Source: Mycobacterium sp. 155 (GTDB lineage Bacteria; Actinomycetota; Actinomycetes; Mycobacteriales; Mycobacteriaceae). Taken from it: DNA of 64,000 nt. The notes below the pieces were generated by a model that was given only the letters and a program-made list of their open reading frames with translations, was not told the origin of the DNA and did no database searches. Below are positions 1-64,000 of this stretch, piece after piece (the first letter of the stretch is position 1; every line of letters starts with the position of its first letter). The position numbers and the translations under genes were made by a program. Location: assembly GCF_000373905.1 (NCBI RefSeq), contig NZ_KB892705.1, forward strand, positions 3,980,478 to 4,044,477. Reading direction: 5' to 3'.

Positions 1-1794
1 GACAGACTCGCTTACCGGTTCCTCGACTTCTCCACCGAACGTGAAGGCATCGCCCACGACCTGACGTGGGCGCAGTTCAGTGCCCGCAACAAGGCCGTCG
101 CCGCGCGGTTGCAGCAGGTCACCCAACCGGGAGACCGCGTCGCGATCCTGTGCCCGCAGAACCTCGACTACCTCGTCGCCTTCTTCGGCGCCCTCTACGC
201 GGGCCGCATCGCGGTGCCGCTGTTCGACCCGTCTGAGCCCGGGCACGTCGGCCGCCTGCACGCGGTGCTGGACAACTGCCACCCGTCGGCGATCCTGACC
301 ACCACCGAGGCCGCCGAAGGTGTCCGCAAGTTCTTCCGCAGCCGGCCCGCCAACCAACGGCCGCGCGTGATCGCCGTCGACGCGGTCCCGGATGACGTTG
401 CCGCCACGTGGGTCAAGCCCGATCAGCCCGACGAGACCACCATCGCGTACCTGCAATACACCTCCGGATCGACCCGCATCCCCACCGGCGTGCAGATCAC
501 CCACCTCAACATGGCCACCAACATCGTGCAGATCGTCGAGGCGCTGGAAGGCGAGGAGGGCGACCGTGGGCTGTCCTGGCTGCCGTTCTTCCACGATATG
601 GGTCTGGTCACCGGGCTGATCGCCCCGATGATCGGTCACTACTTCACCTTCATGACCCCGGCCGCCTTCGTGCGCCGTCCCGAGCGCTGGATCCGCGAGA
701 TGGCCCGCAAGGAAGGCGACACCGGCGGCGTCATCTCGGTGGCTCCCAACTTCGCCTTCGACCACGCTGCTACTCGCGGTGTCCCCAAAGATGGCGCCGA
801 GACGTTGGACCTGTCCAATGTCAAGGCCGTGCTAAACGGCAGTGAGCCGATCTCTGCGGCGACCGTGCGCCGGTTCAACGAGGCGTTCGGCCCGTTCGGG
901 TTCCCGGCCAAAGCCATCAAACCGTCCTACGGACTGGCCGAGGCAACGTTGATGGTGTCGACTACCCCTGCCGCCGAAGAGCCCAAGATCATCACGGTCG
1001 ACCGCGACGAACTCAATAGCGGCCGGATTGTCGAGGTGGCCGAGGATTCCCCGAAGGCCGTCGCACAGGCCTCCGCAGGCCAGGTCGGCATCTCCGAATG
1101 GGCCGTCATCGTCGACGCCGAAAGCGCCAGCGAACTGCCCGACGGACAGATCGGCGAGATCTGGATCAGTGGCGAGAACATGGGCACCGGCTACTGGGGC
1201 AAGCCCGAGGAGAGCCGCGAGGTGTTTCAAAACACCCTCAAGTCACGGACCAGCCCGTCGCACGCGCAAGGCGCGGCCGACGACGCCACCTGGGTGCGCA
1301 CGGGCGACTACGGCGCCTTCTACGAAGGTGACCTCTATATCACCGGCCGCGTCAAGGATCTGGTGATCATCGACGGCCGCAACCACTACCCACAGGATCT
1401 GGAGTATTCGGCGCAGGAGGCCAGCAAGGCTGTGCGCACCGGATATGTGGCGGCCTTCTCGGTGCCGGCCAACCAGTTACCCGACGAGGTCTTCGAGAAC
1501 GCCCACGCCGGGCTGCACCGTGACGCCAGCGACACCTCTGAACAGCTCGTGATCGTGGCCGAGCGGGCGCCGGGCGCACACAAGCTCGAGGTCGGCCCGA
1601 TCTCCGACGACATCCGCGCCGCCATCGCGGTGCGGCATGGGGTCACCGTCCGCGACGTGTTGCTGACCGCGGCGGGAGCCATCCCGCGCACGTCGAGCGG
1701 CAAGATCGGCCGCCGCGCCTGCCGGGCCGCCTATCTGGACGGCACCCTGCGCAGCGGCAAGATTGCCAATGCCTTCCCAGACGAGACCGACTGA
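1..1794 (+). CDS. fadD32: FadD32, long-chain fatty acyl-AMP ligase (5' end outside window)
   Basis: The reading frame is open from the first base, so the N-terminus lies upstream of the window. FadD32 activates the meromycolic acid as acyl-AMP and loads it onto the N-terminal carrier domain of Pks13 in the cytoplasm. The adenylate-forming P-loop motif [12 protein letters not shown] is visible, followed by the C-terminal hinge region ([17 protein letters not shown]) and a C-terminal lysine motif ([10 protein letters not shown]). The family assignment is strengthened by pks13 and accD4 directly downstream, the conserved mycobacterial mycolate condensation operon. The stop codon coincides with the start of a 3 x 32 bp tandem repeat that widens the gap to pks13 to 180 bp. 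Confidence 0.96.
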
Positions 1795-1886
1795 TGAGCG
1801 CTTGCGCGAAGAAGAGATGGCACTGATGAGCGCTTGCGCGAAGAAGAGATGGCACTGATGAGCGCTTGCGCGAAGAAGAGATGGCA
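1791..1886 (+). repeat. Three perfect tandem copies of a 32-bp unit (family A)
   Basis: Units at 1791-1822, 1823-1854 and 1855-1886 are identical; each contains the core GCGCTTGCGCGAAGAAGAG. The array starts over the fadD32 stop codon and fills most of the fadD32-pks13 gap. A related core, GCTTGCGCGAAGAGCA, occurs inside pks13 near 3751 and a one-mismatch form inside aftA near 21788, so this is a dispersed short-repeat family. The 32-bp period is not a multiple of three, as expected for a non-coding location. Confidence 0.95.
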
Positions 1887-1950
1887 CTGATCTGCGTTAG
1901 ACATGTCGCCGACTCCCGCGGCCGGTCTGAGACAACAGTGAGCTGAACCC

Positions 1951-1967
1951 CGCACGCGAGGAGGACA
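1951..1967 (+). promoter_or_regulatory. Strong ribosome binding site of pks13 lying in a family B-like repeat core
   Basis: The sequence CGCACGCGAGGAGGACA holds a GAGGAGG Shine-Dalgarno element about 10 bases before the pks13 ATG. It differs at one base from the reverse complement of the family B repeat core (GCACGCGAGGAGCACA) found in aftA and at 39319-39363. The match suggests the site derives from, or resembles, a dispersed repeat; this part is inference. Confidence 0.6.
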
Positions 1968-1974
1968 ACCCGCG

Positions 1975-4900
1975 ATGGATGAAACACAGAACGACTCGAA
2001 TCTTCCAGCGACCACCGAGTCTGCCGGCCAATCGACGTCGCGCCCCGACATGACGGTCGCGGAGATGCGTGAGTGGCTGCGTAAGGCGGTGGCCACCGCC
2101 ACCGGGCAGTCGCCCGATGCCATCGATGAGACCACCCCGCTGATCGAGCTTGGCTTGTCCTCGCGTGACGCGGTGGCGATGGCCAGCGACATCGAGGATC
2201 TCACCGGTGTGACACTGACGGCCACGGTGCTGTTCCGGCACCCGACCATCGAGTCGCTGGCCACCGTGATCATTGAGGGTGAGCCCGAACCCGAGAACAC
2301 CGGTGACGAGGACTGGTCCCGGGATGTGGACGAGGACAGCTTCAACATCGCCATCGTCGGCGTGGCAACCCGCTTCCCGGGGGACCTGAACACTCCTGAC
2401 GAGATGTGGACCGCGCTGCTCGAGGGCCGCGACGCCATCACCGATCTGCCCGAGGGCCGGTGGGAGGAGTTTCTCGACGAGCCGCGCATCGCCGAGCGAG
2501 TCGCCAAGGCCCGCACCCGCGGCGGCTACCTCAAGGACATCAAGGGCTTCGACTCCGAGTTCTTCGCGTTGTCGAAGATGGAAGCCGACAACATCGACCC
2601 GCAGCAGCGCATGGCGCTTGAGTTGACGTGGGAAGCCTTGGAGCACGCCCGGATTCCGGCGTCGAGCCTGCGCGGGACCAGCGTCGGGGTGTACATCGGC
2701 AGCTCGACCAACGACTACAGCTTCCTGGCGATGAGCGACCCGTCTGTTGCCCACCCGTATGCGATCACCGGAACCGCGAGTTCGATCATCGCCAACCGGG
2801 TTTCGTACTTCTACGATTTCCGCGGCCCGTCGGTCGCGGTGGACACCGCATGTTCCAGCTCGCTCGTGGCTGCGCACCACGGCGTGCAGGCGCTGCGCTC
2901 CGGCGAGGCCGACGTCGCGGTGGTGGGTGGCGTGAATGCGCTGATCACCCCGCTGGTGACGGTCGGTTTCGACGAGGTCGGCGGCGTGCTGGCAGCTGAC
3001 GGGCGCATCAAGTCGTTCTCGTCGGACGCCGACGGCTATGCCCGTGCCGAGGGCGGCGGCATACTGGTGCTCAAACGGGTATCCGATGCGCGCCGCGACG
3101 GCGACCACATCCTGGCGGTCATCGCAGGCAGTGCGATCAACCATGACGGCCGGTCCAACGGTCTGCTCGCGCCCAACCCCGACGCGCAGGAGGCCGTGCT
3201 ACGCAAGGCTTACAAGGACGCGGGAATCAACCCGCGGACCGTCGACTACATCGAGGCGCACGGCACCGGCACCATCCTGGGCGACCCGATCGAGGCCGAT
3301 GCGCTCGGCCGAGTGGTCGGCCGCGGCCGTGACGCCGATAAGCCAGCCCTGCTGGGTGCGGTGAAATCCAATGTGGGACACCTGGAGTCGGCCGCGGGCG
3401 CGGCCAGCCTGGCAAAGGTGACGCTGTCGCTGGCCAACGACAAGCTGCCACCGTCGATCAACTACGCGGGACCCAACCCCTACATCGACTTCGACAAGGA
3501 ACATCTCAAGGTCAACGACACCCTCTCGGAGTGGCCGCGCTACAGCGGGCACGCCATCACCGGTGTGTCGGGCTTCGGGTTCGGTGGCGCCAACGCGCAC
3601 CTGGTGCTGCGCGAGGTGTTGCCCAGCGATCTGACCGAGCCCGAACCGAAACCCGAAGCCGTCGAGGATAAGTCGGCTTCCGACGCCACCGACGCGGTAT
3701 ACGTCGGTGGCGTGCGGATGGATGAGTACGGCGAGTTCGTGCACAATGAGCCGCTTGCGCGAAGAGCAACAGACAGCGATGAGCCGGAAGTGGACGAGTA
3801 CCCGGCCTACGGCTCCGCTGATTACGAGGCGACCTACGAGCTGCCGGGCCTGACTGACGAGGCTAAGCGCCTGCTCGAGGTGGCCCGCGAGGAACTGGCT
3901 GCCGCTGAGGCCGCCGAGCCCACCAAGAAGGTTGTCCCGCTGGCAGTTTCGGCGTTCTTGACGTCACGCAAGAAGGCGGCCGCGGCCGAGTTGGCGGACT
4001 GGATCGATAGCGCTGAGGGTCGGGCGTCGTCGCTCGAGTCCATCGGGCGTTCGCTGTCGCGACGCAACCACGGCCGTTCCCGCGCGGTCGTGCTGGCTCA
4101 CGACCACGACGAGGCCGTCAAGGGTCTGCGCGCGCTGGCCGAGGGCAAGCAGCATCCCAGCGTGATTACCGCCGACGGGCCGGTTACCAACGGGCCGGTG
4201 TGGGTGTTGGCCGGATTCGGTGCGCAGCACCGCAAGATGGGCAAGAGCCTGTACCTGCGCGACGAGATCTTCGCCGAATGGATCAACAAGGTCGACGCCC
4301 ATGTGCAAGACGAGCTGGGCTATTCGATCGTCGAGCTGATCCTCGACGACTCGAAGGACTACGGCATCGAGACCACCCAGACCGTGATCTTCGCGATCCA
4401 GGTTGCGCTCGGTGAGCTGCTCAAGGCACATGGCGCCAAACCCGGTGCGCTCGTGGGACAGTCGCTCGGCGAGGCTGCCGCGGCCTACTTCGCCGGCGGC
4501 CTGTCGCTGGCTGACGCGACCCGCACGATCTGCTCGCGCGCGCACCTGATGGGTGAAGGCGAGGCGATGTTGTTCGGCGAATACATCCGGCTCATGGCGC
4601 TCGTGGAGTACTCGGCCGACGAGATCAAGACGGTCTTCAGCGATTTCCCCGATCTTGAGGTGTGCGTCTACGCCGCGCCGACCCAGACCGTCATCGGCGG
4701 CCCGCCCGAGCAGGTCGACGCGATCATCGCGCGCGCCGAATCGGAGGGCAAGTTCGCCCGTAAGTTCCAGACGAAGGGCGCCAGCCACACCCAGCAGATG
4801 GACCCGCTGCTCGGTGAGCTTGCCGCGGAAATTCAAGGGATCCAGGCGCATCCACTGACCACGGGCTACTTCTCGACCGTGCACGAGGGCAAGTTCATCC

Positions 4901-7371
4901 GCTCAGGAAGCGAGCCCATCCACGACGTGGAGTACTGGAAGAAGGGGCTGCGGCACAGCGTCTACTTCACCCAGGGGATCCGCAACGCGATCGACAACGG
5001 GCACACCACGTTCCTGGAGCTCGCCCCGAATCCGGTGGCGCTCATGCAGGTTGGGCTCACGACAGCGCCCGCGGGGCTGCACGACGCGCAGCTGGTCCCC
5101 ACGCTGGCCCGTAAACAGGACGAGGTCGCCTCGATGACCACGGCCATGGCGCACCTGTACGTGCACGGTCACGATCTGGACCTGCGCACGCTGTTCCCGC
5201 GCAAATCCAGTGGCCTGGCCGGTGCGCTCGATTTCGCCAACGTCCCGCCGACCCGGTTCAAGCGCAAGCAGCACTGGCTCGACGTGCACTTCACCGGTGA
5301 CAGCTCGGCGGTCATGCCGGGCAACCACGTTGCGACCCCGGACGGCAGGCATGTCTGGGAGTTTGTGCCGAAGGGTGCGAGTGACCTAGCGGTCCTAGTG
5401 AAAGCCGCTGCCGCACAGGTTCTTCCGGACGCCAAGCTGACCGCGTCCGAGCAGCGCGCGGTGCCCGCCGAGGGATCGCGACTGGTCACGACGCTGACGC
5501 GGCATCCGGGTGGAGCCTCGGTGCAGGTGCACGCCCGCATCGATGAGTCGTTCACCCTGGTCTACGACGCGATCGTGACCCGAGGTGGTGCGGCGACCGC
5601 GTTGCCGACCGCCGTGGGTGCCGGGGTTGTCGCCCCAGTGGTCGGCCAGGCACTGGTCGAGGACGAGGCTGAGCCCGACGTCACCGTCGGGGCGGCTCCG
5701 GAGATCCTGCAGGACAACCTCACCCAGGGCGCCAATCTCGGTGTGGGCTTTGCCAAGTGGTCACCGGACTCGGGCGAGACCGTCGCACAGCGATTGGGCA
5801 CGATCGTCGGTGGCGCTATGGGCTATGAGCCCGAGGACCTGCCGTGGGAGGTACCGCTGATCGAGCTGGGTCTCGACTCGCTCATGGCGGTGCGGATCAA
5901 GAATCGCGTCGAGTACGACTTCGACCTGCCGCCGATCCAGTTGACCGCGGTGCGCGACGCGAACCTCTACAACGTCGAGGAGCTCATCAAGTACGCGATC
6001 GAGCACCGCGACGAGGTCGATCAGCTCGCCGAGTCCCAGAAGGGCAAGACCGCCGAGGAGATCGCCGCCGAGCAGGCCGAGCTGCTGGGTGGGGCGTCGA
6101 GTGTTGCCGAGGTCGAGGCCAAGCTTGCAGAGGTGAGCGGAGCGACGGGGGATAGTCGAGCGACGGGGGAGTCGGAAGCCGCTATCCCGGCTCCGCCCAC
6201 CGATCCGAGCGGACCTGCTGGCCCTTCCAAGGCCACCGCGGCCGCGGCAGCGGCCAAGGTGCTCACCCAGGAGGCGGTGACCGAGGCGCTCGGTGCTGAC
6301 GTTCCGCCGCGTGACGCCGCGGAACGCGTCACGTTCGCGACGTGGGCGATCGTCACCGGTAAGTCGCCGGGCGGCATCTTCAACGAGCTCCCCGCGGTCG
6401 ACGAGGCTACCGCGACCAAGTTGGCCGAGCGGCTGTCCGAACGCGCCGAGGGCACCATCACGGTCGACGACGTCAAGTCGGCCACGACCATCGAGCGCTT
6501 GGCCACGATCGTCCGCGACCAGCTCGAGGAAGGTGTGGTCGACGGATTCGTCCGCACCCTGCGGGCTCCTGTAGAAGGTTCCTCACGCGTCCCGCTCTTC
6601 GTGTTCCACCCGGCCGGCGGATCCACCGTCGTCTACGAGCCGTTGATGAAGCGGCTGCCGGCAGACACCCCGGTGTACGGCATCGAACGGGTCGAGGGTT
6701 CCATCGAAGAGCGCGCCGCCGAGTACGTGCCCAAGCTGCTGGAGATGCACAAGGGTCCGTTCGTGCTGGCGGGCTGGTCGCTCGGCGGTGCGCTGGCTTA
6801 TGCGTGCGCCATCGGGCTCAAGCAAGCCGGCGCCGATGTGCGCTACGTCGGGCTGATCGACTGCGTGCGCCCCGGTGAGCCGATCGACCAGAGCCAGGCG
6901 GGGATGCGGGCTCGGTGGGACCGCTACGCACGGTTCGCCGAGCGCACTTTCAACGTGGACGTTCCCGAGATCCCCTACGAGGAGCTCGAGAAGCTCGACG
7001 ACGAGGGCCAGGTGAAGTTCGTCCTGGAGGTCGTCGCGCAGAGCGGCGTGCAGATCCCGGGCGGGATCATCGAGCACCAGCGCACGTCGTACCTGGACAA
7101 CCGCGCCCTGGACACCATCGAGATCCAGCCGTACGACGGGCACGTCACGCTGTACATGGCCGACCGCTACCACGATGACGCGATCGTCTTCGAGCCCGCG
7201 TATGCGACCCGTAAGCCCGACGGCGGGTGGGGCGAATTCGCCAAGGACCTCGAGGTGGTGCCCATCGGGGGCGAGCACATCCAGGCCATCGATGAGCCGT
7301 ACATTGCCAAGGTGGGTGCGCATATGAGCGAGGCGCTCAACCGTATCGAAGCTGAGAGCGAGAGCAAGTGA
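1975..7371 (+). CDS. pks13: Pks13, mycolic acid condensing polyketide synthase
   Basis: This 1798-residue type I polyketide synthase performs the Claisen-type condensation of a meromycoloyl chain with a carboxylated C24-C26 chain to give the mycolate precursor. Domains in order: N-terminal carrier protein (motif LGLSSRDAV, Ser63), ketosynthase (VDTACSSSL, Cys293), acyltransferase (GQSLGEA, Ser830), C-terminal carrier protein (LGLDSLMAV, Ser1302) and thioesterase (AGWSLGGA, Ser1602; His1768). The spacing between active sites exceeds that of the M. tuberculosis enzyme (from memory Ser55, Cys287, Ser801, Ser1266, Ser1533; 1733 residues) at the KS-AT and ACP-TE linkers, which is where short repeats are found. 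The start follows a strong GAGGAGG. The stop overlaps the GTG of accD4 by four bases. Confidence 0.97.
3746..3786 (+). repeat. Family A repeat copy inside the pks13 KS-AT linker
   Basis: The core GCTTGCGCGAAGAGCA matches the intergenic array at 1791-1886. The flanking ATGAGCCG recurs 33 bases later (3746 and 3779), so the coding copy has a period of 33, a multiple of three, against 32 in the intergenic array. The translated segment ([11 protein letters not shown]) lies in the acidic, low-complexity linker between ketosynthase and acyltransferase. Confidence 0.7.
6131..6170 (+). repeat. Family C repeat copies inside the pks13 ACP-TE linker
   Basis: GGTGAGCGGAGCGACGGG matches, with one mismatch, the reverse complement of the repeat at the 3' end of glfT1 (GGTGAGCGAAGCGACGGG). 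A second, shortened GAGCGACGGGGG follows 18 bases later, preserving frame. The encoded residues ([13 protein letters not shown]) sit in the linker between the second carrier domain and the thioesterase. Confidence 0.65.
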
Positions 7372-8945
7372 CGACTGAACCGTCCCCCGCCCATTCGCCG
7401 AGGACCACCGCTGAGCTGCTGGCCGACCTCCGCGAGAAGCTCGAGCTCGCCAAGGAACCCGGCGGTGAGAAGGCCGTCGCCAAGCGCGCGAAAAAGGGTA
7501 TCCCCAGTGCCCGCGCGCGGATCCACGCGCTGCTCGACCCGGGCAGCTTCCTGGAGATCGGTGCGCTGTGCAAAACCCCGGGTGACCCGAACGCACTGTT
7601 CGGCGACGGTGTGGTCACCGGCCACGGCACCATCAACGGCCGCCCGGTCGGCGTGTTCAGCCACGACCAGACGGTGTTCCAGGGCACGGTCGGTGAGATG
7701 TTCGGCCGCAAGGTGGCCCGACTGATGGAATGGGTGGCCATGGTCGGCTGCCCGATGATCGGCATCAACGACTCCGGCGGCGCGCGCATCCAGGACGCGG
7801 TGACCTCGCTGGCCTGGTACGCCGAACTCGGCCGTCGCCACGAGCTGCTGCGCGGCATGGTGCCTGAGATCTCCATCATCCTCGGCAAATGCGCAGGCGG
7901 CGCGGTGTATTCGCCGATCCAGACCGACCTCGTGGTCGCGGTGCGCGACCAGGGCTACATGTTCGTCACGGGACCGGACGTCATCAAGGATGTCACGGGT
8001 GAGGACGTGACCCTCGACGAGCTCGGCGGCGCGGACGCACAGGCCCGCTACGGCAACATTCACCAGGTGGTCGAGGACGAGGCCGCGGCGTTCCAATATG
8101 TGCGTGACTACCTGAGCTTCCTGCCTCCCAACACCTTTGACGATCCGCCGATCGTCAACCCGGGCCTGGAGCCCGAAATCACGCCGCACGACCTTGAGCT
8201 GGATTCCATCGTGCCGGACGCCGACAACATGGCCTACGACATGCACGAGATCCTGTTGCGGATCTTCGACGACGGCGACGTGTTCGACGTGGCCGCGCAG
8301 CGCGGGCAGTCGCTGATCACCGCTTTCGCGCGGGTCGACGGGCACCCGGTCGGGGTGATCGCGAACCAGCCGATGCACATGTCGGGTTCGATCGACAACG
8401 AGGCGTCTGACAAGGCCGCCGGTTTCGTCCGGTTCTGCGACTCCTACAACCTGCCTTTGGTTTTCGTGGTCGACACCCCGGGCTTTCTGCCGGGTGTCGA
8501 GCAGGAGAAGGGCGGCATCATCAAGCGCGGCGGGCGGTTCCTCAACGCCGTCGTGGAGGCCGACGTGCCAAAGGTGACCATCACGATCCGCAAGTCCTAC
8601 GGCGGTGCGTACGCGGTGATGGGCTCCAAGCAGCTCTCGGCCGACCTGAATTTCGCGTGGCCCACCGCACGCATCGCGGTGATCGGTGCCGAGGGTGCGG
8701 CGCAGCTGCTGGTGAAGCGCTTCCCGGATCCCACCGCGCCCGAGGTGCGTAAGATCCGCGACGAATTCATCAAGGGCTACAACGAGAACATGGCCACGCC
8801 GTGGATCGCCGCCGAGCGCGGGTTCATCGACGCGGTGATTCAGCCGCACGAGACCCGGCTGCTGCTGCGCAAGTCGCTGCACCTGTTGCGCGACAAGCAG
8901 AATCACGCTCGCATCCAGCGTAAGCATGGTCTGACCCCGATCTAG
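7368..8945 (+). CDS. accD4: AccD4, acyl-CoA carboxylase carboxyltransferase subunit
   Basis: This 525-residue beta subunit transfers CO2 from biotin (carried by AccA3) to a long-chain acyl-CoA, producing the carboxylated alpha branch used by Pks13. Crotonase-fold carboxyltransferase motifs are visible: GGARIQDAV near residue 135, the oxyanion loop [11 protein letters not shown] near 173, and the second-domain motif [14 protein letters not shown] near 410. The GTG start overlaps the pks13 stop by four bases, so translation is probably coupled. A strong inverted repeat follows the stop. Confidence 0.96.
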
Positions 8946-8948
8946 CGC

Positions 8949-9003
8949 GAGCAGACACTGCGGTCCACGACACGCCGCCGTTCCGGTACCGCAGTGTCTG
9001 CTC
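8949..9003 (+). terminator. Perfect 16-bp inverted repeat after accD4
   Basis: The arms 8949-8964 and 8988-9003 (GAGCAGACACTGCGGT and its exact complement) are separated by 23 bases. The position, four bases after the accD4 stop, suggests an end-of-operon hairpin. There is no U-rich tail, and the long loop is unusual for an intrinsic terminator, so it may instead be a dispersed hairpin element. Confidence 0.6.
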
Positions 9004-9106
9004 ACTTATCAAGTCCCACAAGGGAACCACGCTGTGCATAGCGTCCCCGCCGAGAGTGCATTCAACCCAGCTGTCCAAGCAGCACCTGTAGCAACCGGCG
9101 CGCGGC

Positions 9107-9119
9107 TACGATTCGAACC
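9107..9119 (+). promoter_or_regulatory. Extended -10-type promoter for a leaderless transcript
   Basis: TACGAT (9107-9112) is followed by exactly seven bases and then the GTG at 9120, the spacing expected when transcription starts on the start codon. No Shine-Dalgarno sequence precedes the GTG. Confidence 0.5.
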
Positions 9120-9575
9120 GTGTCAGGCCTAGAAGATCATCCTGTGGTGACGGTTGCCGCGGGTGCGGCAGCGACCGCCGTCGTCGGCGCCGGAGCGGTC
9201 TACCGCGGTGTGGAGCGGCTGCCCGTGGTAGGCGGGCTGCTCAAGCAGGCGCGCAGCGATCTGTCCGCGCGCGGTGGGCGCGTCATCGCCGCTGGCGTCG
9301 AACCAGTCAAGGCGGTCGTGGCCGCCATCGCCGTGCAGGTCGTCGACATGGTCCTGGACGAGCTCGACCTCAACGAACTGGTACGCGAGCGCGTCGACCT
9401 CGTCGGGCTGGCCAACGAGGTGGTCGACGGAATCGACCTGCCTGCGATCATTCGCAAGTCGACGGATTCGGTGACCGCCGAGGTGATGACGGACGTCCGC
9501 AGTCAGAGTGAGCGGGCCGACGACGTGGTGTCCGGCTTCGTCGACCGGTTGCTGGGCCGCGGGTCACAGCCGTGA
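9120..9575 (+). CDS. Small hypothetical protein partnered with an RDD protein
   Basis: I do not recognise a characterised family for this 151-residue protein. It has an Ala/Gly/Val-rich N-terminal segment (about residues 8-30) that could be a weak membrane or amphipathic segment. A middle part follows of repeated aspartate-spaced amphipathic helices (VLDELDLNELVRERVDLVGL). The C-terminus (VDRLLGRGS) is basic. Similar proteins, from memory, sit next to RDD membrane proteins in actinobacteria, and here the stop overlaps the GTG of the RDD gene by four bases. The GTG start is preceded by a leaderless-type promoter rather than a ribosome binding site. Confidence 0.75.
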   Translation: MSGLEDHPVVTVAAGAAATAVVGAGAVYRGVERLPVVGGLLKQARSDLSARGGRVIAAGVEPVKAVVAAIAVQVVDMVLDELDLNELVRERVDLVGLANEVVDGIDLPAIIRKSTDSVTAEVMTDVRSQSERADDVVSGFVDRLLGRGSQP

Positions 9576-10000
9576 TCGAGGATGTCCGAACGGCTGGAAT
9601 CGTGAGTCGGGGAGTGGCCGCGGTGATCGATCTGGCCGTCGTCGGAGTCGTGCTCTCAGCGTTGTACATCGGCCTGATCCTGATGCGGTTGATGTTCGGC
9701 CCCACTACATTCATCCTGCCGACCGTGTCGGCGATCTTCTCCTCGGTGGTGATGTTCACCGTCTCGGTGCTCTACCTGACGGCGTGCTGGGCGGTGTCAG
9801 GCTGCACCATCGGCGCGGTCGTCATGGGGCTGCGAGTGGTGGGGCGCCGATGTGACCGGTTGCCGCCGGTGGTGGCGCTACTGCGCGCCGTGGCCTACGT
9901 GCTGTTCCCCGTCGGCTTGCTGTGGGTCGTGGTTGATGCGCGGCGAAGATCGTTGCAGGACATCGTCTTGGGTAGTCGCGTGGTGTACGTGCGGGTGTAG
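9572..10000 (+). CDS. RDD family membrane protein
   Basis: A 142-residue integral membrane protein with about three transmembrane segments (roughly residues 14-38, 45-75 and 95-120). RDD-type features are visible: the N-terminal GVAAVIDLAVVG around residue 13, and the C-terminal RRSLQDIVLGSRVVYV, typical of the family's conserved end. The function of RDD proteins is largely unknown; transport roles have been suggested for some. Translation is probably coupled to the upstream small gene through a GTGA overlap. Confidence 0.85.
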   Translation: MIEDVRTAGIVSRGVAAVIDLAVVGVVLSALYIGLILMRLMFGPTTFILPTVSAIFSSVVMFTVSVLYLTACWAVSGCTIGAVVMGLRVVGRRCDRLPPVVALLRAVAYVLFPVGLLWVVVDARRRSLQDIVLGSRVVYVRV

Positions 10001-10045
10001 CTTGTTTCCGCTGCGGTCCGGCATTATCAGAGGTTGGATGGCATC

Positions 10046-11047
10046 ATGTCGAACCACTTCACCGGGCTGAGCCTCGGGCCACCGCTGGGCGATCAGCGAC
10101 TCGATTTATGCGATCTGTATGCCTTCCAGTCACCGGCAGATCCGGAGCGCACGGTGTTGATTCTCAACGCCAATCCGCAAGCCGACGCGCTGCATCCCGA
10201 TGCCATCTACCGCCTGGCCATCGACAACGACGGTGACCTGCGCAATGACATAGCGTTCAGCTACGTCTTCTCCGAACCGGTCGACGGCCGTCAGACCGTG
10301 GACGTGTACCTAGCGTCCGGCGACGACGCGGAATCGCCCGAAGCGGTGGGGGAACGGCTCTTCACCGGTGTCGAGGTGTCATTCGGGCGGGAGCCGGTGA
10401 TCGCCCGGACGAACGCCTACACGTTCTTCGCGGGCGCCCGCAGCGACGCCTTCTTCTTCGACTTCGACGGCATCAAGAACCTGTTCGACACCACCGGCGG
10501 CCGCAATTTCACCGCGCTGCACCTCAGTGGCCAATTCCCGTGGACGGGTGTGGATTCCAACATCGAGGCCAATGTGTGCTCGATGGTCTTGGAGTTGCCG
10601 ACCGAACAGCTCGGCGCCGACCCGGACATTCGGATCTGGGGTCGGTGCAGCGTGCGCATCGACGGTGAGCTCCTACACGTGGACCGGGCCGGGCATCCTT
10701 CGGTGAGCAGCTTCTTCAACACCGACGACACCAAGCTGGAGTACAACGCCAGCGTTCCGATCCACGACCGGGAGCGCTGGATGGGCCTGTTCATCCACTT
10801 GCTGGGGCACACCGGTGGCTACTCACATGACGAGGCGATCGCCGCCATCGACGCCGAGGGCATCCTGCCCGACATGTTGACGTTCAACCCGTCGAAGCCC
10901 GCCAAGTATCCGAACGGCCGGGTGTTCACCGACGACGTGATCGACTACCGCCTGGCGTCGTTGACCAAGGGTGACTGTCCGCCCTCGGGGCTCAGCCCCC
11001 ATACCGACACCCTGCGGGTTTTCCCGTATCTGGGGCCGCCGCACTGA
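10046..11047 (+). CDS. DUF4331 family protein
   Basis: A 333-residue protein with the DUF4331 opening signature (LGPPLGDQRLDLCDLYAF) and recurring beta-strand segments with polar ends (IDNDGDLRNDIAFSYVF). No signal peptide is apparent, so it is probably cytoplasmic. The function is unknown. I chose the ATG at 10046, with AGAGG twelve bases upstream, over an in-frame TTG four codons earlier. The gene converges on embB, with a hairpin between the two. Confidence 0.85.
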   Translation: MSNHFTGLSLGPPLGDQRLDLCDLYAFQSPADPERTVLILNANPQADALHPDAIYRLAIDNDGDLRNDIAFSYVFSEPVDGRQTVDVYLASGDDAESPEAVGERLFTGVEVSFGREPVIARTNAYTFFAGARSDAFFFDFDGIKNLFDTTGGRNFTALHLSGQFPWTGVDSNIEANVCSMVLELPTEQLGADPDIRIWGRCSVRIDGELLHVDRAGHPSVSSFFNTDDTKLEYNASVPIHDRERWMGLFIHLLGHTGGYSHDEAIAAIDAEGILPDMLTFNPSKPAKYPNGRVFTDDVIDYRLASLTKGDCPPSGLSPHTDTLRVFPYLGPPH

Positions 11048-11060
11048 AGTACTTTTCCGC

Positions 11061-11116
11061 CGAATGGCCAGTTATGTACGCGTACCGCGAAAAAGCGTGC
11101 AGTAACTGGCCACTCG
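11061..11116. terminator. Bidirectional hairpin between the DUF4331 gene and embB
   Basis: The perfect arms TGGCCAGTTA (11065-11074) and TAACTGGCCA (11103-11112) extend outward with one mismatch to 11061 and 11116. The element lies in the 79-bp gap between two convergent stop codons, the expected place for a shared terminator. No long U tract is present. Confidence 0.65.
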
Positions 11117-11126
11117 ACGCGAAGTG

Positions 11127-14100
11127 CTAGGGCTGGATGCGGATCTTGCCCGGCGTGTACAGCCCGCTGCGGGTGGCGGTGCCCAGGTCGATCTGCGCCG
11201 GTGTGGCGTCGACGATGGTGTCGAACCTGCGCAATGAGCCCCAGTCCCGGCCCCAGTCCTTGTTCAGATACGCCGCCATCACGTGTTGCCGCAGCAGCAC
11301 GTCTGTGATGCCCAGCAGGCCACCGTTGATGCCGTCCTCCCAGGTGTCGGTGTCCTTCATCTTGGCGTTGTAGTCCGGCGTGATGCGGAACTTCGGGACC
11401 TCGGTGACGCCGTTGGCGTGCAGCATCGGTTGCTGGCACGGGAAGGCCAGGCCGACTGCCCAATCCATCAGTACCGGCTGCTCTGAGCCGATGTACTGCT
11501 GAACGGTCTTGACCTCGGGCACCCGCGGCGGGGTGATGGCGATCCAGTCGCCCAGGCTCAGTGACTTGTCCTCGGCGATGACCCGGACGAACGTCGCGTC
11601 GGCCGGGATCTGACTGCGGTCGAACCGCAGGTTGCGCCACGACGGGATGGGCCCGAGGTCATAGGGCACCAGCCGGCCCGCGGCCACCGGTGCACCGTCG
11701 GGCCCCGGACGTCCGTATTCCAGCTCGACGGTCTGGCCCTCGGTGCGGCCGTTGAAAACGCTATTACCCGTGATGGTTCCGGCAGCGGTCACGACGACCA
11801 GCGGGCTGCCGGGATCGGGGGCGGGCAGCTGGTACCACGCCGACGCGAGCTTGCTCTCCTGCTGCGCAGACCCTTCCACGTAGCTGCCGGCCACCGGAAC
11901 CCGGGCCGGGTCCAGACCGTAGGGCAGCGGCACGGTCGAACCGTTGATGCCCGGGGTCTTCAGCTTGGCCGGAGCATCCCAGTCGGAATCGATGCCCGGT
12001 ATCGGTACGGTCAACCGAATCGCTTCGGCGACAATGTGATCCGGAACACCGTTGGGGGTGAACCCGGTCGGTGCGGTGCCGCCCAGCGGGCCCAGCGGGC
12101 CGTAGTCACCGGGCAGCGGCGTCAGGAAGCCGTTGTTGGTGTCGGGTTCGACCAGCACGTCGTCGGCCAGACCACAACCACCGCTTAGCGCCTGCAGGTT
12201 GGACGATGCATTGGAGTAGGTGCCGTGCTGGCGTACCACGCCGTAGAGCATCGAGCCGACGAACACGACGCACATGAACCCCGCCGCGAGCGGTACCGGC
12301 GCCGTGGTCAGCACCCGGGTCAGCTTGCCGCCTGTCCCCGGACGGAAATGCAGCCAGAACGCCCACAGTGCGGTGATCACGAACAGCGTGAAGAAGATGG
12401 TGCTCACGGTGATGCCACCGATGGCCGGCTTGTCGTTGTTGAACGGCACGCCGTAGCTGGAGACGTACCACCAGCCGTTGGTGGTGGCGAAACACAGTGC
12501 CATCACGAACAGCACAGCCGAGGTGAATGCCATGCGGTTGCGTGCCGACCGCAGCACCGCGGGCGACGCCAGCACGGTGACCACCGCGGCCATCGCCGCA
12601 CCCACGGCGGCGAACAGACCGAAGTGGTGCACCCACTTGGTCGGGGTGAACATCAGGCAGAACATGGTCGCGAAGATGATGCCCATCAACCGCCACACGG
12701 GTCCGCGGGCCACGCCGGGAATCCTCTTGCGCCGCAACATGATGAACATCGAGGTGAACAGGCTCAGCGCGGTGATCATGAAGCCGAACCGGCGCGACAG
12801 CGATCCGTCGACCGTCGGCAGGATCAGGTAGTAGTAGCGCAGGTTCTCGGTGTACCAGGCCTGGCTGGGCCCGATGGCCGTGCGAATCCTGGTGGCCTCC
12901 AACACCGTTGCCAGTGTTTGGTCGGCGAACACCACCGTGAGGATCACGGTTCCGGCGGCCAGCAACGGCAGGATCAGCGGCCACGTGCCGACCACCTTGT
13001 GGCGCTGCACCAGGATGCGCACGATCGGACGGCCACCGGCCAGCAACGCGGCAACCGCGATGAGCCCGGTGGGTTGGATGCCGAGGGTGAACGCCGCCGC
13101 GATGATCGCCAGCGCGGCGGGGGTGACCCTGCTGGAAATGATGGCACGTTCGATCAGCACGTAGGTGATCAGCGCGCCGGTGGCGATCTGGCCCTCGGGA
13201 CGCAGACCGTTGTTGAACGGCATCCAGGCGGCCATCAGCACCAGGCCTGCGGCCCACAGGGCGGGCTTGCTCGCGATGACGGCGGGCCCAAGCCGCGGCA
13301 GCACCTCGCGGGAGAGCAGCAGCCAGCACACCAATGCGCAGATCAGGTCGGGCAGCCGCATCCAGATGCTGGCGTCGCTGACATGGGTCATCAGCGCCAG
13401 CAGGTTGTAGAACCAGCCGAACGGGTCTTCGGGGCTGCCGAACCAGCGGAAGTAGTTCGACATGTATCCGGCGTGATCGGCCACGCGGGCCATCTGCAGG
13501 ATGTAGCCGTCGTCGGACGAGTTGGCGCCGATCACATGCCACACCAAGAACCCGCCGACCACCACCACGTCGACCGCGCTGAACGTGCGCCAACGCGACG
13601 GGATCAGGGTGTGCATCCGGCGGCCGTCGAGCCGGTCGAGGCGCCACAGCGCGAGCACCGCGATCACGGTGGCCGCGATGCCCAGCAGCATCGCCGTCAG
13701 CTTGAGCGCCGTCGGGGTGGTGGTGAACCGGGTGTCGATGGTCGCCGACAGGGAAAGTCCTTGCGGCGCAGGCCCGCTCAGGTCGGTGAAGACGCCGACG
13801 ATCGCCGGCCGCAGATTCGGGTCGGCGAAGCCCGTGCGCTCCTGCCCGCCGTCGGTACTCGTCAACCCGACGAACGTGGCGAAGGTGCCCGCCTCCGAGG
13901 ACGTGATCTCGATGCGGGAACATCCGGGGCTGCCGGCACCGCCGACCGCTTTCTCCCGGGGAACGCTGGCGATCACCACGTTGCGGTCGGTGATGTCGAC
14001 GCGCTTGCTGGTGACGTTGACGAACAGCGCGTTGAGCGGGGCCTGTCGGCCCTCCTTGGGTGCGGTGCCCAGCACCAGGGCACCTTCGGGCGGCAGTGAG

Positions 14101-14354
14101 CGGATCAGGTCACACGGGATCGTCGCCGTCATATTGACCGGCGTCTCGCTGATCAGCGGTGCGGTAACGCTGTTCAGCTGCCCCCCCTGGGGCCAGTTCA
14201 GCGTCGCCGTCGTCTGCACCACCGGCAGCAGCGGCGTCAGCACCGAGCAGACGAACCCGATCAGACCGGCGATCATGGCGACCCAGCGGGCCGTCTTCAC
14301 GTCCTTCGCCGCCGCCGGCGCACTCTCGGCGGGCTTGAGTTCCGTCGTGGTCAT
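11127..14354 (-). CDS. embB: EmbB, arabinosyltransferase (ethambutol target)
   Basis: This 1075-residue GT-C glycosyltransferase uses decaprenyl-phospho-arabinose to add arabinose to arabinogalactan outside the membrane, acting with EmbA. An N-terminal membrane segment is followed by a periplasmic domain, then a multi-pass core and a soluble C-terminal carbohydrate-binding domain. The catalytic motif [10 protein letters not shown] places the first Asp at residue 281. The methionine equivalent to M. tuberculosis Met306 is Met288 (codon 13493-13491), so the ethambutol-sensitive Ile-Leu-x-Met arrangement is retained. The ATG overlaps the embA stop by four bases; this is the last gene of the cluster. 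Confidence 0.96.
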
Positions 14355-17300
14355 GGCAGGGCCCGGATCGGTCCGGGCCGGCTGAAGCCGAACACTCGCT
14401 TTGTCCCCTGATCGATGTGGGCAATGGGTGCCGCCTCAGGCGGTACCACCGGGTCGTACTTCTCGATCGAGCCCCAGTCGCGATACCAGTCGTCGCGCAG
14501 ATACGTCGGGATCGTCGACGTGCGCAGCAGCGCCTGAATGAACAGGAAGGGGCCACCCTTCTGGGCGGACTGCCACATATTCGACGACACCACCACTTGC
14601 TTGACGTTGGGCAGGATGCGGTACTCCGGCAGCTCGGCAACACCGAGGTGCTCGGAGAACGGGCGCTGGCACGGGAAGTTCGCGGCGGTCGCGATGTCCA
14701 TCAGGATGGGGGTCTGCGAACCGAGGAACCGCTGCGCGGTCTGTAGCGTCGGCACCCGTGGCGGGGTGAACCCGAACCACTGGTCATCGCTCAGGTTCGG
14801 GTCGTCGGCGACGATGCGCGCCACGTTGGCCTCGGCCGGCGCCCAGGCCAGCGGGAAACGCAGGTTGCGCCAAGCGAATTGGGCGAACACGTCGATCGGC
14901 TGGACCGAGTTGAGCGCATGGTAGCTGCCGTCGGGACGGTGTACACCCCACTGCAGCTTCAGCGACTGGCCGTAGTGGAATTCGTGCTCCTCGTCGTAGT
15001 ACCAGATGGCGCCGGCGGCGGCGACGGTGACGAGCGGCCGGTCGGGGCTGCGGGGCGGCAGCTGATACCAGGCCGAGGTGGCCTTGGCGGCGACGGTGTT
15101 CTCCTTGTAGCTGCCCATCACCGGGGTGCGGGCGGGGTCGAGACCGAAGGGCAGGAACACGCGGGATCCGTTGATGCCGGTCGGTCCGTAGCCGCCGCCC
15201 GTGCCTGCCGCGTAGGCGATACCGACGTTGGGTTTGTTGGGGGAGCCGTCGGAATTCACGGTGCCGGGGTTGGCGACGACGGGTTTCGGCGGCTCCAGGG
15301 TGTCGCTGATCCCGTTGGGGGTGAACCCGACCGGATTCTCGCCACCGAGCGGCCCGTACTCGCCGTAGGTCTGGCCCGGTACGGGCTGCAGCATGCCGGC
15401 GTTGGTGTCGGCTTCGACCAGGACGTCGTCGGCCATCGCGCAGCTCGTGTTCGACAGCCCCGAACTCAGTGCGCTCAGGTTAGCTTTGGCGGTGGTGTAG
15501 ACGGGGTAGCGCTGGACGAAGCCCTTGGCCATCGAGCCGACCTCGAGCACAACCATGATGATCGCGACCACCAGCAGCGGTGTGGAGGCCAGTGCGCGGT
15601 TGCGCCGGGTATTGGCCACTTCGGTGTGCCCGGCGTAGTCGATGCGGAAGTGCAGCCAGCCGGCGAGCACCGCGGTGATGATGGCCAGCACCAGGAACAT
15701 CGTGGTCACGGGGTGCCCGGCGAGCACGGGCTGGCGGTCGAACCACGGCACGCCGAAGTTGCCGATGTAGAACCAGCCGTTGATCCCGGACGTCGCCCAG
15801 GCCAGCACGAACAGCAGCGCCGTCACGTACAGCGCGAGGTTGCGTCGGCTGTGCAGGCCCACCAGGGCGAACGCGAACGCCGTAACGCCGCCGAGCGCGC
15901 CGGCCAGCCCGGCGAACTCACCGAACTGCACGGCCCATTTGGTCGGTGTGAAATGCAGCAGCAGCAGGCCGATCGCGGTGACACCGAGCAGCCGCCACAC
16001 CGGGCCGCTGGCCAGCCCGGGTACCCGGCCCTTGCGCAGCAGCACAGCCATCATGCCGAACAGGCACAGCAGCATGGTCAGCACCGCGAACCGCCGAGTC
16101 AGCGAGCTGTCCACAGAATCTTCCACGGTGAGGAAGTAGTAGCGCAGGAACTCCTGGTACCAGGAGATGGTCGGGCCGACGGTGTACTTGATCCGGGCCG
16201 ATTCGGCGACCGTGGCCAGGGTCTGGTCGCGGAACACGATGACGAAGACCAGCGCGGCCGACCCGGCCAGGGCCGCCAGCGCGGGCAGTGCGATACGCCG
16301 GGCCCTCATGATGCCGACGACGGCACGGGCCCCGACCAGCAGCGGTGCCAGCGCGATGAGGCCCTGCGGGGCCAGCGTCACGCTGAACATCGCCACGATG
16401 ACAGCCACGCAGGCCGGCCACAAACGGCGTGTTCCAATCGCATTTTCTATGAGCGCCCACACCGCGAGCACGCCGAAGGCGATCAGCGGCTCCGGCCGCA
16501 GGCCGTTGTTGAACGGCAGCCAGGCCGCCAGAAACACCGCGCCGGCCGTCCACACCGCGATGCGGTTGGTGGCGAGTTTGCGACCCAGCCGGGGCAGCAC
16601 CCAGCGGCTCAACAGCAGCCAGGTGCCGATGGCGGCCAGGGTTGCGGGCACCCGCATCCATACGCTTGCGGTGCTGATGGCAGCGAAGTGCGCGAGCACC
16701 GACTGATACCAGTCGAAGGGAGCCTCGGTGGTGCCGAAGTAGCGGAAGTAGTTGGCGGTGTAGCCGGCGTCGGCGGATACCCGTGCGATGGTGAGGTTGT
16801 AGCCGTCGTCGGATGAGATGGCGCCGATCATGTGCCACAGCAGCAGCGTCCCGACGACGCCTGCGTCGGCGATCCATGTCGCAACGGGCACTCGTAGAAA
16901 TCGGCGCCACGCACCGCGCACCCGGTGGGCGCCGTGGTGGTCCAGCACGGCCAGCGCCACGATCGAGGCCACCACGCAGACCACGCCGAGCGCCATCACC
17001 AGCAGCTTGAGCGCCGTCGGGCTGGTGATGAACCGGGTGTCCACGTCTACCCGTGCCGACAGGCCGGGCTGCGGCGCCACCTTCAGATCGGTGAACACGC
17101 CGGCGACCTGGGGTTTCTTCTCGACGGCCGCGGTGCCGGTCGCGCCGGGAATGCCGGCGAAGTCAGCGCCCACACCGCCGAGGTTGGCCCAGATGTGCAG
17201 CGCGCTGCACGTCCCCGCGTTGACTGCGGCACGTGGCGCGACGGCGGTGACGGTGTCGCGGAACGCGACGAAGACGGTGTCGGCGGTGGCCCGGACGAAC

Positions 17301-17665
17301 AGACCGTTGCGGGTGGCGTCGATGCCATCGGGCGGAATGGTGGAGAACACCAGCCCGCCCGCCGCGGGCAGGGTCGCGATGGCGTGACAAGGGATGGAGA
17401 CGTCGAGGGCCTGCGGGGCCCCGGACACCAGCGGCGCCGTGATGTTGGTGATGTTGCCGTCGGTACCGGTGCCCTGCGGCCACAGGATGGTCGCAGTGGT
17501 CTGTTTGACCGGCAGCAGTGGGACCAGTCCGCACAGCACCACACCCGCGACGCCGGCGATGATCGCGATCAGGCGAGCGATGCGGGTTCGATCAGTGGCT
17601 GTATTACCTGTTTCTCGTTCATGTCGCTCATCGCCCGGCACGAGGGTCGATGGTATGCGACCCAC
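14351..17665 (-). CDS. embA: EmbA, arabinosyltransferase
   Basis: A 1104-residue GT-C arabinosyltransferase, partner of EmbB in forming the terminal arabinan motif of arabinogalactan. It shows the same architecture as its neighbours: a first membrane helix near residue 30-50 ([16 protein letters not shown]), the motif [13 protein letters not shown] at the first large loop, many membrane helices and a C-terminal soluble domain. The GTG at 17665 gives the longest form and has AGGGGA about 14 bases upstream; a second GTG at 17641 is possible. It starts 49 bases after the embC stop and overlaps embB by four bases. Confidence 0.95.
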
Positions 17666-17714
17666 ATGTGAGTCCCGGTTTCCCCTGCCGCGTGGTCGCT
17701 GAGTCGTGATCCGC

Positions 17715-20700
17715 TCAGCTGGGCCGTAGCGGAGCCGGGCTCCACCACCCGCTGCGGGTGGCGGTTCCCAGGTCGAGCCGGGCCGGCACGGCGTCGGTGT
17801 ACCACGGTGTCAGCCGCTGCAAAGAACCCCAGTCCCGGAACCAGTCGTCTTTGAGATAGGTCGGCACTGTCGCGGCCCGGAACATCAACTCGGTGATGCC
17901 CAGTGGCCCGCCGCCCAGGTAGTCCATCACCGGCGAGTTGGCCTCCGCGCCGAACCGGTCCGGCAGGATCCGCCACTTCGGCACCTCGATCACGCCGTAC
18001 TGGTGGCCGAACGGCCGTTGGCACGGGAAGGCCAGGCCCACCAGCCAGTCCAGCATCACCGGATCGGTCGAGCCCACCACGTCCTGCAGGGTGCGCAGGG
18101 TGGGGATCCGCGGCGGGGTCACCGCGATCCAGTGCTGCGGGGCCAGATCGTCGTCGGTCGCGACAAGCCGGATCTGGGTGGCGTCGCTCGGGATGGCCGC
18201 CAGCGGCGCCCGCAGGTTCCGCCATGCCGGGGCTGACCCGACGTCGGCGAAGCCGAGACTGCCTCCCGGCCGGTCCGCGGCAGCCTGCTTGTCGGTGGCC
18301 CACTGGACCACGACCTCGCCCGCATTGAACCGTCCGGCGGCTGCCACCACGAGCAGAGGCCCGGCGGTATCCCGGTTCGGCAGCCGGTACCACGCCGAAC
18401 GCAGCTCCGACGGAATCTGGGTGCCGGCCCGCCAGCTGCCCAGCACCGGTGTGGTGGCGGGGTCGAGGCCGTAGGGCAGCCGCGCGCGCGACCCGTTGGC
18501 GCCTGCCGCGGCCGTGGTCCCGCCCTCGGTTCCGCCTTGGCTGGCGGTCGTGGTGCCGGATTCGGTGTCGGCGAAGTTGGTGGAGCCGGGTTGCTCCATC
18601 ACCGGGTCGGCCGAGACGTCCGACGGGATGCCGTTGGAGGTGAACCCCTGTGAGGTGACCGCACCGAGCGCCTGGCTGGGGGGCTGGTCGATCGGCGTGA
18701 GCATGCCCGCGTTCGGGTTCTCCTCGACCATCACGTCGCTGGCCAGCCCGCACGTCTTACCGGTCAGGGCCTCCAGATTGGAGCGTCCCACCGACCAGGC
18801 CGGGTACTGGTTGATCATCGCCAGAGTCAGTGACACCACCTCGAACATCACCAGCACCCACGCGGCGATCGCGAGTGGTGCCTGCACGAGCCGCTGCCAT
18901 CGGCCCGGCGGGCCGGCGGGGGACACGTCACGTCCGCTGAAGTGGAACCAGGCGGCCAGCAACAGTGCCAGCACCGAGAACCCGAGGAGGATCGTGGTGA
19001 AGCCGAAGTGCCACTGCGGGAACGAGTTCGACCACGGCACGCCGAAGTTCGACACGTACCACCACCCGTTGACGGTCGCGAACGACAGCGCCGTCACGAA
19101 CAGCACGGCCGCGCCGAACATGGCGCGGTTGCGTCGCGATTTCATCGCCGCGGCGGTCACCGCCACCGCGGCCAGCGCCCCCAGGGAGCCGGCCAGGCCG
19201 GCGAACACGCCGAAGTGATGGGTCCACTTGGTCGGGGTGAACATCATCGCGAAGAACGAGATGATCGTGATGCCGATGATGCGTCGGCTCGGACCCGCCG
19301 CAGTGCCGGGCACGCGGCCCTTCCGCAGCGACATGGCGATCGAAACCGCCAGCGCCAGAAGGAGAGTCAGCACCGCGAAGCGTCGAGCCACCGAGCCGTC
19401 GGGGCTCGTGGTGAACAGCCGCTCGTAACGGATGTGTTCGTCGAACCAGGCCAGGCTCGGACCCACGGTCGACTTGAAGGTGCTGGCCTGGATCTCACCG
19501 ATCAGCGTCTGGTCCCGGAAGATCAGGATGATGGTGACCGTGCACGCGGCCAGGATCGGAGCCAGCAGGGCCAAGTGCCCGAAGCGGGAAGTATGCCGGG
19601 CCACAATGGTTTTCAGTGGTCCGACGGCCACCAGCAACGCGCCGATGGCGGCGATGCCGGTGGGACCGGAGAACAGGGTGAGCGCACCGATGATGATCGC
19701 TATGGCGACCGGCAGCATCCGGTTGGTGGCCACGCCGCGTTCCACCGAACACCACGTCAGCAGGATGCCGAGGGCGATGATGGGCTCGGGGCGCAGCCCG
19801 TTGTTCAGGGGTAGCCAGAACGCCAGGAACATGCCGGCCGCGGTCCATGCCGCTGCCCGGCTGTGTTTGACGGCGTGCCCGAGTCGTGGGATGACCTCGC
19901 GGCTGATGACCCACCAGCAGGCCAGCGCCATCACCAGCGTCGGCAACCGCAGCCACACGCTGGCGGTGCTGACATGCGCCCACAGCGCCAGCAGGTCGTA
20001 GTACCAGCCGAAGGGGGCTTCAGGGGTGCCGAACCAGCGGTAGTAGTTGGCCATGTAGCCGGCGTGTTCGGACACCCGGGCCATGGTGAGGATGTAGCCG
20101 TCGTCGGACGTGTTGGAGCCGACGAAATGCCACCACACCAGCACAGCGCTGACCAGCGCGTCCAGCGGCGACACCGACCACCAGCGGGCCGGCAGGAAGT
20201 GCCGCTGTTTGACGCCGTCGGCGGCGTCGAGCACGTGCAGAGCGCCCAGGGCGACGATGGTCATGGCGACGCCGATGATCATCGCCAGCATCTTGAGCAG
20301 CGTGGGGGAGCTGCTGTACCGCGTGTCGATCGTGGCCGAGAAGGTAAGACCTTCCGGCGCGGGGCCGGACAGATCGGTGAAGACGCCGACGATCTGCGGG
20401 CGGAAGTCGTAGCCGCTGCGCTCACCGCGCAGCGGCGCATTGGGATCCTGGGACGGGTCACTCGACGGGCCCTGCGTAAGTCCGACGAACTCGCCGGTGA
20501 CCTTGTCGGCGTGCGCGGTGAAGGTCAGGTACTTGCATGCGGGGCTGAGCACCCGATCCAGCGAGGCGCTGACCACCGGGGTGTTGCGGACGATGACCAG
20601 CAGGTCGTTGTTGACGCGTTCGATGAGCAGACCGCGGTCGACGGCCTTGGGCGCCTGCTTGGGCACGGTCGACAGCAGGACCGTGCGCTCGCGGTACTGC

Positions 20701-20969
20701 GGGCCGACTAGCCCCGCGGCGGCCTGGCACGGCACGTTGATGGTCAGGTCGGTGGCGACATATCCGATCAGTGGGGCGTCGACGCTCTGCCAGGTGCCGT
20801 TCTGTGGCCAGTTGAGCTGCGCAGTGGTCTGCTTGACCGGCAGGAACGGGGTGGCGATGGCCATGATCGCACCGAGCAGACCGGCGACGATGGCGATGAG
20901 TCGCGCTGTCCGGTGGTTGGCGCCCGTAGCGATCACGGGTTTCGATGCTATCGGCGCGTCAACGGCCAT
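17715..20969 (-). CDS. embC: EmbC, arabinosyltransferase of lipoarabinomannan
   Basis: A 1084-residue GT-C arabinosyltransferase that elongates the arabinan of lipoarabinomannan. The catalytic loop motif [13 protein letters not shown] and the following [20 protein letters not shown] are clear, with a multi-pass core and a C-terminal soluble domain. The first position in the embC-embA-embB order also identifies it. I place the start at the ATG at 20969 (MAVDAPIAS), overlapping the aftA stop by 11 bases. A longer in-frame version would add 22 residues that only read through aftA. Confidence 0.95.
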
Positions 20970-22926
20970 CGGGAGTCGCTTTCTGACTGGCGTTCTGATC
21001 AGGCTTGCGGATGGCCAGTACGAACGGCCCCACATCCGACAGGTGGAACCGCGGATCGTCGAACAGCGCTGAGTTCAGCTCCACGTGGTAGCGGCGCACA
21101 TTGGGCTGGTTCGGATAGACGTCGGAGGCCAGCCGCAGGGTGTAGGTATCGCCGGCGCCGCGGCGCATGAGAAACACCGTCGGCGCCTTCCAGGGCAGCC
21201 CGTCGAGGGCCTTGATGAACTGGTCGGCGGTGCTCAGTGTGCCCCAGCCCTCGATGGTGGCTGCGCGTTCCTTGAACTGGGCCAGCGGGTTGGCGTAGTG
21301 CGATGTCAGTCCCTGGAAGCCGTAGTACGGGTAGTACGACAGGAAGCTGTAGTCGGCGGTGAGCACCACGGTCTGGTCCCGCGGGACGCCCGTGACCTCA
21401 AGGATCTTGGCGTCGACCTCGCGGTAGTACTGCTCGGCGCCGGGCGGCCTGCGGTCAGCACGTACACCGGTGCCGTCGGTGTCGGTGTAGGCGACGTTGA
21501 TGTCGGGACGCAGCACGTCGGGAATGTCCTGGCTGAACGTGAGCGCGCCGACGGCGCCGATCGTCGCTGCCACGGCGATGACGCGTCGCCGGGTGTCCGG
21601 CTGATAGCGCCGGGCGATCGCGAGCGTCGCCTCGATGAACCCGAACGCCCCCGCAGTGGTCAGCAGCACGGTCAGCATCGACTGCAGCCGGAATGACAGC
21701 AGCGTGGTGCCCACAAGCGTGGTCAGCATCGACAGCAGCGACCAGGCGTAGATCGCGACCACGCCGAAGGCCAGCGCTGCAGCCGTCTGCTCTTCGCGCG
21801 AGTTACGCGCCCGCACCACCAGCCACAGCGTGCCGACCATGCACAGCGCCCCGAGCAGCGTGAAGCTCAGCATCGGGAAGGTCAGTTGCGCGCCGGCGTC
21901 GGGCAGATAATGCTGGGCGGTGCCCTTGTCGGCGGGCCGGCCCTTGGCTGCGGCCAGCAGGTACGGGCCCCAGCTGATCAGGGCGATGAGCCCCGAGATC
22001 GCCGCGATGACGACCAGCCGCAGCAACGGGTCCCAGTGCCTGCGGGCGGCTGCCAGCAGCAGCCCCATGATGGCCAGCGTGAACGCGCAGTAGGCGAACA
22101 GCAGCGTGTAGAACAGGGCGGCCACGCCGAGGAAGATGCCGGTGCCGACGATGGCCGCCCACCCGCCGTTGCGGGTGCCGCCGTCTCCTTCTGTGCTCCT
22201 CGCGTGCGCGTCTCCTTCTGTGCTCCTCGCGTGCGCGCCCAGCCCGGACCAGGCCAGCACCAGTACGGGCGGCAGCAGCACGGTGATGATCGCGGCATAC
22301 GGTTCGGCCGGCGAATAGGCCAGCATGGCGGCGGTACTGGCCGTGGTGACGACCAACGCGTACTCGAACCGGACCATGGCCGCCCACAACACGAGTGCCA
22401 GCGCCGCGGCGACGGTGATGGAGCCGATGGCCCATGGTTTGAACATCTCCCAGGCCGGGGTCCCGGTCCAGGCGGCGATCCGCCCGCCCATCCAGAACCA
22501 GCCCGCCGGGTAGTAGGGCGGCAGCCCGAAGTAGGTCATGTCATGCAGGCCCGCGGTGTCGGTGAGCCGGGTCAGGTACTCGGTGCGGAACTGCTGGTCC
22601 ACCGACACCCCGAACAGGTACAGCTTGGTGGCGCCCAGCGGCATCGCCAGCGTCACCACCGAGAAGGCCGACAGGAAGATCAGCGCGGCAAGGCGGGCCA
22701 GGGTGCGCCATCCGCGCCGCCAGATCAGACCCGACACGAAAAGCCCTGCCAGGCAACCGAACTGGCCCACGGTGGTCAGGGCGTGCAACTGGTTGGAGGT
22801 GTTGTAGGCCGGCCACTGCACCCGGGCGATCGCGGTGATCGCCACGCCGGCAACCACCGAGGCGATCAGGGCGGCGATGACCATCTGGCCGACCACCCTG
22901 GCCGGACCGAGGAGTCCGGCCCGCAT
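20959..22926 (-). CDS. aftA: AftA, galactan-priming arabinofuranosyltransferase
   Basis: A 655-residue polytopic GT-C enzyme that transfers the first arabinofuranosyl residue from decaprenyl-phospho-arabinose to galactan. Numerous hydrophobic helices occupy roughly residues 12-420, and a soluble domain follows (about 440-650). The gene lies between dprE2 (one-base TGATG overlap) and embC, as in other mycobacteria. A cytoplasmic or loop segment contains a perfect 27-bp tandem duplication encoding two copies of ARSTEGD (22184-22237). A family A-like repeat core lies near 21788. Both preserve the frame and may be loop insertions. Confidence 0.93.
21788..21802 (-). repeat. Possible family A repeat core inside aftA
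   Basis: On the minus strand CTCGCGCGAAGAGCA differs at one base from CTTGCGCGAAGAGCA in pks13. It encodes SREEQ in a loop between membrane helices. The match is short and could be chance. Confidence 0.35.
22184..22237 (-). repeat. Perfect 2 x 27-bp tandem repeat inside aftA (family B)
   Basis: The units 22184-22210 and 22211-22237 are identical and contain the 18-base core TGTGCTCCTCGCGTGCGC. The same core, with the same 27-bp period, occurs twice between the 38120-39316 gene and its neighbour. In aftA the array is read in frame as a duplicated ARSTEGD segment. Confidence 0.95.
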
Positions 22927-23702
22927 CAGATGGGGAGCCGACGGAAGATGGGTCGCGGGATGTGCCGCAACACCATCATCACGTAGCGGAACGCCCCTGG
23001 CGCCCAGACCAGCTCCTTGCCCTTGGCCGAAGCGGTGACCGCCAGGTCGGCGACGTATTCCTTGTCGACGGTCAGCGGGGCTTCCTTGACGTGCGCGCTC
23101 ATCCGCGTGCGCACCTGGCCGGGCCGGATCACCAGTACCCGGACACCGAATTCCCGCAGTGCCTCACCGAGGCCGAGGTAGAAGCCGTCCAGGCCGGCCT
23201 TGGTCGAGCCGTAGACGAAGTTCGAGCGACGCACGCGCTCACCGGCCGCGGAGCTCATCGCGATGATGCGCCCGGAGCCCTGCGCGCGCATCTTCTCGCC
23301 CAACAGCACACCGACCGAAACGGCTGCGGTGTAGTTGATTTCGGCGATCTGCACGGCCTTGCGCTGGTTCTGCCACAGTTCCTCGGCATCCCCGAGCAGC
23401 CCGAACGCCACGATCGCGACGTCTATATCTCTGGGGCCATCGCCTCCGTCGAATGCCTTGTCGATGACCGCGGGATGGCTGGCGGTGTCGACGGCGTCGA
23501 AGTCGATCACCTCGACCTCTTTGGCGCCTGCAGCACGCATCTGGGCCACCGCACCGTCTCGGCCCGGGTCGTCGGGCAGCGCGGCCAGCACGATACGGGC
23601 CGGGGCGTTGCGCAGATAGCGCTCACAGATTGCCAGCCCGATCTCTGAGGTGCCGCCGAGCAGCAGGATCGTCTGGGGGTTACCTACGGCGTCGAACACC
23701 AT
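22926..23702 (-). CDS. dprE2: DprE2, decaprenylphosphoryl-2-keto-ribose reductase
   Basis: A 258-residue short-chain dehydrogenase that reduces the keto intermediate made by DprE1 to decaprenyl-phospho-arabinose. The N-terminal nucleotide-binding motif is [13 protein letters not shown] (residues 13-25), and the catalytic Tyr-x-x-x-Lys is seen in [11 protein letters not shown]. The gene leads the dprE2-aftA-embCAB run. It is separated from dprE1 by furA-katG and starts 132 bases after the katG stop, beyond a hairpin, so it probably has its own promoter. Confidence 0.94.
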
Positions 23703-23773
23703 CTAACGCAGCTCCAAGCCTCGGGGGACATCGTGACGAGGGTACCGTGCGGCCTTCTTCCCACGGCCGAACG

Positions 23774-23814
23774 CCGAACGCCCAGGCGGCCGCGAGGCCG
23801 ACCTGGGCGTTCGG
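23774..23814 (-). terminator. Terminator hairpin of katG
   Basis: The perfect 13-bp arms CCGAACGCCCAGG (23774-23786) and its complement (23802-23814) enclose a GC-rich 15-base loop. The hairpin starts 20 bases after the katG stop on the minus strand, between katG and dprE2. There is no U run, as is common in mycobacteria. Confidence 0.75.
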
Positions 23815-23834
23815 GTACTTCGGTTACTTGCCGA

Positions 23835-26036
23835 TCAGACCTCGAGGTCGAACCGGTCGTTGTCCATCACCTTGGTCCACGCCGCGACGAAGTCCTTGAC
23901 GAACTTCTCGCGTGCGTCGTCCTGGGCGTACACCTCGGCCAGTGCCCGCAGCTGCGAGTTGGAGCCGAACAGCAGGTCCACCCGGCTGGCGGTCCACTTC
24001 GGCGTGCCGGTGGCCCGGTCGGTGCCGACGTAGGTGCCGTCGTCGGCCGGTGCCGGCGCCCACTTGGTGCCCATGTCGGTGAGGTTGACGAAGAAGTCGT
24101 TGGTCAGCTGACCCTTCTTGTTCGTCAACACGCCGACATCTGAGCCGCCGTGGTTGGCGCCGAGCACCCGCAGACCGCCGACCAGCACGGCCATCTCGGG
24201 AGCCGTCAGACCGAGCAGGTTGGCCCGGTCGATCAGCCGGTACTCGGACGGCAGGGTGTCGCCCTTGCCCACGTAGTTGCGGAAACCGTCGCCCTTGGGC
24301 TCCAGGTAGGCGAAGGACTCGATGTCCGTCTGGTCCTGGCTGGCATCGCCGCGACCCGAGGTGAACGGCACCGCGACATCGAAGCCGGCATCCTTGATCG
24401 CCTTCTCCAGGCCGACGACGCCGCCGAGGACCACCAGGTCGGCGAAGGACACGCCAGTGTTGGACGCCTGCTGGATCTCCTCGAGCTTGCGGATCACCTG
24501 GGCCAGCTCGTCGGGCTCGTTGACCTCCCAGCCGAGCTGCGGCTGCAGCCGGATCCGGCCGCCGTTGGCACCGCCACGCATGTCGCTGGAGCGGTACGAC
24601 GCGGCCGCCTTCCATGCGGTGTCCACCAACTGCTGGACGCTCAGACCCGACTCCGCGATGGCCGTCTTGAGCGCGGCGACATCCGCGGCGGACAGCGTCT
24701 TACCGGCAGGCACGATGTCCTGCCACAGCCAGGTCTCCTTCGGCGCCAGCGGTCCGAGGTAGCGCGCCACCGGTCCCATGTCACGGTGCAACAACTTGAA
24801 CCAGGCCTTGGCGTACTCCTCGGCCAGTTCCTCCGGGTGATCCAGCCACCGGCGGGTGATTTCGCCGTAGATCGGGTCCATCCGCATCGACAGGTCTGTG
24901 GTCAGCATCGACGGGTGGGTCTTGCCCTTACCCTGTGCCATCGGCACCGAGTTAGCCCAGCCGTTGTCCTTGGGACGCCACTGATTGGCGCCCGCGGGGC
25001 TCTTGAACAGCTCCCACTCGTTGCTGTAGAGGATCTCCAGGAACGAGTTGTCCCACTTGGTGGGGGTGTGGGTCCAGGTCACCTCGAGGCCGCTGCTGAC
25101 GGTGTCGTTGCCGACGCCCGGGTTGGCCCAGCCGAGGCCCATCTGCTCCAGCGGGGCGGCTTCGGGCTCCACGCCGTTCTCGATGTCGGTGGCACCGTGG
25201 GTCTTGCCGAAGGTGTGACCGCCGACGATCAGTGCGGCGGTCTCGATGTCGTTCATCGCCATCCGGCCGAAGGTCTCGCGGATGTCGATGGCCGCGGCAA
25301 CGGGATCCGGCTTGCCTTCGGGGCCTTCGGGGTTGACGTAGATCAGACCCATGTGGCTGGCGGCCAGCGGGTTTTCCAGCTTGGTGCGGTCAGTGCCGGC
25401 GTAACGATCCTGCGAACCCAGCCATTCGTGCTCGGCGCCCCAGTAGATGTCCTCCTCGGGCTCCCAGAAGTCCGGGCGACCGAAGGCGAAGCCGGCCGTC
25501 TTGAAGCCCATGTGCTCCATGGCGCGGTTGCCGGCGTAGACGATCAGGTCGGCCCACGAGATCTTCTTGCCGTACTTCTTCTTCAGCGGCCACAGCAGAC
25601 GGCGGGCCTTGTCCAGGCTGACGTTGTCGGGCCAGCTGTTCAGCGGAGCGAAGCGCTGCATACCGCGTCCGCCGCCACCGCGGCCGTCCTCGACTCGGTA
25701 GGTGCCCGCGGCGTGCCACGACATGCGGACGAACAGCGGGCCGTAGTGCCCGAAGTCGGCAGGCCACCAGTCCTGAGAATTCGTCAGCAGCTCGTCGAAA
25801 TCGCGCTCGAAGGCCTCGAAATCGAGGGTCTTGACGGCTTCCCGATAGTCGTAGCCCTCGTCCGTCGGGTCGACGGCGGGGGGATTCTTTTGCAGGATCT
25901 TGAGATTCACCGCATTGGGCCACCAGTCGCGGTTGCTACCGCCCTCGACGGGAGGCTTGATCCGCATGGGACAACCGCTTTCGGCGGGTTCGGTCTGAGC
26001 TTCGCCGATGGGGGGGTGAGTTTCGGTCTCGGCCAT
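23835..26036 (-). CDS. katG: KatG, catalase-peroxidase
   Basis: A 733-residue bifunctional haem enzyme that destroys peroxides and, in M. tuberculosis, activates isoniazid. Numbering matches M. tuberculosis KatG exactly at the positions checked: Trp107-His108 in [10 protein letters not shown] (codon 25715-25713 for His108), and Ser315 in SSGLEV (codon 25094-25092). The proximal histidine motif [11 protein letters not shown] and the [11 protein letters not shown] segment holding the adduct tyrosine are also present, so it should be active. AAAGGA lies seven bases before the ATG. It follows furA by 38 bases and is probably co-transcribed under FurA control. Confidence 0.97.
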
Positions 26037-26074
26037 GACAAATCCTTTCCGGGCTGGGGTGGGCTGTTTGTGAG

Positions 26075-26506
26075 TTATCTACTTGGAGCAGTGGAACATT
26101 CGGGGCAAGTGCCCCAGTAGATGACCTCGGCCTCGTCGATCTCGAAGCCATGGTCTTCTGACGCGGTCAGGCAGGGGGCTACGCCGACCGCACAATCGAT
26201 GTCGGCGATGGCGCCACACGAGCGGCACACGATGTGGTGATGGTTGTCGCCGATCCGTGACTCGTAACGGGCTACGGATCCGGAGGGCTGGATCCGTCGC
26301 ACCAGGCGCGCCGCGGTCAACGCGTGCAGCGAGTCGTAGACGGCTTGGTGTGACACCTCGGGCAGCTCTTCACGCACGGCGCGGATGATCGAATCCGTGT
26401 CGGCGTGAGGATGTGCATGCACCGCCGTAAGCACTGCCACCCTGGGGCGGGTCACTCGCATGCCGGCGGTCCGCAGCACTCGCTGGAGGTCCGCAGTCGT
26501 CGCCAC
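26075..26506 (-). CDS. furA: FurA, Fur-family repressor of katG
   Basis: A 143-residue Fur-family metalloregulator with an N-terminal winged helix ([21 protein letters not shown]-recognition region [12 protein letters not shown]). A C-terminal metal-binding half follows with HHHIVCRSC and a second CPEC pair. It represses its own promoter and katG and is relieved by oxidation. I place the start at the GTG at 26506 because a promoter -10 element ends seven bases upstream and no ribosome binding site exists, giving a leaderless message as known for furA. A longer TTG start at 26542 would fall on the -35 box. Confidence 0.9.
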
Positions 26507-26542
26507 GCCCTGAAGTCTCGTCCCTTTTCTGGAATTAGTCAA
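26507..26542 (-). promoter_or_regulatory. furA promoter and FurA operator
   Basis: On the minus strand TTGACT (26542-26537), a 17-base spacer and GAGACT (26519-26514) precede the GTG by seven bases. The AT-rich stretch TTGACTAATTCCAGAAAAGG overlapping the -35 box closely resembles the FurA-protected sequence I recall for the M. tuberculosis furA promoter. This predicts autoregulation of furA-katG. Confidence 0.8.
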
Positions 26543-26588
26543 GAAAAAGTTCTCGGCTACTCCCGCCGCCCGTTCCGGCGTATCCGGA

Positions 26589-27974
26589 CTACAGAAGTTC
26601 CAGTCGGCGCGCCATGTCGGAGGCGAACACCCCGTCCGGATCTACCTTGCGCCGCACCGCAATCCACTCGTCGATGCGCGGGTACATGGCATGGAACGTC
26701 TGGGCCGTCGTGCGCGAATCCTTGGCGGTGTAGAGCCGCCCACCGAACTCCAGTACCCGGCGATCCAGGTCGGTGAGGAACTCACCGACACCCGGCTTGA
26801 CGGGGAAGTCGACACACACGTTCCAGCCGGGGATCGGGAAGCTCAGCGGCGCCTGATTGCCCTTGCCGAACAGCTTGAACACGTTGAGGAATGAGTAGTG
26901 TCCGGAGCGCTGGATGTCGTAGATGATGCCCTTGAACTCCTCCACGGCCTCCGTGGGGACCACGAACTGGTATTGCGCGAAACCGGCCGGACCATAGGCG
27001 CGGTTCCACTCACCGAACATGTCCAGCGGGTGATAGAACTGCGTCAGGTTCTGCACCTTGTCGCGGTAGGTGCCCGATTTGCGGTACCAGACTTCGCCGA
27101 TCGGGCCGAAGGTGTACTTGCTCACCAACATCCCGTTCGGAACGATGTCGGGAATCGTAAGCAATTGCGGCGCATCGAATTTCAGCGGATTCTTCTGCAG
27201 CTTCTTGGGCAGCTGGTCGACTTTGGCCAGCGACCCGCGGGAGATGGCGGCGCGGCCCAGCTTCGGTGGGGCGCTGATGGCGTCGAACCAGGCCGATGAG
27301 TACGTGTAGTCGTCCTCGCTGCCGTCGCTGTGGAAGGCGATGGTCTCGTCGAGGGTGTGCGTGACGTCGCCGTCGGCGATGAAATACGCGGTCTCCGTCG
27401 GCGTCATCTCGATGGTGGCGCGCAGGACGATGCCGGTCAGCCCGTTGCCGCCGACCGTCGCCCAGAACAGTTCGGCCTCCGGGCCGTCCGGCGTGAGCTT
27501 GCGCACCTCGCCGTTGGCGGTCAGCAGATCCATGCTGCGGACGTGATTGCCGAAGCTTCCCGCGCTGTGGTGATTCTTGCCGTGGATATCGCAGCCGATT
27601 GCCCCGCCGATGGTGACCTGCCGGGTACCCGGCAGCACCGGGACCCACAGCCCGAACGGCAGCGCCGCCTTCATCAGCTGATCGAGGTTGACCCCGGCGT
27701 CCACGTCGACGATCCGGGTTTCCGCATCGATCGAATGGATCCGGTTGAGCGCGGGCATGTCGATGACCAGGCCGCCGCCGTTCTGCGCGTTGTCGCCGTA
27801 GGAGCGCCCCAGACCGCGTGCGATCACACCGCGTCCGCCCTGCTCGGCGGCCCGCGCGACAGCCTTGGCGATGACCTCGGGATCAGGTGTGGAGAGCACC
27901 TGCGCGACGGTCGGTGCGGTGCGGCCCCAGCCCATCAGGCGCTTGTCCGTGGTCGGGAAATCGGTGGTCGACAT
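26589..27974 (-). CDS. dprE1: DprE1, decaprenylphosphoryl-ribose oxidase (benzothiazinone target)
   Basis: A 461-residue FAD-dependent oxidase that converts decaprenyl-phospho-ribose to the 2-keto intermediate at the membrane or periplasmic face. The FAD-binding PCMH motifs [12 protein letters not shown] (near residue 56) and [16 protein letters not shown] (near 126) are present. The cysteine attacked by benzothiazinones is Cys387 in GWNVCVDFP (codon 26816-26814), the same number as in M. tuberculosis, predicting sensitivity. TACCCT lies eight bases before the ATG and no ribosome binding site is seen, so the transcript may be leaderless. It follows the GtrA gene by 32 bases. Confidence 0.96.
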
Positions 27975-28006
27975 CGCTAAGGAGGGTACCGCGCCGCGGC
28001 GGCCAC

Positions 28007-28429
28007 TCAGTGCAGGCGGAAGATGACCGCCCGCTGCACGATGAAGTTGATGACGGTCGCGGTGCCCTGGGCGATGACGAAGGCAACGACCACGGCCATC
28101 GGCGTGTAGTTCAGCAGATGCAGGAACAGGTGATTGAGGCCGACCTGGACGACGAAAGTGACGAGGTAGAGCACCCAGACCGCGATCAGCCGGGCCGTGC
28201 TCGGCGGCGCCTGGAACGTCCAGCGCCGGTTCAGCAGGTAGGCGGTGGTGGTACCGGCCACGAAGCTGATCATCTTGGACGGATCAGGAGGCAGCCCGAA
28301 GGCCTTGTAGAGCAGCACGTACAGGCCGAAGTCGACGATCGCGGAGAACCCGCCGGTGACGATGAACCGGAACACCTGGGTTTTGAGGCTCAGGCGTTGG
28401 GTCGGCGACATGACGGGTTCGGCCACCAC
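28007..28429 (-). CDS. GtrA-family membrane protein (Rv3789-like)
   Basis: A 140-residue protein with four predicted membrane helices (about residues 18-40, 45-65, 80-102 and 110-132) and the GtrA pattern [19 protein letters not shown] near the N-terminus. The M. tuberculosis counterpart Rv3789, next to dprE1, has been proposed to help move decaprenyl-phospho-arabinose or to anchor AftA; which is correct is unsettled. The GTG at 28429 is the likely start, and an ATG six codons later is an alternative. It is divergent from the next gene with only 30 bases between starts. Confidence 0.88.
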
Positions 28430-28459
28430 GGCAGCTTAGCGAGCGCCTACGGTTCAGAC

Positions 28460-29086
28460 GTGTTGCAGACGGTCCTCAACTACGGCGGTATCGCGGTTTT
28501 CGCCTCGTCGGGGGCGATGGTCGCGATCCGCAAAGGCTTCGATTTGTTCGGCATCGCGGCGCTGGGTGTGCTGACGGCAGTCAGCGGCGGTGTGCTGCGT
28601 GACCTGTTCCTCGACGTCACCCCGCCGACGTCGATCCAGCACTGGCCCAACGTCACGGTCGCCGTGGTCGCGACGGCGGTGGCGACGGCGACGGCCCGGA
28701 TCTTCATCCGAATGCGGCGGATCGTGCTCACCCTCGACGCCGTCGGGATGGGTTTCTTCGCGACGTCGGGTGCGGCCTTCGCCACCGACCATGGGGCGAC
28801 CTGGTTCGCGGCCGTACTGATCGGTGTCACCACCGCGATCGGCGGCGGCATCGTCCGCGATGTGCTGGTCCGCGAGATCCCGTTACTGATGGGGCAGGAC
28901 GATCTGTATGCGGTTCCGGCAATGATCGGTGCGACGACCTATGCCGTCATCGACTACTTCGGCCCGCAGTGGATCGGTCTGGTGGCCGGCACGGTGTTGG
29001 CCACCGCGTTGCGGCTGGCCGGTCTGGCCTTCCACTGGCGGCTGCCCACCGGCCCGCGCGACCTCTTCGTCGGCGGGGATTCCTAG
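28460..29086 (+). CDS. TRIC/UPF0126 family membrane protein
   Basis: A 208-residue membrane protein made of two repeated three-helix units, each containing a glycine-rich kinked helix (FASSGAMVAIRKGFDLFG near residue 14; FATSGAAFATDHGATWF near 98) and a GGxxRDxL motif (SGGVLRDLFL, GGGIVRDVLV). This is the pattern of TRIC-type cation channels and YicG proteins. The start is the GTG at 28460, preceded six bases upstream by TACGGT, giving the usual family length. A longer upstream reading frame only reads antisense to the GtrA gene. Confidence 0.85.
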   Translation: MLQTVLNYGGIAVFASSGAMVAIRKGFDLFGIAALGVLTAVSGGVLRDLFLDVTPPTSIQHWPNVTVAVVATAVATATARIFIRMRRIVLTLDAVGMGFFATSGAAFATDHGATWFAAVLIGVTTAIGGGIVRDVLVREIPLLMGQDDLYAVPAMIGATTYAVIDYFGPQWIGLVAGTVLATALRLAGLAFHWRLPTGPRDLFVGGDS

Positions 29087-29221
29087 CGCTGCGCCCACGC
29101 CACAGCAGCTCCGCGGCGCTGATCCACGCGGCCCGGTATCGACCAGGCGTATTCATCCCCTGGAGTTGCCCTCTTCGTGGACGATTGGTGGACCAGAGTC
29201 ACCATGGTCCGGGAGGTCACC

Positions 29222-30964
29222 ATGTCCACCGTTTCGGGAACCCAGCCCGGCCAGCGCCAACTCAACGGCCCTCAGACCACCGGTCGCAACTACCGCAACC
29301 TCAGCGAACCGCGGTACGGCACCCGCCACGACCTCGACGTCGCGGTCGAGGTGCGGGACGGCACCACACTGCTCGCCGACGTGCACCGGCCCGACGCAGA
29401 CGGCCGATTCCCCGCTCTGATCGCGGCATCGCCCTATCCACGCCAGATCCAAGATCTCGGGGCGCCCGCCGGTTTCATCGAGGCGGGCGCCACGGATTTC
29501 TGGGTGCCGCGCGGCTACGTCCATGTCATCGCGAACGTGCGCGGCACCGGGGGATCCGGCGGTACGTTCGGGTTCTTCGACTCCGCGGAACGCCGCGACA
29601 TGCACGACCTCGTCGAGTGGGCGGCCGCCCAGCCGTGGTGTGACGGCAACGTCGGCATGATCGGGATCAGCTACTTCGCCATGACCCAACTCCAAGCCGC
29701 TGTCGAGCGGCCGCCGCATCTCAAAGCAGTCTTCCCGGTGGCCGTCACTGCCGACCTGTACGAGGCCGCGATGCACCATGGCCTTTGCAGCGCTTCGTTC
29801 GTGACGCCGTTTCTGTCGATGCTGGGCCTTACCGCCGAGCGCAGCGACCATGTGTGGCGGAGCCCACTGCTCGGCGGGCTCCGGCACCTCCTGACCACCC
29901 CGCGCATCCACCACAAGTTCGCCACGATGAACGGCGAGGCCGCGGTCACGATGATGCACGCGATGCTCAAACTGCCGCATGAGCCGCATCCGTGGGACGA
30001 TCTGTGGCTCGACGTCGTCGTCAAACATCCCACCCGCGACGAGTGGTGGGAGGAGCGAAATCTCATACCGCTGCTCGAAACCGTCGACATACCGGTCTAT
30101 CTCGGCTGTGACTGGGAGAATGCCCCATTGCACCTGCCGTCGACCTTCGCCACGTGGCAGGCGTTGTCCAACAGCCCGGCGGTCAGGATCGGCATGCTCG
30201 GTGAGTTCGGCCTGACCTGGCCGTGGGAGAGCCTGCACGTCGAGGCGCTTGCCTGGTACGACCACTGGCTCAAGGGCCGCGACACCGGCATCGTCGACGG
30301 ACCGGCGGTCCGGTACTACCTACCGGGAGCCGACGAATGGAACACGTCCCCGTCGTGGCCGCCCGACTGCGAGCACCGGGAGTTGGCGCTGCGCGCCGAC
30401 GGCACGCTTGCCGAGGACGAAGGTGCCTCGGGTGCCCGCGAGTTCATGGTTCTCGGCGGTGGTCTGGGACGGGCCCGGAGCAGTCCCATCGACCCGCCGG
30501 CGTCGCTGTCGTGGACCGGTGCACCGCTGGGCGCCGCGATCGACGTCGTCGGCGCCATCGAGCTGAGGCTGTTGGCCTCGGCCACCGCTGCCGACACCGC
30601 CTGGATCGCGACGCTGCAGGACGTCGCACCCGACGGCAGCGTCGAAGACGTCACCGCGGGATGGTTACGCGCCAGCCTGCGCGAGGTCGACGAAGCGGCC
30701 AGCCTGCCTGGTGCACCCGTGCTGCCCTGTCGGACGCCGGTCGCGGTGCCGATCGGGGAAGCCGTCACGTATCGAATCCCCCTGGTGCCCAATGCTCGTC
30801 GCTTCAAGACTGGTCATCGCATCCGGCTGGTGCTGACCGGTGACGACCAAGACCCAGACACACCGGCGATCATGAACTTCCGGCACGCGAGCGTCGGCAC
30901 CAGCAGTCTGAACACTGTGCGATCGTCGTCGCGCCTGCTGCTGCCGGTGTTGGCCACACGCTGA
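29222..30964 (+). CDS. CocE/NonD-family alpha/beta hydrolase (peptidase S15-like)
   Basis: A 580-residue hydrolase of the X-Pro dipeptidyl-peptidase/cocaine esterase superfamily. The N-terminal hydrolase domain starts at VEVRDGTTLLADVHRP (near residue 42). It contains NVRGTGGSGG, the acid-nucleophile region, and the nucleophile Ser150 in GISYFA. Here the usual second Gly of GxSYxG is replaced. The C-terminal part (about 390-575) is the jelly-roll domain. The natural substrate, probably an ester or amide, is unknown. The start at 29222 has GGGAGG five bases upstream. No signal peptide is seen. Confidence 0.85.
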   Translation: MSTVSGTQPGQRQLNGPQTTGRNYRNLSEPRYGTRHDLDVAVEVRDGTTLLADVHRPDADGRFPALIAASPYPRQIQDLGAPAGFIEAGATDFWVPRGYVHVIANVRGTGGSGGTFGFFDSAERRDMHDLVEWAAAQPWCDGNVGMIGISYFAMTQLQAAVERPPHLKAVFPVAVTADLYEAAMHHGLCSASFVTPFLSMLGLTAERSDHVWRSPLLGGLRHLLTTPRIHHKFATMNGEAAVTMMHAMLKLPHEPHPWDDLWLDVVVKHPTRDEWWEERNLIPLLETVDIPVYLGCDWENAPLHLPSTFATWQALSNSPAVRIGMLGEFGLTWPWESLHVEALAWYDHWLKGRDTGIVDGPAVRYYLPGADEWNTSPSWPPDCEHRELALRADGTLAEDEGASGAREFMVLGGGLGRARSSPIDPPASLSWTGAPLGAAIDVVGAIELRLLASATAADTAWIATLQDVAPDGSVEDVTAGWLRASLREVDEAASLPGAPVLPCRTPVAVPIGEAVTYRIPLVPNARRFKTGHRIRLVLTGDDQDPDTPAIMNFRHASVGTSSLNTVRSSSRLLLPVLATR

Positions 30965-31019
30965 CAGGACCGGCCGCTGGGTTGGCGTGCAGGCTGCTGT
31001 CGCCTAACGCTGGGCGCCC

Positions 31020-32411
31020 TTAGAAGGGTGGGGGGTCGGCAGCGTAGCGGATGCGGTTGGATCTTCGTTCGGTTTCGATCCGGTAGGCCTTTTCTTGGGC
31101 GCGGGTGCGGCGACGGGTGGGCATGGCCAACCCGCGTGCCGGGATGTCCAATCGCGGGCGCTTCGGCAGGTTGAGGTCACCGGTCGGTGCCGATAGTTGC
31201 GGGAAGAACAGTGCCCCATGGGGTTTGGTGGTGTAGGTCCGTCCGGTTGGTGAGGTCCAGATGACCGTGCCGTCGGGGAGTTGTTGGTCGTTCCAGGTGG
31301 TGTAGAAGGTCTTCATCAAATGGTGAAAACGGCACAGGGTCTTCAGGTTTGAGGCGTGGGTTGGTCCGGCGGGGTAGGGCACCGTGTGGTCGATGTCGGC
31401 GTACTCGGCCGGGGTGTCGCATCCGGGGAAGCGGCAGGTCAGATCGCGGCAACGGATGAACTCGGCCAGTGCTGGTGACGGTCGGTAGTGCGGTTCGGCA
31501 GGGGAGGCGGCTGGGTGGGTCAGGGGTCGAATCTTGGCGTGGGTGGCCATTTCCCGCACGGTGTCGGCCGGGATGGGGCCGAGTTCGGAGGCGTAGCCGG
31601 GGGTGTCGCTGGCGGCGTCGAGCGTGGCGGGTTCGGCGAGCACGTGAATGACGAACGGGCTGATCGGCCTGGCGGCGTTCTCGGTGGCGGGGCAGTCGGG
31701 TAAACCGCACATACAGGGCATGGTGGTTTGGTATTCGGATAGGGCGCCGGTCGCGTCGGCGCGGCGTTGCCGTTTGGTGCGGGGGTCGTTGGGGCACACG
31801 GTGGCGGCGAGCTGGTCGAGGCGGTGGGTCAAGGCGGCCGCATCGGAGGCACGCAGGCTGCCCCAGATTTCGGTGACGCCGTTGCAGGGGGTGTCCATCT
31901 CGAGGTGACGGTCTTCGGCGGCGCTGCGGGCCACCCGCACGGCATCGGGATCGTGGGTGATGACCAGCCAGTCGAGGAGTTCGGCGATCTTCTTGTCGGA
32001 TAGGTGGTTCCAGCCGGGCGCGCGGCCGGCCAGTTCGGTGTCGACGGTGCCGAGGATGTCGGGGTCGGTGATCAGCCCGGTGCGGTAGTCGATGATGGCA
32101 AACACTCGGAAGTCCAGATCGCCGGCAACAAAGACTTGGGCGAGTTGGGGCAGACGGTCGACGAGGGTCTTGCCGTAATTCATCTTGGTCAGGGCGCGGG
32201 CGCGGCTGATGCCCAGTTCGGCGGCCACCTCGGCGGCGACGACATCTAAGTCGTCGACGCACCAGAAGTCGTGTTTATCAGCCTCTTCGTCCATGCGCTG
32301 AATGGCGTAGGTGCCGATCGCGATGAGCTGTTCGGCTATCCCTGAACGCTCGGTGCGCTGGGCGCGGACGGCGGTGCCGAGGAGCTCCGACAATGCCATA
32401 GATTCGAACAT
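31020..32411 (-). CDS. 13E12 repeat / DUF222 protein with HNH domain
   Basis: A 463-residue member of the mycobacterial 13E12 repeat family. It has an N-terminal helical DUF222 region (about residues 1-330) with the motif ISRARALTKMNYGKTL, and a C-terminal HNH nuclease-like region (CRFPGCDTP, DIDHTVPYPAGPTHASNL, CRFHHLMKT). A basic tail follows (RRRTRAQEK). The biological role is unknown, though several relatives are DNA-damage inducible. The ATG at 32411 lies seven bases after a TACTAT -10 element and inside a LexA-type palindrome, arguing for a leaderless SOS-controlled transcript. An upstream in-frame start would lie in the promoter. Confidence 0.88.
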   Translation of the reverse strand: MFESMALSELLGTAVRAQRTERSGIAEQLIAIGTYAIQRMDEEADKHDFWCVDDLDVVAAEVAAELGISRARALTKMNYGKTLVDRLPQLAQVFVAGDLDFRVFAIIDYRTGLITDPDILGTVDTELAGRAPGWNHLSDKKIAELLDWLVITHDPDAVRVARSAAEDRHLEMDTPCNGVTEIWGSLRASDAAALTHRLDQLAATVCPNDPRTKRQRRADATGALSEYQTTMPCMCGLPDCPATENAARPISPFVIHVLAEPATLDAASDTPGYASELGPIPADTVREMATHAKIRPLTHPAASPAEPHYRPSPALAEFIRCRDLTCRFPGCDTPAEYADIDHTVPYPAGPTHASNLKTLCRFHHLMKTFYTTWNDQQLPDGTVIWTSPTGRTYTTKPHGALFFPQLSAPTGDLNLPKRPRLDIPARGLAMPTRRRTRAQEKAYRIETERRSNRIRYAADPPPF

Positions 32412-32448
32412 ATGTTCTATAGTACCCGTGCTCACCACTCTCTGTCCA
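32404..32448 (-). promoter_or_regulatory. Promoter with overlapping LexA (SOS) box
   Basis: On the plus strand TCGAACATATGTTCTA (32404-32419) matches the mycobacterial LexA consensus TCGAAC-N4-GTTCGA at 11 of 12 fixed positions. On the minus strand a -35 TGGACA (32448-32443), an 18-base spacer and a -10 TACTAT (32424-32419) lead to the ATG at 32411. LexA binding would cover the transcription start and start codon of the 13E12 gene. Confidence 0.85.
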
Positions 32449-32503
32449 GCAAATATCCTCGGGAGCAGCGCGCGCTGGCCCGGCTGTCGATTAGGGTTCG
32501 GGT

Positions 32504-32917
32504 ATGGCGCCCGAGTATCCGGTGTCGATCCTCGGTGAAGACGAAAGCTGGCACCTGCTGGCCAGCGTGGCGCTCGGTCGCCTCGTCACGACGATCGGCA
32601 CCAGAATCGAAATCTTCCCTGTCAACTTCGTCGTGCAGCGGCACACTGTGCTGTTCCGCACGGCCGAGGGCACCAAGCTGATCACCTCCATACTCAGCGA
32701 CCGGGTGGTGTTCGAGGTTGACGACCACAACCTGATGAACGGCTGGAGCGTGATCGTGCGCGGTGCCGCCGAACTGTTGGAGACCCCGGAGGACATCGCC
32801 GCGGCCGAGCGGGCGCAGCTACTGCCCTGGACGGCGACCGTGAAACGTCGCTACGTGCGGATCACGCCTCACGAGATCTCCGGGCGTTACTTCGAGTTCG
32901 GCACTCAGCCCGACTGA
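32504..32917 (+). CDS. Pyridoxamine 5'-phosphate oxidase-like flavin-binding protein
   Basis: A 137-residue split-barrel protein of the PNPOx-like family, which usually binds FMN, F420 or haem. Visible features are LASVALGRLVTTIGTRIEIFPVN (substituting for the common GRLA...G.P...P..., with strand-rich VLFRTAEGTKL) and VIVRGAAELLE. The substrate is unknown. The start ATG follows TAGGGT by six bases, so it may be leaderless. It converges on wzm, with only four bases between the stops. Confidence 0.85.
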   Translation: MAPEYPVSILGEDESWHLLASVALGRLVTTIGTRIEIFPVNFVVQRHTVLFRTAEGTKLITSILSDRVVFEVDDHNLMNGWSVIVRGAAELLETPEDIAAAERAQLLPWTATVKRRYVRITPHEISGRYFEFGTQPD

Positions 32918-32921
32918 CCCG

Positions 32922-33752
32922 TCACACCCAGTACGGCACCCGCGCGCGGTACTGGCGCATCGCGACGGCCGCGAAGCCCCAGCCGATCACCGTGAGGGCA
33001 AGAACCACCACCCAGTGCCGCACCTCCTGGTCAGCGCCCAGCAACGGGGCCCGCACGATGTCGAGATAGTGCAGCAGGGGGTTCAATTCGACGATCTTGG
33101 CCCACGATCCGGCGCCCTGCTGCCGCAGCGTGGATTCGTTCCAGATGATCGGCGTCATGAAGAACAGCAGCTGCACCACCGAGCCCAGCAGCGGGCCGAT
33201 GTCGCGGTAGCGGGTGGCCAGGATGCCGAAGCACAGCGACACCCACACACAGTTGAGCATGATGAGGCCCAGAGCCGGGATGGCCGCCAGATCAACCCAT
33301 TTCCACGGCTTGGGAAAGACGATCGCGATCACCACGAAGATGACGATGTTGTGGGCGAACAGGATCATCTGCCGCCACACCAGCCGATAGACGTGAACCG
33401 ACAGCGGTGTCGGCAACTGTTTTATCAGCCCCTCGTTGGCGATGAACACCTCGGAGCCTTCGAGAATGGACGCGTTGATCAGGTTCCAGAGGATCAGCCC
33501 GAGTGTGACGTAGGGCAGGTGCTCCTCGAGCGGCAGCTTGAACAGCTTCGAGTACAGCAGGCCCATCGCCACTGCCGTGGTACCGGTGGCGATCGTGATC
33601 CAGAACGGTCCGAGCACGCTGCGGCGGTACCGCTGCTTGATGTCCTGCCAGCCCAGATGAAGCCACAGCTCGCGTTTGCCGAACCCCTCGGTCAGATCGG
33701 CCCAGGCCCGGCTCATGGTCTTGGACTGCGCCGCCGCATCGGTGAACGTCAT
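32922..33752 (-). CDS. wzm: Wzm, ABC-2 type polysaccharide export permease
   Basis: A 276-residue ABC-2 permease with about six membrane helices and the O-antigen exporter start LHLGWQDIKQRYRRSVLGPFW. Together with Wzt it is thought to export lipid-linked galactan precursor across the plasma membrane for arabinogalactan synthesis. The ATG overlaps the glfT1 stop by four bases. It is the last gene of the Rv3779-like/bpa/wzt/glfT1/wzm run. Confidence 0.93.
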   Translation of the reverse strand: MTFTDAAAQSKTMSRAWADLTEGFGKRELWLHLGWQDIKQRYRRSVLGPFWITIATGTTAVAMGLLYSKLFKLPLEEHLPYVTLGLILWNLINASILEGSEVFIANEGLIKQLPTPLSVHVYRLVWRQMILFAHNIVIFVVIAIVFPKPWKWVDLAAIPALGLIMLNCVWVSLCFGILATRYRDIGPLLGSVVQLLFFMTPIIWNESTLRQQGAGSWAKIVELNPLLHYLDIVRAPLLGADQEVRHWVVVLALTVIGWGFAAVAMRQYRARVPYWV

Positions 33753-34723
33753 CGCCTATCTTTCCCGTCGCTTCGCTCGCCCCGAGGTTTTTTCCCGTCG
33801 CTTCGCTCACCCCGAAGGTCCATCCCGAACCTTTCGCGTCTACCCAAGCGCCGCAGGCGAATCCACTCGCGCAGCCCCGCGGGGTCGCGGCGGGACACCA
33901 GAAAGTACCAGCCGAACCGCAACCACTCCTGCGGAAGCAGTTTGCGCAGTCCCGGCTGGGAGAGCAGATAGCCGCGGTTGCGGTAGGTGAAAAACCGCTT
34001 GGTCTGGTCATCGGGGTACTGGGTGTGCATCCGTCCGCCCAGGATCGGTTTGAACTCGTCGGTGCCGCACGGGTGCAGGTACTTTGCGGTCAGACAGGTT
34101 CCGAATGGCAGCCCGGAGCGCACCAATCGGCGGTGCAGTTCGACCTCGTCGCCGCGGACGAACAGGCGCAGATCCGGAACGCCGACGGCCTCCACGGTGG
34201 CGGCCCGGAACAGGGCTCCGTTGAACAACGACGTGATGCCCGGCAGCAGATCTCCGGAAACGGTTGAGTCCTCGGTCTGCAGTTCTGACACCAGCCGGCG
34301 CCACACCAGACCGCGGCGCAGCGGGAAGGCCAGTCGGTCGGGATCGTCGAGGTTGCACACCATCGGTGAGACCTCAGCCAGGCAGTGCTGCTCGGCGCAC
34401 GCCAGCAGGGTGGCCAGCACGGTGGAGTCGGCCGGGCGGCCGTCGTCGTCGGCCAGCCAGATCCAATCGGATCCCAGAGCCAGCGCGTGCAGCATGCCGA
34501 GTGCGAAACCGCCCGCACCGCCCAGGTTCCGGCGAGACCCGAGATAGGTCGAAGGCACCGGCTGCCCCGTCACCAGCTCTCGCACCGCGGGATCGTCGTC
34601 GTTGTCGACGACGATCAGATGATCCGGGCGACGTCGTTGGCCGACCACGGCATCCAGAGACTTCGCCAGCAGTTCGCGGCGCCGATGGGTGACCACCACC
34701 GCGCAGACTGTGTCAGGCTCCAC
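33749..34723 (-). CDS. glfT1: GlfT1, galactofuranosyltransferase 1
   Basis: A 324-residue family 2 glycosyltransferase that adds the first galactofuranose residues to the decaprenyl-linked rhamnose unit. The GT-A motifs are AVVVTHRRRELLAKSLDAV at the N-terminus, VVDNDDDPAVREL near residue 40, WLADDDGRPA holding the DxD, and the acceptor-side GDEVELHRRL. The start is a GTG at 34723, overlapping the wzt stop by 11 bases. The C-terminus ends with an in-frame duplicated GERSDGK segment. That makes it about 20 residues longer than the 304 I recall for M. tuberculosis; the extra residues come from a tandem short repeat. Confidence 0.93.
   Translation of the reverse strand: MEPDTVCAVVVTHRRRELLAKSLDAVVGQRRRPDHLIVVDNDDDPAVRELVTGQPVPSTYLGSRRNLGGAGGFALGMLHALALGSDWIWLADDDGRPADSTVLATLLACAEQHCLAEVSPMVCNLDDPDRLAFPLRRGLVWRRLVSELQTEDSTVSGDLLPGITSLFNGALFRAATVEAVGVPDLRLFVRGDEVELHRRLVRSGLPFGTCLTAKYLHPCGTDEFKPILGGRMHTQYPDDQTKRFFTYRNRGYLLSQPGLRKLLPQEWLRFGWYFLVSRRDPAGLREWIRLRRLGRRERFGMDLRGERSDGKKPRGERSDGKDRR
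33761..33818 (-). repeat. Tandem family C repeat at the 3' end of glfT1
   Basis: Two copies beginning TTTCCCGTCGCTTCGCTC at 33761 and 33791 (period 30, divisible by three) cover the last codons of glfT1. In the coding direction each gives GERSDGK. A diverged copy occurs inside pks13 at 6131-6170. Confidence 0.9.
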
Positions 34724-35510
34724 GCGCGGTTTCCTCCAGCACCTCACGGACAGTGCGCGCGGCGTCGTCGCCCTCGTAGGCGCGGACGACCTCTTCGATG
34801 CCGCCGGCCATTTTGATCGTGCCGTGGTCGATCCACATAGCGGTCTTGCACAACCTGGCCAGGAACTCGTTGGAATGGCTTGCGAACACCAGGATTCCGG
34901 ACCGCTCGACCAGACCCTGCAGCCGAGACTGTGCCTTCTTGAGGAAGTCGGCGTCGACCGCGCCGATGCCCTCGTCGAGCAGCAGGATCTCCGGATCGAT
35001 GCTGGTGACCACGCCCATCGCGAGCCGTACTCGCATGCCGGTCGAGTATGTGCGCAGTGGCATCGACAGGTATTCGCCCAGCTCGGTGAACTCGGCGATC
35101 TCGTCGACCTTGGCCAGCATTTGCTTACGGGTCTGTCCGAGGAACAGCCCGCGGATGATGATGTTCTCGTACCCCGAGATCTCCGGGTCCATGCCGACGC
35201 CGAGGTCGAAGACCGGTGCCACCCGGCCGCGAACCGTGGCCGAACCACGGGTCGGCTCGTAGATACCCGAAAGCAGGCGCAGCAGCGTGGATTTCCCGGC
35301 GCCGTTGTGGCCGACCAGGCCCACCCGGTCACCCATCTCCAGCGACATCGTGATGTCGCGCAGCGCTTCGATGACGACGACGTTGGACTGGTTGCGCCCG
35401 ATGGCACCGCCGGCTCTGCCGAGGAACGCCTTCTTCAGCGAGCGGGTCTTGGCGTCGAAGATCGGGAACTCGACCCACGCGTCACGCGTGGAAATATGCG
35501 GATCGGACAA
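34713..35510 (-). CDS. wzt: Wzt, ABC transporter ATPase for galactan export
   Basis: A 265-residue ATPase with Walker A GHNGAGKST (near residue 67), the signature region YSTGMRVRLAMGV, Walker B PEILLLDEGIGAVD and the switch histidine in FASHSNEF. It belongs to the TagH/Wzt-type polysaccharide exporter subfamily and lacks a C-terminal carbohydrate-binding domain. Its partner is Wzm, with glfT1 between the two genes. It begins eight bases after the bpa stop and overlaps glfT1 by 11 bases. Confidence 0.93.
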   Translation of the reverse strand: MSDPHISTRDAWVEFPIFDAKTRSLKKAFLGRAGGAIGRNQSNVVVIEALRDITMSLEMGDRVGLVGHNGAGKSTLLRLLSGIYEPTRGSATVRGRVAPVFDLGVGMDPEISGYENIIIRGLFLGQTRKQMLAKVDEIAEFTELGEYLSMPLRTYSTGMRVRLAMGVVTSIDPEILLLDEGIGAVDADFLKKAQSRLQGLVERSGILVFASHSNEFLARLCKTAMWIDHGTIKMAGGIEEVVRAYEGDDAARTVREVLEETARGA

Positions 35511-35518
35511 CGGCGGAC

Positions 35519-36040
35519 CTACAGGTACTGCCCGGTGCCCGGGTGCGCGGACCCGCCACGCTGGCCGCCTGACCCGCCCGCACCCGGGGGCAGTGCGCCC
35601 TGGCGCATCTGTTCGAGCTGGGCACGCGCGGCCATCTGCTGCGCGAACAAAGCCGTCTGGATGCCGTGGAAGAGTCCCTCCAACCAGCCGACCAACTGGG
35701 CCTGGGCGATACGCAGCTCGGCGTCCGATGGGATGGAGTCCTCGCTGAACGGCAGCGTCAGCCGCTCCAGCTCCTCGCGCAGCTCGGGTGCCAGCCCGTC
35801 CTCCAGCTCGGAAATGCTGGTCCGGTGGATGTCGCGCAGCCGGTTACGGCTGGCGTCGTCAAGCGGAGCTGCCCGCACCTCTTCGAGCAGCTGCTTGATC
35901 ATCGTGCCGATCCGCATCACCTTGGCCGGCTGCTCGACGAGGTCGGTCAGCGATTTGCCGTCGGCGTCGGCGTCAGCATCCGGATCGCCGGCGTTGCCGG
36001 CCAGGATCTCGATGTTGTCGTCGTCGGGGTTGATGGTCAT
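35519..36040 (-). CDS. bpa: Bpa/PafE, ATP-independent proteasome activator
   Basis: A 173-residue helical protein. The central region (about residues 30-140) forms the predicted helical bundle that assembles into a dodecameric ring. The N-terminus is acidic (DPDADADADG) and the C-terminus is flexible and Gly-rich, ending in GQYL. That ending is the signature tail which docks into the 20S proteasome and opens its gate in mycobacteria. The gene overlaps the upstream membrane-protein gene by four bases (ATGA) and precedes wzt by eight bases, the conserved Rv3780-Rv3781 order. Confidence 0.95.
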   Translation of the reverse strand: MTINPDDDNIEILAGNAGDPDADADADGKSLTDLVEQPAKVMRIGTMIKQLLEEVRAAPLDDASRNRLRDIHRTSISELEDGLAPELREELERLTLPFSEDSIPSDAELRIAQAQLVGWLEGLFHGIQTALFAQQMAARAQLEQMRQGALPPGAGGSGGQRGGSAHPGTGQYL

Positions 36041-37995
36041 GACCTTCCCGTCGTCTGTTGGTCTCCGCGCCAGCGGTAGATGCGGTCTTTACCGTCGTCG
36101 TAGATCTTCTCCCACGACTTCGACTTGTCTAGCGACACTAGCCCGTCCGGCATGGTGAACCCGCGCACCACCGGAGTGCTGGTCAATACGTACTTGATGT
36201 TGAGGGCCTTGACAGCCGCGGCAACGCGAGGATCGGTGTCAGCATCGTCGGCGTATGCCCAGAAAATGAACCGGTTGTACCCAGGGCCCTGCTGCACGGG
36301 GTAGTCGTAGTGGGTCCACAGCGGGTGCAGCCCGGCGATCGCGTACATCCACGCCGTGCCGTCGGTGTTGGCGTCGCCGATCACCGTGGTGTGCGCGTCG
36401 GGTAAACCGGCCAGGTAGGCGAACGCGCGCAGTTTGTGGTCGTCCACCATCACCGAGTCGTATTTGTCGCCGAACAGGAACCGGTGCCGCGGGAAGTAGT
36501 GCCAGGCCAGGCCCACCGAGACGGCGACCAGCACGACAGCAGCGGTGGCCCGGATCAGCGTTTGCCGCTGCGTCACGCGGCCCAGCAGCACCGTCAGGCC
36601 CAGCACCAGGGTGCACAGCCCGATTGCCGCCATCGGCGCGTAGAGCATGGTGACCACCGCGGACAGCCGGCGCGGGTCGCTGTAGAACAGGTCGCTGAAC
36701 TTGCCGATGACGGTGCCTACCGGACCGCCGAACGGCGCGCCGGAATGCACGATCGACACGATCATCAGTGCCCAGATCGCCAACGGCCACCAGATTTTCC
36801 TGATCAACATGACCAGGGCACCGATGGCGGCGAGCGCGATCAGGACATTTTGGATCGGGTAGTCGTTGAGGTGGCGCGTGTGCTGCACCACGGCCGCGAA
36901 CAGGGAGCGTTTGCGGCCCAGATGATTGACGAACGCGTGCCCGGCGATGATGTCGGCCTGGTCGGCGACGGTGAGGAACTGCGGCAACATGATCAGCAGG
37001 GTGGGTATCCCGACGATGAGCAGTGCCACGAAATCGGGTAGCCGGCCCCGCACCGGGTGCGGCAGGCAGTCCAACAGCCACCACGCACTGACCAGCAGCA
37101 CGGCCACGACACCGCCCGTGATGTGTACCGAGAAGACCCCGACGAGCGCCAGGATCGCCAGCGGTATGCGATCCCGGTGCCGCAGGGTCGAGGCGACCAG
37201 GACGAAGGCCGGCACCGCCAGGCCGTAGGCGACCAGGTTCGGGACAGCCGCGACATCGAACTCGACGTAGGGCACCGCTGTGAACGATGCCGACAACGCA
37301 GCCGCCGTCGCGGATACCACCGCCGTACGCCACTGGCAGGTGAGCGGGCGCACGATCTTCCAGGTCAGCATCGCGGCGCTGAGCGGGAACAGCCACACCG
37401 ACGCGGCGACCGTGCTCACGGTATAAGCGGTGGTCGCCGCGGCCCCGGTCACCTGGCTGTACACCGCGGCCAGGGCGTGGAAAGCCGACGGGTAATACAA
37501 CACATCGTGGGTCTCAACATTGCGCAGCTCACCCATGTGCGTAGGGGAGGCCTGCCCGGTGTCGAGGATGAACCGCACGGTGTTGGCGTGCCACACCGAG
37601 TCCCACGTGCTCGGCGCGGACTGCCAGTGCACCACCCCCGCCGCAGCCGCCCACATGATCAGCAGGGCACCCAGCACGACGCCCGCGCCAACGATCAGAG
37701 CCGGCCCCGTCGAGGGCGCCAACTGCTCGGTGTCGCGGTCCCGAAACCGCCCCAGCACCATCCGCAACCCCGCTGCAGCCGCAGCGGTGATGGCCACAGC
37801 AAACAGTGCCGACCACTCGTTCCATGGCACCCCAATGGCGCCGAACGGGACGATGAACAGCGCAACGATGCCGTAGGTCAGGGCCGGGCCCACAGCCACG
37901 GCTACCGGCAGGCTGAGGCCGCCGGCTCGTGCGGTCAACGACCCGGGGATCACTAGCAACAACAGTGCAACTAGCACCCCGAACCCGAAGCCCAC
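36037..37995 (-). CDS. Polytopic membrane protein, Rv3779-like
   Basis: A 652-residue, Ala/Leu-rich membrane protein with a first helix at residues 3-22 and about ten or more further helices. A soluble C-terminal part (about 530-652) contains [16 protein letters not shown]. The M. tuberculosis counterpart Rv3779 has been proposed to be a polyprenyl-phospho-mannose synthase or GT-C-like glycosyltransferase; its exact role is uncertain. It starts with a GTG at 37995 and leads the operon that ends with wzm. Confidence 0.82.
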
Positions 37996-38119
37996 TGGAC
38001 TAGTATGGCTGCCCAGGGCGACTCGGTCCTGCGCGGCCTACGTGGCCGAAACACGCGGTCGGGCGCCCACCTCGATTGTCTCGGTTTGTCATATTTGCGA
38101 ACGCTCTAAGGTGGCTGGC

Positions 38120-39316
38120 ATGGCTTACGACGTCGCCCGGGTGCGTGGTCTGCATCCCTCCTTGGGCGACGGGTGGGTGCACTTCGACACCCAGAACGGC
38201 ATGTTGGTTCCCGACGCAGTCGCGACGACAGTCTCGACGGCGTTCCGTGGCTCCATGCCGACGACGGTCGGTCCCCACCCGTCTGCCCGCCGCAGCGCTG
38301 CCGTGCTCACCGCGGCCCGCCAGGCGGTCGCTGATCTGGTCAACGGGGATCCCCGCGGTGTGGTGCTCGGGCCCGACCGTGCGCACCTGCTGACGGCGCT
38401 GGCCGAGGCCTCCTCGGCCCGGGTCGGTCTGGGCTACGAAGTGGTGGTGACGCGCCTGGACGACGAGGCCAACATCGCTCCGTGGCTGCGGGCGGCGAAT
38501 CGTTATGGCGCCAAGGTGAAGTGGGCCGAGGTCGATATCGAGACCGGCGAGCTGCCGTCCTGGCAGTGGGAAGGGCTGATCGAGAAGCCCACCCGGCTGG
38601 TGGCGATCGCGTCGGCGTCGTCGGCCGTGGGAACTGTCACCGACCTGGGGGAAGTGACCAAACTGACCCACGAGGTCGGAGGCCTTGTGGTGGTCGACCA
38701 CTCGGCTGCCGCGCCGTACCGGTTGTTCGATCTCGACGAGGTCGACGCGGACGTCGTCGCACTGAACGCCGTCGTGTGGGGCGGCCCTCCCATCGGCGCC
38801 CTGGTGTTCCGGGATCCGTCGATCATCGACTCGTTCGGTGCGGTGTCGCTGAACCCGGACGCCAGCGGACCGGAGCGTCTCGAGATGGGCGTGCATCAGT
38901 ACGGTCTGTTGGCCGGTGTGGTGGCCAGCGTCGAATACCTGTCCAACCTCGACGAGGCGGCGACGGGCACGCGGCGCGAAAGGCTTGCGGTTTCAATGCA
39001 ATCCGCAGCGTCGTACCTGAGCCGGCTGTTCGACTACCTACTGTCCTCGCTGCGCTCGTTGCCGCTGGTGATGGTGATCGGCCACCCTGAGGCGCACATT
39101 CCGGTGCTGAGCTTCGCGGTGCGCGACGTGCCGGCCGAACGGGTGGTGCAGCGGCTGGCCGACAACGGCATCCTGGCGGTCTCCAACACCAGCTCGCGAC
39201 TGCTCGACGTGATCGGGGTCGACGACATCGGCGGCGCGGTGACAGTGGGGCTGGCGCACTACTCGACCATCGCCGAGGTCGATCAGCTGGTGCGTGCCCT
39301 GGCGTCGCTGGGCTAA
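38120..39316 (+). CDS. Class V aminotransferase-like protein lacking the PLP lysine (Rv3778c-like)
   Basis: A 398-residue protein with the fold-type I layout of cysteine desulfurases (SufS/IscS, EgtE). The aspartate that contacts the PLP ring is seen in [11 protein letters not shown]. Some 26 residues later, where SufS-type enzymes have SGHK with the Schiff-base lysine, this protein reads [15 protein letters not shown], with no lysine. It may therefore bind PLP differently, do other chemistry or act non-catalytically. The ATG at 38120 has AAGGTGG five bases upstream. Length and neighbours match Rv3778c as I recall it. Confidence 0.8.
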
Positions 39317-39318
39317 TT

Positions 39319-39363
39319 TGTGCTCCTCGCGTGCGCGGGCTGATCTGTGCTCCTCGCGTGCGC
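39319..39363 (+). repeat. Two family B repeat cores in tandem, 27-bp period
   Basis: TGTGCTCCTCGCGTGCGC occurs at 39319-39336 and 39346-39363 with nearly identical spacers. The same core and period occur inside aftA. The copies fill the 58-bp gap between two convergent genes. Confidence 0.93.
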
Positions 39364-39374
39364 AGGCTAGTTTC

Positions 39375-40343
39375 CTACACCCGCAACAGCACTTTCCCGG
39401 CTACTTCGCCGGAAGCCAGCAGCCGGTGGGCGCGCTGCGCCTGTTCAATAGGCAGCTCCGCGCCGATGACCGGGCGCACCCGCCCGTCGGCGACCATCGG
39501 CCACACGTTGTCGACGACGGCCGCGACGATCTCAGCCTTACCGCCCGGGCCGTCGACCGGCCTGGGCCGCAGGGATGTGCCGATCACGCCGGCTCGCTTG
39601 CCGATGAGCTTCCCGATGTTCAGCTCGGCCTTGACGCCACCCTGCATGCCGATGATGGTGATGCGCCCACCGGTGGCCAGCGCATCGACGTTGCGGTCCA
39701 GGTAGACCGCGCCCATGATGTCGAGGATCACGTCGGCACCGCCCTCGGCTTGCACAACCGCCACGAAATCCTCGTCGCGGTAGTTGATGGTGATATCGGC
39801 GCCGAGGCTGCGGCACAGAGCCAGCTTTTCGGCTGATCCGGCGGTCACCGCGACCCTCGCGCCGAGCGCGTGGGCAACCTGGATGGCGTGGGTGCCGATG
39901 CCACTGGCGCCGCCGTGCAGGAGGACGAGCTGTCCCGTCGTCAGGCCCGCTGTCATCACCAGGTTCGACCACACAGTGCATGCCACCTCGGGCAGAGCTG
40001 CCGCCTCGTCCAGGCCGGCGCCGTCGGGGACGGGCATCACCTGCGCAGCGGGCGCCGCGACGTATTCGGCGTACCCGCCACCGGCCAGCAGGGCGCACAC
40101 TGGCTGGTCGACAACCCACCCGGTCACGCCGTCGCCAAGCCCGGCGATCACACCGGAAACTTCCAGCCCGATGATTTCGCTCGCCCCCGGTGGCGGCGGG
40201 TATTTACCCGCAGCCTGTAGCAAGTCCGCACGATTGACTCCCGCGACACTGACGCGGATCAGAACCTCGCCGTTTCCCGGCGCGATGTCGGCAACGTCTT
40301 CCCAGGTCAGAGAACCGTCCGCGGCAGCGACAATTGCGCGCAT
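39375..40343 (-). CDS. NAD(P)H:quinone oxidoreductase, zinc-free MDR family
   Basis: A 322-residue medium-chain dehydrogenase/reductase of the PIG3/QOR type. The N-terminal catalytic domain (VSVAGVNRADLLQAAGKYPPP) lacks the catalytic zinc cysteines. A Rossmann domain follows with LLHGGASGIGTHAIQVAHALG (near residue 141) and SLGADITINYRDEDF. It probably reduces small quinones or reactive carbonyls with NADPH. The position next to the Rv3778c-like gene matches Rv3777 of M. tuberculosis. It is divergent from the MarR gene. Confidence 0.88.
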   Translation of the reverse strand: MRAIVAAADGSLTWEDVADIAPGNGEVLIRVSVAGVNRADLLQAAGKYPPPPGASEIIGLEVSGVIAGLGDGVTGWVVDQPVCALLAGGGYAEYVAAPAAQVMPVPDGAGLDEAAALPEVACTVWSNLVMTAGLTTGQLVLLHGGASGIGTHAIQVAHALGARVAVTAGSAEKLALCRSLGADITINYRDEDFVAVVQAEGGADVILDIMGAVYLDRNVDALATGGRITIIGMQGGVKAELNIGKLIGKRAGVIGTSLRPRPVDGPGGKAEIVAAVVDNVWPMVADGRVRPVIGAELPIEQAQRAHRLLASGEVAGKVLLRV

Positions 40344-40410
40344 TTATTGAACGCTACAACGATTGGATTTCGGGCACCCAGCAATACTGACGTCCCTTAC
40401 GATTGCGGCC

Positions 40411-40923
40411 ATGTCAGGCATGATTGCCGGGCGTACGGCAGGTGATATGCCGGGCCTGGATATTGCCGAGCAGAGGTCGTGGCAGCACTATCTCGACTCG
40501 GCTTTGCGGTTGTATGCGACTCTGAACCGGTCGCTTGTTGATGAGCATCAACTGACGCTCAACGATGTCCGGCTGCTCGACATGCTGGACAAGTCGGCGA
40601 CCGGATCCGCGCGGATGGGGGATCTGGCGGAACGTCTGATGTCCCTCCCGAGCCGGGTCACCCGGCAGATCCGCCGACTGGAGGTACAGAACCTCGTCAC
40701 GAGGTGTGCGAGTCCCGACGACGGCCGGGGGGTGATCGCGACCATCACCGACGACGGCCGAATGGCGGTGCGAGGCGCGATGGTGACCTACGGGCAGTGC
40801 GTCCGTGCGCACTTCCTGGGCAGGCTGTCCCGCCCGCAGATCGCGGCCATGGGGGAGAACTGCCGACGCATCAGCGTCGCCCTGCAGTCCGGAGCGCCGC
40901 CCGCCAAGCTGGGCCGGGTGTAG
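40411..40923 (+). CDS. MarR-family transcriptional regulator
   Basis: A 170-residue winged-helix repressor. The DNA-binding region runs from LTLNDVRLLDMLDKSATGSARMGDLAERLMSLPSRVTRQIRRLE through the wing CASPDDGRGVIATITDDG. The N-terminal helix RSWQHYLDSALRLYATLNR serves dimerisation. The ligand is unknown, and the divergent quinone oxidoreductase is a plausible target. I chose the ATG at 40411, seven bases after TACGAT, with no ribosome binding site. Shorter ATG starts exist at 40420 and 40447. Confidence 0.85.
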   Translation: MSGMIAGRTAGDMPGLDIAEQRSWQHYLDSALRLYATLNRSLVDEHQLTLNDVRLLDMLDKSATGSARMGDLAERLMSLPSRVTRQIRRLEVQNLVTRCASPDDGRGVIATITDDGRMAVRGAMVTYGQCVRAHFLGRLSRPQIAAMGENCRRISVALQSGAPPAKLGRV

Positions 40924-40942
40924 ACCCTTTACGCTTATCGGC

Positions 40943-41029
40943 GGTGGCGTGGCAGAGCGGCCTAATGCACTCGCCTTGAAAGCGAGAGATGTCTAACAGC
41001 ATCCGGGGGTTCAAATCCCTCCGCCACCG
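40943..41029 (+). tRNA. tRNA-Ser (anticodon TGA)
   Basis: The acceptor arms GGTGGCG (40943-40949) and CGCCACC (41022-41028) pair perfectly. The anticodon loop CTTGAAA between CTCGC and GCGAG gives TGA. The long variable arm is typical of class II tRNA-Ser, and GGTTCAAATCC is the T-loop. CCA is not encoded. Confidence 0.97.
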
Positions 41030-41701
41030 CAGGTCAGGCGGGATTTCGGGAGTTCGTATCAGGTCCCGGGATCACGCCACATGACACGATGTGACACATG
41101 GGCTCCGGCATTGACGGCGTCCGACATCTGCGGTCGGCGTGGGGACGGCGGCTCCGCATGCGAGGCCGGACGGCGCCACACGTCAGGGCGCTGCGAGAGA
41201 CCATCGTGAACGGACCGAATCCCTTGAGCCGCAATCGAATACGAGCGCCAAAATGATTCCAGTGATTGATGCCGCAACGCGCGAAGAATGCGCGACGGTA
41301 ATTTAGTACAGACGCCGATCACCGCACGACGGACGATTCCGCCGGTGGCTCCAGAGCCCGATCGAGTCACCCGTTGCCATTCATCGGAATCGCCGCAAAT
41401 CGGACGATATGGTGACGTTGAGTGTCTGATCCAACAGTTTGCTGTTGGTGTGAGTGCGACGGATTGTACGAGGTCGGATAGGGGAGCGCGATTCGTCTGC
41501 GGGTACCGAAAAGTCCGACGACGACTCATTGGCAACACTCCTTGCGCTATCTCATTCAATCCGGGCGGTGTGATAAATGTGGGTCGCACGAATTTGCTTA
41601 GGACTGCGTTGGTGCGTTATGACCTTGCGTGATGCGGATCACTGCACGTTAGATGTCGACCAATTCTCGATTGAGTGAGTCAGAAGGAATGAACGCCCAC
41701 A
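41030..41701 (+). other. Gene-poor region downstream of tRNA-Ser
   Basis: About 670 bases with no convincing gene. Base composition is less GC-rich than the surroundings, with AATTTG and TGATAAATG stretches. It contains the hairpin CCAACAG-TTTG-CTGTTGG (41431-41448). A short palindrome GTGAT-GCGG-ATCAC (41629-41642) lies about 60 bases before the next gene and could be an autoregulatory operator. A 114-codon open frame at 41288-41632 has no ribosome binding site or recognisable protein. Confidence 0.6.
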
Positions 41702-43300
41702 ATGATGGTTGCGAAAGGTCCCCGGTTCTCTGAGTCCGACCGCGCGGCACTCCTGCGCATCGCTGCATCGCGGCAAACGCCCCAAGGCGTGGCGACCCGC
41801 GCCAGGGCCGTCATCGACTGTGCGGATCTTGGCATCGCCGAAGCCGCCCGACGGTCCTCGGTGAGCCGTACGACGGCGGCCAGATGGTGGCAGCGCTACC
41901 TCGACGCCGGCGTCGAAGGTCTACGCGATGTCTCACCCGCCGGCCGCCCTCCGGCCCCTGATGAGGTTGTCCACCGCGTCCTGAGCTGTTCCCTCGATGA
42001 TCCCCCGGGTGGCCGCCAGCGATGGTCGACCCGAGCCATCGCTGAGGTCACCGGCGTCAGTCAGGCGACCGTCAGCCGGATACGGCGCCACTACTTCCCT
42101 CCGCTGCAACCGGGAGCAGCTGTCCTACAGGACTTTTCGACATCGGTCCTCGACTACGTCGACGTCCACCGGTCAGGATGCGCCCTGGGCTTTCTTGCGT
42201 CGAACGAGGCCTCACCGCGCCGCACACCGCCAGCCGTCCGCCTCGACATCGTGGAGACGGTCATCTGTGCAGCACTTCTGCGCTTGCCGAGTCGCGGACA
42301 GGCAGAGACCGTAGACGACGCGCCCGACGCGGTTACCCTCCTCGAACGCGCGGTTGAACGACTACCCTCCACGCCGGCGGTGACTCTCGTCGTCAATGCC
42401 AAACTCGACGCAGCCGCCCGACGATGGCTCTCGCGTCACCCCGAGATCACCGCACACGCGGTCACGGGAACAGACTGGTTCGGTCTGCTGCACTCGGTAG
42501 CCGACGCCATCGACCCACGCCAGCTGGCCGAGCTACGCGAGGTTCAGCAGCACATCCGCCACGCGCGACGCGACGGCGCCGACGAGTTCGTCTGGTGCCG
42601 AGCAGTCACTCCGCCGGCGCCGGTAGCGACCCGGACCGCTTCCGACGCCGAGACCGAGCCTCCCGCAGGCAACTTCACTCACGTCATTCGAGGTATCTGC
42701 ACCGCTGTCGCCGAAGGCGAGGTGCAGCCCGGCGACACCATCTCCGCACACCACATCGCCCGGAAATGTGGTGTCTCCCCGGGCCGCGTTGCCGATACCC
42801 TCGCGCAGCTGGCGGAAGAAGCTCTGGTCGACAAACACGCCGGCCGTTACCTGTTGCCCGTTCCCACGCCCCGCGATGTCATCGAGACTTATACCGCTCG
42901 CAGCCTGCTCGGCACCGTGATCACCCGGCGGCTGGCCTCCACGCGCATCGAACTGCCGCCGGTTGTGGACGAGTATTTTGCCGGATTGGTTCGATGCGAC
43001 GAACTCGGACGCGTCTACGAGGCCGGCGACCTCGACCTGGATCTGCAGGACGAGTTGGCGACGACGGCGGCGATGCCGCGGATCGGATCGATGTTCATCC
43101 GGTTGACCCTGCAATTGCGGCTGTTCGTCACGATTTTCGGATTGAACTACCGCTATCCGACCGATGAGATCATCAGGGATGACCGTCGAATCCTCGACGA
43201 GATCCGGCGCCGCGATCTGGACGGAGCCGTCAGCGCATGGCATAGCAAGATCGACAACTGCGCACGCTTCATGCTCACCCATCTCCGCCCGATCCAATGA
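41702..43300 (+). CDS. IS630-transposase-derived regulator fused to a GntR/FCD module
   Basis: This 532-residue protein joins two unrelated parts. Residues 1-270 follow the layout of IS630-family transposases: helix-turn-helix (RARAVIDCADLGIAEAARRS, then SRTTAARWWQRYLDAG), a second HTH (RWSTRAIAEVTGVSQATVSR near 108) and a degraded DDE region. There the expected acids are replaced: DEKS by NEAS, DNY by NAK near residue 231, and the WLNxVE glutamate by His in WFGLLH. Residues 324-532 resemble a GntR winged helix (ISAHHIARKCGVSPGRVADT) with an FCD-type ligand domain. It is probably a DNA-binding regulator, not a transposase. The ATG at 41702 lies 15 bases after AGAAGGAA. Target and ligand are unknown; the enolase-superfamily gene downstream is a candidate target. 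Confidence 0.75.
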   Translation: MMVAKGPRFSESDRAALLRIAASRQTPQGVATRARAVIDCADLGIAEAARRSSVSRTTAARWWQRYLDAGVEGLRDVSPAGRPPAPDEVVHRVLSCSLDDPPGGRQRWSTRAIAEVTGVSQATVSRIRRHYFPPLQPGAAVLQDFSTSVLDYVDVHRSGCALGFLASNEASPRRTPPAVRLDIVETVICAALLRLPSRGQAETVDDAPDAVTLLERAVERLPSTPAVTLVVNAKLDAAARRWLSRHPEITAHAVTGTDWFGLLHSVADAIDPRQLAELREVQQHIRHARRDGADEFVWCRAVTPPAPVATRTASDAETEPPAGNFTHVIRGICTAVAEGEVQPGDTISAHHIARKCGVSPGRVADTLAQLAEEALVDKHAGRYLLPVPTPRDVIETYTARSLLGTVITRRLASTRIELPPVVDEYFAGLVRCDELGRVYEAGDLDLDLQDELATTAAMPRIGSMFIRLTLQLRLFVTIFGLNYRYPTDEIIRDDRRILDEIRRRDLDGAVSAWHSKIDNCARFMLTHLRPIQ

Positions 43301-43370
43301 CGCCCAGCGTTCATGGAACCCGTGTCGCCACGCCTCAAATGTTCTGACTCAAGCGGTCGCCGCATATTGA

Positions 43371-43511
43371 CACTTTGCCTCCGTCGCCGAGTATCTGACG
43401 AAGGATGCAAGTCGATTGGAGGTAATCGCGCCGATCATCAAGCACCGGGCGTTCTCTGACATCAGTCCCGCCGCCGAGACCGGTCTTCCGGTCGGCATCA
43501 AATCCGGTTGA
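43371..43511 (+). pseudogene. Unrecognised gene fragment without a start codon
   Basis: An open frame of 46 codons ending in a stop encodes a protein-like sequence (VAEYLTKDASRLEVIAPIIK, then AAETGLPVGIKSG) but has no usable start or ribosome binding site. It may be the 3' remnant of a lost gene. I cannot name the family, and it may be chance. Confidence 0.25.
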
Positions 43512-43599
43512 GGTCTACCGTCTTTCGCCGACCAAGCCGGTGGATCAGGGCCGGCGTCGGCAACGGCTCGGTGAACCCTTCGCTGTTCTGGGAGACTTC

Positions 43600-43818
43600 A
43601 TGACTGAAAAGCGGTTAGATAAACCCGGTTTCGTTGTTGTCCGGTGGGGCACACACGGCGCAGCCTATATCCGCTTGCCGATCTACGCCGTTCGGGACGC
43701 CGCACTGGCCGCCCTCATCAACGAGACCTGCGAGCTGGTCGTCGCGTGGAAAGGGACGGACACCGACACTCTCGCTGGGATCAGCGAACACAGCTGGAGC
43801 ACGGCACGGAAGCACTGA
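43600..43818 (+). CDS. Small hypothetical protein
   Basis: A 72-residue protein that I do not recognise, starting MTEKRLDKPGFVVVRWG. The ATG at 43600 has GGGAG five bases upstream, and codon use is ordinary for the genome. No membrane segment or known motif is visible. It lies between the transposase-derived regulator and the enolase-superfamily gene in an otherwise gene-poor stretch. The following 242 bases up to 44060 hold no other gene that I can support. Confidence 0.5.
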   Translation: MTEKRLDKPGFVVVRWGTHGAAYIRLPIYAVRDAALAALINETCELVVAWKGTDTDTLAGISEHSWSTARKH

Positions 43819-44060
43819 CTGGGATCAGACCCCCTTCGGAGGCGCAGCCGGACCCCAAGCCGAAGCGGAACCTCGCGAGGCGGAGCTGTTCACCATGACG
43901 CCCGGTCAGCGTTGATCGCCGCCGGCGATCGGCGGTGCCCACCCGGTGATGTAGGACGCCTTGTCGAAGTCCAGGAGGTGAGGAGGCAATATTTACGAAT
44001 AGCTAGCCGGAACAATGCTGATCCTGGCCATGGCGACGAGAAACAGGCGAGGATTAAACC

Positions 44061-45164
44061 ATGAAAATCACTGCAGTCGAGGCGATTCCGTTCGTCATCC
44101 CATTTCTCAAGCCGGTGAAGTTCGCCTCGGGTGAGGTATATACCGCCGACCATGTATTGGTCCGCGTGCACACCGACGACGGCGTCGTCGGGGTCGCCGA
44201 GGCGCCGCCCAGGCCGTATACCTACGGCGAAACGCAGGCCGGGATCGTCGCTGTCATCGAGCAGATCTTCGCGCCCGCGCTGGTCGGGCTACCCCTTACC
44301 GCTCGCGAGATCGCGGGTAAACGGCTGTCTCGCACGGTGGGGAACCCGACCGCCAAGGCGGCGATCGACATGGCGATGTGGGATGCATTGGGCCACACCC
44401 TCGGTTTATCGGTCGGCGACATGCTCGGTGGCTACACCGACCGCATGCGGGTCAGCCACATGCTGGGTTTCGATGATCCGGAGCGCATGGTCGCCGAAGC
44501 CGAGCGAATGCGAGACATCTACGGCATCGGCACATTCAAGGTCAAGGTCGGTCGTCACCCGGTGTCGTTGGACACCGCGGTGGTTCGCGCGCTGCGAGCG
44601 CGGTTCGGGGACTCGGTCGAACTCTACGTCGACGGTAACCGCGGTTGGTCTTCGTCGGAATCGTTACGCGCAATGCGCGAAATGTCGGATCTGGGACTGC
44701 TTTTCGCCGAGGAGCTGTGTCCGGCCGACGATGTGTTGGGGCGGCGCTGGCTGGTCGGCCAGCTCGACATCCCGTTCATCGGCGACGAATCCGTGCCGAC
44801 ACCCGCCGACGTGACCCGTGAGGTGCTCGGTGGGGCGGCCACCGCGATCAGCATCAAGACGGCACGCACCGGCTTCACCACCTCCACCCGGGTGCACCAC
44901 CTGGCAGAGGGCCTCGGGGTGGAGTTGGTGATGGGCAACCAACTGGACGGCCAGATCGGAAGTGCCTGCTCGGTGGCCTTTGGTACCGCGTTCGAGCGCA
45001 CGTGCCGTTACGCCGGCGAACTGTCCAACTACCTCGACATGAGCGATGACCTGCTGAGTGTGCCCCTGCAGATCACCGACGGTCAGCTGCAACGCAGCAC
45101 AGGTCCGGGACTGGGTATCGAGATCGACCCGGACAAGCTCGCCCGCTACCGCACCGACAAGTGA
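44061..45164 (+). CDS. Enolase-superfamily muconate cycloisomerase-like enzyme
   Basis: A 367-residue enzyme of the muconate lactonizing subgroup. The capping domain spans residues 1-125. The barrel shows the K-x-K pair in FKVKVG (near residue 160), the metal ligands in DGNRGW, EEL and GDES, and the opposite-face lysine in SIKTARTGF (near 270). It therefore has the full catalytic set of an MLE-type isomerase or dipeptide epimerase; the substrate cannot be told from sequence. AGGA lies seven bases before the ATG. No catechol-pathway partner genes are next to it. Confidence 0.85.
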   Translation: MKITAVEAIPFVIPFLKPVKFASGEVYTADHVLVRVHTDDGVVGVAEAPPRPYTYGETQAGIVAVIEQIFAPALVGLPLTAREIAGKRLSRTVGNPTAKAAIDMAMWDALGHTLGLSVGDMLGGYTDRMRVSHMLGFDDPERMVAEAERMRDIYGIGTFKVKVGRHPVSLDTAVVRALRARFGDSVELYVDGNRGWSSSESLRAMREMSDLGLLFAEELCPADDVLGRRWLVGQLDIPFIGDESVPTPADVTREVLGGAATAISIKTARTGFTTSTRVHHLAEGLGVELVMGNQLDGQIGSACSVAFGTAFERTCRYAGELSNYLDMSDDLLSVPLQITDGQLQRSTGPGLGIEIDPDKLARYRTDK

Positions 45165-45188
45165 GACCGTCACCAACCTGCGACGGGA

Positions 45189-45217
45189 ATATCCGGGATG
45201 CCAGGGTTAGCGGATAT
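45189..45217. terminator. Hairpin between convergent genes
   Basis: The arms ATATCCG (45189-45195) and CGGATAT (45211-45217) pair perfectly across a 15-base loop, in the 71-bp gap between the enolase-superfamily stop and the MmyB-like regulator stop. Confidence 0.5.
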
Positions 45218-45235
45218 GCAGCGACGCGGTGGGAA

Positions 45236-46171
45236 TTAGACGTCGGACGGCTCGTTGACACCTTCTTGTTCGGCGGCGCGTGAGCCGCGTTCCTCCGACT
45301 GCACCGCGGAAGCGGGTGCCGACCAGCTGGCCAGCATGCGCAGCTTCTCATCCGACTCGCTGCCGGGAGTGGCGGTGTAGCCGTTGAGGATGAAGCGGTC
45401 ATCACCGGTGGAGCGGACGTCAAGGGAGTCGTAGGCGAGGTCGATGGCGCCGACGATGGGGTGATTGAAGTGTTTGAGCCCGGTGCTGTGGTTGCGGACA
45501 TTGTGGGCACCCCAGCGACTGCGGAAATCCTCGCTGCGGGTCGCGAGTTCGCCGACGAGGTCGGTGAGGTCTTTGTTGTACGGGTCGCGGCCGGCCTCGG
45601 CGCGCAGCAGCGCGACGGTGGTGTCCATTGACCCCGCGTAGTCGGGGAAGAAATCGACAGCGCGTGCGTCGAGGAAGTTGAACCGGGCGATGTTGGCTTT
45701 CCAGCCGGGCTCGTCCAGCACCGGGGCGTACAGCGCCCGGCCCAGGGCGTTGGTGGCGATGATGTCCAGCCGTCCGTTGCGGATGAATGCGGCCGCTCCG
45801 GTCATCGCGTCAAGCAGCTGCTGCAGGCTCTCGGGCAGCTTGGCGGATGTGCGCCGGCGCGGAGTACGTGCGGGTTTGGCGGCACGAGCCAGATGGAACA
45901 GGTGGGCGGTCTCGGCGTCGTCGAGCAAGAGCGCGCGGGCGACGGCGGACAGTACGTCGTCAGAGACACCGCGGATGTGGCCCTTCTCGAGGCGGGTGTA
46001 CCAGTCGGTGCTCACCCCGGCGAGCACTGCGACTTCTTCACGGCGTAGTCCGGGAACCCGCCGTTGAGTACCGCCGGCTGGGAGCCCGACCTGTTCGGGG
46101 GTGATCCGAGCGCGGCGGGTGGCGAGGAAGTCGCGGATGTCGGTTCGGTCTGGGATACCGCTGGTGTTCAC
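45236..46171 (-). CDS. XRE/MmyB-like transcriptional regulator
   Basis: A 311-residue regulator. The N-terminal HTH has the MmyB-type pattern RRVPGLRREEVAVLAGVSTDWYTRLEKG (written in two overlapping halves of the recognition region near residues 32-58). A C-terminal PAS-like ligand domain (about 105-270) contains FLDARAVDFFPDY and the conserved HPxVG-type end (NHPIVGAIDLAYD). It probably controls the divergent decarboxylase/aldo-keto reductase operon. I chose the GTG at 46171, seven bases after TACCGT. Longer versions run back through the shared promoter region. Confidence 0.85.
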   Translation of the reverse strand: MNTSGIPDRTDIRDFLATRRARITPEQVGLPAGGTQRRVPGLRREEVAVLAGVSTDWYTRLEKGHIRGVSDDVLSAVARALLLDDAETAHLFHLARAAKPARTPRRRTSAKLPESLQQLLDAMTGAAAFIRNGRLDIIATNALGRALYAPVLDEPGWKANIARFNFLDARAVDFFPDYAGSMDTTVALLRAEAGRDPYNKDLTDLVGELATRSEDFRSRWGAHNVRNHSTGLKHFNHPIVGAIDLAYDSLDVRSTGDDRFILNGYTATPGSESDEKLRMLASWSAPASAVQSEERGSRAAEQEGVNEPSDV

Positions 46172-46204
46172 TCTTTCGACGGTACGACGGGCCGCCTTGG
46201 TGAT

Positions 46205-46225
46205 GGGGGTTGTGTTTGTACCCCC
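46205..46225. promoter_or_regulatory. Palindrome in the divergent promoter region
   Basis: GGGGGT (46205-46210) and ACCCCC (46220-46225) flank a 9-base spacer midway between the MmyB-like regulator and the small operon. It is a candidate operator for the regulator; no experimental motif is known to me. Confidence 0.4.
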
Positions 46226-46341
46226 TCTGACTCGACCTGCCGCGCGGGGCCCAGACGGCGTTCTCTGGTTGGTGGCTGCGGTCTCCGCCCTGATCGCGTC
46301 TCTGTCCCCGGCCGCACCACCCAACACCACGAGGAGCCCTG

Positions 46342-46509
46342 ATGACCGATCCTTGGCCGACAGATGTTCTAGACCGGTTCGGCACGGCTGAGGAGATCGA
46401 GATCAGCACCCGCCGGGTTGACGGTTCCCTGCGCGGGGACGATCGCACGGCCGTCGACGCCGCCTACCGTGCCATCGCCACCACTCTGCGCGTCACGCCG
46501 CAGATCTGA
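46342..46509 (+). pseudogene. DUF2255 gene reduced by internal in-frame deletions
   Basis: A 55-codon frame with a strong GAGGAG five bases before the ATG. The start (LDRFGTAEEIEISTRRVDGS) matches the N-terminus of DUF2255 proteins, and the end combines DAAYRA with ATTLRVTPQI, two pieces of the usual C-terminus. The middle (tryptophan- and tyrosine-rich core, about 60 residues) and a short piece between AAYRA and ATTLR seem to be missing. The family normally has 120-130 residues. It is still translatable but probably nonfunctional, at the head of the small operon. Confidence 0.6.
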
Positions 46510-46542
46510 TCAGGAACATCCCCGATGAAAGGAACCGATCAC

Positions 46543-46887
46543 ATGACCGACCAACAGAACACCGGCTGGACCGGCGGACAGAATGTGTTCGGTGATTTCG
46601 CCCCCGGCATGGTGCATTACACCGACCGCGTGCTTTTCGACGAGGTGTGGGAACGGCCCGGCCTGTCCAAACGCGACCGCAGCCTGATCACCGTCGCCGC
46701 GCTGACCGCTATGGGCAAGGCTGAACAGCTGACCTTCCACCTCGACTACGCCCGCCGCAACGGCGTCACTGAAGAAGAGCTGAAAGAGGCCATCTTGCAC
46801 CTGGCCTTCTACACCGGCTGGCCCAACGGGATGTCCGCCATGTCCGTCGCCAAGAAGGTCTTCACCGACGACGAGAAAGAGAACTGA
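46543..46887 (+). CDS. Carboxymuconolactone decarboxylase family protein
   Basis: A 114-residue all-helical protein of the CMD/AhpD superfamily: RDRSLITVAALTAMGKAEQL, then FHLDYARRNGVTEEELKEAILHLAFYTGWPN split across the second half. The redox Cys-x-x-Cys of AhpD is absent, so it is of the decarboxylase type. The substrate is unknown. The ATG at 46543 follows AAAGGA; an upstream ATG at 46525 would add six residues. It is followed after one base by the aldo-keto reductase, with which it forms an operon. Confidence 0.85.
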   Translation: MTDQQNTGWTGGQNVFGDFAPGMVHYTDRVLFDEVWERPGLSKRDRSLITVAALTAMGKAEQLTFHLDYARRNGVTEEELKEAILHLAFYTGWPNGMSAMSVAKKVFTDDEKEN

Positions 46888-46888
46888 C

Positions 46889-47875
46889 ATGGACGATTAC
46901 ACGTCCCTCGGGTCGACTGGGGTGCAGGTATCTCCGTTGTGCTTCGGCGCCATGTCGTTCGGTGCTGAGGCCGACGAACAGATCTCGGCGGCGATGTACC
47001 GACGGGTGCGCGACGCCGGCATCAACTTCTTCGACACCGCCGACGTCTACGGCGGCGGCGCATCGGAGGAGATTCTCGGCCGGCTGATCAAGGACGAACG
47101 CGACGACGTGGTGATCACCTCGAAGGTGTTCTACCCGACCGGCACCGACCCGAACGCCTGCGGGCTCTCTCGCCGGCACATCGGTCTTGCCGTCGACGCC
47201 AGCTTGCGGCGCCTCGGTACCGATTGGATCGACGTCTATTTGGTGCACGCCTTCGACGAGAAGACCCCGATCGAGGAAACGCTCCGTGCCTTGGATCAGG
47301 CGCAGCGATCGGGCAAAATCCTCCACCTCGGTGTCAGCAACTGGGCCGCCTGGCAGATCGCGCTCGCTCTCGGTATCTCTGCCCGCGAAGGTCTGGGCCG
47401 GTTCCAGGTCATTGAGCCGATGTACAACCTGGTTCGCCGACAGGCCGAGGTCGAGATTCTGCCACTGGCGCAGGCGCAGCAGCTCGGCGTCATCACCTAC
47501 AGCCCGCTGGGCGGTGGACTTCTCACCGGCAAGTACACGAGCACCAGCAAGCCGTCGACCGGGCGGCTGATCGAAAATGCCCGCTACACCGACCGATTCG
47601 GTCTCGACAGCGACTTCACCACCGCGGAACAGTTCACCGCGCTGGCCGCCGAACTCGACGTCGCCCCGGCAGCCCTCGCCGTGGCGTGGGCGATGGCCAA
47701 CCCTGCTGTCACCGCACCGATCATCGGCGCCCGCAACCTCGACCAGCTCGAAGGCTCCCTCGCCGCACTCGATATCAAGATGACCGCGGAGCTGTACCAC
47801 CGGGTCACCGGTCTGTCCGCTACTCCTGCCCCGGCAACCGACCGCACCGAGACTCTCAAGCCAGGCTGGACCTGA
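46889..47875 (+). CDS. Aldo/keto reductase
   Basis: A 328-residue NADPH-dependent barrel reductase of the AKR superfamily. The catalytic tetrad is visible as Asp and Tyr in FFDTADVYGGG (near residue 48), Lys in VVITSKVF (near 77) and His in YLVHAFD (near 118). The C-terminal NADPH-binding part includes ITYSPLGGGLLTGKY. It shares a transcript with the CMD-family gene and is probably controlled by the divergent MmyB-like regulator. The substrate is an unknown aldehyde or ketone. Confidence 0.92.
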   Translation: MDDYTSLGSTGVQVSPLCFGAMSFGAEADEQISAAMYRRVRDAGINFFDTADVYGGGASEEILGRLIKDERDDVVITSKVFYPTGTDPNACGLSRRHIGLAVDASLRRLGTDWIDVYLVHAFDEKTPIEETLRALDQAQRSGKILHLGVSNWAAWQIALALGISAREGLGRFQVIEPMYNLVRRQAEVEILPLAQAQQLGVITYSPLGGGLLTGKYTSTSKPSTGRLIENARYTDRFGLDSDFTTAEQFTALAAELDVAPAALAVAWAMANPAVTAPIIGARNLDQLEGSLAALDIKMTAELYHRVTGLSATPAPATDRTETLKPGWT

Positions 47876-48013
47876 CGCGGAAAATCACCAAAACCACTAT
47901 GTACCTTCGCAGTACAGATCAGTACCAACCCGCCACCCTTGGCGGCGCCGTATCCGGCGGAAGCGTCGAGTTGACCAGCCCGCCGGATTCAGTCAAATAC
48001 CTGCGCTGGACCT

Positions 48014-48829
48014 CTATTCCCCGGTGAACTGCGGGGGGCGCTTCTGGAACATTGCGGTGACGGCCTCGGCCAGGTCCTTCGACGGCAGGAACGCCGAGTT
48101 CCAGGCCGCCACATAGCGCAGGCTCTCCGACACCTGGGCGATGCGTTGCTGATCGAGCACGTCCTTGACCCCTGCGACCGTCAGCGGCGGATTGGCCGCG
48201 ATCTCGGCGGCGGTGGCGTGAGCGGCCGCCAGCGAGGCCTCGGCATCGGCGTAGATGTCGTTGACCAGGCCGATCTTCTCGGCGCGCGCTGCGTCGATGT
48301 CCTTACCGGTCAGAACGAGTTCCCGCAGATGCCCGTCGGACAGGATCAGCGGCAGTCGGGCAAGGCTGCCGACGTCGGCGACGATCGCCAGCTTGGTCTC
48401 GCGTACCGAGAATTTCGCGTCGGCGCTGGCGTAGCGGATGTCCGCGGCACTGATCAGGTCGACGCCGCCGCCGATGCACCAACCGTGGATGGAGGCGACG
48501 GTCGGAGTCCGGCTATCGGCCACCGCGGTGATCGCGGCCTGCATTCCCCGCAGCTTCTTGTGGAACTCGGCTCGGGCCTTGGCGCCCGCGTCGAGGCCCG
48601 GGAGAGTAGCGCCCATGGCGGGTAGATCCAGCCCGTAGCTGAAGTTCTTGCCCGAACCGGTGAGCACGATGGCGCGCACCTCTGGATCGGCGTCGAGTGT
48701 GCCGAACACCTCGGGCAGCTCCGCCCAGAACGCCGGGCCCATCGCGTTGCCCTTACCGGGCCCCAGCAGGGTGACCTGGGCGACGCGGCCCTTGACGTCG
48801 ACGGAAACGGACTCATAGGTGTCAGCCAT
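48014..48829 (-). CDS. echA21: EchA21, enoyl-CoA hydratase/isomerase family
   Basis: A 271-residue crotonase-fold protein. The oxyanion-hole segments are GSGKNFSYGLDLPAMG (near residue 60) and SIHGWCIGGGVDLISAADIRYAS split around residue 115-135, where the position of the acidic residues suits an enoyl-CoA hydratase or dienoyl-CoA isomerase. Its position beside the TIGR03086 gene and pat matches Rv3774. The ATG at 48829 lies seven bases after TAGTGT, so a leaderless transcript is likely. A longer GTG start is less supported. Confidence 0.88.
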   Translation of the reverse strand: MADTYESVSVDVKGRVAQVTLLGPGKGNAMGPAFWAELPEVFGTLDADPEVRAIVLTGSGKNFSYGLDLPAMGATLPGLDAGAKARAEFHKKLRGMQAAITAVADSRTPTVASIHGWCIGGGVDLISAADIRYASADAKFSVRETKLAIVADVGSLARLPLILSDGHLRELVLTGKDIDAARAEKIGLVNDIYADAEASLAAAHATAAEIAANPPLTVAGVKDVLDQQRIAQVSESLRYVAAWNSAFLPSKDLAEAVTAMFQKRPPQFTGE

Positions 48830-48944
48830 GCTGGCGACACTACCCAACCGGTCGGTCGGGTCGTACGTCCAGTCGCTGCCGTTCCGACGAGACGCGCGCG
48901 AAACGCAACATTGCCGGCGACGCCCGGCCGGGACAATATCGAGT

Positions 48945-49496
48945 ATGGACGAACTCGAATCCGCCGAGGCAACGCTGGCTGTACTGCAAGGGGTTCTTCA
49001 AGGCATCACCGCCGGGGACTTGGCTCGGCAGACGCCCTGTCGAGAATTCGACGTGGCTGCCCTGACCGATCACCTGCTCAACTCGATCACGGTGATCGGG
49101 GGAGCCGCCGGCGCCGATATCCCGGTCCGCGACCTGGACACCCCCGTGCGTCATCAGGTTCTCGCAGCGGCGCAACCCGCCGTGGCGGCGTGGCGGCAGC
49201 GGGGTGTCGACGGGACTGTCCCGTTTGGTGACGGTGAGGCACCTGCGGCGATGATGGCCCGCATCCTCTCCCTCGAATTCCTGGTTCACGCATGGGACTA
49301 CGCCCAAGCTGTCGGCAAGCCCGTCGAGGTGTCAGACGCGCAAGCGGAACCCGTTCTGCAGTGGGCCCGGGAGATCATCACGCCCGACGGGCGGGTGCGC
49401 GCCGGCTTCGACGATTCGATCGAGATCGTGGCGGACTCGACGGCGCTGGACCGGCTGCTGGCATTCACCGGCCGCCGGCCCGCACTCCCAGCTTGA
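48945..49496 (+). CDS. TIGR03086 / mycothiol-dependent maleylpyruvate isomerase-like protein (Rv3773c-like)
   Basis: A 183-residue protein of the DinB/MDMPI-like four-helix family. The sequence contains TPCREFDVAALTDHLLNSI near residue 30, with a metal-binding histidine, and LEFLVHAWDYAQAVG near 112, with the second His. Members may be mycothiol-dependent enzymes; no substrate is known. The ATG at 48945 was chosen because the upstream extension reads through the echA21 promoter. Confidence 0.82.
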   Translation: MDELESAEATLAVLQGVLQGITAGDLARQTPCREFDVAALTDHLLNSITVIGGAAGADIPVRDLDTPVRHQVLAAAQPAVAAWRQRGVDGTVPFGDGEAPAAMMARILSLEFLVHAWDYAQAVGKPVEVSDAQAEPVLQWAREIITPDGRVRAGFDDSIEIVADSTALDRLLAFTGRRPALPA

Positions 49497-49553
49497 AATC
49501 CAAGTGCAGCCGGTTTCAGAACCGCCCAGAACGCGTCGGAGGTGCGGCGTCGG

Positions 49554-50609
49554 TCACTGTTGTCCGATCCAGCGTCGCGCGAATTCGAGGAATGCGTCGT
49601 TCTCGTGCGGGGCACCGATGGTGGCGCGCACACCGTCGGCACCGTACGGCCGGACGACCAGTCGGTTGTCGGCGGCCCGTGCCACGAAATCCGTGGTGCG
49701 CTCGGCCAGGGGCAACCAGACGAAGTTGGCTTGTGACTGCGGCAGTGTGAATCCGGCCTCACGCAACGCGGCGGTCACCCGGGCGCGTTCGGCGACGACG
49801 GTGTCCGTGCGGGCCAGCAGTTCGTCGGCGGCGTTGAGGCAGGCGATGGCGGCGGCCTGCGACAGACTGGTGGCGCTAAACGGCACATATACCTTGCCGA
49901 GCGCAGCGACGATGTCCGGGTCGGCCACGGCGTAGCCGACCCGTAACCCGGCCAGTCCGTAGGCCTTCGAGAAGGTACGCAGGACAACCACATTGGGGTG
50001 GGTCCGGACCAGGCCGAGGCTGTCGGGTACCAGGCCGTCACGAATGTATTCGACGTACGCCTCGTCGAGCACGATCAGGATGTCCGACGGGACCGCGGCC
50101 ACGAACCGGGCCAGGGCCTGCGGGGCGACGACCGTGCCAGTCGGGTTGTTCGGGTTGCAGACGAAGATCAGCCGGGTCCGGTCGGTGATGGCGGCCAGCA
50201 TGGCGTCCAGATCGTGGGTGTGATCACGCAGCGGCACCTGCACCGGGGTGGCGCCGGCGGTCCGTACCTGCAGCGGATAGATCTCGAAACTGCGCCAGGC
50301 GAACAGCACCTCGTCGCCGACGGTCGAGGTGATCTGGATCAACTGCTGGCACAAGCTCGCCGAGCCGCAGCCCACCGATATGTGCCCAGGCGTGAAATCG
50401 GTGTGCTTGGCCAGTTGTTCCCGAAGATCGCTGTAGCCGTTGTCCGGGTACCGGTTGAGGTTGTCCATGGCCTCGGTGATCGCCGCTCGGACACTCGGTA
50501 GCGGACCGTGCACGGTTTCGTTGCTTGCGATCTTGATTGCGCCGGGAACCGTCTTGCCGGGTGTGTAGGCGGGAATGTGGTCCAACACGGGGCGCAAACG
50601 GGCGGTCAC
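49554..50609 (-). CDS. pat: Pat/HisC2, aromatic amino acid or histidinol-phosphate aminotransferase
   Basis: A 351-residue fold-type I PLP aminotransferase. Motifs are NETVHGPLPSV, the Asn of the VCNPNNPTGTV block (near residue 150), the Asp-Glu of VLDEAYVEY, and the PLP lysine in RTFSKAYGLAGLRVGY (near residue 215). In M. tuberculosis the equivalent Rv3772 acts as an aromatic amino acid aminotransferase. The ATG is at 50609. It converges with the TIGR03086 gene, with a 57-bp gap. Confidence 0.9.
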   Translation of the reverse strand: MTARLRPVLDHIPAYTPGKTVPGAIKIASNETVHGPLPSVRAAITEAMDNLNRYPDNGYSDLREQLAKHTDFTPGHISVGCGSASLCQQLIQITSTVGDEVLFAWRSFEIYPLQVRTAGATPVQVPLRDHTHDLDAMLAAITDRTRLIFVCNPNNPTGTVVAPQALARFVAAVPSDILIVLDEAYVEYIRDGLVPDSLGLVRTHPNVVVLRTFSKAYGLAGLRVGYAVADPDIVAALGKVYVPFSATSLSQAAAIACLNAADELLARTDTVVAERARVTAALREAGFTLPQSQANFVWLPLAERTTDFVARAADNRLVVRPYGADGVRATIGAPHENDAFLEFARRWIGQQ

Positions 50610-50736
50610 CTGACCAGCATAGGGTGGCCGAAATGCCGCTTTGCTTCTAGCGGTCAGGCATGTGTAGGCTTGCCCCTCGGCGGTTCCGGGGACCGGTCTG
50701 AAAGCCAGATTGGGTCCGGTACTCTCAAGAAGTTCA

Positions 50737-50828
50737 GGAGGCGTGCCAGAGCGGCCGAATGGGGCTCACTGCTAATGAGTTGTCCCCCTCAAAGGGGACC
50801 GGAGGTTCAAATCCTCTCGCCTCCGCCA
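50737..50828 (+). tRNA. tRNA-Ser (anticodon GCT), CCA encoded
   Basis: GGAGGCG (50737-50743) pairs with CGCCTCC (50818-50824). The anticodon loop CTGCTAA gives GCT. The long variable arm and GGTTCAAATCC T-loop are present, and CCA is encoded. A small hairpin CGGTTGA-TCCG-TCAACCG (50829-50846) follows. Confidence 0.97.
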
Positions 50829-50865
50829 CGGTTGATCCGTCAACCGCACAACTGAATATGTGCAA

Positions 50866-50938
50866 GCGCCCGTAGCTCAACGGATAGAGCATCTGACTAC
50901 GGATCAGAAGGTTAGGGGTTCGAATCCCTTCGGGCGCA
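50866..50938 (+). tRNA. tRNA-Arg (anticodon ACG)
   Basis: GCGCCCG (50866-50872) pairs with CGGGCGC (50931-50937), with discriminator A. The anticodon loop CTACGGA gives ACG. CCA is not encoded. A stretch of this gene is duplicated at 51521-51552. Confidence 0.97.
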
Positions 50939-50957
50939 CTTCAAGTATCGGCAGAGA

Positions 50958-50994
50958 CGACTCCCGCGGCACCAGCACCATGCCCCGGGAGTCG
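50958..50994 (+). terminator. Hairpin after tRNA-Arg
   Basis: CGACTCCCG (50958-50966) and CGGGAGTCG (50986-50994) form a perfect 9-bp stem with a 19-base loop, followed by CTACTTT. It is a probable terminator of the tRNA pair. The following 200 bases up to the fic remnant contain no gene that I can support. Confidence 0.6.
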
Positions 50995-51197
50995 CTACTT
51001 TCCTGCCCCGCCTCCGACCGCGCTCGTCCCAGACGCGGTGACAGGTGGAGCTGCCGGGAGTGCCCGTACTCGCGTGGGGATTTGTTGGCAAATTGCCGTG
51101 AAGCATTGCGCTGACCAGTCATCCGGAGCAGTCGAGCCAAGCGGAGTCGGTTGTACCTTGGAAATGCGATAGTAGTTTTCAAGGTTGGCGCGCGTAG

Positions 51198-51522
51198 ATG
51201 GACGTTGAGAGACTTCGTGAAAGTCCGGTAGGGCATGTGGTGCCCATATCGGGTTACGACTCGCGGTTCGGTGAGCAGTACGACTACTTCGCGTTCGTCC
51301 CGAACCCTCTCCCGCCTCAGTTGGTGCTCGATGCGGCAACCTACGCGGCGCTTCCCGACGTGTTCGAGGCAGACTTCCTCGCAGTTATACGGGGTGTCAT
51401 ATCAGGCAGCGAACACGGCGATCGCAAAGCTGGTCGATCGGAAAATTCTGAGGCAGCGCACATCGGGCCGATACGACAGGATCTTCCAGTGCGACGCGGT
51501 GATGGCTGTGCTGGAGTACTGA
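51198..51522 (+). pseudogene. Fic-family gene remnant with the catalytic core deleted
   Basis: The first part (MDVERLRESPVGHVVPISG and YDYFAFVPNPLPP) is the N-terminal segment typical of Fic AMPylation proteins. The last part, in another reading frame, is the C-terminal winged helix of the same family (VSYQAANTAIAKLVDRKI, ending in LEY at 51522). The whole middle, including the HPFxxGNGR motif, is missing, and the two ends join near 51380-51400 with a frameshift. It cannot be functional. It lies between tRNA-Arg and a partial copy of that tRNA. Confidence 0.8.
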
Positions 51523-51552
51523 GCGTCTGACTCTGGAGCAGAAGGTTAGGGG
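51521..51552 (+). repeat. Partial tRNA-Arg duplication, candidate attachment-site scar
   Basis: 28 of 32 bases match the anticodon arm and variable region of the tRNA-Arg gene (50887-50918), including the exact run CAGAAGGTTAGGGG. This is the part of tRNA genes commonly used as att core by integrases. It lies at the far end of the fic remnant, 634 bases from the original. Confidence 0.75.
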
Positions 51553-51614
51553 ACGACGACTGCGATTGTGGCCGATCCGGGCGCACGACAAAGTCACCCA
51601 ATGAGAAAGGTCGA

Positions 51615-51650
51615 CGTGCCACGCTCCAGCTAGGGGAGAAGCGTGGCACG
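51615..51650 (-). terminator. Terminator of the MspA-family gene
   Basis: CGTGCCACGCT (51615-51625) and AGCGTGGCACG (51640-51650) form a perfect 11-bp stem with a 14-base loop, starting 27 bases after the porin stop on the minus strand. Confidence 0.75.
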
Positions 51651-51677
51651 CCGACCTAGGTCAGAGTAAACGTGAAA

Positions 51678-52349
51678 TCAGTTCATGTTCCAGGGGTCGC
51701 CGTAGGTGGTGACGCTGTCACCGGTGGAGGCGATCAGACGGGCGAACGGACGCAGCAGCACACCACCGGCGGCACCGGTCACGGTGCCATGAGCGTTGGA
51801 GACCGCCACCCCGCCGGCCGGGCCCTTGACGTCCACCGAGAAGGTCGCAACCTCCTGGATACCCGGGCCGTTACCCAGGTCAGCCGAGATCGACACACCG
51901 GGGAACAGGTTAGGAGTGATCACCGAGCCCAGCGGGGAAAAGCCACCGCCCAGCGGCGGCGGTGCGATCGATGCGTCGTCGAGCAGGATGTTCGGGGTGG
52001 TGTAGCTGAAGTTGATGCCCACACCCAGGGACCACGGGAAGCCGATCTGATAGCCCAGTTCCAGCGTGCCCGCGAAGTCATCGGCACCGGGGCCCTCGAC
52101 GTGGTACTTGGCCCGACCGGAATGGAACCACTCACGGGTCAGCCGGTTACGGTCCAGGGGAAACACCCCATTGAGGAAGGTGTCCCACTGCTGAACCGTC
52201 AAGGTCCGATCCTGGCCATCGACCAGACTCAGCTCATTATCCAGACCTGCATGCGCGGTCCCGGCGCCGGTGAATAGCGCTGCGAAGCCAGCGACCGCGG
52301 TTGCCATCGCAACCACCAACGCGGCCAGCATCCGACTGAATGCTTTCAT
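51678..52349 (-). CDS. MspA-family outer membrane porin
   Basis: A 223-residue precursor with a signal peptide (residues 1-34, cleavage after AHA) and a 189-residue mature protein beginning GLDNELSLVDGQD, nearly identical to MspA through the rim and barrel. The constriction aspartates corresponding to Asp90/Asp91 are kept (NILLDDAS). The following stretch (APPPLGGGFSPLG) is five residues longer than in MspA. It forms octameric channels in the mycomembrane for hydrophilic nutrients. AGGAAGAG precedes the ATG at 52349. A longer in-frame start reads through the promoter. Confidence 0.95.
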   Translation of the reverse strand: MKAFSRMLAALVVAMATAVAGFAALFTGAGTAHAGLDNELSLVDGQDRTLTVQQWDTFLNGVFPLDRNRLTREWFHSGRAKYHVEGPGADDFAGTLELGYQIGFPWSLGVGINFSYTTPNILLDDASIAPPPLGGGFSPLGSVITPNLFPGVSISADLGNGPGIQEVATFSVDVKGPAGGVAVSNAHGTVTGAAGGVLLRPFARLIASTGDSVTTYGDPWNMN

Positions 52350-52494
52350 GTCTCTTCCTGTCGCCAGTTGTCGTTGTGGGCGCCCGGGACGGTAGGTCTC
52401 GAACGGGTCTCGATTAGGATTCGGTGAGGTTTCCCTCAGAGATACAGCACCGTACACCTCTGCTGTCTCTTCTGCACCACGTACGGTGGATTTT

Positions 52495-52986
52495 GTGCGG
52501 TTGCTCCTCATCGCAGACACTCACGTCCCCACCCGCGCTCGCGATCTTCCGGCTCCGGTCTGGGAAGCGGTGGGCGCCGCTGATGTCGTGATCCATGCCG
52601 GCGACTGGGTGGAGCCCGCTTTGCTCGACGCGCTGAGTGGCCGCGCCCGGCAGCTCGTGGGCTGTTGGGGCAACAACGACGGCGCCGAATTGCGGCGACG
52701 GCTACCCGAGCGCGCGGACGTGACGCTGCAAGGGGTGCGGTTCACCATCGTGCACGAGACTGGCGCGGCGACCGGACGTGAGGCCCGGATGGCCAAGTCT
52801 TATCCGGATACCGATGTGCTGGTGTTCGGGCACAGTCACATTCCGTGGGACACCACGGCGAAAACTGGTCTCCGCCTGTTGAATCCGGGATCGCCCACCG
52901 ATCGACGGCGTCAGCCGTTCTGCACCTATATGACTGCAGATGTCGTCGGCGGAGTTCTTTCTGGCGTCACCCTGCACGAACTCTGA
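52495..52986 (+). CDS. YfcE/MJ0936-type metallophosphoesterase
   Basis: A 163-residue calcineurin-like phosphodiesterase with the complete metal-binding set: ADTH (residue 8), GDW (near 38), GNND (near 60), the histidine in FTIVHETG, and GHSHIPW (near 118). It probably cleaves cyclic nucleotides or phosphodiesters in the cytoplasm. The GTG at 52495 lies seven bases after TACGGT, so a leaderless start is preferred over the GTG three codons earlier. It is divergent from the porin. Confidence 0.9.
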   Translation: MRLLLIADTHVPTRARDLPAPVWEAVGAADVVIHAGDWVEPALLDALSGRARQLVGCWGNNDGAELRRRLPERADVTLQGVRFTIVHETGAATGREARMAKSYPDTDVLVFGHSHIPWDTTAKTGLRLLNPGSPTDRRRQPFCTYMTADVVGGVLSGVTLHEL

Positions 52987-53111
52987 CGAGCTCATCCGAG
53001 ACCGCCGCGGTGTTACATGCGCGGTGCGGAAATCATCAGCGCCCGGCCACTCGATGCCGCCAGCGTGGCTATTTTGACCAACATAGGCATATGGGTGTGC
53101 TAAATCGAAAT

Positions 53112-53125
53112 CTTATATTGACAAG
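53112..53125. promoter_or_regulatory. Candidate GntR operator upstream of the aminophosphonate genes
   Basis: CTTATATTGACAAG matches CTTGTCTTGACAAC, found upstream of the gntR gene (55837-55850, minus strand), at 11 of 14 positions. It overlaps a TTGACA -35-like box (53118-53123), which would allow repression of the oxidoreductase gene. Confidence 0.5.
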
Positions 53126-53152
53126 TGACATGAGTTGGGCCACGGTAATGTC

Positions 53153-54310
53153 ATGGGAAATCAGCAGCGCTACGACGTCGTCGTCGTGGGCGCCGGCATC
53201 GTAGGCCTGGCGCACGCGTATCACGCCCACGAACGTGGCCTGAGCGTTGCCGTCATCGACCACGCCGAGGGCGTCGTCGGCGCATCGGTGCAGAACTTTG
53301 GCCACGCCTGCATCACCGCACAGTCCGGTGTTGCCCGCGATTACGCGCGAGCGGGCCGCAGGCACTGGCTCGACCTGTCGCGTAAGGCCGGTTTCTGGTC
53401 GGCGCAGGCCGGAACTTACTGCGTGGCCCGCCATGCGGACGAACTCGCGGTGATGCATGAGTTCGCCCCCACTCGCTCCGAAGATGAAGTGGTGCTGCTG
53501 GATCGCGAACAGATCCTGAGCCGCATCCCGGTGGCCGAAGCGGGCGTCACCGGCGGTATGTACCTGCCCAACGACGTACAGGTCGACCCGCGCACAGCGG
53601 CTCCGTCGATCGCCCGGTGGCTGGCCCGCGAGGGTGTCGAATTCTATTGGCGCACAGCGGCAACCAGCTTCGCCCAAGGCGTCGTGAACACCTCGCGCGG
53701 GCCGGTCTCCGCCGGCGCCACGTTCGTCACCGTCAACGACGACATCGACCGGCTGTTCCCCGGCTTGGCCGAACGCGACGGGCTGCTGCGTTGCCGGCTG
53801 CACATGCTGCGCGCCCGCCTGCCACTCACTTTCACGCTGCCGGCGCCGCTGTTCACCGGCTGGTCACTGCTGCGCTACTCCGGATTCGAGAATCTGCCGA
53901 GCACCCAGGCGGTGGCCGACCGGTTGCGTGCGGAGTACCCGGGATACGTCGCCATCGACCTGCATCAGATGTACACCCCGCAGCCCGACGGATCCCTGCT
54001 CATCGGCGACACTCACTATCGCGACGTGTCCGCACCCGCGTTCCAGTCCGAGGAAGGTTTCACCGCACTCGTCGATGAGGCGCGGAAGTTGTTCGGAGTC
54101 AACGATATCGAGATCAGTGAGCGATGGCAGGGGGTGTACTGCTCGGCACCCGGCCAAGAATTCCTGATCGAGGAGCCGATCGAGGGAACCCACGTCGTGA
54201 CCGTGACGACCGGCATCGGCATGACTACCAGCATGGGACTGGCCCGTAGCAGCGTCGACAACGCATTAGTGCGCGACAGTGCTGACCCGGTGATCATCGC
54301 AAACCCCTGA
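53153..54310 (+). CDS. FAD-dependent oxidoreductase of the aminophosphonate type (TIGR03364)
   Basis: A 385-residue D-amino-acid-oxidase-fold flavoprotein. The FAD-binding motif VVVVGAGIVGLAHAYHAHERG is near residue 8 (given here as its core), and GASVQNFGHACITAQ near 48 is typical of TIGR03364. Members of this family occur with phosphonatases and, from recent literature as I recall it, oxidise 2-aminoethylphosphonate or N-methyl forms to phosphonoacetaldehyde. The adjacent PhnX-like gene supports that. The ATG at 53153 was preferred over an upstream TTG. Confidence 0.85.
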   Translation: MGNQQRYDVVVVGAGIVGLAHAYHAHERGLSVAVIDHAEGVVGASVQNFGHACITAQSGVARDYARAGRRHWLDLSRKAGFWSAQAGTYCVARHADELAVMHEFAPTRSEDEVVLLDREQILSRIPVAEAGVTGGMYLPNDVQVDPRTAAPSIARWLAREGVEFYWRTAATSFAQGVVNTSRGPVSAGATFVTVNDDIDRLFPGLAERDGLLRCRLHMLRARLPLTFTLPAPLFTGWSLLRYSGFENLPSTQAVADRLRAEYPGYVAIDLHQMYTPQPDGSLLIGDTHYRDVSAPAFQSEEGFTALVDEARKLFGVNDIEISERWQGVYCSAPGQEFLIEEPIEGTHVVTVTTGIGMTTSMGLARSSVDNALVRDSADPVIIANP

Positions 54311-54335
54311 CCGAACCCACTGAAAGAGAAACACC

Positions 54336-55034
54336 ATGACCGACAACACAAATCAGCCGATCAGCCTCGTCGTCTTCGACATGGCCGGCACCACGGTCGA
54401 AGACACCGGACTGGTCCAGCAGTCGTTCCTGGCCGCCGACAGCCACGCCGGGTTGTCGAAGACCGACGCCGATCGCGAGGAGATGCTGCGCTACGTCAGC
54501 GACACCATGGGGCAGTCCAAGATCGTCGTGTTCCGGCACCTGGCCCGCGGCAACGAGGAACAGGCGCAGGCCGCCAACAAAGAGTTCGAGCGCTGCTATG
54601 CGCAGCTGGTCGCCGAGGGCAACTGCAGCCCGATCCCGGGCGCCGAGGATGTCATCACGTCGCTGCGGTCCCGCGGCATCAAGACTGCGCTGACAACGGG
54701 ATTTGCCCGTGAGACCCAGTCGGCCATCATCGACGCGCTGGGTTGGCAGAACCTTGCCGACGTGGTGCTGTGCCCGGAGCCGGGAGTTCGCGGGCGGCCT
54801 TACCCGGATATGCCGCTGACCGCGCTGATGCGTACCGAGACCGATTCCGTGTCATCGATGATCGTCTTGGGTGACACCTCATCCGACGTCATCAGCGGGC
54901 TGCGTGCCGGCGCACGCGCCTCGATCGGTGTGCTGACGGGTGCGCACGACACCGCCCAGCTGTCGGCGGCGGGCGCGACACACATTCTCAACAGTGTTGC
55001 CGATCTGCCCACCCTGGTGGCCAGGCTCGGCTGA
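54336..55034 (+). CDS. PhnX-like phosphonatase (HAD superfamily, TIGR03351)
   Basis: A 232-residue HAD hydrolase. The nucleophile motif VVFDMAGTTVEDTG (near residue 12) has Asp and Ala in the phosphonatase pattern, and the cap-domain lysine appears in DTMGQSKIVVFRHL. Motif III is IVLGDTSSDVISGLRAG near 172. It is predicted to cleave phosphonoacetaldehyde to acetaldehyde and phosphate. GAAAGAGAAA precedes the ATG. It lies 25 bases after the flavoprotein gene, in one operon. Confidence 0.87.
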   Translation: MTDNTNQPISLVVFDMAGTTVEDTGLVQQSFLAADSHAGLSKTDADREEMLRYVSDTMGQSKIVVFRHLARGNEEQAQAANKEFERCYAQLVAEGNCSPIPGAEDVITSLRSRGIKTALTTGFARETQSAIIDALGWQNLADVVLCPEPGVRGRPYPDMPLTALMRTETDSVSSMIVLGDTSSDVISGLRAGARASIGVLTGAHDTAQLSAAGATHILNSVADLPTLVARLG

Positions 55035-55077
55035 CAGCTCTTCCAGCTGATTCCGCGCCGGAACCGAAATCTTTCGC

Positions 55078-55815
55078 CTATGTCCGTGCGTCGATGGTCT
55101 TGGCGTTGACGATGCTGAACGCGACCAACTCGGGACGATAGCGGTCGTCGGCGTATTCGAAGACCTGGCCGTTCTGATCCCGCGAGGTGCGGCGCTCCCG
55201 CAGCAGAGGGCCGCCGACATCGATGCCGAGGTTCTCGGCATCGACCTCGGTAGCCGCTACCGCGTCGAGCACATGCTCCATCGAATCGAAGTACACTCCG
55301 CGGCCGGCCAAATAGTCCGTCATCGAGCCGGAGTCCGTGTCGAAGTCGAACAACATCGAGCCGACAGAATCGACGAAGGTACTGCGCTCGATCATCGCGG
55401 GCTCGCCGTCGAGTAGGCGCACGCGCAGCACGTCGACCACGAAGTCCGTCGCCGTCAGGTCCAGCGCCACCTGAGCCGGTTCGGAGGGCCGCCGCCGCGC
55501 GATCTCGACCGTCCGGCTGCCCGGTTTGCGGCCGTTGCGCCGTGCCCACTGGGTGAACGGTGTGAACGTGTCGAGGGTCTGGGTGGCGTCGTGGCTGCGC
55601 ACCACCGCGGGCTTGCCCTGCGAAAGTCGGATCAGGCCTTCGCTTTTCAGCGTCGCCAAGGCCTGACGCACAGGGCCGCGGGACACTCCGAACTCGGCGC
55701 ACAGCGCGTTTTCGGTCGGCAGGGACTCGCCGATCAGATAGTCACGCCGGATGATCCGCTGACGCAGTTCGCCCGCGACATAGGTGTGGCGGGGCAGCGA
55801 ATCGGAAGGAGCCAT
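55078..55815 (-). CDS. GntR-family (UTRA/HutC) regulator of the phosphonate genes
   Basis: A 245-residue regulator. The winged helix contains LPTENALCAEFGVSRGPVRQ and ALATLKSEGLIRLSQGKPAVV (residues 30-70). A UTRA effector domain (about 85-240) follows with DYLAGRGVYFDSMEHVLDAV. The convergent position beside the flavoprotein and phosphonatase, plus a shared motif upstream of both units, suggests it represses them until an aminophosphonate ligand binds. The ATG is at 55815. Confidence 0.88.
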   Translation of the reverse strand: MAPSDSLPRHTYVAGELRQRIIRRDYLIGESLPTENALCAEFGVSRGPVRQALATLKSEGLIRLSQGKPAVVRSHDATQTLDTFTPFTQWARRNGRKPGSRTVEIARRRPSEPAQVALDLTATDFVVDVLRVRLLDGEPAMIERSTFVDSVGSMLFDFDTDSGSMTDYLAGRGVYFDSMEHVLDAVAATEVDAENLGIDVGGPLLRERRTSRDQNGQVFEYADDRYRPELVAFSIVNAKTIDART

Positions 55816-55836
55816 CGGCGCAGCACCTTTCTGGCA

Positions 55837-55850
55837 GTTGTCAAGACAAG
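55837..55850 (-). promoter_or_regulatory. Candidate GntR autoregulatory operator
   Basis: Plus strand GTTGTCAAGACAAG is a near-palindrome (TTGTC-AA-GACAA) located 22 bases upstream of the gntR start. Its reverse complement resembles the site at 53112-53125. A further GACA-AGTA-TGTC overlaps it. Confidence 0.5.
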
Positions 55851-55914
55851 TATGTCAAGAGTAATCACCTAAGTTCACCTGCTCGGCGCGTCAACGGGTG
55901 GCAGGCTCGTCGAC

Positions 55915-57792
55915 ATGGAGCAGAAGCCGCCCACTGCAGTCGTCGAATCCGCCAATCGGGCCAGCTTGGACAAGTTGCCCTTCCACGACACCCGAGACTT
56001 CGCCGACGCCGACCGCGGATTCATCGGTGCGCTAGAACCCTGCGTCGTCACCGCCGCCGACAGCCGAGTGGTGTGGGACAACGACTCCTACGGGTTCCTC
56101 GACGGAGATGCGCCCACAACCGTGCACCCGAGCCTGTGGCGGCAGAGTCAACTGTGCGCCAAGCAAGGCCTGTACGAGGTGGTCGAGGGCATCTATCAGG
56201 TGCGCGGGCTCGACCTTTCGAACATCAGCTTCATCGAGGGCGACACCGGCATCATCGTCATCGACCCACTGATCTCCACCGAAACCGCCGCGGCCGCGCT
56301 CGCGCTGTACCGGTCCCACCGCGGAAATCGTCCAGTCATCGCTGTCATTTACACCCACAGCCACGCCGACCATTTCGGCGGAGTGCTCGGGGTGACCAAT
56401 CAGGACGACGTCGACGCGGGCAAGGTGGCGATCATCGCTCCCGAACATTTCACCGAGCACGCCGTGCAGGAGAACGTCTACGCCGGCACGGCGATGACCC
56501 GCCGCGCGGCCTACATGTACGGTCTGGCGCTGGCCCGCGGACCGCAGGGACAGGTCGGCTGCGGTCTGGGCCAGGCCGGATCGACCGGCGAGGTGGCGCT
56601 CATCGTGCCAACCCTCGACATCCGGGAGACCGGTGAAACCCACACCATCGACGGTGTCGAGATCGAGTTCCAGATGGCACCCGGCACCGAGGCCCCCGCC
56701 GAGATGCATTTCTATTTCCCGAAGTTCCGCGCGCTGTGCATGGCCGAGAACGCCACTCACAACCTGCATAACCTGCTGACGCTGCGTGGTGCGCTGGTTC
56801 GCGATCCGCACGGCTGGTCCGGCTATCTGACCGAGGCCATCGACAGCTTCGCCGACCGTACCGACGTGGTGTTCGCCTCGCACCACTGGCCCACCTGGGG
56901 CCGCGACAACATCGTCGAATTCCTGTCCCTGCAGCGTGATCTCTACGCCTACCTGCATGATCAGACCCTGCGCCTGCTCAACCAGGGTTACACCGGGGTC
57001 GAGATCGCCGAGCAGTTCCAAATGCCGCCCGCGTTGGAGGCGGCATGGAACACCCACGGCTACTACGGCTCGGTGAACCACAACGTCAAGGCCGTCTACC
57101 AGCGGTACATGGGCTGGTTCGACGGCAACCCGGGCCGGTTGTGGCCGCACCCTCCTGAAGCCTTGGGTCCACGCTACGTCGAGGCCATCGGCGGCATCGA
57201 CCGGGTCGTCGAGCTCGCTCGGGCCGCCGCTGATACGGGTGACTTCCGTTGGGCGGCAACACTGTTGGACCACGCGATCTTCACCGACGAGAACCACGCC
57301 GCGGCCCGGGAACTGTACTCCGACACCCTGGAACAGTTGGCCTACGGCGCGGAGAACGCGACCTGGCGAAACTTCTTCCTGTCGGGCGCGACCGAACTTC
57401 GGGAGGGCAATTTCGGTACCCCGACCCAGACCACATCGCCGACCGTTCTCGCGCAACTGACGCCCGAGCAGATGTTTGACACCTTCGCGATCAGTGTCAA
57501 CGGTCCTCGTGCCTGGGACCTCGACATCGCCGTCGACATCGCGTTCGTCGACACCGGATCCAACTACCGGCTGACCCTGCGCAACGGCGTTCTGGTCTAC
57601 CGCAAGGTGCCCGCCGACCAATCCACCGCTCAGGCGACGGTCACCCTGGCGAACAAGCTGCGGCTGCTGTCATTCGCTGCGGGCGACGCGACATCGCCGG
57701 GCCTCGAGACCACCGGTGACAGCGCTGTTTTGGTATCGCTGGTCGCTGTGCTGGACCGGCCGGACCCCGACTTCGACATCATCACGCCGTAG
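55915..57792 (+). CDS. Alkyl sulfatase-like metallo-beta-lactamase-fold hydrolase (Rv3762c-like)
   Basis: A 625-residue protein of the SdsA1/BDS1 family. The metallo-beta-lactamase domain has the zinc motif YTHSHADHFGG (near residue 144) and further ligands near AENATHNLHN and ASHHWPTWG. A helical dimerisation region (about 385-500) and a C-terminal SCP2-like lipid-binding domain (about 515-625) follow. Relatives hydrolyse linear primary alkyl sulfates. No signal peptide is seen. Length and neighbours match Rv3762c as I recall. The first of two ATG-like starts is at 55915; no clear ribosome binding site. Confidence 0.9.
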   Translation: MEQKPPTAVVESANRASLDKLPFHDTRDFADADRGFIGALEPCVVTAADSRVVWDNDSYGFLDGDAPTTVHPSLWRQSQLCAKQGLYEVVEGIYQVRGLDLSNISFIEGDTGIIVIDPLISTETAAAALALYRSHRGNRPVIAVIYTHSHADHFGGVLGVTNQDDVDAGKVAIIAPEHFTEHAVQENVYAGTAMTRRAAYMYGLALARGPQGQVGCGLGQAGSTGEVALIVPTLDIRETGETHTIDGVEIEFQMAPGTEAPAEMHFYFPKFRALCMAENATHNLHNLLTLRGALVRDPHGWSGYLTEAIDSFADRTDVVFASHHWPTWGRDNIVEFLSLQRDLYAYLHDQTLRLLNQGYTGVEIAEQFQMPPALEAAWNTHGYYGSVNHNVKAVYQRYMGWFDGNPGRLWPHPPEALGPRYVEAIGGIDRVVELARAAADTGDFRWAATLLDHAIFTDENHAAARELYSDTLEQLAYGAENATWRNFFLSGATELREGNFGTPTQTTSPTVLAQLTPEQMFDTFAISVNGPRAWDLDIAVDIAFVDTGSNYRLTLRNGVLVYRKVPADQSTAQATVTLANKLRLLSFAAGDATSPGLETTGDSAVLVSLVAVLDRPDPDFDIITP

Positions 57793-57809
57793 GAACCTAT
57801 GGTGTCACG

Positions 57810-58418
57810 GTGCAACTGCTTCTGGTCCGCCACGCGCTGCCCATGCGCAGCGAACCCGGTCAAGGGTCCGACCCGCACCTGTCGGAGGCCGGGGTCGAGC
57901 AGGCCAACCGGCTGCCTGCCGCGCTGGCTCGCTTCCCGGTCTCCCGGCTGGTGAGCAGCCCGCAGCTGCGCGCGGTGCAGACTGCCGAGCCGGTCGCTGC
58001 CGCGCTCGGGCTGACAGTCGACGTCGATGACCGGCTGGCCGAATACGACCGGGACATGTCGCACTATGTGCCGATCGAGGAGATCGCCAAGGAGAACCCC
58101 GAGGAGCTGGCCCGGCTCACCGGCGGGCACCTGCCCAGCACTGTGGACGAGGAAGCCTTCTCCGCCCGCATCAGTGCGGCTTTCGAGGACCTGGTGGCTG
58201 CGGGCGATCACAGGCAGACGGTCGCGGTGTTCAGCCACGGCGGGGTGATCAATGTGCTGCTGCATCAAATTCTGGGCACCGAACGGCTGTTGTCCTTCCA
58301 CGTCGATTACGCCTCGGTCACCCGGCTGCTCTCGTCGCGCTCGGGCAAGCTGGCGGTCGCATCGGTCAATGGCACCGAGCATGTATGGGATCTGCTGCCT
58401 CGTAACTCACGGTGGTAA
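57810..58418 (+). CDS. Histidine phosphatase family protein
   Basis: A 202-residue phosphoglycerate mutase-like protein. The catalytic motif is LLLVRHALPM near residue 4 (RHA in place of the usual RHG), with ATVP-like partner SSPQLRAVQTAEP near 50 and the second histidine in VAVFSHGGVINVLL near 138. It is a small-molecule or protein phosphatase with unknown substrate. The GTG at 57810 lies six bases after TATGGT, so it may have its own leaderless promoter. It follows the alkyl sulfatase gene by 17 bases. Confidence 0.87.
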   Translation: MQLLLVRHALPMRSEPGQGSDPHLSEAGVEQANRLPAALARFPVSRLVSSPQLRAVQTAEPVAAALGLTVDVDDRLAEYDRDMSHYVPIEEIAKENPEELARLTGGHLPSTVDEEAFSARISAAFEDLVAAGDHRQTVAVFSHGGVINVLLHQILGTERLLSFHVDYASVTRLLSSRSGKLAVASVNGTEHVWDLLPRNSRW

Positions 58419-58427
58419 ACAGTTCCC

Positions 58428-59450
58428 GTGACGTCTCTGGCAGGCCTCGACCTCGACGCCCTGGATCGCCATCTGCGTGCCGAGGGCATTGCCCGCAGCG
58501 GTGAGCTGCGCGCGGAGCTGATCTCCGGAGGCCGGTCCAATCTCACCTTCCTGATCACCGACGATGCGTCGAAGTGGGTGCTGCGGCGGCCGCCACTGCA
58601 CGGGCTGACCCCGTCGGCTCACGACGTGGCTCGTGAATACCGGGTGGTGGCCGCGCTGGCCGACACCCCGGTGCCGGTGGCCCGCGCGGTGACGATGAGC
58701 AACGACGACTCGGTGCTGGGCGCCCCGTTCCAGATGGTCGAGAACGTCGACGGCCACGTCGTCCGCAGTGCTTCAGAGCTCGAAGCGCTCGGTGACGCGA
58801 CGGTGATCAGCAACAGTGTCGATGCCCTGATTCGGGTACTGGCCGACTTGCACGCGGTAGATCCGGAGGCAGTCGGTCTCGGAGACTTCGGCAAGCCAGC
58901 CGGTTACCTGGAACGTCAGGTGCGACGGTGGGCTTCGCAGTGGGACCTGGTCCGGCTGCCCGACGACCCCCGCGACACCGACGTCAAACGACTGCACCAG
59001 GCGCTGGCCGAGTCGGTTCCTGCGCGGCACCGCAGCTCGATCGTGCACGGCGACTACCGCATCGACAACACCATTCTCGACACACAGGACCCGACCAAGG
59101 TTCTTGCGGTGCTCGACTGGGAACTGTCGACGCTCGGCGACCCGTTGTCCGACGCGGCGCTCATGTGCGTCTACCGGGACCCGATGTTCAATCTGATCCT
59201 GAGCATGCAAGCGGCGTGGAGTTCGCCGCTGATGCCGTCAGCCGATGATCTGGCCAACCGATATTCGGTGCAGTCGGGCCAGGAGCTGGCGCACTGGGAC
59301 TTCTATATGGCGCTGGCCTACTTCAAGGTTGCCATCATCGCCGCGGGCATCGACTTCCGCCACCGTCAGGGTTCCGAGGCCCTGGGCAGCTCAAGCGTGG
59401 GCACGGCCGTTGCCCCGGCCATCGCGGCGGGGCTTGCCGCGATGCGCTGA
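58428..59450 (+). CDS. APH-like phosphotransferase (annotated FadE36 in M. tuberculosis)
   Basis: A 340-residue aminoglycoside-phosphotransferase/ACAD10-type kinase. The nucleotide-binding region ISGGRSNLTFLITDD is near residue 28, the catalytic loop VHGDYRIDNTILD near 205 and the metal motif LDWELSTLGDPLSD near 228. Acyl-CoA dehydrogenase features are absent, so the M. tuberculosis name fadE36 (Rv3761c) is misleading. It may phosphorylate a hydroxy-acyl substrate, as proposed for ACAD10/11. The GTG start is nine bases after the previous stop. Confidence 0.88.
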   Translation: MTSLAGLDLDALDRHLRAEGIARSGELRAELISGGRSNLTFLITDDASKWVLRRPPLHGLTPSAHDVAREYRVVAALADTPVPVARAVTMSNDDSVLGAPFQMVENVDGHVVRSASELEALGDATVISNSVDALIRVLADLHAVDPEAVGLGDFGKPAGYLERQVRRWASQWDLVRLPDDPRDTDVKRLHQALAESVPARHRSSIVHGDYRIDNTILDTQDPTKVLAVLDWELSTLGDPLSDAALMCVYRDPMFNLILSMQAAWSSPLMPSADDLANRYSVQSGQELAHWDFYMALAYFKVAIIAAGIDFRHRQGSEALGSSSVGTAVAPAIAAGLAAMR

Positions 59451-59453
59451 GCG

Positions 59454-59804
59454 TCAGCTGCTCAGCGCGGCCTTCAGATTCTTCTTCGCGGTGCGGCGCA
59501 GCTGGAAGATCCGCGCAGTGCCCGCGGCGACCGTCAGCAAGCCGCCGCCCACCGCGGCGCCGAGGATGGCCACGCCCTTGGGCAGCGACCACCGCCAGCC
59601 GAGGAAGGCCAGCTCGACCGGGTCGGTGTTCTGCGCGATGAAGATCAACAGGACGATCAGAATCAGGAAGCCCACGATCAGCGCTGACCAAAGTGCACCC
59701 GCGCGGGTGAGCTTGGGTGCTGCCGGTGGCTGCGACTTGGGCGCATCCGGCGTCGGCGTGGGTTGGTCCGGTTGATCGGGCGATGCGGGCAGATCGCTGG
59801 TCAT
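59454..59804 (-). CDS. LapA-domain (DUF1049) membrane protein
   Basis: A 116-residue protein with a Pro-rich N-terminal tail (residues 1-32) and two membrane helices (about 36-58 and 76-98) with the LapA-type IAQNTDPVELAFLGWRWSLP between them. A basic C-terminal tail follows. The function in actinobacteria is unknown. It matches Rv3760 in position and type. The stop is three bases from the convergent kinase stop. Confidence 0.83.
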   Translation of the reverse strand: MTSDLPASPDQPDQPTPTPDAPKSQPPAAPKLTRAGALWSALIVGFLILIVLLIFIAQNTDPVELAFLGWRWSLPKGVAILGAAVGGGLLTVAAGTARIFQLRRTAKKNLKAALSS

Positions 59805-59942
59805 GGGTCCATCTTTGCCCGTATCGGCGGCAAAGCAAACAACCGGATGGTAAAGACGGGCAGCATGTCGGCCCTGCGGTTAGGGTCAGGAAAGCCGGCC
59901 GAGGTCATCGGATTCGGCTGCAGCCGTCGGAAGGACGTTCGC

Positions 59943-60887
59943 ATGCAGCATCGAACCCTGGCAGTGCTCGCGGTTCTGCTCGCTCTGATAACACCCTTTT
60001 TCACCGCGTGCGGCAGTGCGAATCCGCTGGGCGGCGGACAGATCTCCGGTGACCTGAAGTCGATCGTCGTCGGGTCGGCAGACTTCACGGAATCGAAGAT
60101 CATCGCCGAGATATATGCCCAGGCCCTGGAAGCCAACGGTTTTCAGGTCGGCAGGCAGTTCGGCATCGGCAGCCGGGAAACATACGTACCTGCGGTACAG
60201 GACCACTCGATCGATCTGATCCCCGAGTACACCGGGAACCTACTGCAGTACTTCGACAAGAACACCACCGCGACAACGTCCGACGCCGTACTGATCGGCC
60301 TGTTCAAGGCATTGCCCGGCGATTTGTCGATCCTGTATCCGGCGCCCGCCGAAGACAAGGACACCCTCGCGGTCAGCGCCGAGACCGCCCAGCGCTGGAA
60401 CCTGAAGACCATTGCCGATCTGGCCGCACATTCGGCAGAGGTGAAAGTCGGCGCACCATCGGAGTTTCAGACGCGGCAGACCGGCCTGGTGGGCCTGAAG
60501 GACAAGTACGGGCTGGACATCGCGCCCGCCAATTTCGTCGCGATCAGCGACGGCGGTGGTCCCGCCACGGTGCAGGCGCTGACCAGCGGTGCCATCACGG
60601 CCGCCAATATTTTCAGCACCTCGCCTGCCATCGACCAGCACCACCTGGTGGTGCTGGAGGATCCGAAGAACACGTTCCTGGCCGCCAACGTCGTACCGCT
60701 GGTGGCCTCGCAGAAGATGTCCGATGAGCTCAAGACGGTGCTCGACGCGGTATCGGCCAAGCTCACCACCGAATCCCTCATCGCGCTGAATACCGCGGTC
60801 GAGGGCAACTCCGGGGTTGACCCGGACCAGGCGGCCGCAAAGTGGATCAAGGACAACGGATTCGACGAACCCGTGCAGGGCAGGTGA
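59943..60887 (+). CDS. proX: ProX, glycine betaine/choline-binding lipoprotein
   Basis: A 314-residue substrate-binding lipoprotein with a signal sequence and lipobox FTAC (lipidated Cys23). The OpuAC-type domain has VVGSADFTESKIIAEIYAQ near residue 42, IDLIPEYTGNLLQYF near 97 and SDGGGPATVQALTSG near 201. It binds a compatible solute outside the membrane and delivers it to ProW/ProZ. GGAAGGA lies seven bases before the ATG at 59943. It is first in proX-proV-proW-proZ. Confidence 0.93.
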   Translation: MQHRTLAVLAVLLALITPFFTACGSANPLGGGQISGDLKSIVVGSADFTESKIIAEIYAQALEANGFQVGRQFGIGSRETYVPAVQDHSIDLIPEYTGNLLQYFDKNTTATTSDAVLIGLFKALPGDLSILYPAPAEDKDTLAVSAETAQRWNLKTIADLAAHSAEVKVGAPSEFQTRQTGLVGLKDKYGLDIAPANFVAISDGGGPATVQALTSGAITAANIFSTSPAIDQHHLVVLEDPKNTFLAANVVPLVASQKMSDELKTVLDAVSAKLTTESLIALNTAVEGNSGVDPDQAAAKWIKDNGFDEPVQGR

Positions 60888-60893
60888 GCACCG

Positions 60894-62006
60894 ATGATCA
60901 CATTCACCGACGTCACCAAGCGGTATCCGGATGGCACAGTCGCGGTCGACACCCTCAATCTTGAGGTGCCGCAAGGCACCTTGACGGTGTTCGTCGGGCC
61001 GTCGGGCTGCGGTAAGACCACGTCGATGCGGATGATCAACCGAATGATCGAGCCCACCTCGGGCACCCTGACCGTCGACGGACGTGACGTCACCACAGTC
61101 GACCCGGTCAAGCTCCGGTTGGGCATGGGTTACGTCATCCAGAGCGGTGGGCTGATGCCACATCAGCGGGTGATCGACAACGTGGCGACGGTCCCGGTGC
61201 TGCAAGGTGAATCACGGCGTGCCGCACGTAAATCCGCCTACAGTGTGCTGGAGCGAGTGGGCTTGGACCCCAAGCTGGCCAACCGGTACCCGGCCCAGCT
61301 CTCCGGCGGCCAGCAGCAGCGTGTCGGGGTGGCCCGCGCATTGGCCGCTGACCCGCCGATCCTGTTGATGGATGAGCCGTTCTCGGCGGTCGACCCGGTG
61401 GTTCGGGAGGATCTGCAGACCGAAATCCTGCGTCTGCAAAACGAATTGCGCAAGACGATCGTGTTCGTCACGCACGACATCGACGAGGCTGTCAAGCTCG
61501 GGGACAAGGTCGCGGTGTTCGGCCGCGGTGGTGTGCTGCAGCAGTACGACGCCCCGGCACGCTTGCTGTCAAACCCGGCCAATGACCTGGTCGCCGGATT
61601 CGTCGGTGCCGACCGTGGTTATCGCGGGCTGCAGTTTCTGCACGCCACGGGGCTGCCGCTGCACGACATCTGGCATGTCGGCGAATCGGAGGTCGACACG
61701 CTCGAGCTCCGGCCCGGCGACTGGGTGCTGGTGACGCAGCCAGACGGGGTGCCCTACGCGTGGATCAATGCCGAAGGCGTCGAGGTACACCGCAGCGGAA
61801 AATCGCTGTACGACAGCACGATCGCGGGCGGGTCTCTGTTCCGGCCGGACGGTACCCTGCGGCTGGCTCTTGATGCGGCACTGTCCTCGCCGTCGGGTCT
61901 CGGGGTCGCGGTCGACGAGAATGAACAGGTCATCGGCGGCATACGGGCCGAGGATGTGCTGGCGGCCCTCGCCGATCAGCGGCAGATACCCGAATTGGGG
62001 TGCTGA
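60894..62006 (+). CDS. proV: ProV, osmoprotectant ABC transporter ATPase
   Basis: A 370-residue ATPase with Walker A GPSGCGKTT (near residue 36), signature LSGGQQQRVGVARAL (near 138), Walker B PILLMDEPFSAVD and switch His in VFVTHDIDEA. After residue 240 a degenerate CBS pair is seen, with LGVAVDENEQVIGGIRAEDV at the end, a type that senses ionic strength in OpuA systems. It begins six bases after proX. The stop shares one base with the proW start. Confidence 0.93.
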   Translation: MITFTDVTKRYPDGTVAVDTLNLEVPQGTLTVFVGPSGCGKTTSMRMINRMIEPTSGTLTVDGRDVTTVDPVKLRLGMGYVIQSGGLMPHQRVIDNVATVPVLQGESRRAARKSAYSVLERVGLDPKLANRYPAQLSGGQQQRVGVARALAADPPILLMDEPFSAVDPVVREDLQTEILRLQNELRKTIVFVTHDIDEAVKLGDKVAVFGRGGVLQQYDAPARLLSNPANDLVAGFVGADRGYRGLQFLHATGLPLHDIWHVGESEVDTLELRPGDWVLVTQPDGVPYAWINAEGVEVHRSGKSLYDSTIAGGSLFRPDGTLRLALDAALSSPSGLGVAVDENEQVIGGIRAEDVLAALADQRQIPELGC

Positions 62007-62668
62007 TGCGGTATCTGCTGACCCATCTCGACACGCTCTGGGCGTTGACCATCGTGCATCTGCGGTTGTCGCTGGTGCCGATTGTGTTGGGATTGCTGAT
62101 CGCGGTGCCGTTGGGTGCAGTGGTGCAACGCACCACCACGCTGCGACGGTTGACCACTGTCATCGCCAGCATCATCTTCACCATTCCCTCGCTGGCGCTG
62201 TTCGTGGTGCTGCCGCTGATCATCCCGACCCGCATCCTGGACGAGGCCAATGTCATTGTGGCGCTGACTCTCTACACCACCGCCCTGCTGGTACGAGCGG
62301 TCCCCGAGGCGCTGGATGCGGTGCCTGAGCCGGTCCGGGACGCCGCCACCGCCGTCGGCTACCGGCCGCTGGTTCGGATGGTGAAAGTGGAACTGCCACT
62401 GTCGATTCCGGTTCTCATCGCCGGGATCAGAGTGGTCGCCGTGACCAACATCTCGATGGTGTCGGTGGGTTCGGTGATCGGTATCGGCGGGTTGGGCACC
62501 TGGTTCACCGAGGGCTATCAGGCCAACAAGAGCAGTCAGATCGTGGCAGGCATCATTGCGATCTTCGTGCTGGCCGTCGTGATCGATACCCTGATCATGC
62601 TTCTGGGCAAAGCCATCACGCCCTGGACCCGCACGTCCCGTACGCCTCGCGCCAAGGCGGCAGTATGA
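62006..62668 (+). CDS. proW: ProW, osmoprotectant ABC transporter permease
   Basis: A 220-residue BPD-type permease with about five membrane helices and the EAA loop EPVRDAATAVGYRPL (near residue 107). It pairs with ProZ to form the channel. The ATG at 62006 shares a base with the proV stop (TGATG); a GTG two codons earlier is possible. It overlaps proZ by four bases. Confidence 0.92.
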   Translation: MRYLLTHLDTLWALTIVHLRLSLVPIVLGLLIAVPLGAVVQRTTTLRRLTTVIASIIFTIPSLALFVVLPLIIPTRILDEANVIVALTLYTTALLVRAVPEALDAVPEPVRDAATAVGYRPLVRMVKVELPLSIPVLIAGIRVVAVTNISMVSVGSVIGIGGLGTWFTEGYQANKSSQIVAGIIAIFVLAVVIDTLIMLLGKAITPWTRTSRTPRAKAAV

Positions 62669-63450
62669 ACTTCCTGCAGCAGGCGCTGAGCTACATCTTC
62701 ACCGCGGCAAACTGGACCGGCCCGGCCGGGTTGGCCGTCCGCATCGTCGAACACCTTCAGTACACGGCCGTCGCGGTGGTGTTCTCGGTTCTGATCGCAG
62801 TCCCGGTCGGATTGCTCATCGGACATACCGGTCGCGGCACCTTCCTGGTGGTCACCGGGGTCAACGCGCTGCGGGCGCTGCCCACGCTCGGCGTGCTGCT
62901 GCTCGGGGTGCTGCTGTGGGGGCTGGGCCTGGTTCCGCCGACAGTGGCCCTGATGCTGCTGGGCATTCCACCGCTGCTGGCCGGCACCTATTCCGGCATC
63001 GCCAATGTGGACCGGGCAGTGGTGGATGCCGCGAGATCGATGGGGATGACCGAGTCCCGGGTGTTGTTGCGGGTCGAGGTCCCCAATGCGCTGCCGCTGA
63101 TCCTGGGCGGGCTGCGTACCGCGACGCTTCAGGTCGTCGCGACTGCGACGGTGGCGGCCTATGCCAGTCTCGGCGGGCTGGGCCGGTATCTCATCGACGG
63201 GATCAAGGTGCGCCAGTTCCACATCGCCCTCGTGGGTGCGCTCATGGTGACGGCGCTGGCGTTGATCCTCGATGCCGCGCTGGCGTTTGCGGTGTGGTTG
63301 TCGATGCCGGGTACAGGGCGCTGGCGCCGGCTGCCTCAGCCGTTGATCGACGACGAGGTGGCACTCGAATCGCGGCCCTCTGCCGCATCGCGCGGGAGTT
63401 CCGGAGTCGGCCACGAAGCCAATGGTGCGTCGCATACGGTAGAAGAGTGA
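62665..63450 (+). CDS. proZ: ProZ, osmoprotectant ABC transporter permease
   Basis: A 261-residue permease with about six membrane helices and the EAA loop VDAARSMGMTESRVLLRVEVP (core RAVVDAARSMGM near residue 115). The polar C-terminal tail (about residues 230-261) is longer than needed for the domain. The ATG overlaps the proW stop by four bases, and the stop overlaps the next gene's GTG by four bases. Confidence 0.92.
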   Translation: MNFLQQALSYIFTAANWTGPAGLAVRIVEHLQYTAVAVVFSVLIAVPVGLLIGHTGRGTFLVVTGVNALRALPTLGVLLLGVLLWGLGLVPPTVALMLLGIPPLLAGTYSGIANVDRAVVDAARSMGMTESRVLLRVEVPNALPLILGGLRTATLQVVATATVAAYASLGGLGRYLIDGIKVRQFHIALVGALMVTALALILDAALAFAVWLSMPGTGRWRRLPQPLIDDEVALESRPSAASRGSSGVGHEANGASHTVEE

Positions 63451-64000
63451 GTGAAGCGGTACACACAGACGAGCAGACGAGCGAGCCGGGGTCGGCCTGG
63501 CCGGCTGTCCTGACGTGGCGGGCGCGCGATGTACCCCGGATGGAGTCGGTACGTGTGCAGCTGTCGGGGAACCGCATCAAGGCCTACGGGCGAATAGTGG
63601 CTGCTGCCACCGCGTCTCACCCAGCGTTCTCGGCATCCTATGATCTGGTGACCGACGAGGCGGGGGCGACGAGACGGCTTTCGCTCACGGTGACCCTCGC
63701 CGAGCGGGAACGCCAGCTCTCGGTCGCCCGCGACGAAGAGAATATGTGGCTGGTCCAGGACCACAACCAGACCAAGCGATCAAGCTACGCCGGCGCGCTA
63801 GATGTCGACGTCGTTTTCAGCCCGTTCTTCAATGCGCTGCCGATTCGTCGGACGGGCCTCTACCTGAAGAACGAATCGGTGACGCTTCCGGTCGTCTATG
63901 TCCGCTTGCCCGAGCTGTCGGTCGAGGCCGCCACCATCAGCTACACCAGCGCGGAGACGGGCATCGAGCTGTCCTCGCCCGTGTCGCAGACGACCATTAC
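63447..64000 (+). CDS. Putative glycolipid-binding family protein (3' end outside window)
   Basis: The reading frame from the GTG at 63447 stays open to the end of the window (184 complete codons). It encodes a beta-strand-rich protein of the glycolipid-binding/DUF2212 type: WRARDVPRMESVRVQLSGNR, then IKAYGRIVAAA, FSASYDLVTDE and DVVFSPFFNALPIRR. The counterpart Rv3755c lies at the same position downstream of proZ. Its function is not established. Translation is probably coupled to proZ through GTGA. Confidence 0.85.
   Translation, partial: MSEAVHTDEQTSEPGSAWPAVLTWRARDVPRMESVRVQLSGNRIKAYGRIVAAATASHPAFSASYDLVTDEAGATRRLSLTVTLAERERQLSVARDEENMWLVQDHNQTKRSSYAGALDVDVVFSPFFNALPIRRTGLYLKNESVTLPVVYVRLPELSVEAATISYTSAETGIELSSPVSQTTI

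Follow-up and report, generated by a model that had tools for sequence, protein, structure and literature searches.

What is a transposase doing in front of a bacterial regulator? The question is raised by a 532-residue open reading frame at 41702..43300 (+) in a 64,000-nucleotide stretch of the Mycobacterium sp. 155 genome, referred to here as the window. A preliminary description of this DNA had identified the frame, which is indeed present, and had proposed that a captured, dead IS630 transposase supplies a putative DNA-binding arm to an FCD-type regulator; the evidence from family, selection, trees and sites described below supports that reading. What is new is the sequence TGAGTCARAA located 5’ of the fusion gene, and its likeness to the ends of IS630 elements. 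We consider it probable that, after capture, the transposase continued to recognize its original DNA sequence and that the transposon ends became operators.

Architecture of the fusion protein

The gene encodes an IS630-derived N-terminal part followed by a GntR winged helix and an FCD domain, with all segments on the + strand. Two helix-turn-helix units, noted in the preliminary description, are readily confirmed, with Pfam matches across residues 30–127 that are well over cut-off (HTH_23 and HTH_32). The first spans residues 30–75 (41789..41926; HTH_23, 1.9e-13), and the second (HTH2) spans residues 104–131 (42011..42094) and has the recognition helix SQATVSR. They are followed by an eroded DDE domain that is RNase H-like by descent (residues 142–301, 42125..42604), and a low-confidence linker (residues 302–321, 42605..42664) with pLDDT below 50 at residues 302–322. 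A GntR-type winged helix (residues 322–385, 42665..42856) and an FCD domain (residues 386–530, 42857..43291) are recognized by sub-cut-off Pfam matches together with fold matches and, for the winged helix, structure prediction.

The C-terminal GntR/FCD assignment holds for the family and for the fold, although the query itself falls below the Pfam cut-offs for both GntR (residues 332–380, 21.9 versus 27 bits) and FCD (residues 397–515, 22.7 versus 24.3 bits). Of 16 family rows, 15 match the FCD model with E ≤ 1e-3 and a best value of 9e-15; the remaining row is presumably L010, which has no FCD part. The fold match to known structures is strong. The arrangement typical of the FadR/FCD subfamily, an N-terminal winged helix and then an all-helical FCD, is present. 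Relatives include TM0439 (3fms), McbR (4p9f), AlkR/VanR (9isw) and DhdR, and the fusion differs from these FadR-type regulators in its extra transposase arm of about 300 residues. An Asp/His metal-binding set is present in many FCD proteins but not in all, and here two His of the usual site appear to be replaced; in the family profile compared with 2hs5, the His of D-x3-H is Gln and the next His is Asp, with the third position not covered by the alignment.

IS630 ancestry and loss of the catalytic triad

An alignment to 21 IS630 transposases of actinobacteria is collinear over residues 2–300 (hhalign 99.95%, E 1.7e-37, columns 22–358 of 383), and on this basis the IS630 part, previously placed at residues 1–270, extends to about residue 300. 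A conventional GntR/FCD regulator whose N-terminal extension resembles IS630 in its helix-turn-helix units alone would account for the NCBIfam IS630 model matching only residues 33–129 (52.9 bits versus a cut-off of 100), and for the lack of a significant match between the predicted middle, RNase H-like domain and the PDB. We regard this as very improbable, both because the collinearity extends over whole transposases and because the segment from 132 to 302 on its own matches the IS630 catalytic region (92.5%, E 4.9e-7). This match covers the last 95 or so residues of the segment, starting before D2 and running to the C terminus, with the first 75 or so (approximately 132–207) lying outside it, and all ten control profiles (two reversed and eight column-shuffled) score no higher than 0.3%. 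A predicted structure lacking an RNase H-like fold at residues 130–270 had been named in the preliminary description as an observation that would speak against its reading; the domain predicted here has no significant counterpart in the PDB, which weighs to some extent against the model we favor.

The catalytic positions had been read as N, N and H. Profile alignment supports the second and third of these, with Asn232 (42395-42397) at D2 and His264 (42491-42493) at E, but D1 is Leu165 (42194-42196), and the Asn originally assigned to it is probably Asn168, three residues further on. Among the 15 full-length family members, the D1 column contains no Asp and five Glu, the D2 column contains ten Asp, two Asn and three others or gaps, and the third column has Glu in one. 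Fusion homologues with an intact triad had been named as the observation that would speak against a dead transposase; they were looked for, and an intact DDE or DDD triad is found in none of the 15.

ISY100, which belongs to the IS630/Tc1/mariner family, is reported to use a pair of helix-turn-helix units at its N terminus to bind its ends (PMC2170065). Collinearity over residues 2–300 and the paired units are features that the fusion shares with IS630 transposases, including ISY100 and the actinobacterial elements in L009, L103 and L102; with the actinobacterial elements it also shares the HTH2 motif SQxxVSR and the end core TGAGTC. It differs from them in having lost the triad, in the decay of its catalytic domain and in the appended GntR/FCD part, and whereas the IS630s are copies, the fusion paralogues differ at about half of their residues. 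Long IS630-like frames are also present in G678 and G850 (L139 and L140), and the IS630-like match in the query’s own genome (L004) has an internal stop.

A standalone 259-residue frame in G043 (L010, 1483–2259 (-)), beside what we read as a LysR-type gene, similarly has IS630-like helix-turn-helix units followed by a decayed core, but no FCD. Because it groups among the IS630s in the tree, it is probably a second and independent domestication.

Distribution, selection and phylogeny

A search of actinobacteria for the same fusion, as the preliminary description had suggested, recovers full-length relatives in several lineages. The query’s own genome has three full-length members, the two paralogues (b and c) being 46–50% identical to the query, and Mycobacterium sp. 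141 has four. The genome sets are overlapping samples of larger groups, such that the counts are not of unique genomes (G087 and G321, with the same coordinates, are counted as one), and membership was scored among the best 3–5 candidates per genome. On this basis full-length members occur in six of the 297 genomes sampled from the genus, three of 298 from the order (the own genome, G527 and G350), three of 394 from the class (the own genome, G767 and G882), and one of 246 from the phylum, which is the own genome itself. A search of 61 relatives found the fusion in the own genome alone, and the plasmid records searched gave no match at E ≤ 1e-20.

Most parts of the protein are under selection, with the dead core held more loosely, as judged from dN/dS in eight close but non-independent pairs. 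The values are 0.02–0.14 for the helix-turn-helix part, 0.19–0.46 for the RNase H-like part, 0–0.47 for the winged helix and 0.06–0.12 for FCD. Neither the winged helix (0.47) nor the linker (0.85) is clearly constrained in the pair formed by the query and its orthologue. Across five lineages, HTH2 is 65% identical and the GntR winged helix 33%.

All 15 fusions fall on one side of a branch both in the tree of N-terminal parts, which includes 21 IS630s and L010 (support 95/81, 96% of bootstrap trees), and in the tree of C-terminal parts, which includes 22 standalone GntR/FCD proteins (91/86, 92% of bootstrap trees). Neither tree has a fixed root, a midpoint drawing puts the G527 N-terminal part beside the IS630s, and the G882 N-terminal part is 38% filled in the alignment. 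The placing of all fusions on one side of a branch is the pattern expected if the IS630 and GntR/FCD parts were joined only once, and a single fusion event is probable.

A conserved candidate operator

The candidate operator TGAGTCAGAA lies at 41676..41685 (+), 26 bp 5’ of the query start codon, a position similar to that of the left terminal inverted repeat in IS630 elements. A second, inverted copy at 43342..43351 (-) is situated directly past the stop codon in the orientation of a right IS630 end, and is kept in Mycobacterium sp. 141; among the other paralogues a comparable downstream copy is seen only in M141c. The sequence TGAGTCARAA was first spotted by eye, and an unbiased count of 7-mers in eight lineages ranks TGACTCA first, with occurrences in five of the eight, which is equaled in 8 of 1000 shuffles.

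TGAGTCARAA is present at -26 in the query and its orthologue, at -39 in paralogue b and its orthologue, and at -29 in G527, in each case 5’ of the open frame of the regulator. It is also found upstream of the genes in G882 (at -25) and G767, although there the open frame continues upstream through it and the site may be coding. The variant TGATTCAC takes its place in paralogue c and its group, and neither form is found in the upstream regions of G199 and G350. In these two site-less members HTH2 carries VCR and VAR in place of VSR.

The sites could be neutral relicts of ancestral transposon ends that have no function today, and they do lie approximately where a left IS630 end, and for the query also a right one, would fall. 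However, TGAGTCARAA persists in three secure lineages whose proteins are only 30–46% identical and whose spacers otherwise have just a few 7–8-base runs in common, including TTGCGTGA (query and b), TGTAGACA (b and G527) and TGTCGAC (query and G527). Copies are also found near two catabolic loci with no regulator directly adjoining, and we consider the relict explanation improbable.

The whole own genome contains exactly five copies of TGAGTCARAA, versus one of the reversed pattern. Three are those 5’ of the query, inverted just 3’ of its stop codon, and 5’ of paralogue b. Another is 158 bp 5’ of an operon with a DapA-like first gene and genes resembling pyrroline-2-carboxylate reductase and proline racemase/hydroxyproline epimerase, and the remaining copy lies between hydroxyproline-epimerase-like and DddP-like genes. 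The presence of two copies around the query gene has P 1.6e-6, and that of three copies within the 75 kb that hold both paralogues, a betaine/hydroxyproline-type catabolic region, has P 4e-5, with both intervals having been picked after the sites were seen. In Mycobacterium sp. 141, four of seven copies are within 100 bp of family genes, one of these four lying between paralogue c and the same reductase/racemase-like operon. For the other carriers, in which most exact copies lie away from the regulator, the copies beside it are two of two in G882 (one of them intragenic), 1/3 in G767, 1/4 in G527, 0/1 in G111, 0/3 in G237, 0/5 in G133 and 0/1 in G199, and G350 has no copies; the reversed-pattern control gives 2 for G111 and 4 for G237.

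Relationship of the site to IS630 ends

The core of TGAGTCARAA is the core of the terminal repeats of actinobacterial IS630s, which end in CTAGTGTCCTGAGTCATTAATTC (both ends of two copies in G011, from the same genus) or in variants of it. The core of one intact mycobacterial IS630 begins 37 bp 5’ of the start codon on the strand of the gene, such that the candidate operator and the transposon core have a similar place and orientation relative to the gene. The outer part of the IS630 end (CTAGTGTCC) is absent from the query flanks, the outer 9 bp not having been retained.

The recognition helix of the query HTH2, SQATVSR, is of the type found in IS630s with GAGTC-bearing ends. We compared 28 distinct IS630 elements, of which 20 have recognized ends; the other eight, in which CTAG-type ends could not be identified, were set aside, among them L122, whose ends lack GAGTC. 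Ends carrying [TC]GA[AG]TC are present in 15 of 15 elements with an SQxxVSR HTH2 (14 of these scored by script and L115 assigned from its helix) and in none of the five others. The association of SQxxVSR with GAGTC-type ends is possibly an IS630 recognition code, although it may also reflect a single clade.

A model of the site derived solely from IS630 ends was used to rank the best upstream sites among 138. The query, paralogue b and G767 rank second, G527 first and G882 eighth, while members of the paralogue c group rank 8–13, G199 ninth and G350 forty-sixth, these last three with sites at other positions. The top control, at 16.3 bits, beats every regulator but one. This control (CTGAGTCGTCGATTA, L134 4024) is situated 5’ of a gene inside a betaine-type cluster in Mycobacterium sp. 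141 and is possibly a further operator; it and some other controls, which lie in catabolic clusters, may be real targets or chance matches.

Palindrome and the role of the winged helix

The preliminary description had suggested as a target the palindrome GTGATGCGGATCAC at 41629..41642, which is at -73 from the query start. The palindrome is present, but the likely operator, instead of it or in addition to it, is TGAGTCARAA. A match to the 14-bp palindrome is seen once in the window versus 1.29 expected by chance. Nonetheless, its form GTGA-N6-TCAC, which we take to resemble a CRP-type site, recurs at -73 to -78 in nine of 14 upstream regions from three mycobacterial lineages, including at -77/-78 in two paralogue lineages (L039, L040, L129–L131, L133 and L134).

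This conservation lends some weight to an alternative in which the operator is recognized by the winged helix, the transposase part serves passively for dimerization or as a spacer, and the likeness of TGAGTCA to IS630 ends is a relict or coincidence. FCD regulators normally bind DNA via the winged helix, which also speaks for it. We nonetheless think this alternative unlikely, if the most serious of those considered, because, of the segments measured, the winged helix shows the lowest conservation, at about half the identity of HTH2, while the site is common to lineages; because the helix-turn-helix part is under strong purifying selection; and because there are more copies of the site at loci distant from regulators.

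Neighboring genes

Thirteen of the 15 members adjoin a catabolic or transport gene. Nine are divergent from an OYE-type flavoenzyme, an assignment made for three by family model (TIGR03997, 452–479 bits versus a cut-off of 793) and for six by a common start peptide, five of these with frames of 683–707 residues and the sixth (L130) with a mis-called ORF. One member is divergent from an MFS transporter, two from a proline dehydrogenase of the PutA type (380 and 386 bits versus a cut-off of 747), and one is downstream of an L-serine ammonia-lyase (670 bits, over the cut-off of 345). In the own genome, the paralogues lie in a region with genes resembling glycine-betaine monooxygenase (402 and 409 bits versus a cut-off of 670), proline racemase/hydroxyproline epimerase and, in one case, pyrroline-2-carboxylate reductase (169 bits versus 266). 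As the names and substrates of these enzymes come mostly from sub-cut-off matches, any ligand named from them is a guess.

The query and its orthologue are without a clear catabolic partner gene. A muconate cycloisomerase gene at 44061-45164 (best match 3dg3, E 3.6e-204) was considered but not retained as a target, there being 760 bp between the two genes, and the alternative identification of its product as an HpbD-like proline-betaine epimerase was set aside on the 3dg3 match. A small ORF at 43602-43820 (+), of about 72 residues by eye, lies between the inverted site copy and this gene, and could be the query’s partner or a remnant.

The genomic context also bears on whether the protein acts mainly against IS630, competing for transposon ends as a repressor of transposition with its catabolic linkage incidental. 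Retention of the HTH2 type together with an end-like site would fit such a role, but against it stand the own-genome protein search, which finds a single IS630-like copy, interrupted by a stop, and the frequency with which members lie beside catabolic or transport genes. We give this explanation very little credence.

Discussion

We favor a model in which capture, probably a single event, placed an actinobacterial IS630 transposase ahead of a GntR/FCD regulator, and the catalytic domain of the transposase lost the DDE triad and decayed. The two helix-turn-helix units would still have the specificity of their ancestor for TGAGTCA, the IS630 end sequence, and the end-like sites by the gene, with the copies near catabolic operons, would serve as operators. 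The FCD domain would sense a metabolite, in most members probably one of the betaine, proline or hydroxyproline type, and ligand binding would alter operator occupancy, such that the protein regulates itself and the neighboring divergent or downstream catabolic genes. The fusion, its family, the loss of the triad, purifying selection, and the site with its likeness to IS630 ends come directly from the computation; we infer from these that the protein binds the site, which domain does so, that the outcome is repression, and the nature of the ligand. The broader reading, that a family of regulators arose when a dead IS630 transposase was joined, on a single occasion, to a metabolite sensor, and that the transposon’s terminal inverted repeats became operators of both the regulator and betaine/hydroxyproline-type operons, is one we hold at somewhat better than even. 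It follows from this broader reading that, as the repeats were the transposon’s own, protein and network would have been acquired together from one mobile element.

The nearest analogue that we have found is SETMAR (Metnase), in which the Hsmar1 mariner transposase is joined to a histone methyltransferase domain, and transposase capture is documented as an origin of new regulators in animals (PMC8327481). As described there, SETMAR resembles the fusion in joining a transposase of the Tc1/mariner/IS630 superfamily to a host domain, and it binds transposon-end sequences and affects nearby genes, which we predict likewise for the fusion. SETMAR is a human chromatin protein, whereas the fusion is a bacterial regulator with a sensor-type domain, and its end-like sites are few, with several at promoters. 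Viewed as a SETMAR-like capture, the fusion is present and the end-like site is conserved at several genes, with binding predicted. A 2022 review of mobile elements recruited for prokaryotic functions describes Xre- and RHH-type regulators, and IS630 is absent from its text (PMC8987985). In the open-access literature searched, we found no description of the IS630–GntR/FCD architecture, nor of a bacterial regulator derived by transposase capture that has a sensor domain.

With one 10-bp site and few genomic copies, the system is directly testable. It offers a natural modular design in which a transposase arm, predicted to bind DNA, is combined with an FCD sensor. If the proposed model is true, the protein retains its specificity for transposon ends as the ends turn into operators, and this family would illustrate one route by which a bacterial regulator and its operators arise together.
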